Of a stretch of DNA of 23,425 bases, positions 1 to 23,425 are shown piece after piece. How positions within the stretch are numbered: the first letter of the stretch is position 1; each line of letters opens with the position of its first letter. The stretch spans positions 1-23,425 of IMG/VR virus record IMGVR_UViG_3300046804_003875; one strand, given 5' to 3'. The notes under the pieces were generated by a model. The model saw nothing but the letters and a program-made list of their open reading frames with translations, was not told the DNA's origin and did no database searches. The translations under genes were made by a program, and so were the position numbers. This stretch comes from a virus.

Positions 1-254
1 CGGTAAGAGCGGTAGGGGGGCTTGCGGTAGCCAATGGTACGCATACCTGCGAACGGATTAGGCACACGCTCAGCCGATACAATGTCAGCCTTAGCGATTG
101 CAAAGCGCTCGCCAATGTTGCGAGCGTCAGAAGTCGGGGAGAGTTTCACAATGTCACCGACATTAGCACCAAGGACAAAGCCCTCAACAGTAGAGCCATC
201 GGTAAGCGTGAAGATGTAGCGGTCACCCTCAAAGTAGATGTGTTGGTTAGTCAT
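1..254 (-). CDS. Small hypothetical protein, truncated by the window edge
   Basis: The gene reads leftward from an ATG at 254-252 and is still open at base 3, so only the first 84 residues are seen. The start is supported by an AAAGGCAGG ribosome binding site a few bases upstream and by a promoter further up at 285-314. The N-terminus (MTNQHIYFEGDRYIFTLTDG) continues into alternating short hydrophobic segments around glycines (VEGFVLGANVGDIVKLS). This is what a small SH3- or Sm-like beta barrel often looks like, but I do not recognise a family. The visible end is basic and aromatic (YRKPPYRSY). It is the most downstream visible member of a group of four small minus-strand genes, each with its own promoter, typical of phage accessory genes. 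Function unknown. Confidence 0.75.
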   Translation of the reverse strand, partial: MTNQHIYFEGDRYIFTLTDGSTVEGFVLGANVGDIVKLSPTSDARNIGERFAIAKADIVSAERVPNPFAGMRTIGYRKPPYRSY

Positions 255-284
255 TTGACTACCTGCCTTTCTTTCTATGACCCC

Positions 285-314
285 ATCTTAGCACACCCCT
301 CTGACATCGCTCAC
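285..314 (-). promoter_or_regulatory. Sigma70-like promoter of the truncated small gene
   Basis: Read on the minus strand, a -35-like GTGAGC (314-309) is followed after 18 bases by a -10 TAAGAT (290-285), about 30 bases before the ATG. The spacer begins GATGTCAGA and ends GTGTGC. It closely matches the spacer of the promoter at 860-889 (GATGTCAGA then TTGTGC), so the two were probably copied from one another. The -35 overlaps a degenerate TCTGA-N6-TCACA element at 300-315. Confidence 0.6.
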
Positions 315-353
315 AGCGGGGTCTGAATAATTATGCACAGCAACGCATAGCCG

Positions 354-383
354 AAAAACCCTTTATTTGCAAGGCTTTTAGGG
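354..383 (-). terminator. First of three tandem terminator-like hairpins
   Basis: On the minus strand a short CCTT/AAGG stem (374-371 with 363-360), inside a wider CCCT/AGGG pairing (383-380 with 362-359), runs into GTTTTT. It is the weakest stem of the three, but it shares the AAGGGTTTT ending with the next two. All three lie downstream of minus-strand genes. Confidence 0.4.
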
Positions 384-403
384 CATAGGTGAACGCGCTA
401 AAA

Positions 404-426
404 CCCTTATGGAATAAGGCTTTTTT
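404..426. terminator. Second tandem terminator-like hairpin, bidirectional
   Basis: CCTTAT (405-410) and ATAAGG (414-419) form a 6-bp stem with a 3-base loop. A T run follows on the plus strand (421-426), and GTTTTAG follows on the minus strand, so it could act in both directions. Confidence 0.6.
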
Positions 427-440
427 AGGTATGGTCTGAA

Positions 441-467
441 AAACCCTTTGTTTTAAAGGGATTTTTT
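441..467. terminator. Third tandem terminator-like hairpin, bidirectional
   Basis: CCCTTT (444-449) and AAAGGG (455-460) pair around a 5-base loop. ATTTTTT follows on the plus strand and TTTTTC on the minus strand. This is the most classical of the three. It lies downstream of the 44-aa gene and upstream of the truncated gene, both on the minus strand. Confidence 0.65.
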
Positions 468-492
468 ATGCGTAAAAACTGTATAAAGTGCA

Positions 493-505
493 TGTCCGAT
501 TTGTC
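493..505 (+). repeat. 13-bp repeat TGTCCGATTTGTC, copy 1
   Basis: First of four exact copies of TGTCCGATTTGTC, all in the same orientation and all outside or at the very end of genes (493, 554, 661, 962). On the minus strand it reads GACAAATCGGACA. Confidence 0.8.
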
Positions 506-521
506 TTAAATAATTCGTAGA

Positions 522-537
522 TGTGATGTACATCACA
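522..537. promoter_or_regulatory. Perfect CRP/GlxR-type palindrome, copy 1
   Basis: TGTGATGTACATCACA is a perfect 16-bp palindrome. It fits the CRP-family consensus TGTGA-N6-TCACA, and specifically the form TGTGANNTANNTCACA known for actinobacterial GlxR. It sits between two 13-bp repeat copies, about 160 bp downstream of the 44-aa gene. Binding by a host regulator is inferred from the motif only. Confidence 0.6.
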
Positions 538-553
538 GTGCATATGCCTTAAA

Positions 554-566
554 TGTCCGATTTGTC
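554..566 (+). repeat. 13-bp repeat TGTCCGATTTGTC, copy 2
   Basis: Exact copy of the 13-mer, 17 bases to the right of the palindrome at 522-537. It is immediately followed by a G-rich stretch (CGAGGGGCGC). Confidence 0.8.
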
Positions 567-637
567 CGAGGGGCGCTCCATAATTTCCGGGAGCTATTTT
601 AATGTAACATAATCACCGATCCTGCGCCCCGTAGGGG

Positions 638-673
638 GCGCGGAGCGGAGCGGAGCGCGATGTCCGATTTGTC
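638..673 (+). repeat. GC-rich GGAGC repeat plus 13-mer, copy A
   Basis: The 22 bases at 638-659 have the form GCGC-(GGAGC)x3-GCG and are identical to 931-952. They are followed by the third copy of TGTCCGATTTGTC (661-673). An all-GC hairpin GCGCCCC/GGGGCGC (624-630 with 635-641) overlaps the left end. The block lies directly downstream of the 44-aa gene. Confidence 0.75.
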
Positions 674-694
674 TTGTTTGGGGGACTTAGAGGA

Positions 695-829
695 TTACTC
701 CTCTTCGTCCTCCTCCCAAGTGTCAAAGAGCATTGAGAGAGTCCACTCGTCACAGTCGGCATACTCTGCCCACTCGTAGCCCTGTGCTTCGCACTTGGCT
801 TGGTAGTAAGCCTTTACCTGCTTGGTCAT
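695..829 (-). CDS. 44-residue acidic hypothetical protein
   Basis: This short gene begins MTKQVKAYYQAKCEAQ and ends in a strongly acidic tail (TWEEDEEE) before a TAA stop. The start at 829 has AAAGG seven bases upstream. An in-frame ATG 15 bases earlier would add five residues but leaves no ribosome binding site. A good promoter (860-889) lies just upstream. The predicted helix followed by an acidic tail, the small size and the private promoter resemble early phage proteins that bind host proteins or mimic DNA, but that is only inference. The gene is flanked by repeat modules on both sides. I recognise no family. Confidence 0.65.
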   Translation of the reverse strand: MTKQVKAYYQAKCEAQGYEWAEYADCDEWTLSMLFDTWEEDEEE

Positions 830-859
830 TTTGTAGCCTTTCATTCGGTTCTTAGGGTG

Positions 860-889
860 ATACTAGCACAAGGGTCTGACATCGGTCAA
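860..889 (-). promoter_or_regulatory. Sigma70-like promoter of the 44-aa gene
   Basis: On the minus strand TTGACC (889-884) and TAGTAT (865-860) are 18 bases apart, about 30 bases upstream of the start codon. The centre of the palindrome at 910-925 is about 64 bp upstream of the expected transcription start. That is near the class I position of CRP-type activators. Confidence 0.7.
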
Positions 890-909
890 GTCTTATTTAG
901 TTATTTCTT

Positions 910-925
910 TGTGACTTGCGTCACA
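910..925. promoter_or_regulatory. CRP/GlxR-type palindrome, copy 2
   Basis: TGTGACTTGCGTCACA matches TGTGA-N6-TCACA with both half-sites perfect. The same 16 bases recur at 1279-1294. It lies upstream of the promoter at 860-889, where it could act as an activator site. Confidence 0.6.
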
Positions 926-930
926 GTGGG

Positions 931-974
931 GCGCGGAGCGGAGCGGAGCGCGTGTCCGCTTTGTCCGATTTGTC
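931..974 (+). repeat. GC-rich GGAGC repeat plus 13-mer, copy B
   Basis: The 22-mer GCGC-(GGAGC)x3-GCG at 931-952 is identical to 638-659. It is followed by TGTCCGCTT (953-961), a partial copy of the 13-mer, and then by the full fourth copy of TGTCCGATTTGTC (962-974). The last two bases of that copy are part of the stop codon of the next minus-strand gene (973-975). Confidence 0.75.
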
Positions 975-1206
975 ACAAGTGCGCTTGGCACTTGTTATCC
1001 CAAAGCATCGGGGCGGTGCAACCCTCTGCATCGCACAGAGTGACAACGCGAACCCAAGCACCGAGTTTACCCTCTAGGGTAGCGGTACGCTCAAGGTAGT
1101 AGCCGTGACAGTCGCACAGCATCCACGCTGTACCATTGTCGGTAGTTCCGCAGTCAAAGGTGCGGTGCATCTGTGATGCAAGGGCGAGGGTCTTAGTCTT
1201 AGTCAT
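973..1206 (-). CDS. Small Cys-rich hypothetical protein, 77 aa
   Basis: The gene reads from an ATG at 1206 (MTKTKTLALASQMHRTF) with GAAAGGG eight bases upstream. A longer reading from 1248 is rejected because that ATG lies inside the promoter spacer. The protein has six cysteines (C19, C31, C33, C58, C63, C73), with CDCHGYY at 31-37 and CDAEGC at 58-63. This pattern suggests a small zinc-binding protein. The last codons lie in an 8-bp perfect hairpin (ACAAGTGC/GCACTTGT, 975-995) that includes part of the stop codon. It shares the MTKxxK start style, private promoter and repeat-containing flanks of the 44-aa gene. No family recognised. Confidence 0.7.
   Translation of the reverse strand: MTKTKTLALASQMHRTFDCGTTDNGTAWMLCDCHGYYLERTATLEGKLGAWVRVVTLCDAEGCTAPMLWDNKCQAHL
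975..995. other. 8-bp perfect hairpin over the 3' end of the Cys-rich gene
   Basis: ACAAGTGC and GCACTTGT pair perfectly around a 5-base loop (GCTTG). The hairpin covers the last codons and part of the stop codon. There is no T run after it in either direction, so it is not a standard intrinsic terminator. It might protect or pause the transcript. Confidence 0.5.
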
Positions 1207-1238
1207 TTTAGTTTCCCTTTCGTTTTGCTTACTCTGTA

Positions 1239-1267
1239 AGCCTAGCATATGGATTTGGATTTGTCAA
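1239..1267 (-). promoter_or_regulatory. Strong sigma70-like promoter of the Cys-rich gene
   Basis: On the minus strand a consensus -35 TTGACA (1267-1262) is followed after exactly 17 bases by TAGGCT (1244-1239), 33 bases upstream of the start codon. The palindrome at 1279-1294 lies just upstream, centred about 54 bp before the expected transcription start. Confidence 0.75.
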
Positions 1268-1278
1268 GGGGTGGGGCA

Positions 1279-1294
1279 TGTGACTTGCGTCACA
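1279..1294. promoter_or_regulatory. CRP/GlxR-type palindrome, copy 3
   Basis: TGTGACTTGCGTCACA is identical to the copy at 910-925, and the match extends one more base (G). It overlaps the stop codon of the HNH gene (1290-1292) and lies upstream of the promoter at 1239-1267. It repeats the arrangement seen at the 44-aa gene. Confidence 0.6.
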
Positions 1295-1577
1295 GCCTCC
1301 CCCTCTGTACCTTGTGGGTGTGCACAGCGTGGCAGTTGGCGCACAGTACGCGGCACTTTGCGATTTCCGCAAGGATAGTGCTAAGCGCATACCTAGCACC
1401 CTTCACCATGTCGGCAGGGTGGACAAGGTTGCCGTTACGGGTGCGGTACTTGGTGGCAGGGTCAAGGTGGTCAAACTGCAAGGCGCAGGCGTGAGCGTTG
1501 TATCCGCACGACTCGCAACCTGCGGCGGTCTTGATAGCGTCCACGATTGCGCGGACTGTTTGGGCTTTGGTGTTCAT
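1290..1577 (-). CDS. HNH endonuclease family protein
   Basis: A 95-residue protein with the HNH layout. A zinc knuckle CESC (C21, C24) comes first, then the catalytic strand FDHLDP (D36, H37), and then a second knuckle CRVLCANCHAVHT (C79, C82, H83, H86). HNH proteins are metal-dependent DNA-cutting enzymes, and small ones in phages act as homing endonucleases or in packaging. The start at 1577 is preceded by AAAGGA at good spacing; an ATG five codons earlier lacks a site. There is no extra DNA-binding domain, so it may be a free-standing nuclease or homing element. It is the first gene of the GC-richer minus-strand block, and there is no terminase beside it, which argues weakly against a packaging role. 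Confidence 0.85.
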   Translation of the reverse strand: MNTKAQTVRAIVDAIKTAAGCESCGYNAHACALQFDHLDPATKYRTRNGNLVHPADMVKGARYALSTILAEIAKCRVLCANCHAVHTHKVQRGRL

Positions 1578-1845
1578 CTTCTGTCCTTTCATTGGGCTAG
1601 GGCTTGTCCCTCGCTCACAGGACTATTGAAGCACAAGCCACCGACAAGCGCAAGCCAAAACAAGAAATAAATCCTTAGAGTTTTCTGTCAATGGGCGCAC
1701 TAATAATGCACCGCATTATGCGGCGCGGATCTGCATCATACAAATAAAAATATTATTCACATTTTTCTGAAATAGGCCCTATTTATGTAGGTGTTTATTT
1801 ATTTCGAATAAAATGACGCAACCAACCAAAATGAAAAATACAGCC
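1578..1845. other. Gene-free stretch at a base-composition boundary
   Basis: I see no gene here. Composition falls from GC-rich to AT-rich near 1660-1680. The stretch holds two short inverted repeats, CCGCAT-T-ATGCGG around 1713 and AAATAGG-C-CCTATTT at 1770-1784, which could be operator or terminator elements downstream of the Ntn-hydrolase gene. I found no convincing promoter for the HNH gene; a TTGTCG-N16-TAGTCC arrangement (1647-1620) is weak. Confidence 0.5.
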
Positions 1846-2370
1846 TCAAATGATTTCATAATCTATTGGACCTTTGCAAGTTGGGGACAATTCGCAGGCA
1901 GCTTCAACGGCGGTGGTGACGAGAAGCTTGTAGTCTTCAATTCCATCTGACTCCATGACATACATTGCTCCAAGAGCGACAGGTGCTCCAGAACCGATTG
2001 CTGTTGATTTCCATTCTGCAACACTCCAATCACTGGGGCTAATCTCAAAGATACGACCCCTACAAGCCACTAGGATGAGACTTTCATCGGCTTCTGATGT
2101 TGAGATGCCATAATTCTCTACAGCGTCTCTGAAGGCCTTTACAAAGCCTGTACGCATGAATGAGTGAAGTTCCTTTTTTGGAATCGCAGGCAAAGCGATA
2201 GATTGCAAAAGCTGTCCTCCAGACATGGATCCAGCATAGCCAATGAGATATTCTCCATTTTTATGAATCTTTGGTTTGGCTAGCTTCAAAATGACATGTC
2301 CATCGCTTGCACCTCTATCTGCAGCCATGTGAACTGTTTTTCCGTCTGTAGCAGCAACTATGCATGTCAT
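1846..2370 (-). CDS. Ntn-hydrolase, proteasome beta/HslV-like
   Basis: 174 residues beginning MTCIVAATDG. Removal of Met would expose Thr as the N-terminal nucleophile, as in HslV and proteasome beta subunits. Other hallmarks sit at the expected places: AADRGASD gives the Asp equivalent to D17 of the mature protein, KPKI gives the Lys equivalent to K33, and GYAGSMSGG is the glycine turn of the fold. The length matches HslV-type single-domain subunits, and there is no propeptide. The protein is therefore probably an active threonine protease or amidohydrolase, perhaps a self-assembling ring. No partner ATPase is visible. It has a good AAGGAG site and is the last gene of the ThyX operon, 37 bp after the preceding gene. 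The cellular target is unknown. Confidence 0.8.
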   Translation of the reverse strand: MTCIVAATDGKTVHMAADRGASDGHVILKLAKPKIHKNGEYLIGYAGSMSGGQLLQSIALPAIPKKELHSFMRTGFVKAFRDAVENYGISTSEADESLILVACRGRIFEISPSDWSVAEWKSTAIGSGAPVALGAMYVMESDGIEDYKLLVTTAVEAACELSPTCKGPIDYEII

Positions 2371-2407
2371 TTTTTTTCTCCTTATGGTTGGGGGTAGATA
2401 TTTTACA

Positions 2408-2638
2408 CTATTCTTCGTTGTCTGTCAAGTCTTCAATCGAAAGGGCGGGGGGAGGACACATAAGTTGTCCTTCTTGGTGAAGTTTCAGCAATTTCATTGC
2501 ATCATCACCCTTTCCTTGACCATCTGCGATTATCACCAACATGTCGTATATTCTTCCGAGCATGATATACAACATAGCGCCTATGTTCTCGTTCATATCC
2601 ATCATTTGATCGGCTTGATCTGAATTTTCAGTTGACAC
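2408..2638 (-). CDS. Small hypothetical protein, 76 aa, GTG start
   Basis: The gene starts at a GTG (2638-2636) that overlaps the last 11 bases of thyX, with GGATGGAG just upstream, so translation is probably coupled. The protein begins MSTENSDQADQMMDMNEN, has one hydrophobic helix (GAMLYIMLGRIYDMLVIIAD, about 20-39) and ends in an acidic tail. The helix is amphipathic and could mediate dimerisation rather than cross the membrane. It lies between thyX and the Ntn-hydrolase in one operon. I do not recognise a family. An alternative start at M12 is possible but less well placed. Confidence 0.7.
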   Translation of the reverse strand: MSTENSDQADQMMDMNENIGAMLYIMLGRIYDMLVIIADGQGKGDDAMKLLKLHQEGQLMCPPPALSIEDLTDNEE

Positions 2639-3323
2639 GGTGCTCCATCCAATATTCTATTGATTTGGGGTAGATATCTTCTATTTGAGATAATATTGCT
2701 TTTGCGTATTCCCGGATTTCAAATTGGGAGTCGTTCTTCAATCTCAAGGATAGGAAATGAAGAACAGAATTCAAGGAAGTGGTCCAACGCCACCGAACAT
2801 ACATAGAGTATGCTGGCAAAAGTAGCCTTGCCTGTTCTGGGGCTATATTTGCCGAGAGTGCCTCTCTGTAATTCGCAAGCCCTAGTTCCACCGTGCGATT
2901 CATCAGCTCTTCGAACTTCTTGCCAGTTTCTTCGTCTACTGGTCCGCCCGACCCTTGCTTCTTGTTTTCTGGCATAGAGCGCCATTGCTCGGGCTCAGGA
3001 ATGTAGAATACCTCATTTTCCGTAATGTACCTACGACTTGACTCGTTCCAGCCCATCTGATCGTCAAGATGCGTACTGGCAACCGAATGCTTGTACCACT
3101 GTCTTGCTACCATCAAGGGGGCGTAGACTTCAAAAGTCATAGCACAGTGCCTCATCGTGGAATCGTGCTTGTGTTGAATCAGAAAGCGTAGAAGTTTATC
3201 ATCACCCTCTGACATCTCAGAAACTTCTTTTTCAAAAGAAGCCCTAGCAGCATTAACAACATCAATATCAGAACCCATATTATTAATTAATTTAACATAA
3301 CCGTTGTCAAGAACCTTTTGCAT
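2628..3323 (-). CDS. thyX: Flavin-dependent thymidylate synthase ThyX (divergent)
   Basis: This 231-residue protein aligns along its length with ThyX, the FAD- and NADPH-using enzyme that methylates dUMP to dTMP with methylene-tetrahydrofolate. Visible hallmarks are NAARASF (24-30), HDSTMRH (53-59, counterpart of HETPFEH), VARQWYKH (72-79), NESSRRY (93-99) and FLSLR...EIREYA near the C-terminus. Several positions are unusual. The RHR of the signature reads KHS (78-80). An insertion of about eight residues separates AS (82-83) from NESSRRY. The arginine of the NxR motif that contacts dUMP appears to be Asn (SLNSVLHF). These fit a divergent phage branch; activity is likely but not certain. The start at 3323 has GAAAGG five bases upstream, and the gene leads a three-gene minus-strand operon. 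Confidence 0.92.
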   Translation of the reverse strand: MQKVLDNGYVKLINNMGSDIDVVNAARASFEKEVSEMSEGDDKLLRFLIQHKHDSTMRHCAMTFEVYAPLMVARQWYKHSVASTHLDDQMGWNESSRRYITENEVFYIPEPEQWRSMPENKKQGSGGPVDEETGKKFEELMNRTVELGLANYREALSANIAPEQARLLLPAYSMYVRWRWTTSLNSVLHFLSLRLKNDSQFEIREYAKAILSQIEDIYPKSIEYWMEHRVN

Positions 3324-3337
3324 AAAAACCTTTCGTG

Positions 3338-3424
3338 TATAATTTATTTAATATTATTTATATATAAAAAATAAAATATAAATAATATTTAAAATTTATA
3401 TATATTATATATATTATAAATATA
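3338..3424. promoter_or_regulatory. 87-bp pure A/T region between divergent operons
   Basis: No G or C occurs from 3338 to 3424. The stretch lies between the minus-strand thyX operon and the plus-strand holin, so it must contain promoters for one or both. It includes TATAAT on the plus strand (3338-3343) and repeated TATATATTATA words. ATTATACAC occurs in opposite orientations at its two flanks (3335-3343 minus, 3432-3440 plus). A divergent promoter, an easily melted origin element, or a binding site for an AT-binding silencer such as Lsr2 are all possible. Confidence 0.55.
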
Positions 3425-3441
3425 GAAGGAGATTATACACT

Positions 3442-3660
3442 ATGCTCAACAAAAAGACAAAAGCAGCTCTAAAGACTTTGCTCAAGACATTTGGTGCTAC
3501 AGCACTTGCTCAGTACATTGCTCTTGGACAGAATGTTTTTGAGATTGATGGAGAAGGCTGGAAGGCAATTGCAAGCTCAGGTATTGCAGCTGTTATCACA
3601 CTAGCATATGGAATGCTTGACCCCAACGATACTCGTTACGGAAGGAACTCCGCAGAGTAA
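3442..3660 (+). CDS. Holin, r1t-like
   Basis: A 72-residue membrane protein with a charged N-terminus (MLNKKTKAALKTLLKTFGAT) and two short hydrophobic segments (ATALAQYIALG, about 19-29; IASSGIAAVITLAYGML, about 43-59). It ends with DPNDTRYGR. This layout, with the small size and the DPND-RYGR tail, resembles r1t-type holins common in phages of Gram-positive bacteria. Holins form membrane lesions that release or activate the endolysin. A strong GAAGGAG site precedes the ATG. The gene follows the 87-bp A/T region and is followed 19 bases later by a second membrane protein. No endolysin is nearby in this window. Confidence 0.8.
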   Translation: MLNKKTKAALKTLLKTFGATALAQYIALGQNVFEIDGEGWKAIASSGIAAVITLAYGMLDPNDTRYGRNSAE

Positions 3661-3679
3661 TAGGATTGGTGGTTGTGGC

Positions 3680-4006
3680 ATGAATAACGCTGGATGGTTG
3701 ATGACAATTATTACGATTATTGGTGCTACAACCACCGTTTCTATTTTTGCAAGAAAATTATTTAAGATAGCAAAAAGAGTAATCCATTTCCTTGATGATT
3801 ATTTTGGAACAGAAGAAAGACCCGGATTTGACAAGGTTCCCGGAGTTGCCGAAAGAATAAAGAATATAGAGGAAAACCTTGGATATCTTTGTATAAGAAT
3901 TGATAATGTTGAGAAAGAAGTTACTCCAAATCACGGCACATCTATCAAAGATCAAATTGGAAGAATTGAAAGACGAGTGCTGAACCTTGAAGAAGAAATT
4001 ATATAA
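3680..4006 (+). CDS. Membrane-anchored coiled-coil protein (possible lysis accessory)
   Basis: The start is placed at 3680 (MNNAGWLMTIITIIGATTTV), because an upstream reading from 3608 lies inside the holin gene and lacks sense. Of 108 residues, 5-25 form one membrane segment. A cytosolic part follows with PGFDKVPGVAERIKNIEENL (about 52-71) and heptad-like repeats (RIDNVEKEV, IGRIERRVLNLEEEII). Proteins of this shape, DUF2746-like, often follow holins in actinophages. A role as second holin, holin regulator or spanin-like factor is inferred. The ribosome binding site is weak (GGTGG), which suggests coupling to the holin. Its 3' end overlaps the convergent gene by 8 bases. Confidence 0.75.
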   Translation: MNNAGWLMTIITIIGATTTVSIFARKLFKIAKRVIHFLDDYFGTEERPGFDKVPGVAERIKNIEENLGYLCIRIDNVEKEVTPNHGTSIKDQIGRIERRVLNLEEEII

Positions 4007-4214
4007 ATAAAGTTTCCCTTATAGACTCAGCCATCTTGAGTCCGGGATAAATTTTAGTATCACAGGCCAAGCACATAAAGCATGGCCTTTCTTCATTTAC
4101 CCAAGGAATCATCTTTCCATGATCCTGATCTGTGATACAAATCACAGGTATAGCGCAGTTCATCTCAACTAGCTTTTGATAAGCGTGTAGCTCTTGTATT
4201 GTCATCATAAACAT
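3999..4214 (-). CDS. Small Cys-rich hypothetical protein, 71 aa
   Basis: The gene is convergent with the coiled-coil gene, sharing 8 bases at the ends, and divergent from the reductase. It begins MFMMTIQELHAYQKLVE and contains PCFMCLACDTKIYPG, a CxxCxxC cluster (C45, C48, C51) before a GxKM turn. This is suggestive of metal binding, although a fourth ligand is not obvious (His32, Cys20 and Cys26 are candidates). A weak GGTG lies seven bases upstream of the first ATG; starts at M3 or M4 are also possible. No family recognised with confidence. Its strand is opposite to both plus-strand neighbours, marking it as a separately expressed accessory gene. Confidence 0.6.
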   Translation of the reverse strand: MFMMTIQELHAYQKLVEMNCAIPVICITDQDHGKMIPWVNEERPCFMCLACDTKIYPGLKMAESIRETLFI

Positions 4215-4227
4215 ATTTTATCACCAC

Positions 4228-4256
4228 TTGACCACTAACAAATCTTTTGATAGAAT
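4228..4256 (+). promoter_or_regulatory. Sigma70-like promoter of the ribonucleotide reductase gene
   Basis: TTGACC (4228-4233) and TAGAAT (4251-4256) are separated by exactly 17 bases. Transcription would start near 4263, so the first bases of the message form the hairpin at 4265-4280. Confidence 0.75.
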
Positions 4257-4264
4257 ATGTCTAC

Positions 4265-4287
4265 GCCACCTTATGGTGGCATTATTT
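4265..4287 (+). promoter_or_regulatory. Leader hairpin with T-rich tail before the reductase gene
   Basis: GCCACC (4265-4270), TTAT and GGTGGC (4275-4280) form a perfect 6-bp GC-rich stem-loop at the very start of the predicted transcript, followed by ATTATTTT. It could be a 5' stabiliser, an attenuator or a weak terminator. It is far too short to be a cobalamin riboswitch. Confidence 0.5.
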
Positions 4288-4311
4288 TACTAATAGATGG
4301 AGAAGATTTTT

Positions 4312-6237
4312 ATGACAGTTTCATTGCCTACTGCCTACCAGCAGGTTATTCACAAGACCAGATATGCACGATGGATGGAAGAAGAAAACCGCAGAGAGGA
4401 TTGGCACGAGACTGTTTCAAGATTCACCAATTATATCTTTGAAGCACTTGAAAAGTATAATAACTATAAAGCAGATGACACTCTAAAGGAAAGAATTGAA
4501 AACTCCATTCTTCACACAAATGTGATGCCTTCAATGAGAGCACTGATGACCGCTGGACCAGCCCTTGAAAGAGATAATACCTGCATCTATAACTGTTCAT
4601 ATCTCCCCGTTGACTCCTTGCGTTCATTCGATGAGGCAATGTATATTCTCATGTGTGGAACCGGGGTTGGATATTCTGTAGAGTCAAAGTATGTCAATCA
4701 GCTGCCAGCCGTAAATGAGCACTTTGAGAAAAGCAACACTGTAATTGTTGTTGAGGACTCAAAGGCTGGATGGGCAAAGTCACTAAGAGAACTTATTGCA
4801 CTTCTTTATCAGGGTCAGATTCCAGACTGGGACTTGACAAAAGTTAGACCAGCAGGTGCAAGATTAAAGACATTCGGTGGTCGTGCATCTGGTCCAGAGC
4901 CATTGAATAGATTGTTTAAGTTCACCATTTCAACCATTCGTAATGCTGCTGGAAGAAAATTAACTCCAATTGAGGCTCACGACATTATGTGCAAGATTGC
5001 AGAAGTTGTTGTTGTCGGTGGTGTCCGTAGAAGCGCAATGATTTCACTATCAGACCTAGAGGATAGAAACATGGCTGCTGCAAAGTCTGGATCTTGGTGG
5101 GAATACAACAGCCAGAGAGCATTGGCAAACAATTCTGCAACATATGAAACCAAGCCAACAATGGAGGTATTCATGGCAGAGTGGAAATCACTTTATGATT
5201 CTAAGTCTGGCGAGCGTGGAATTTTCTCAAGAGATGCAGCTAAAAAAGTTGCTGCAAAAAATGGAAGAAGAGAAGCAGACCACGAGTTTGGAACCAATCC
5301 ATGCTCTGAAATTATCCTCAGACCATTTGAATTCTGCAACTTGACAGAAGTCGTAGTAAAAGAAGACGACACACTTGAGACCCTTAAAGAAAAAGTTGAA
5401 CTTGCAACCATTCTTGGAACATTCCAGTCAACATTCACAAGATTCAAGTATTTGAGAAAGCAGTGGCAGAATAACTGTGAAGAGGAAAGACTTCTTGGTG
5501 TTTCTCTTACAGGTCAGATGGGACACTCAGTTCTCAATGGAAAAGAAGGTCTTGGAAAACTTATCGTCTGGCTAGAAGAACTTAGAAAGCATGCAGTTAA
5601 GGTAAATAAGAAGTATGCAGATATTCTTGGAATTAAGCAGGCTGCTGCAATTACCTGCGTTAAGCCATCTGGAACTGTTTCTCAGTTGGTTAACTGTTCA
5701 TCTGGAATGCACACTTGGCACAGCGAGTTCTACGCAAGAACCATTCGTGCAGATGTCAAAGATCCAGTAACAGACTTCCTGAAGGATATGGGCATCAAGA
5801 ATGAGCCAGACCTCATGAAGCCAAACGACACTGCAGTATTCACATTTCCCATTAAGGCTCCAAAAGATGCTCTAACAAGAGAAGACTTAACTGCAATTGA
5901 GCACCTTGAGCTCTGGCTGACATACCAAAGATATTGGACAGAGCATAAGCCATCAATTACAATTTCTGTCAGAGAGCACGAATGGATGGCCGTAGGTGCT
6001 TGGGTTTATGAGCACATTGATGAACTTTCTGGAATTTCATTCTTGCCATATTCAGACCATGTTTATCAGCAGGCTCCATATCAGGAGATTAATGAGAGCG
6101 AATACCTGCAGCTATTGAAGGAGACCCCAGAAACATTAGACTGGAACTGGTTGCAAAATTATGAGGCATCCGACAACACAACAGGAACTCAGGAACTTGC
6201 TTGTGTTGCTGGAGTTTGCGACATAGTTGAGGTATAA
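4312..6237 (+). CDS. nrdJ: Adenosylcobalamin-dependent (class II) ribonucleotide reductase, monomeric type
   Basis: The enzyme reduces ribonucleotides to deoxyribonucleotides using adenosylcobalamin. I start at 4312 because GGAGAAG lies at good distance; an ATG at 4297 has no site. In the 641-residue protein the cysteines match the Lactobacillus-type monomeric enzyme. NCSY (C95) is the first active-site Cys, NPCSEI (C331) is the radical Cys with its Glu partner E333, and FCNLTE (C342) is the second active-site Cys, with the same 11-residue spacing as C408 to C419. The C-terminal pair CVAGVC (C631, C636) serves re-reduction. GVGYS and KPSGTVSQL are family motifs. It is shorter than the usual 700-plus residues. 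No intein or intron interrupts it, although phage reductases often carry them. Substrate level (NTP or NDP) cannot be told. Confidence 0.95.
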   Translation: MTVSLPTAYQQVIHKTRYARWMEEENRREDWHETVSRFTNYIFEALEKYNNYKADDTLKERIENSILHTNVMPSMRALMTAGPALERDNTCIYNCSYLPVDSLRSFDEAMYILMCGTGVGYSVESKYVNQLPAVNEHFEKSNTVIVVEDSKAGWAKSLRELIALLYQGQIPDWDLTKVRPAGARLKTFGGRASGPEPLNRLFKFTISTIRNAAGRKLTPIEAHDIMCKIAEVVVVGGVRRSAMISLSDLEDRNMAAAKSGSWWEYNSQRALANNSATYETKPTMEVFMAEWKSLYDSKSGERGIFSRDAAKKVAAKNGRREADHEFGTNPCSEIILRPFEFCNLTEVVVKEDDTLETLKEKVELATILGTFQSTFTRFKYLRKQWQNNCEEERLLGVSLTGQMGHSVLNGKEGLGKLIVWLEELRKHAVKVNKKYADILGIKQAAAITCVKPSGTVSQLVNCSSGMHTWHSEFYARTIRADVKDPVTDFLKDMGIKNEPDLMKPNDTAVFTFPIKAPKDALTREDLTAIEHLELWLTYQRYWTEHKPSITISVREHEWMAVGAWVYEHIDELSGISFLPYSDHVYQQAPYQEINESEYLQLLKETPETLDWNWLQNYEASDNTTGTQELACVAGVCDIVEV

Positions 6238-6238
6238 T
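6233..6238 (+). promoter_or_regulatory. -10 box for a leaderless LamG gene
   Basis: A perfect TATAAT overlaps the stop codon of the reductase (6235-6237) and ends exactly seven bases before the ATG at 6246. There is no ribosome binding site in those seven bases. This spacing would place the transcription start at or next to the ATG. No good -35 is seen. Confidence 0.55.
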
Positions 6239-6245
6239 AAAGTGT

Positions 6246-9200
6246 ATGTCTATTTATAAATATTCCGTGCAAAGAGATGCCCCATATGTTGTTTATACTT
6301 TAAACACTCCTGCGTCCAATGGTCAGTTTTTACCATTTTCAACTTTTACAACGCAGACGGCATCAGTAGTTGACGGAAGCTTATCATTTAGCACATCCAA
6401 TACGCTTGCATATTATCAATACCCGTTAGTTGCTGGAAATAATATATCGTCATATATTTCCCCATCGTCTCCAAACAATAAGATAAAAGTTCCGGGATTG
6501 AAGTTTTTCAGCAGAGCGAAAAAAGATAGATCGTATTCTGTAGAATTTTGGATGAGACATTTTGGAAATGATTATACGACTCCAAAGCAAATAGTTTCTC
6601 TTGGAAATTCTGCATCTGGAGGTCTTTGGATAGACCAGCAATCTCTCGTATACATTTACGGAGATTCCCCAACAGCATCAAATAGAGCAGTAGTGTCAAT
6701 GCCAATTGATAAATTTGATGAACCTATGCATATTGTTATGGGGCATAGCAAAGGACAAATACAGTTAATTGTCAATGGAAATAGAGAAATCACTGAATTC
6801 GATGATTCACAAACGATAAACTCATCCTTTTCGGAAGAATCAATTTACATAAACCCATATGTTGAAAACAATGACTATATTTATTTTGGCGGATTGCAGA
6901 ATATGGAGATATCATGCATAGCCATGTATTTGTATAATATAGCGGCAACACCAGCTGCAGTTGTTAGGCATTATGTTTATGGGCAGGGATATACTGTAAA
7001 TGAATCAAACTTTAAATCTAGGGGTGGATTCAATTACTCCATGCATATCGATGAAAAGGATGTATTCAATAATATAAGCATAGGCTCAGCAGACTCTTGG
7101 AAGAATTTCAATTCCACAAGAAAAGATGCATCACAAAGCAACGACTTTAATGCAATATATGTTAATAACAGAGGGTTCCTTACATTAATTCCAGATATTT
7201 TCAGCGAGAATGTTGTTATTGATGATGAGAACTTTATAAAAAACATTTATCCAACATCAGTTCTTCATAGTGCAAGTGGGTACGCCTTGCAAAAAGGGAT
7301 TTATATAGAATTTGAAAATATTCAAGACTACATTAATACAATTGGCGTAGATTATGGAATTGAAGCATCATTAATGCTTACATCATCTGCTGCATCAGTT
7401 GGATCAATTGCTTCAACAATAGCAGAAATAAGCGCACCAAACCTAGGATCTCAAAAACTTTGGATCTATCAAGAAAGAGTTAATGCTGGAAGCAACAGGA
7501 CAAAATATCAGATTTATAACACTATCGGAACACTTACAGCAAGCGGATTTATTGGAGCTTCTGTTACAACTGGATCTGCATTTTCTATTGGCTTTGGAAT
7601 AAAAAATAGAACATATACGCTATATCAAAAACTTGGAGCAGTAACTGCATCAGTTGAGTTCAATCTTAACGACTCAAGATATATAGACCTTCAAGATGCA
7701 ACAAACATTAGATTCGGCTCTAGATCAACTTATTCGGGCGGAACTGAGTACAAAGATATATCAGACGACTATTCTGCGTATCCAGCCGTGTATCTATCTT
7801 CAATTAAGATTGGCGACCTGACTGATATTTCTACTGGCACAAATATTAAATATTATAAAAACTATAGATATGACTACACATCGGATGAATTTAAGACCGG
7901 CATATACAACGCATCGATATCTTATATTTTCCCAGCAAAACTTTTTGCAAAAGAAATAAATGACAATTCTATTATTTATCCGAATAGAATAGATGTTGGA
8001 TATCCAAATCAGGAAAATAATGCAAGCGCAGTAAGTTCTGTAAAAACTGTAGTTAGCAGATTCTACAATAACTCACTTACATCTAGTTCCAGAATTTATT
8101 CATCAAATGATACATTCATCCAGCCAACCACACTGACTAATAGCACAATAAGTGCCTGTGCAGTAACGATATCTTTTGTTTTTAACACTGACGATGTATT
8201 AAGAAAAAATCCAGCAGTTAGATATTTGAATATTTTCAGCATGGCAAATAATAATATTTCACTGCAAAATTCTGCACCTCCAATAGAACTTAACTATCTT
8301 TCTACATCATCTGTCACAACGCCAGCAAAAATTAAAACACCCTTTATCAATAATTCTGCTGCAAATGGAGGTCTCCTAATTGGAGATTCTGGATACTTTG
8401 GAAAAATTGACACAACATCAATTCCAGTGGAAAATATCAAAACAATATCATTTTTTGTAAAATCTGCATCTGCATATAGCTCAACAATATTGCAGATATC
8501 TGGAAGTACAGTATTTTCTTATACTAATCAGGGTGCTTCTGCCACTGTAAACTTTTCAGTTGCAAACTCAATTTATTGTAATGGAGCATCTGTAACACTT
8601 TCTGGTGCATCATTCACAATATCACCAACAGCTTGGAATAGATATGACATAGTTTTAACAAACCCAATTTCATCTGGAGCCTCAATAATAATTGGAGCAC
8701 AGACTGGGGCAAACAACAGATTCTACATTGATGAGCTTGGATTATTCAACAGACAATTTACTGCAGACGATGCAGCATCTTTATATAATTTATATCGTGG
8801 CGGATCATCTTCAGCAACAATATCAATAAAAGATGGTGGCATAGGAAAGAATGTTAGCCTATCCCTTACATATGGAGCATCTTCAGAAAGTGCAAGTTAT
8901 GCTGCATTAAATATTTTAGATAAAGAAATGTCAGCATCGTATGTAACATGGTCAGATAAGCTACAACTCTTCACAAAAGAGTCTTTAACATTTATTGATC
9001 TGATTAAAACAACAACAAGCTCCTTGACGCAAAACGCTGAGGGCGGTTTGATATCTAAGTCATTGCAGCAGGCAGAACAGTATGTTGACGGCGTGTTGAT
9101 GGAGCATGGAGATAAAGTTCTTGTTTTCAATGGAACAGCCTGTGCGGTGTATACAGCATCGGTAACAACCAATTCTTTCAAAATTTATTCAGCCTCACCA

Positions 9201-9356
9201 GTCACAGCATCTCAAGTATTCTTCATTACATCTGGCGTGACATATAAAAATAGATATATGTCGGTGGATATTTTGTCCTCGTCTACAGTATTAAATCCAT
9301 CTGCAGACAGATATAAAGTTAAATTTTACAAAAAAACCAATAAAATAGTTTCTTAA
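6246..9356 (+). CDS. Large LamG/concanavalin-like virion protein
   Basis: 1036 residues, rich in Ser, Ala, Thr, Asn and Tyr, with at least two and probably three LamG-like beta-sandwich domains. The first spans about 85-245 (SYSVEFWMRHFG; later FGGLQNMEISCIAMYLYN). The second spans about 350-520 (IYIEFENIQDY; YLSSIKIGDLTDIS). The third spans about 730-855 (ISFFVKSASAYSSTILQISG; RFYIDELGLFNRQF). There is no signal peptide or membrane segment. LamG domains bind sugars or proteins, and in virions they occur in fibres, decoration or receptor-binding proteins. Such a gene normally sits with tail fibres; here it lies between the reductase and the head genes, so a capsid-surface role is also possible. 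Expression looks leaderless. Function is inferred from fold only. Confidence 0.75.
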   Translation: MSIYKYSVQRDAPYVVYTLNTPASNGQFLPFSTFTTQTASVVDGSLSFSTSNTLAYYQYPLVAGNNISSYISPSSPNNKIKVPGLKFFSRAKKDRSYSVEFWMRHFGNDYTTPKQIVSLGNSASGGLWIDQQSLVYIYGDSPTASNRAVVSMPIDKFDEPMHIVMGHSKGQIQLIVNGNREITEFDDSQTINSSFSEESIYINPYVENNDYIYFGGLQNMEISCIAMYLYNIAATPAAVVRHYVYGQGYTVNESNFKSRGGFNYSMHIDEKDVFNNISIGSADSWKNFNSTRKDASQSNDFNAIYVNNRGFLTLIPDIFSENVVIDDENFIKNIYPTSVLHSASGYALQKGIYIEFENIQDYINTIGVDYGIEASLMLTSSAASVGSIASTIAEISAPNLGSQKLWIYQERVNAGSNRTKYQIYNTIGTLTASGFIGASVTTGSAFSIGFGIKNRTYTLYQKLGAVTASVEFNLNDSRYIDLQDATNIRFGSRSTYSGGTEYKDISDDYSAYPAVYLSSIKIGDLTDISTGTNIKYYKNYRYDYTSDEFKTGIYNASISYIFPAKLFAKEINDNSIIYPNRIDVGYPNQENNASAVSSVKTVVSRFYNNSLTSSSRIYSSNDTFIQPTTLTNSTISACAVTISFVFNTDDVLRKNPAVRYLNIFSMANNNISLQNSAPPIELNYLSTSSVTTPAKIKTPFINNSAANGGLLIGDSGYFGKIDTTSIPVENIKTISFFVKSASAYSSTILQISGSTVFSYTNQGASATVNFSVANSIYCNGASVTLSGASFTISPTAWNRYDIVLTNPISSGASIIIGAQTGANNRFYIDELGLFNRQFTADDAASLYNLYRGGSSSATISIKDGGIGKNVSLSLTYGASSESASYAALNILDKEMSASYVTWSDKLQLFTKESLTFIDLIKTTTSSLTQNAEGGLISKSLQQAEQYVDGVLMEHGDKVLVFNGTACAVYTASVTTNSFKIYSASPVTASQVFFITSGVTYKNRYMSVDILSSSTVLNPSADRYKVKFYKKTNKIVS

Positions 9357-9383
9357 TAGTTTATAAGGTGGTATCATAAGACA

Positions 9384-9737
9384 ATGGAAACATCAAAAAA
9401 TGGCCTGAGTGTGGTCAGAAGTAATGCAAAGTACGGTCTTTATGTATGGCAGCTGCCAAACGGTGAGCTGTTTAAAGATGAAAATAACAACATCTTGAAC
9501 ATTCCTTCAATGGAATATGACTTTAATAAGATGTATATTATTCAACAGGCAGCCGATTATTATGGGCAGCCAGAGGGTAGAGCAGTATTTATGCCCGGAG
9601 TTGGAAGAGTAACAGAAGAAGAGTACCAAGAGGACCTTCAAAGAATGAATGCAGGATTACTACCATTAGGAGATACGGAGGCGTGGAGAGATGCAGCAAG
9701 ATCAAGAAGACAGCTTGATAACAGATATCAGGATTGA
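9384..9737 (+). CDS. Conserved small phage protein preceding the portal
   Basis: 117 residues beginning METSKNGLSVVRSNAKYGLY. Notable stretches are VWQLPNGELFKDENNNILNI (22-41), AADYYGQPEGRAVFMPGVGR and a Glu-rich region ending in DLQRMNAGLLPLGD. The compact aromatic and glycine-rich N-terminal half suggests a small beta-rich fold, followed by a helix. I recall similar small proteins just upstream of portal genes in actinophages but know no function; a virion or head-assembly role is inferred from position. AAGGTGG lies 12 bases upstream, and TATCAT lies six bases before the ATG, so initiation could be leadered or leaderless. The gene end overlaps the portal gene by 47 bases. Confidence 0.7.
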   Translation: METSKNGLSVVRSNAKYGLYVWQLPNGELFKDENNNILNIPSMEYDFNKMYIIQQAADYYGQPEGRAVFMPGVGRVTEEEYQEDLQRMNAGLLPLGDTEAWRDAARSRRQLDNRYQD

Positions 9738-11337
9738 TAACCCAACACAAACAGATTTTATTAAAGCAAATCAGGATGAATTCAAAAAGTCTTATGAGGA
9801 GCTTATAACTCTTGGCGGACTTAGCCAGAACTTTAAGCGTTCGGCAAAAAGAAGAATGGAAAAAGCTGCAACATCAGTAATTTCGCCATTCCCTAACTCT
9901 ACAAGCGCCACAACTCAGTATGATAAATATGGAAGACCTGTCATTGCAGACGATAATGAGCTGTCTGGAGATGGCGCGGGTTCAAAGCAGATTATTCTTC
10001 TAAGAGCTGGATATGGTCTATTTGACGCAGTTGAACCACCCTATGATTTATATCAGCTGGCAAAGATTTACGAAATATCAGCACCAAACTATGCTGCAAT
10101 TAATGCCAAGGCTGCAAATATTGTTGGTCTTGGATACGACCTGAAGCCAACGCTCAAGGTAAAGCAAAGACTAGAAGAAATTGATAATTATGATATCTTG
10201 GATAGGGCAAGAAGAAAGCTTCAGAGACAAAAAGAAGAAGTTCTTGAGTGGCTTGAAACAAGAAACGATGATGACACACTTACCGCAACCTTGATGAAGG
10301 TATTTATTGACGCAGAAGCTACTGGAAATGGTTATATTGAAATTGGAAGAAAAGTAACTGGTGAAATTGGATACATCGGTCACATTCCAGCTTCAACAAT
10401 TAGAGTCAGAAGACTAAGAGACGGATTTGTTCAAATAGTTCAAGGAAGAGCTGTATTCTTTAGAAACTTCCAAGGAACAGAAAAGAATCCATTTGGTCCA
10501 GACCCACGACCAAATGAAATCATTCATATTAAAAACTACACTCCAACAAATACATATTATGGCATTCCAGCAATTGTTGCAGCACAGGCTGCAATGGCAG
10601 GAAATGAGTTTGCTGGAAAGTTCAATCTAGACTACTTTGAGAACAAGGCAGTTCCAAGATATATTTTCTGGCTCAAGGGAGCAAAAATGTCTCCAGCAGC
10701 AGAACAAAGACTGTTTGAGTTTTTCCAAGGAAACCTAAAGGGTACGAACCACAGAACTGTTCTTATTCCACTTCCCGCAGATACAGAAACTCAAAAAGTT
10801 GACATGAAAATGGAGCCAATTGAGGCAAAAATACAAGATTCTTCATTCAAAGAATATAAAAGAATGAATATTCAAGAAATTCTTATGGCTCATAGAATGC
10901 CAGCATCAAAAATTGGAAGTTCTGAAAGCGTAGGATTGGCAGCGGCTAGAGAATTTGATAGAACATTCAAAGAGCAGGTATGCCGTCCAGCACAGGATAG
11001 CCTTGAGAAGAAAATAAATAAAATTATTGCAGAGAAAACAGATTCATTCAAACTAGAATTCAATGAACTTACCCTGACAGACGAAGAAACTCAGTCTAAA
11101 ATTGACGAAAGATATCTTAGAATGAAGGTTATCGTTCCTAACGAGGTGAGATCAAGGCTGAATCTATCGTCATTGAAGGATGGAGATACTCCAGTTCAAT
11201 TAACTGGACAGCAAGCAGCAGAAGCAACTGCTCAGGCTACTGGAAATAGAACTAGAGACCAACAAAGACAGTCTAACTCATCTGACAGCAGTGAACTTCC
11301 CAGAAATCCTCAAGGCGAGGGAAGACAACAGCAATGA
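9691..11337 (+). CDS. Portal protein
   Basis: 548 residues. Portal proteins form the dodecameric ring through which DNA enters the head and on which the neck is built. Evidence includes the core order of HK97/PBSX-type portals: YAAINAKAANIVGLGYDL (about 132-149), DAEATGNGYIEIGR (about 207-220), a clip region around FFRNFQGTEKNPFGPDPRPN with EIIHIKNYTP, then YYGIPAIVAAQAAM. Next come the wing helices with NEFAGKFNLDYFENKAVPRY and the stem/crown with EILMAHRMPASKIG. The C-terminus is Gln/Ser-rich and probably disordered. The ATG at 9691 has GGAG sequences upstream but overlaps the preceding gene by 47 bases, so the exact start is slightly uncertain. No terminase gene precedes it within the window. 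Confidence 0.92.
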   Translation: MQQDQEDSLITDIRIDNPTQTDFIKANQDEFKKSYEELITLGGLSQNFKRSAKRRMEKAATSVISPFPNSTSATTQYDKYGRPVIADDNELSGDGAGSKQIILLRAGYGLFDAVEPPYDLYQLAKIYEISAPNYAAINAKAANIVGLGYDLKPTLKVKQRLEEIDNYDILDRARRKLQRQKEEVLEWLETRNDDDTLTATLMKVFIDAEATGNGYIEIGRKVTGEIGYIGHIPASTIRVRRLRDGFVQIVQGRAVFFRNFQGTEKNPFGPDPRPNEIIHIKNYTPTNTYYGIPAIVAAQAAMAGNEFAGKFNLDYFENKAVPRYIFWLKGAKMSPAAEQRLFEFFQGNLKGTNHRTVLIPLPADTETQKVDMKMEPIEAKIQDSSFKEYKRMNIQEILMAHRMPASKIGSSESVGLAAAREFDRTFKEQVCRPAQDSLEKKINKIIAEKTDSFKLEFNELTLTDEETQSKIDERYLRMKVIVPNEVRSRLNLSSLKDGDTPVQLTGQQAAEATAQATGNRTRDQQRQSNSSDSSELPRNPQGEGRQQQ

Positions 11338-11347
11338 TAAATAAAAA

Positions 11348-11358
11348 TATAATATAAT
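11348..11358 (+). promoter_or_regulatory. Tandem -10 boxes for a leaderless protease gene
   Basis: Two overlapping TATAAT boxes (11348-11353 and 11353-11358) end 14 and 9 bases before the ATG at 11368. The interval GTAATAGCT contains no ribosome binding site. Transcription from the second box would begin within a few bases of the start codon. Confidence 0.5.
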
Positions 11359-11367
11359 GTAATAGCT

Positions 11368-13245
11368 ATGGAATATATTATCAAAGCAAATTTTGAGAAT
11401 GACAAAGACAGCTTAACGCTATCAATGCCAATTTCTAAAATTGACGAAGAAAAAAGAATTGTAAGCGGATTTGCAACGCTAGACAATATTGATCGCCAAA
11501 ATGATAAACTTTTGGCTGAAGCGTCAATTAAAGCTTTTGAAAAATTTAAGGGTAATGTAAGACTGATGCACCAGCCAATTCCAGCTGGAAAGCTCGTCTC
11601 TTTCAGAGAAAACACATTCTTTGACCCAGAAACAAAGAAAACATACACTGGCATATTCGTTGATGCATATATTTCAAAGGGTGCAGACAATATCTGGCAG
11701 ATGGTGCTCGATGGAACTCTAACAGGATTCAGCATCGGCGGAAAAATTATTGAGTCAGAGGTCATGCTTGAGGAAGAAGAAGAGAAGGCGGTAAGAATAG
11801 TTAAAGACTATGAGCTTACAGAGCTTTCTCTTGTTGATGTTCCAGCAAATCAGTTTGCAAATATATTCTCAATTCAGAAGACCGACACTGGTTTTGTAGC
11901 GGATGGTATTTTTAATAAATCAAACATTCAAAATGTTTATTGGTGTGAGAATGATAAAAAGGCCTACCTCTCTGAAAACGATTCACATTCATGTATATTC
12001 TGCAAGTCAGACACAAATCAAATTGGATGGATTGATGAACTCAATCCAGAGGATGTAGCAAAAGCAATGTCTTCAATAGTTAAGGAACACAGTTTGAAGA
12101 AAGATGTTATTGCAACCCCACCAGCAACAGCTAAAAATCCAGTTCAGGGTATTCCCGGAGGGATGCCAAAAAAGAAGATTAAGAGAAAAGTTTGGAAGAC
12201 AGAACCCGGAATGGCAAAGCAGGGAGATTTTGTAGTATACAAAAAAGACAAAGCCATTGAAAAGGGTAGAGTAAAGTCGATAGAATATACTGGAATTTAT
12301 AAGAATAAGATGACTGGAGAAAAAATTGTAGCAACAAAAGAAAATCCTGTTGCTATAATTAGTCTGTATAAAGAATTACAAAATGGCAAACATGCTGTAA
12401 CAAAAAGAGTCACAGCAGTAAGTGCTAACGAGGTCACCAGACTTAAAGTGAAGCCTTTTGCCAACCAATCGCTACCAGAAACCATTTGGGTATCTGAGAG
12501 CGTTGATGAGCAATGGATACAACCCAAAAAAGGCAACAAAAAGGAGAGCCAAAAGGTGATGAAAAAATTTCTTTCCACATTATTTGGAAAGAAAGAAGAA
12601 ATAGGTTTACCAGTGCAAGAAGTGCTGGTAGAAAAGACTTTTAAAGGAGATATACTTCAAAAGTCTTTAGAAATTGAAACACAAGGAGGTGTTGAAATGG
12701 CTGAAAATGTAAACGAAGGACCACTTGACAACACCGAAGCTGAAGTCACCGAAACTGTAGAAACAGAAGAGGTCGAATTTGAAATTGAAGAGGCAATAGA
12801 AGAGGCCGTAGAAGCATCTGCAGAGGTTGTTGAAAAATCAGTTAACCCAGATGAGGATGAAACTGAGGAAGCCGAAGATGCCTCCGCAGATGTGGAAATT
12901 TCAAAAGCTTTGGATGATATCAAGTCCCACATTTCAGACTCAATTGCAAAGAGTCTAAATAGTACAACCGATTCCCTTACAAAAGTAGAGCAGGTCATAG
13001 AGGGACTTGCAAAAGCTTTTGACGAGAAGGTAGATAGCCTTCACAAGAAATATGAGGAATTGGCAAAAGGTTTGGCAGATGTCAGCGGTAACATTTCTGC
13101 TGTTGCAGAAAGAGTTGAGTCCGTAGAAAATGACACTGCTATAAAGAAGTCTGGAGAGTTTGAAGGTGCTCTTCCAGAATCCCCAAAGATGGAGAAGTCC
13201 GTCTGGGGAGGACGCTTCCTCGGCACAGAAAATATCTTCAACTAA
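11368..13245 (+). CDS. Prohead protease, zinc-ribbon, SH3-like and scaffold fusion
   Basis: 625 residues in four visible parts. Residues 1-170 are an XkdF/S78-type prohead serine protease. The likely catalytic His is in LMHQP (H68) and the Ser in GFSIGG (S122), with the family strand ELSLVDVPANQ after them. Residues 190-215 carry C193, H207, C209 and C212 (YWCEND, HSCIFC), a probable zinc knuckle. Residues 285-360 (GDFVVY, GRVKSIEYTG, NEVTRLKV) look like a small SH3/Tudor-like barrel. Residues 444-625 are very acidic, then helical coiled coil (ISDSIAKSLNSTTDSLTKVE), as in scaffolds. The protease would mature the head and destroy the scaffold. Expression of the full protein appears leaderless; the scaffold part has its own internal start. 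Confidence 0.85.
   Translation: MEYIIKANFENDKDSLTLSMPISKIDEEKRIVSGFATLDNIDRQNDKLLAEASIKAFEKFKGNVRLMHQPIPAGKLVSFRENTFFDPETKKTYTGIFVDAYISKGADNIWQMVLDGTLTGFSIGGKIIESEVMLEEEEEKAVRIVKDYELTELSLVDVPANQFANIFSIQKTDTGFVADGIFNKSNIQNVYWCENDKKAYLSENDSHSCIFCKSDTNQIGWIDELNPEDVAKAMSSIVKEHSLKKDVIATPPATAKNPVQGIPGGMPKKKIKRKVWKTEPGMAKQGDFVVYKKDKAIEKGRVKSIEYTGIYKNKMTGEKIVATKENPVAIISLYKELQNGKHAVTKRVTAVSANEVTRLKVKPFANQSLPETIWVSESVDEQWIQPKKGNKKESQKVMKKFLSTLFGKKEEIGLPVQEVLVEKTFKGDILQKSLEIETQGGVEMAENVNEGPLDNTEAEVTETVETEEVEFEIEEAIEEAVEASAEVVEKSVNPDEDETEEAEDASADVEISKALDDIKSHISDSIAKSLNSTTDSLTKVEQVIEGLAKAFDEKVDSLHKKYEELAKGLADVSGNISAVAERVESVENDTAIKKSGEFEGALPESPKMEKSVWGGRFLGTENIFN
12697..13245 (+). CDS. Nested scaffold protein from an internal in-frame start
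   Basis: An ATG at 12697, codon 444 of the protease gene, is preceded by AAGGAGGTG with a 5-6 base spacer, the best ribosome binding site in the gene. It would yield a 182-residue protein (MAENVNEGPLDN...) that is strongly acidic and then coiled coil, a typical scaffold. This matches the lambda C/Nu3 arrangement, where the free scaffold is made in excess of the protease-linked form. A second in-frame ATG at 12559 (MKKFLSTLFGKKEE) has AAGGAG twelve bases upstream and is a weaker candidate. The major capsid gene follows after 26 bases. Confidence 0.7.
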   Translation: MAENVNEGPLDNTEAEVTETVETEEVEFEIEEAIEEAVEASAEVVEKSVNPDEDETEEAEDASADVEISKALDDIKSHISDSIAKSLNSTTDSLTKVEQVIEGLAKAFDEKVDSLHKKYEELAKGLADVSGNISAVAERVESVENDTAIKKSGEFEGALPESPKMEKSVWGGRFLGTENIFN

Positions 13246-13271
13246 TCAAATAAAATGGAGGTGAAAGCTAA

Positions 13272-14450
13272 ATGAGTGAAATAATAGAAAAGGCACTCCC
13301 AACAGGTGTTGTTCAGTCCGTAGGTACTGGAACATCTGGCGAGATTGGTGTTAACGCCGCTGTAACAAACGGTTTGACCCCAGTAATCTCAAACAACTCC
13401 GGTGGTTCCTTGCTCCCAACACAGAGTCGTCAATTCATTGACTACATCTTTGACCAGATGGTACTTGCCAAGGATGGTCGCCGTGTTGTTATGCAGGCAA
13501 ACACAATGGAGATTGACAAGGTTCAGGTTGGAACAAGAATGGTCCGCAAGGCCAACCAAGCTGGATTTGGAACAGTAAACTCTGGTGGAGGTGGTTCCGC
13601 TACCCCAACAAGTTACACTGGTTATGGTGCAAACCTTGGTGGCGCACAGTTTACCAAGGTTGAGGTAACAACAACCAAGTTCCGCCTTGACTACGAGCTT
13701 TCAACAGAGGCCCTTGAGGATAACATTGAGGGAGCTGGATTGGAAGATCACATCGCAAGACTAATGGCTGTACAGTTCGGAAACGACCTAGAGGATATTG
13801 CAATCAACGGTATTGCTGGAGATGTTGCTGCAACAGCATCACAGACAATTTACGACACAGATCGCGCATCCTACCCATACACACTTGCCGGATTCATTTC
13901 GTTGGTATCAGCAGCAGCTGCTGGTGACAACTACTTTGCAGCAGGAAATGTTGTATCTTCTGCTACTTATGGATTCACAAGCACAGGTCTTGCATCAGGA
14001 ACGGGTTCTGCAATTACTTCAGTAGAAGCATTGTACAACGCGCTTCCTCGTAAGTTCCAAGCTCGTAGAAACGAACTTAAGATCTACGCATCAACTGCAA
14101 ATGTTCAGAAGTTGCTCACAGATCTACGCCGCGTTGGATACACTGGAGGTACCGCAGGTACATCTACAGAGCCAATCGCTACTGAAGTTCTTAACGGAGC
14201 TCGTCCACGCACAGGTGGACCCGCAGGAGCACAGTACCAGCTATTTGGAATTCCAATTCTTGAGGTTCCGCTAATGCCAGATTCATACATGGATTTGACA
14301 TTCCCAACCAACAGAATCTGGGGTTTCCAGAGAGACATTACTGTACACCGCGAGTTCAAGCCAAAGAAGGACACAGTAGAGTACACAGTTTATGTCCGTA
14401 TGGGTGTAAACATCGAAGAGGCTTCAGCATTCTCTTACTTCAAGAGCTGA
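13272..14450 (+). CDS. Major capsid protein, HK97 fold
   Basis: 392 residues directly after protease and scaffold, with a strong GGAGGTG site. Typical HK97-fold signs are a flexible N-terminal region rich in Gly/Ser/Asn, and FIDYIFDQMVLAKDGRRVVM at the start of the core. KVEVTTTKFRLDYELSTEAL with DHIARLMAVQFGNDLEDIAI is the E-loop/spine region. A late A-domain contains LFGIPILEVPLMPD and RDITVHREFKPKKDTVEYTV. It assembles the icosahedral shell. About 50 N-terminal residues could be removed by the prohead protease. Codon use differs from the neighbours: Arg is often CGT/CGC here, while the portal and connectors use almost only AGA. This suggests selection for high expression. A strong terminator follows. 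Confidence 0.93.
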   Translation: MSEIIEKALPTGVVQSVGTGTSGEIGVNAAVTNGLTPVISNNSGGSLLPTQSRQFIDYIFDQMVLAKDGRRVVMQANTMEIDKVQVGTRMVRKANQAGFGTVNSGGGGSATPTSYTGYGANLGGAQFTKVEVTTTKFRLDYELSTEALEDNIEGAGLEDHIARLMAVQFGNDLEDIAINGIAGDVAATASQTIYDTDRASYPYTLAGFISLVSAAAAGDNYFAAGNVVSSATYGFTSTGLASGTGSAITSVEALYNALPRKFQARRNELKIYASTANVQKLLTDLRRVGYTGGTAGTSTEPIATEVLNGARPRTGGPAGAQYQLFGIPILEVPLMPDSYMDLTFPTNRIWGFQRDITVHREFKPKKDTVEYTVYVRMGVNIEEASAFSYFKS

Positions 14451-14462
14451 TATTAGCTTCAA

Positions 14463-14507
14463 AATAAAGGGGTGGGAAGCAATTCCCACCCCTTTATTAT
14501 TATTTAT
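14463..14507 (+). terminator. Strong terminator after the major capsid gene
   Basis: A perfect 16-bp stem (14463-14478 with 14483-14498) with a GCAA tetraloop is followed by ATTATTTAT. The stem contains GGGGTGGGAA. It lies 12 bases after the capsid stop codon. It should end or greatly reduce transcription into the connector genes, and stabilise the capsid message. Confidence 0.9.
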
Positions 14508-14522
14508 ATAGTAAAATATACT
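14507..14522 (+). promoter_or_regulatory. Possible late promoter after the capsid terminator
   Basis: ATATAGTAAAATATACTA contains TAAAAT and TATACT as possible -10 boxes, 10-20 bases before the next ribosome binding site. It resembles, but does not match, the two 16-bp motifs at 17084 and 18030. Confidence 0.4.
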
Positions 14523-14533
14523 AGAGGTGTTGC

Positions 14534-15448
14534 ATGCAAGAGATTTTAAGATCAGATACTGAAATAGCAATTATTCCGATACCAGTCACGGGAAGCATTT
14601 TGAGCGCCTTGGCGACTGCCTATGACATGGATACACTAGAGCAGGTATATTCAGCATCAGTTAGAACAACATCAAGTGCTGGTGTTGTTGGCTTATATTT
14701 GGATGAGAATGCCTCATCATATGATAGAAAAATTAAAGTTGTCACAAGTGGAAGTCTTTCTACTGGCTCATTCTCCAGCACAATCTTCTATGAATTAAAT
14801 AGACCATTTGCCACAGTCTCTGACATTAGAACGCTAACCTCTGTTAGCTCTTCTGTAACAGACGCAAAACTAACTGCAACAGAAAGACTTTTCAGACTAT
14901 ATATTCAGTCTGAAGTACTAGAGAATTTTTATAGAGAGAACAAAGTAATTGTTGCATATGGAGAAGACTCTGACACCCTTTATCTAGATAAAAGAATATT
15001 GACTATTGACTATATTTATGAAAATGATATTTTAATTTATACTGGATCAGCTGATCCACAAAGATCAAGATATCTTCTTGAAACAGATGTGGATAAGTAT
15101 CAAATAAAGACTGTTGCAGCATCATATTCAACCGATACAGTCTTTGAGCACACAGGAATATATCTAGTCACATATGACGGAATTTTCAAAAGAGATACAA
15201 AATATACGATACAAGGAACTTTTGGCTGGGACTATGTTCCAAGTGACATTCAAATTGCAACCACAATGATGGTAGAAGATTGGTTCTGTAGAGATATTTC
15301 TGTTAGAAATAAAAACATCCAAAGACTGCAAACAGATTCATACACAGTGCAATATGCAAATGGATTCCAAGATGGATCTGGAAACTTGCTAGCAGACCAC
15401 ATTATTCAAAAATATAAGAGTTTGAGGATTTCTCCAAGGATCATATAA
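14534..15448 (+). CDS. Head-tail connector (adaptor) protein
   Basis: 304 residues starting MQEILRSDTEIAIIPIPVTG with AGAGGTG upstream. The first ~90 residues form a beta-rich domain with an extended Ser-rich linker. The remainder starts RPFATVSDIRTLTSVSSSVTDAK and carries helices with ATERLFRLYIQSEVLENFY. The end has TFGWDYVPSDIQIATTMMVEDWF (about 228-250), which is the conserved segment of HK97 gp6/SPP1 gp15-type adaptors: short strand, Pro, then a helix. Adaptors sit under the portal and close the head. The extra N-terminal domain makes it longer than the usual 100-200 residues. The next gene begins one base after the stop, so the two are translationally linked. Confidence 0.75.
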   Translation: MQEILRSDTEIAIIPIPVTGSILSALATAYDMDTLEQVYSASVRTTSSAGVVGLYLDENASSYDRKIKVVTSGSLSTGSFSSTIFYELNRPFATVSDIRTLTSVSSSVTDAKLTATERLFRLYIQSEVLENFYRENKVIVAYGEDSDTLYLDKRILTIDYIYENDILIYTGSADPQRSRYLLETDVDKYQIKTVAASYSTDTVFEHTGIYLVTYDGIFKRDTKYTIQGTFGWDYVPSDIQIATTMMVEDWFCRDISVRNKNIQRLQTDSYTVQYANGFQDGSGNLLADHIIQKYKSLRISPRII

Positions 15449-15449
15449 A

Positions 15450-15881
15450 ATGACATGCCTAACATCACTCACATACTCAATGAAGGCAGACATTTATAAG
15501 CCAGTAATTACTCAAGATAGTATTGGAACAGTATCAAAAACATATACATTTGAAAAAACTGTAGACTGTTTTGTCAGGGTTGATATAAGAACTGGAAGTG
15601 GAGACAATTCAACTGCAGTAAAAATAAAAGAGTATATAAATTATTTATATTCTCAAGTAAAAATGAAAAGCAATGAAGTTGTGCCTATGGACAGAGTTAT
15701 AGTAAAAGTTAGAAATGATTCTGGGGTTATATTTTTAGAAAATCAAGACCCATCATCAGCTGGTGGATTTGAAAATAGTACAATATTTGAATCTAAAGGC
15801 AGCACACCGATATTTAATTTTGATGGTTCTATTCTAGAATATGAAACAATGCTTTCAAGAAAAGAAATACAAAAGATGTGA
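15450..15881 (+). CDS. Head closure (stopper) protein, probable
   Basis: 143 residues with AAGGA nine bases upstream of an ATG that follows the preceding stop by one base. It begins MTCLTSLTYSMKADIYKPVI, then has QDSIGTVSKTYTFEKTVDCF, a pattern of short strands seen in SPP1 gp16/HK97 gp7-type stoppers ('MxADIYxP... D..G...KTW'). Its place between adaptor and the gp10-like gene is the standard one for a stopper, which prevents DNA leakage and docks the tail. Sequence support for the family is modest; the call leans on gene order. Confidence 0.65.
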   Translation: MTCLTSLTYSMKADIYKPVITQDSIGTVSKTYTFEKTVDCFVRVDIRTGSGDNSTAVKIKEYINYLYSQVKMKSNEVVPMDRVIVKVRNDSGVIFLENQDPSSAGGFENSTIFESKGSTPIFNFDGSILEYETMLSRKEIQKM

Positions 15882-15885
15882 TGAT

Positions 15886-16590
15886 ATGGCAAAAAATAAA
15901 CTTGACACGGGTGGTATGCCAGAAAAAATAATAAACGCAGCAACATTTCAGTTAAAAATGGTAGACACGCTTCATAACGATATTGCTGTTGCATCAAAGC
16001 TTTCCAGTGCAGCTACCAATTTAATCACAGAGTACTTTGAAAAATATTATGATAATCTTGCAAAAAGAAACAGATATCTTCATAAGCATGTATATGAGTT
16101 TGGTCATGCTGGACAAAAAGAATATAGACTATTTAAACCACAAATAACAGCAAAAGGAAATGCATCCACAGTTTCATATAAACTTATTGATGCAAAGCTT
16201 CCCAACAAAAATGGTTATATTTTTACAAAAAAAGCTCAGGTTATGGAATCGGGAACGCCAGTAACAGTAAGACCTAAAAGATCATCAATGTTAGTTTTTG
16301 ATGTTGGAGATACAACAATATTTACAAGAAAACCAGTTTATATAAAAAATCCCGGTGGAAGAGGCGTTGCTGGATCATTCAACAAAAAACTTGAAGAATT
16401 CATGTTATCAAATTCAGAACAAGTATTGAATTCTTCAAAATTTTTCACAATACTGCAAAAAGCAATGCTTGACCAAAATAAGAGTGGAATGATGAAAATA
16501 AACAAAACAAAACAGCCCATTGACAGTTTTGGCAAAGAGAGTGCTAGAATTATAGTCATGAGACTTCCGGGAGCAAAGAATGCCAAATAA
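15886..16590 (+). CDS. HK97 gp10-like neck/tail-completion protein, probable
   Basis: 234 residues from MAKNKLDTGGMPEKI. A longer reading from 15841 would lie inside the previous gene. The N-terminal half is helical with many Lys (AATNLITEYFEKYYDNLAKR), then a beta part with VTVRPKRSSMLVFDVGD and a C-terminal helix. Position between stopper and tail terminator matches the HK97 gp10 family, whose role is in the head-tail joint. The upstream site is weak (AAAAGATG), so translation may depend on reinitiation: the start lies five bases after the previous stop. The 3' end overlaps the next gene by 11 bases. Confidence is limited by my inability to compare sequences. Confidence 0.6.
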   Translation: MAKNKLDTGGMPEKIINAATFQLKMVDTLHNDIAVASKLSSAATNLITEYFEKYYDNLAKRNRYLHKHVYEFGHAGQKEYRLFKPQITAKGNASTVSYKLIDAKLPNKNGYIFTKKAQVMESGTPVTVRPKRSSMLVFDVGDTTIFTRKPVYIKNPGGRGVAGSFNKKLEEFMLSNSEQVLNSSKFFTILQKAMLDQNKSGMMKINKTKQPIDSFGKESARIIVMRLPGAKNAK

Positions 16591-17080
16591 TGTTGACTAT
16601 ACAATAATGCCAATTGTTCTAATTAATAACTATATTTGGGGATTAGCAACAGGAAGCGTTTCTGGTGTTAGCCCGGTTGCAAGTGCAGTCTGGGATACAT
16701 CGGTATATGCGTATAGACCATTCTTTCCAATCAATGAGAATCTAGCTCCAGATTCAAGCAAGATGCCATACATTCTTTATGATTATATTTTTAGGGATAC
16801 CCCAGAAAGCACATTATATGCAATATATAAGGAAGAGGCAACATATACAATTGTTGGCGACATGCCTCAAATATTTTATTTGAAGAACTACATATTTGAC
16901 CAGCTTAATAATATGGATGTAAGTGCTAGGGAAATAAACCAATATAGTGCTACAAATCAAATAAACTTTAAATACATTGACTGCTATCAAGACAACTTTT
17001 CTGTGGATGAAAAAAGAATTGATAGCTATAAGCCAAAATATATAACTACGCTCAAAATTGTATATGAATATACAAGATAA
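16580..17080 (+). CDS. Tail terminator protein, probable
   Basis: 166 residues starting MPNNVDYTIMPIVLINNYIW, with GGGAG upstream inside the previous gene and an 11-base overlap. The order of features fits lambda gpU/SPP1 gp17-type tail terminators: a helix at the start, a strand PYILYDYIFRDTPESTLYAI, a GDMPQIFYLKNYIFDQLNN helix, then KYITTLKIVYEYTR as the final strand. The pattern DxxQxxxLxxxIxDxLN followed by terminal strands is typical of this fold. It caps the tail tube when it reaches length and joins it to the head. It is the last gene before the tail tube. Confidence 0.7.
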   Translation: MPNNVDYTIMPIVLINNYIWGLATGSVSGVSPVASAVWDTSVYAYRPFFPINENLAPDSSKMPYILYDYIFRDTPESTLYAIYKEEATYTIVGDMPQIFYLKNYIFDQLNNMDVSAREINQYSATNQINFKYIDCYQDNFSVDEKRIDSYKPKYITTLKIVYEYTR

Positions 17081-17083
17081 AAC

Positions 17084-17099
17084 TACGATATAATATAAA
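17084..17099 (+). promoter_or_regulatory. 16-bp promoter-like motif upstream of the tail tube gene
   Basis: TACGATATAATATAAA includes TATAAT (17089-17094) and recurs exactly at 18030-18045. No clear -35 is present, which may mean that a phage-modified or alternative polymerase is used. About 53 bases of leader separate it from the tail tube ATG. Confidence 0.65.
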
Positions 17100-17151
17100 T
17101 GAGGAAGCGTTAACTTTAATACTTATAATTTATTGGAGGTGAAATATATAA

Positions 17152-17967
17152 ATGGCAACAAGAGATTTTCAATCAAAGAACATTGTAGTAGGAGCTGGTC
17201 AGTTCCTAGTAGGTAGATCTGGTGTTGTTACCACAACAGTACCAAGCCTTGTTAACTACGCAAAGACAGCACAGCTGCCAGAGAACATCAATGACACAAA
17301 CTGGTTCTCAGTAGGATACACAACAGAAGGAACAACACTAAGCTTTGAACCAACATATGGTGAAGTTATGGTTGACCAATTGCTCGATGTCGCAAAGATT
17401 TTCAAGAGCGGCATGAGAGTAACAGCAGCAACATCACTATCTGAGGCAACACTAGAGAACTTGCTAATCGTTCTTGGTGCAGCTGATGGAGACTTTGCAG
17501 CAGGTCCAGTAAGATCAGATCTTGCTACAAACCCAACAGCAGCATCGTCAGTAATGACAGCATCATTGAACCTTGGAGCAGACCCAGTTGTTTATGCAGC
17601 TAACGCTGCTGCTGGTGGTTTGGTAACTTCAGCATCTGCATTCGCAGGAATGTTCGCATCTTCTTCCGTTGGAGCTTCTGCTCAGTTCGCAGTAGCACTT
17701 AACATCAACGGTGGAGCTCTAGGATACCAGCCAGTAGAAAGATCAATCTGTGTTGTTGGAGCAGGCCCAACGCCAGCAAGCGCAACAAAGTCAGCAGATA
17801 GATTCTATGTTGGTTACCGTGCAGTTTCAATGGAAACTGTTGGCATTTCAGTCAAGAGAGATGATGCAACAGTATTCCCTGTAACATTCAGACTTCTACC
17901 ATTTGATGGTCAGGGTGGCGCAGATGGAAATGCAACATACGGCAGAATTATTGACCGCGTTTACTAA
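17152..17967 (+). CDS. Major tail tube protein
   Basis: 271 residues starting MATRDFQSKNIVVGAGQFLV, with GGAGGTG about 11 bases upstream. Features are a leading strand VGAGQFLVGRSG, then NWFSVGYTTEGTTLSFEPTYGEVMVDQLLDVAKIF. This is the characteristic 'GYTTEGxxxxxxPTxxxVxxDQ' segment of siphovirus tube proteins, with a C-terminal VFPVTFRLLPFD strand and an Ala/Ser-rich insert of about 60 residues. Hexamer rings of this protein form the tail tube. Alternatively the long insert may be an Ig-like outer domain. The gene stands between a 16-bp promoter motif and a perfect hairpin terminator, a self-contained high-expression unit. Confidence 0.9.
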   Translation: MATRDFQSKNIVVGAGQFLVGRSGVVTTTVPSLVNYAKTAQLPENINDTNWFSVGYTTEGTTLSFEPTYGEVMVDQLLDVAKIFKSGMRVTAATSLSEATLENLLIVLGAADGDFAAGPVRSDLATNPTAASSVMTASLNLGADPVVYAANAAAGGLVTSASAFAGMFASSSVGASAQFAVALNINGGALGYQPVERSICVVGAGPTPASATKSADRFYVGYRAVSMETVGISVKRDDATVFPVTFRLLPFDGQGGADGNATYGRIIDRVY

Positions 17968-17985
17968 AATTTAATATAGATGTGG

Positions 17986-18022
17986 ATTATGGCAGGTGAC
18001 CCCTGCCATAATTCATTTATTA
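17986..18022 (+). terminator. Terminator after the tail tube gene
   Basis: A perfect 11-bp stem ATTATGGCAGG (17986-17996) with CCTGCCATAAT (18002-18012) and a 5-base loop is followed by TCATTTATTAT, 18 bases after the tube stop codon. Confidence 0.85.
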
Positions 18023-18029
18023 TCAAATA

Positions 18030-18045
18030 TACGATATAATATAAA
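18030..18045 (+). promoter_or_regulatory. 16-bp promoter-like motif upstream of the G/GT genes
   Basis: TACGATATAATATAAA is an exact copy of 17084-17099. It lies immediately after the tail tube terminator and 23 bases before the G start. A new transcript beginning here would re-establish expression of chaperone and tape measure genes after the terminator. Confidence 0.65.
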
Positions 18046-18068
18046 AAACATATGCGAAAGGATGAATA

Positions 18069-18404
18069 ATGGCAACAAAAGTATATGAAACAATTGAGCT
18101 TGAACTGCTTGACGGAACAATCGTCACAGTAAAGCCACTGAACCTGAAAAATTTAAGAGCGGTAATGAAGGAATGGTCCAAGACCGCAGGAATTGAAAAT
18201 GAAGATGAGTTCATTGATATTCTTGTTGCTTGCACCAAGATTTCACTAAAGCAACTTGCCCCAAGCCTACTAGAGCCAGAGGATGTTGTTGAAGAAGTTA
18301 TTGACCTACAGACTATGTATAAAATCCTTGAGATAGCAGCGGAGATCAAACTGAATGACCCAAATCTCCTAGCGGCAGCTCAGGGAGTTCTTGGGACGAA
18401 CTAA
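18069..18404 (+). CDS. Tail assembly chaperone, gpG-like
   Basis: 111 residues (MATKVYETIELELLDGTIVT) with AAAGGATG upstream. The N-terminal strands (IELELLDGTIVTVKPLNLKN) are followed by helices (LRAVMKEWSKTAG; IDILVACTKISLKQLAP). This pattern is common to small chaperones encoded just before the tape measure gene in Gram-positive siphoviruses. The shorter protein ends LLAAAQGVLGTN. A -1 shift at CCCAAAT (18359-18365) produces a longer version. Both forms help fold the tape measure protein and recruit tube subunits; a fixed ratio is set by the shift. Name by analogy with lambda gpG. Confidence 0.85.
   Translation: MATKVYETIELELLDGTIVTVKPLNLKNLRAVMKEWSKTAGIENEDEFIDILVACTKISLKQLAPSLLEPEDVVEEVIDLQTMYKILEIAAEIKLNDPNLLAAAQGVLGTN
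18359..18365 (+). other. -1 ribosomal frameshift slippery site CCCAAAT
   Basis: In the G frame the codons are GAC CCA AAT, so the heptamer is C CCA AAT, of the canonical X XXY YYZ form. The -1 frame has a TGA stop at 18356-18358, directly before the heptamer. The shift must therefore occur between 18359 and the G stop at 18402. I find no other canonical heptamer in that window. Confidence 0.85.
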
Positions 18405-18748
18405 GTCTAGCCGAATACGAGTCTGAAGTATTTCTTCTAGGTTTTTGGAAAAATTATGAAGACCTAGAAGAAAGTTTGTCAATGCCGGAGCTTTTAAGCA
18501 CATTAAAAGCAATTTATGAAAAGGAGCACAGGAATAACAGATTCATGGCAGCAATTCAGGGAATAGATATTGACAATGAAAACGCTTCTGACTCAAGAAT
18601 GATTGAGGCAGAGAGCGAAGCAGTCACGCTTGAAGAAGTGTATTCCAGAGCGATTAAAAAACTTGGTGGCTCAGAAAATGAGTCCGAGGCAATAAAGCAT
18701 GGTTTCACCCCAGACATGGGTCTTGATTATGAGGTGATGTATAACTAA
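18359..18748 (+). CDS. Frameshifted tail assembly chaperone extension (gpT part of gpGT)
   Basis: After slippage, 99 residues from the G frame are joined to 127 residues read in the -1 frame, giving a fusion of about 226 aa. The extension starts SPSGSSGSSWDELSLAEYES and has no stop until TAA at 18746. WDELSLAEYESEVFL and LGFWKNYEDLEE resemble the T-part of actinophage chaperones, and a helix with FMAAIQGIDIDNENASDSRM follows. A shorter reading from an internal ATG at 18476 is possible but has no supporting site. The last base of the stop codon (18748) is also the first base of the tape measure ATG, so these genes are coupled. Confidence 0.85.
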   Translation, partial: PKSPSGSSGSSWDELSLAEYESEVFLLGFWKNYEDLEESLSMPELLSTLKAIYEKEHRNNRFMAAIQGIDIDNENASDSRMIEAESEAVTLEEVYSRAIKKLGGSENESEAIKHGFTPDMGLDYEVMYN

Positions 18749-21700
18749 TGGCTCAAATCAATACAGTATTTAGATACGAAGGTGATTTTGGGCCGTTAAA
18801 GGCTCAGATTAAATCTCTTTCCGGGGACATCTCTGCTCTAAATGCACAATTTAAGTCATTTGAAACAATTGCCACAAAAGCAATGTATGGCGCTGCCAAA
18901 TCATTTAGAGGTGATGTAAGTCACATTGCTGGATATAAAACATCTGTCGTAGACCTGACAAGCGTACTTGATAAATTCGGTACAGCAATCACAAGACAAA
19001 AACTTTCTTTAAGAGAATATGCAAAAGAAGCTGCAAATGCATTTAAATCAACCAGTAGCACAAGGCTTCTGGCTGAAAGAGAAGTTGCAAGAATGCAGTC
19101 TTCCCTTATTCAGTTTGGCGCATCAACTGGAAAGGGAATGCTTGTAACACCGCTGGCAAATAATATGTCTGACTTGGCAACAAGAACTGCCATAGCAAGA
19201 AAACAGTTTGATATATTCAATACACTAGTTCAAGATGGCGCTACAAAATTAATTAACTTTGGTAAGAATACTCAGTGGGCTGGTCGCCAACTTATGGTTG
19301 GTCTTACTCTGCCTATGGCTATATTTGGTCAGACCCTCGTAAAATCTTTCACAGACGCAGAAACAGAGCTAACAAGATTTGCAAAGGTATATGGATCAGA
19401 CCTAGTAAATCAAAGCTATGAAGCAACAGAGCAAATGAAGGGGCAAGTTAAGGCACTTTCTAGAAGTATTGCAGAAGAATGGGGAGTAGCTGTCAAGCAA
19501 ACAAATGCACTGGCAGCAGATCTGGCAGCAGCAGGTTATGAAGGTCAAAGACTCCTTGACATGACTTATCAAACATCAAGATTGGCAATTCTTGGAGAAG
19601 TTGATAGACAAGATGCAATGAAGGCAACTCTATCATTACAGAATGCCTTTAACATGAGCACACAACAACTGTCTGATTCAATTAACTTCTTAAACTCTGT
19701 TGAAAACCAAACATCAACATCTCTTCAGGATCTTATTACCGCAATTCCTAGAACTGGTCCAATTATTAACGCATTGGGCGGAGATGTAAAAGACTTATCC
19801 GTACTTCTTGTAGCAATGAAAGAGGGTGGAGTTTCTGCAGCAGAAGGTGCAAACGCACTAAAATCTGGACTTGCTTCTCTAATCAACCCAACACAAAAGG
19901 CAATTGATCTAGCAAAACAATACGGTGTTGACCTAAAGGGAATTGTGGAAGGCACAAGAGGCGAACTTATGCCAACTGTCATAGGATTTCAGGACGCACT
20001 GAAAAACCTAGATGAGTTTGCTAGAGCCAAAGTTATAGAACAAATCTTTGGAAAGTATCAGTTTGCAAGAATCTCAGCGCTCTTTGACAACTTAAATCAG
20101 CAAGGATCTCAGACAAAGAAAGTCCTTGACTTAGCAAAGATGTCAACTACTGATCTTGCAAAACAGGCATACCGAGAAATGAGAATCTTAACAGAATCTA
20201 TCCCGAATAGACTGAAGAGAGCCACCGAAACACTAAAGGCAGAACTTCTACCACTTGGAGCCTCCATTGCAGAAACAGTTATTCCAATAATTGTTAAAAT
20301 TGCAGATGCAGTAAAAGGCGTTATGGAGTTCCTTGATAAACTTCCAAAGCCATTAAAAACATTCCTTAAGTTTTCTGCAGTAGTGGTTGCATTGCTTGGA
20401 CCAATTATTCAGCTTGTAGGTTTGTTTGGAAACTTTGCTGGAAATGTTATCAAGCTTACAATGAACATGGTGAATCTTGGAAGAGCCATGCTTGGCATAA
20501 AAACTGAAAGATTTAAACTCCTATCTGACGATGAACTTGCTGCAACAAAATCAACACAAACTTTGACAACATCGTTCCTTAATCAAGAGCAGTCGCTTAA
20601 CATGTTAAATACTGCACTTAATACATATTTGGTTAGACTAAGAGAAATAAGAGCCACTCAACCCGGATTGTTTATACCAACCGCAGGTGGTGCAGGGCCA
20701 ATGAGAGGGGCTAGGAGAGCCGATGGAGGCCCCATATACGGCCCCGGAGGTCCAACTGGAGATAAAATACCAGCAATGTTGTCTGATGGCGAATATGTCA
20801 TTAAAGCATCATCTGTGAATAAATACGGTCTTGGATTTATGGATAAAATAAATGCTGGAAAATTTGCAATGGGTGGAATTGTAAAAAAATTCCAAAATGG
20901 TGGTGCTGCAGCAACTGAAAAAACACACATTGCGGCATCAACAGGATTAATATCACCAACTCAAGCACAAGCAATGATAGCACAAAATACTGGTAGAGTT
21001 CGTGCAAGCGCATTAAATGCAATTGGAACAGCACTATTTGTTCAAGAAAAAGCAGCAGAAAAAGGCCTTGCCAATTTCACAGTACATGTAGAATTATTAA
21101 ATAATCTTGTTGTTAACCTATCTAGAAAACTTAATCAAAATTTAAAAGACTCAACAGTTGCCTTAGATAGATTTGTATCAGAATTTTCATCTTCAACAAA
21201 TAAATGGTTGCCAGCGCTTTCTATGGCAAAAATAAAAACAGATGAGTTTGCAGATAAAGGGTCAAAATTATCATTAGCATTAGCTGCTTATGAAAAGAAA
21301 ATTATTGAAAATCTTCAGGCAACTGGCAAGAGGATAATTGGAGATCAAGATGTTTATGCGGCACAATCTGCAGCGCAAAAACAAGTAACAGCAGCACAAA
21401 GAAAACTTTTACAGCCAATATTTAATTTGGCAAATGAACTTGAAAGCTTTAGAATATCAACAGATTTAACAAAACAGCAGTTAAGAGAACTAGGTTTTGA
21501 GCTTAGAAAGAATAAAACAACTGGACTAGACGAGAAAGTTGTTAGAGGTCTTAATGGATCATTTGTTGACTTGGCGCATGCAACAAGAACACTAACTGCA
21601 AAATCATACCAAAGTTCATCAGAGCAAGAGGCTTTAAAGGTTGCTACACAAAAACTAATTGAGGCAAGATCATTGGCGACAATTAATGAAAGAGAAGCTG

Positions 21701-23425
21701 TTGCGGCAACTGCTGCATATAAAGCTAATTTAATTCAATCTGGAATAATTTCTGGTGGTGGCTCCATAACACCACCACGCCGACAAAGCATTATTGCATC
21801 TTCACTTCCAATTGTTTCAGTTAATGGAGCTGCAGCAGTAAGCTCTGGAAATGGATACTATTCAGGAACACAGGCTGCAGCAAAAGCCGCACCTCCTGCC
21901 ATAGTTGGTACTGGTGCTGGTGGTGGTCAGATGCTTGGAGCTGCCCTTTCCTTGTCCATGCTTCCAAGTATGATTTTAAGTTTGAAAGGTATGAATAAAG
22001 AAACAGATAAGGCAACAAAATACCTTAACCTATTCACAACCGCTCTGATGGCATTTATCACATTCTCACAATTAAAGGGATTGTTCAACAAAGGTATGCT
22101 TGCCAAAACTGTTACAACAGAGGCGGGAACATTTGCCACAGGTTTAGGTGGAGCAATGCAAAGGGGTGGAGCATCCCTTACAGCAAGAGGCGGAGCAATG
22201 GCTGCAAAAGGTCCAATTCGTGGACTTATGGGTAGAGGAATGGGACAGCTTGGAGGGCTAATGACAAGGATCGGTCCCGGACTTGCCAATCCTTATGTTC
22301 TTGCTGGAGTAGCTGCGATTGCAGTTGGAACCGCCATATTCATACATTTTAGAAATGAACACAGAAGAGCGATGCAAGAGGTTAAAAATGAAAGTAAGGC
22401 TGCATTTGCATCGGCAACAGAATCCGCAAAAATGTATGGAATTACTCTCAATGGTGTAAATCAGGCTATAACAAAGAATGCTAGCGCAATCAGCAAAAAT
22501 TTCTCTACATCTGGAAGAAAGTCAAAGGTTGCAGATAAAGACCTAATTCATGTTGTTGAAAAAGATTTCTCTGATTTGGTAAAAAATGTAGCGTCAATGA
22601 CAAATGAGGAAGCTCAAAATCAACTTAGAGTTTCAATGATGAGTCTTGTAGCACAAGGATTCAAGCCACAGGATGCACTAGAAATAATAAACGAAGTGGC
22701 AAGACAGGCAAAACAATCAAAGATAATGTCTAAAGCCTTCAATGAATCACTTTTAAATATATCAGATCTTTCAGTATCAGCAGATAATGCAATTGCAGTC
22801 CTTGAGGAAAAATTCTCACAGGCAAAAATAAAATTTGGTGGAGATCCAGAGAAACTTGGAATCGCTATGGCTGAAAACCTAAAAGGTGGATTAGATTTAG
22901 CAACACAAATAATGGCAACCGATCCAGAACAAGGTGCAAGAATAATGAAATTCCTTTATGGAAGCGAAGAAGATTTAAATGCCGGAGCCGCAGAAATCAC
23001 CAATTCAATTCGCACAGCATTTGCTGCACAGGGCGGTAAGAAGGGAGATGCAGTATTTGACTTCTTTGGAGACCCAACAGCAATTGAAACAAGTCTTGGT
23101 CAAGCTATGGATATGTACAGAAGATTTGGTGGAAGTTATGCAACGCTAGAAGAAATGATGACCAAGTATGGCAGAGAAGGTACAGAGCAAAGACTTCAAT
23201 ATATAAATTCAGAGATGTTAGCGCAAAATATGGCACAAAAAGCACTTGCTGCCAATGCATTAAAGCAAAAGGGATATTTAGAAGAACAAAGAGACGATTA
23301 CATCAAGGCTGCAGATGCAGCTATGCAAAGAGTTGATGCGGAAATTGAAGCAGAAGATGACCTTACAAAGAAAAGAAAACAAGCTTGGGATGATGAAAAG
23401 TATAGACTAAATAAGAGAAAAGATT
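18748..23425 (+). CDS. Tape measure protein, TP901-type, partial at the right edge
   Basis: The gene starts at ATG 18748, overlapping the chaperone stop (TAATG), and stays open through 23425, giving at least 1559 residues. The order is a coiled-coil N-terminus and then a TP901-like core at about 230-460 (LSRSIAEEWGVAVKQTNALA; INALGGDVKDLSVLLVAMKE; EGANALKSGLASLINPTQKA). A hydrophobic segment near 535-566 and a Gly-rich GPGGPTGDKIPAMLSDGEYVI motif at about 665-685 come next. More hydrophobic stretches near 1060-1113 and 1180-1203 precede a long helical end. It sets tail length and is ejected to help DNA entry; membrane segments suit the latter. From the known ~0.15 nm per residue, the tail would be at least about 230 nm. 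Confidence 0.95.
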   Translation, partial: MAQINTVFRYEGDFGPLKAQIKSLSGDISALNAQFKSFETIATKAMYGAAKSFRGDVSHIAGYKTSVVDLTSVLDKFGTAITRQKLSLREYAKEAANAFKSTSSTRLLAEREVARMQSSLIQFGASTGKGMLVTPLANNMSDLATRTAIARKQFDIFNTLVQDGATKLINFGKNTQWAGRQLMVGLTLPMAIFGQTLVKSFTDAETELTRFAKVYGSDLVNQSYEATEQMKGQVKALSRSIAEEWGVAVKQTNALAADLAAAGYEGQRLLDMTYQTSRLAILGEVDRQDAMKATLSLQNAFNMSTQQLSDSINFLNSVENQTSTSLQDLITAIPRTGPIINALGGDVKDLSVLLVAMKEGGVSAAEGANALKSGLASLINPTQKAIDLAKQYGVDLKGIVEGTRGELMPTVIGFQDALKNLDEFARAKVIEQIFGKYQFARISALFDNLNQQGSQTKKVLDLAKMSTTDLAKQAYREMRILTESIPNRLKRATETLKAELLPLGASIAETVIPIIVKIADAVKGVMEFLDKLPKPLKTFLKFSAVVVALLGPIIQLVGLFGNFAGNVIKLTMNMVNLGRAMLGIKTERFKLLSDDELAATKSTQTLTTSFLNQEQSLNMLNTALNTYLVRLREIRATQPGLFIPTAGGAGPMRGARRADGGPIYGPGGPTGDKIPAMLSDGEYVIKASSVNKYGLGFMDKINAGKFAMGGIVKKFQNGGAAATEKTHIAASTGLISPTQAQAMIAQNTGRVRASALNAIGTALFVQEKAAEKGLANFTVHVELLNNLVVNLSRKLNQNLKDSTVALDRFVSEFSSSTNKWLPALSMAKIKTDEFADKGSKLSLALAAYEKKIIENLQATGKRIIGDQDVYAAQSAAQKQVTAAQRKLLQPIFNLANELESFRISTDLTKQQLRELGFELRKNKTTGLDEKVVRGLNGSFVDLAHATRTLTAKSYQSSSEQEALKVATQKLIEARSLATINEREAVAATAAYKANLIQSGIISGGGSITPPRRQSIIASSLPIVSVNGAAAVSSGNGYYSGTQAAAKAAPPAIVGTGAGGGQMLGAALSLSMLPSMILSLKGMNKETDKATKYLNLFTTALMAFITFSQLKGLFNKGMLAKTVTTEAGTFATGLGGAMQRGGASLTARGGAMAAKGPIRGLMGRGMGQLGGLMTRIGPGLANPYVLAGVAAIAVGTAIFIHFRNEHRRAMQEVKNESKAAFASATESAKMYGITLNGVNQAITKNASAISKNFSTSGRKSKVADKDLIHVVEKDFSDLVKNVASMTNEEAQNQLRVSMMSLVAQGFKPQDALEIINEVARQAKQSKIMSKAFNESLLNISDLSVSADNAIAVLEEKFSQAKIKFGGDPEKLGIAMAENLKGGLDLATQIMATDPEQGARIMKFLYGSEEDLNAGAAEITNSIRTAFAAQGGKKGDAVFDFFGDPTAIETSLGQAMDMYRRFGGSYATLEEMMTKYGREGTEQRLQYINSEMLAQNMAQKALAANALKQKGYLEEQRDDYIKAADAAMQRVDAEIEAEDDLTKKRKQAWDDEKYRLNKRKD

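Follow-up and report, generated by a model that had tools for sequence, protein, structure and literature searches.

Perfect copies of the palindrome TGTGA-N6-TCACA occur among the small genes in the accessory arm of an uncultured phage. An earlier note on this DNA proposed that the copies wire these genes to the cAMP-CRP/GlxR regulator of the host, such that expression follows host carbon status, and named a phage-encoded regulator as the other possibility. The question raised by this locus is which protein, if any, reads the sites, and to what effect. The stretch analysed, referred to as the window, is the virus record IMGVR_UViG_3300046804_003875 at its full length of 23,425 bases. Comparison of the window with other phage loci favours, with a probability of roughly 0.7, a putative class-I-like activation in which the host's own CRP/GlxR acts on phage promoters, with the sites at 910 and 1279 included.

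The phage and its accessory arm

Among the window genes are those for ThyX and, by PHROGs assignment, for a portal protein, a ribonucleotide reductase and a virion structural protein with relatives that carry a capsid annotation. In a named phage collection, Streptomyces phages account for 127 of 171, 127 of 259 and 127 of 164 records matching these window genes, and the four matching Streptomyces phage records that were opened all belong to the family Stanwilliamsviridae. Because most named-phage matches are Streptomyces phages, the host is probably an actinobacterium. When the window itself was compared with the phage collection, only a 257-base stretch of the ribonucleotide reductase was found among the matches listed.

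Window positions 1–1660 are occupied by small genes on the minus strand. The G+C content of the accessory arm (window 1–2000) is 49–50%, and that of the rest of the window is 33–46%. An identical 25-base repeat, GGGGCGCGGAGCGGAGCGGAGCGCG, is present at 635–659 and 928–952, in each case past the 3′ end of a minus-strand gene. Beyond the small genes, a proteasome/HslV-like Ntn-hydrolase gene (PHROG 1040) spans 1846–2370, with a Pfam score of 21.3 bits that falls just below the cut-off.

Palindromes and promoters in the window

A scan of the window for TGTGA-N6-TCACA recovered the perfect sites at 522, 910 and 1279 exactly where the earlier note had placed them, and a fourth at 4131 that had been missed (Table 1). 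Three of the four fall outside genes in the feature table. Another contig from this phage (99.98–99.99% identical) reaches 4,786 bases further left of the window, and this extension contains a fifth perfect palindrome, at −1433. The blocks around 522 and −1433 are alike, and sites 910 and 1279 have 17 identical bases in common (TGTGACTTGCGTCACAG). The reversed pattern, used as a control, does not occur in the window. Matches with up to two mismatches numbered 15, compared with a mean of 15.67 in shuffled sequence, and 15 or more were obtained in 57 of 100 shuffles; as such matches are at chance level, only the perfect sites stand out.

Copies with one mismatch are found at 300 and at 18910–18925. 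The first of these had been listed as a further version of the motif; the copy is present, but it overlaps the core of a repeated promoter element, and it was dropped as a CRP site for that reason. It is probably a part of this element, and a separate site at the same position is unlikely. The perfect palindrome at 4131 is probably a chance match, and for the matches at 4131 and 18910 an origin by chance or from a duplicated block is still likely. Both 4131 and 300 are unlikely to be sites of the CRP/GlxR-wiring kind.

Table 1. Palindromes, promoters, boxes and genes in the window.
Feature	Position	Strand	Remarks
One-mismatch match	300..315	minus	Overlaps promoter core of gene 3–254 (TGTCAG 306–301)
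Perfect palindrome	522..537	none	TGTCCG boxes flanking; promoter core not found beside it; half-sites kept in relative
TGTCCGA box	554..560	plus	16 bp past palindrome 522; other boxes at 493, 563, 661, 953 and 962
Small gene downstream of site 910	695..844	minus	49 aa; no Pfam or PHROGs family match
Promoter of gene 695–844	853..889	minus	−35 TTGACC 889–884, TGTCAG 881–876, −10 TAGTAT 865–860; start ~853, inferred from promoter logo
Perfect palindrome	910..925	minus	36 bp ahead of promoter core; centre ~−64.5; 36 is the main distance peak
Small gene downstream of site 1279	973..1248	minus	91 aa (77 aa from ATG at 1206); no family match
Promoter of gene 973–1248	1232..1267	minus	−35 TTGACA 1267–1262, −10 TAGGCT 1244–1239; inferred start ~1232
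Perfect palindrome	1279..1294	minus	Equivalent of 26 bp ahead of promoter; centre ~−54.5
Fourth perfect palindrome	4131..4146	none	Within ORF 3999–4214; not conserved in relative

On the minus strand, site 910 is followed by TTGACC-18-TAGTAT and site 1279 by TTGACA-17-TAGGCT. For these sigma70-like promoters the earlier note had estimated about 64 and 54 bp from the palindrome centre to the expected transcription start. The centres at about −64.5 and −54.5, which depend on a start taken from the promoter logo, come close to that estimate. The promoter behind 1279 does not contain the TGTCAG motif, so its distance was counted by hand from the −10 element. Sites 910 and 1279 occupy a helically phased position upstream of −35; 522 and 4131 do not. 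The left arm, from −4568 to 881, contains 14 minus-strand copies of the promoter core TGTCAG-N6..8-TGnTA or close variants of it, and a perfect palindrome lies ahead of one of the 14 (the core at 881). The window at ~1690–1775 contains TGGGCGCACTA and CATCATACAAATAAAAAT...TTCACATTTTT, which on visual inspection look similar to a block adjoining palindromes in other phages (e.g. L317 and L299).

A promoter family with phased palindromes

A logo of 1,045 unique cores from the phage loci fetched is composed of a weak −35 TTGAAA, an A run, the spacer TGTCAGACC and an extended −10 TGnTAnnnT, and it places the likely start at an A that lies 28 bases past the first T of TGTCAG. A conserved TGTCAGACC motif in the spacer between −35 and −10 is unusual, and the promoter family is present in more than 100 other phage stretches. 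In genome contigs, the core was detected in 42 scattered stretches against an estimated chance expectation of ~30, with no clear host. L418 (CAIPBJ010000120.1), a contig of 3.8 kb binned with Methylophilaceae, resembles a phage of this group and is perhaps mis-binned.

At least 120 stretches were fetched by promoter sequence alone, and 119 of them were used (L125 was left out). Among the matches listed, these 119 loci contain 193 copies of TGTGA-N6-TCACA, compared with 0–7 copies for each spacer length of 0–5 or 7–15 and with 48 for the runner-up among 1,024 half-sites at N6, although these counts are not independent because the phage loci are related to one another. No palindrome was found in 79 loci fetched by capsid similarity (79 of 80 used; the self locus L031 was left out), nor in four Streptomyces phage relatives totalling 512 kb. 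When 40 whole phage contigs were hand-picked from the promoter set, 26 had the palindrome and 14 did not, and the reversed motif was present in none of the 40.

The position of the palindromes relative to the promoters follows the turn of the DNA helix. For the promoter-set loci among the matches listed, a core lies 9–80 bp downstream, on either strand, of 71 of the 142 unique sites and is missing from that range for the remaining 71; random placement gave a mean of 7.1 and a maximum of 16 such sites in 1,000 draws. The palindrome–core distances in these loci cluster at 26, 36, 46 and 56–57 bp, with a few at 67–73 bp, and their best period is 10.3 bp (R = 0.81). Counted from the promoters, a perfect palindrome stands within 100 bp upstream of 74 of 675 cores and is missing from this interval for 601.

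A replicate scan for palindromes 14–44 bp before TGTCAGACC yielded at least 74 new loci and at least 94 unique site–core pairs. Pooled, the 94 pairs among the matches listed gave R = 0.41 at 10.3 bp. The pairs were then divided by the presence of a TGTCCG box, a split chosen post hoc once the data had been seen. Among the matches listed, the 64 pairs without a box have peaks at 46 bp (22 pairs) and 36 bp (19 pairs) with R = 0.86, and the 30 pairs with a box lie mostly at 41–42 bp. In the latter, again among the matches listed, the box starts 32–33 bp before the core in 26 of 30 pairs and 23 bp before it in 4 of 30.

The palindrome is also spaced from the box itself. From a set of at least 120 stretches fetched by palindrome and TGTCCGA together, 80 of 120 were used, and the gaps in these 80 stretches, among those listed, peak at 6, 16 and 26 bp (13, 18 and 13 of 97 rows). 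This spacing suggests a second DNA-bound partner. TGTCCG boxes, often in the form TGTCCGATTTGTC, occur near palindromes and terminator-like hairpins in the window, in the related locus L486 and in many other loci.

Conservation and genome layout in related phages

Each palindrome, together with 100 bp on either side, was compared to 248 loci that had been fetched by capsid, promoter or TGTCCGATTTGTCTT, blind to the palindrome. Alignments with 60–90% flank identity were kept, giving 331 alignments that cover 90 of 146 sites. An earlier set of 979 alignments took in subjects fetched by palindrome; the set of 331 leaves out those subjects as well as pieces of the phage contig G032, L486 and the window. 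Identity over the 331 alignments was 92% in the half-sites, 60% in the inner bases and 73% in the near flanks. Half-sites were better kept than near flanks in 81 of 90 sites, and all ten half-site bases were retained in 220 of 331 alignments (224 of 335 once seven further loci and the window were added).

Individual sites of this phage were followed in L486 (contig G026; 81% identical over window 1848–6446), which was chosen as the closest relative and whose two palindromes were known beforehand. L486 keeps 10/10 half-site bases at both −1433 and 522, along with 1/6 and 2/6 of the inner bases, respectively. Locus L268 keeps 10/10 and 8/10 half-site bases against −1433, and 9/10 against 522. 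Conservation in related phages, which the earlier note had put forward as a check, is thus seen in the half-sites at large and at 522 and −1433, but not throughout: site 4131 retains 6/10 half-site bases in the relative, and L486 retains the promoter that follows 910 but lacks its palindrome. Site 522, which had further been read as the actinobacterial GlxR form, has conserved half-sites but no recognised promoter core beside it.

The layout of a larger genome could be viewed in G032, a contig of 112,011 bases whose ends are repeated over 3,269 bases, leaving a unit of 108,742. Its proteins are 55% (portal), 63% (ribonucleotide reductase) and 35% (capsid) identical to those of the window, and a 20-kb piece of it has no near matches in the phage collection. 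All eight G032 palindromes lie within ~7.4 kb, and 13 strict cores lie within ~11.4 kb of the same arm; five of the eight palindromes are 36, 45, 46 or 56 bp ahead of a core. Random spread through coding regions across the genome had been named as evidence against regulatory sites. The confinement of the palindromes to one arm of G032 supports a regulatory system. Three of the eight lie clear of the loosely called ORFs of this contig, and the other five overlap small ORFs.

Candidate regulator and candidate hosts

A protein of the CRP type was sought in both the phages and their possible hosts. Of 40 phage contigs, few of which are known to be complete, 0 encode the CRP helix-turn-helix domain (PF13545), and the search found the cyclic nucleotide-binding domain (PF00027) in 0 of 19, most of them possibly fragments; on these counts, a phage CRP homologue was dropped as a candidate. 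Within one actinobacterial class, 318 of 394 genomes contain at least one perfect site. From these 394, 43 genomes of 1.0–1.6 Mb were hand-picked as candidate hosts. A CRP helix-turn-helix protein is encoded in 42 of the 43, and ELAQLVGASRETVNK is present in 30 of 30 such proteins that were read. As CRP-type domains were found in none of the phage contigs and a CRP helix-turn-helix protein in 42 of 43 genomes, host CRP/GlxR is the best candidate. Of the two regulators considered in the earlier note, the host protein is accordingly favoured over a phage CRP.

The candidate genomes themselves are hardly enriched in the site. A perfect palindrome occurs in 7 of the 43, once in each, and one-mismatch sites sum to 733, compared with 679 matches to the reversed pattern used as control. 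Class III adenylate cyclase was detected in 0 of 43 by a search that found it in C. glutamicum as a control. The previously suggested dependence on host carbon status, like control by cAMP, is therefore unsupported by these data. The presence of CRP in 42 of these genomes, and of class III adenylate cyclase in none, raises the possibility of a CRP that works without cAMP.

Attempts to name the host more directly gave little resolution. A capsid-profile search in genome contigs returned 93 stretches that matched a pattern, of which 0 encoded a relative. A phage tRNA compared with 48 genomes had matches in 40, at 75–88% identity.

Proposed mechanism and alternative explanations

It is proposed that a host protein of the CRP/GlxR family would bind the palindromes at whole-turn distances from the start, with centres at about −54.5, −64.5, −74.5 and −84.5. 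Its targets would be phage sigma70-type promoters of the family described above, and the bound protein, sitting on the side of the DNA where RNA polymerase sits, would aid the enzyme in the manner of class I activation. Sites 910 and 1279 of the window would serve two small genes to which no function is assigned. A second class of promoter, seen in other phages, has the TGTCCG box between palindrome and core. Comparison across loci supports such wiring for 910 and 1279, which belong to a wide system; the protein is probably the host's CRP/GlxR, its role probably activating and the host probably an actinobacterium. The earlier proposal that small genes are wired to CRP/GlxR gains from promoter-phased and conserved sites, but it does not extend readily to 522, which has no recognised promoter, and enrichment of the site is not seen in the small actinobacterial genomes.

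In class I CRP-dependent promoters of E. coli, CRP sites are centred at −61.5, −71.5, −82.5 and −92.5. The phage sites resemble these in moving by about one helical turn at a time upstream of −35. Their centres, given the inferred start, lie ~3 bp further upstream, and the phage promoters differ in having the TGTCAGACC spacer motif. A more elaborate form of the proposal, advanced only tentatively, is a two-part code, common to a large set of open-water phages, in which promoter output is set jointly by host CRP/GlxR, perhaps cAMP-free, and by a second factor bound at the TGTCCG box. The hosts in this code would be streamlined and lack class III adenylate cyclase, and the sites would be far denser in the phages than in these candidate hosts.

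Other proteins and other effects might account for the same sites. A phage-encoded regulator from outside the CRP family could bind the palindrome and time the accessory genes, which would suit the enrichment of the site in phages and not in the 43 small actinobacterial genomes. Of the 40 phage contigs, 15 encode WhiB-like regulators, and the unclassified genes make up roughly a third or more of each phage. TGTGA-N6-TCACA with few A at position 6, however, is the consensus published for GlxR in the regulon description of PMC7999487, and the domain searches, which covered CRP-type families, found no CRP helix-turn-helix in 40 and no cyclic nucleotide-binding domain in 19 phage contigs; this explanation is considered unlikely. 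Alternatively, the host protein may bind but repress, holding the accessory genes off until host physiology changes. Precedent exists in phage T1, where the relevant passages of PMC6737242 describe repression of the pir, dam and recE promoters by cAMP-CRP, and some of the present sites have no nearby core. Nevertheless, at its main distances the palindrome sits upstream of −35 in steps of 10.3 bp, as an activator that contacts polymerase requires, and a steric repressor would be expected to overlap the core more often. Repression is thus rather improbable.

Two further explanations carry very little weight. Operators of the redox repressor Rex also fit TGTGA-N6-TCACA, with identical outer half-sites, but their position 6 is A and their position 11 is T. 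In the phages, A occupies position 6 in only 4% of 139 unique sites (both strands counted), and by comparison with this Rex motif the Rex reading is disfavoured to the point of being highly implausible. The palindromes could instead be chance occurrences or copies spread by duplication of intergenic blocks, a view that draws on the 17-base identity of 910 and 1279, the similar blocks at 522 and −1433 and the lack of conservation at 4131. It is at odds with half-sites that are kept while inner bases change, and with enrichment and phasing over many loci. For the site set as a whole this explanation is refuted.

Relation to known systems

Activation of phage promoters by host CRP/GlxR, as preferred here, has its closest principle in the wiring of phages to the host regulator CtrA. 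As set out in the portions of PMC9437464 used here, CtrA-wired phages of Alphaproteobacteria include phiCbK-like phages, have measured binding and reporter effects, and arose in unrelated phages. In both systems, sites for a host master regulator are dense in one part of the genome that is rich in genes of unknown function. The regulator and hosts differ, and the sites described here were identified by sequence comparison; helical phasing and a second box are features of the present phages and absent from those portions of the CtrA phage description (PMC9437464). Like phage T1, these phages have promoters under host CRP, here putatively; the T1 case in the same passages of PMC6737242 involves repression of few promoters in E. 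coli, whereas the many phased upstream sites here suggest activation.

The GlxR regulon of Corynebacterium glutamicum has the consensus TGTGA-N6-TCACA, and activation of a promoter has been shown (PMC7999487, regulon description). That regulon consists of host genes, in contrast with the phage promoters considered here, although the consensus is identical. Phages of 'Ca. Nanopelagicales' are freshwater actinophages with whiB and may be ecological kin; neither CRP-type sites nor the promoter family is reported in that study (PMC10202952). The terms CRP, GlxR and cAMP do not occur in the main text of PMC8612146. No report of this system was recognised in the open-access literature that was searched.

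The location of CRP-type sites at whole helix turns before small accessory genes suggests that a host switch runs part of the phage programme. If this is true, a wide group of uncultured phages would run part of its gene programme through a global regulator of the host, by a spacing rule that can be read from the DNA. Control of accessory genes in these phages would then become testable, with a possible clue to host range, and the principle known from the CtrA phages would be extended to regulators of the CRP type.
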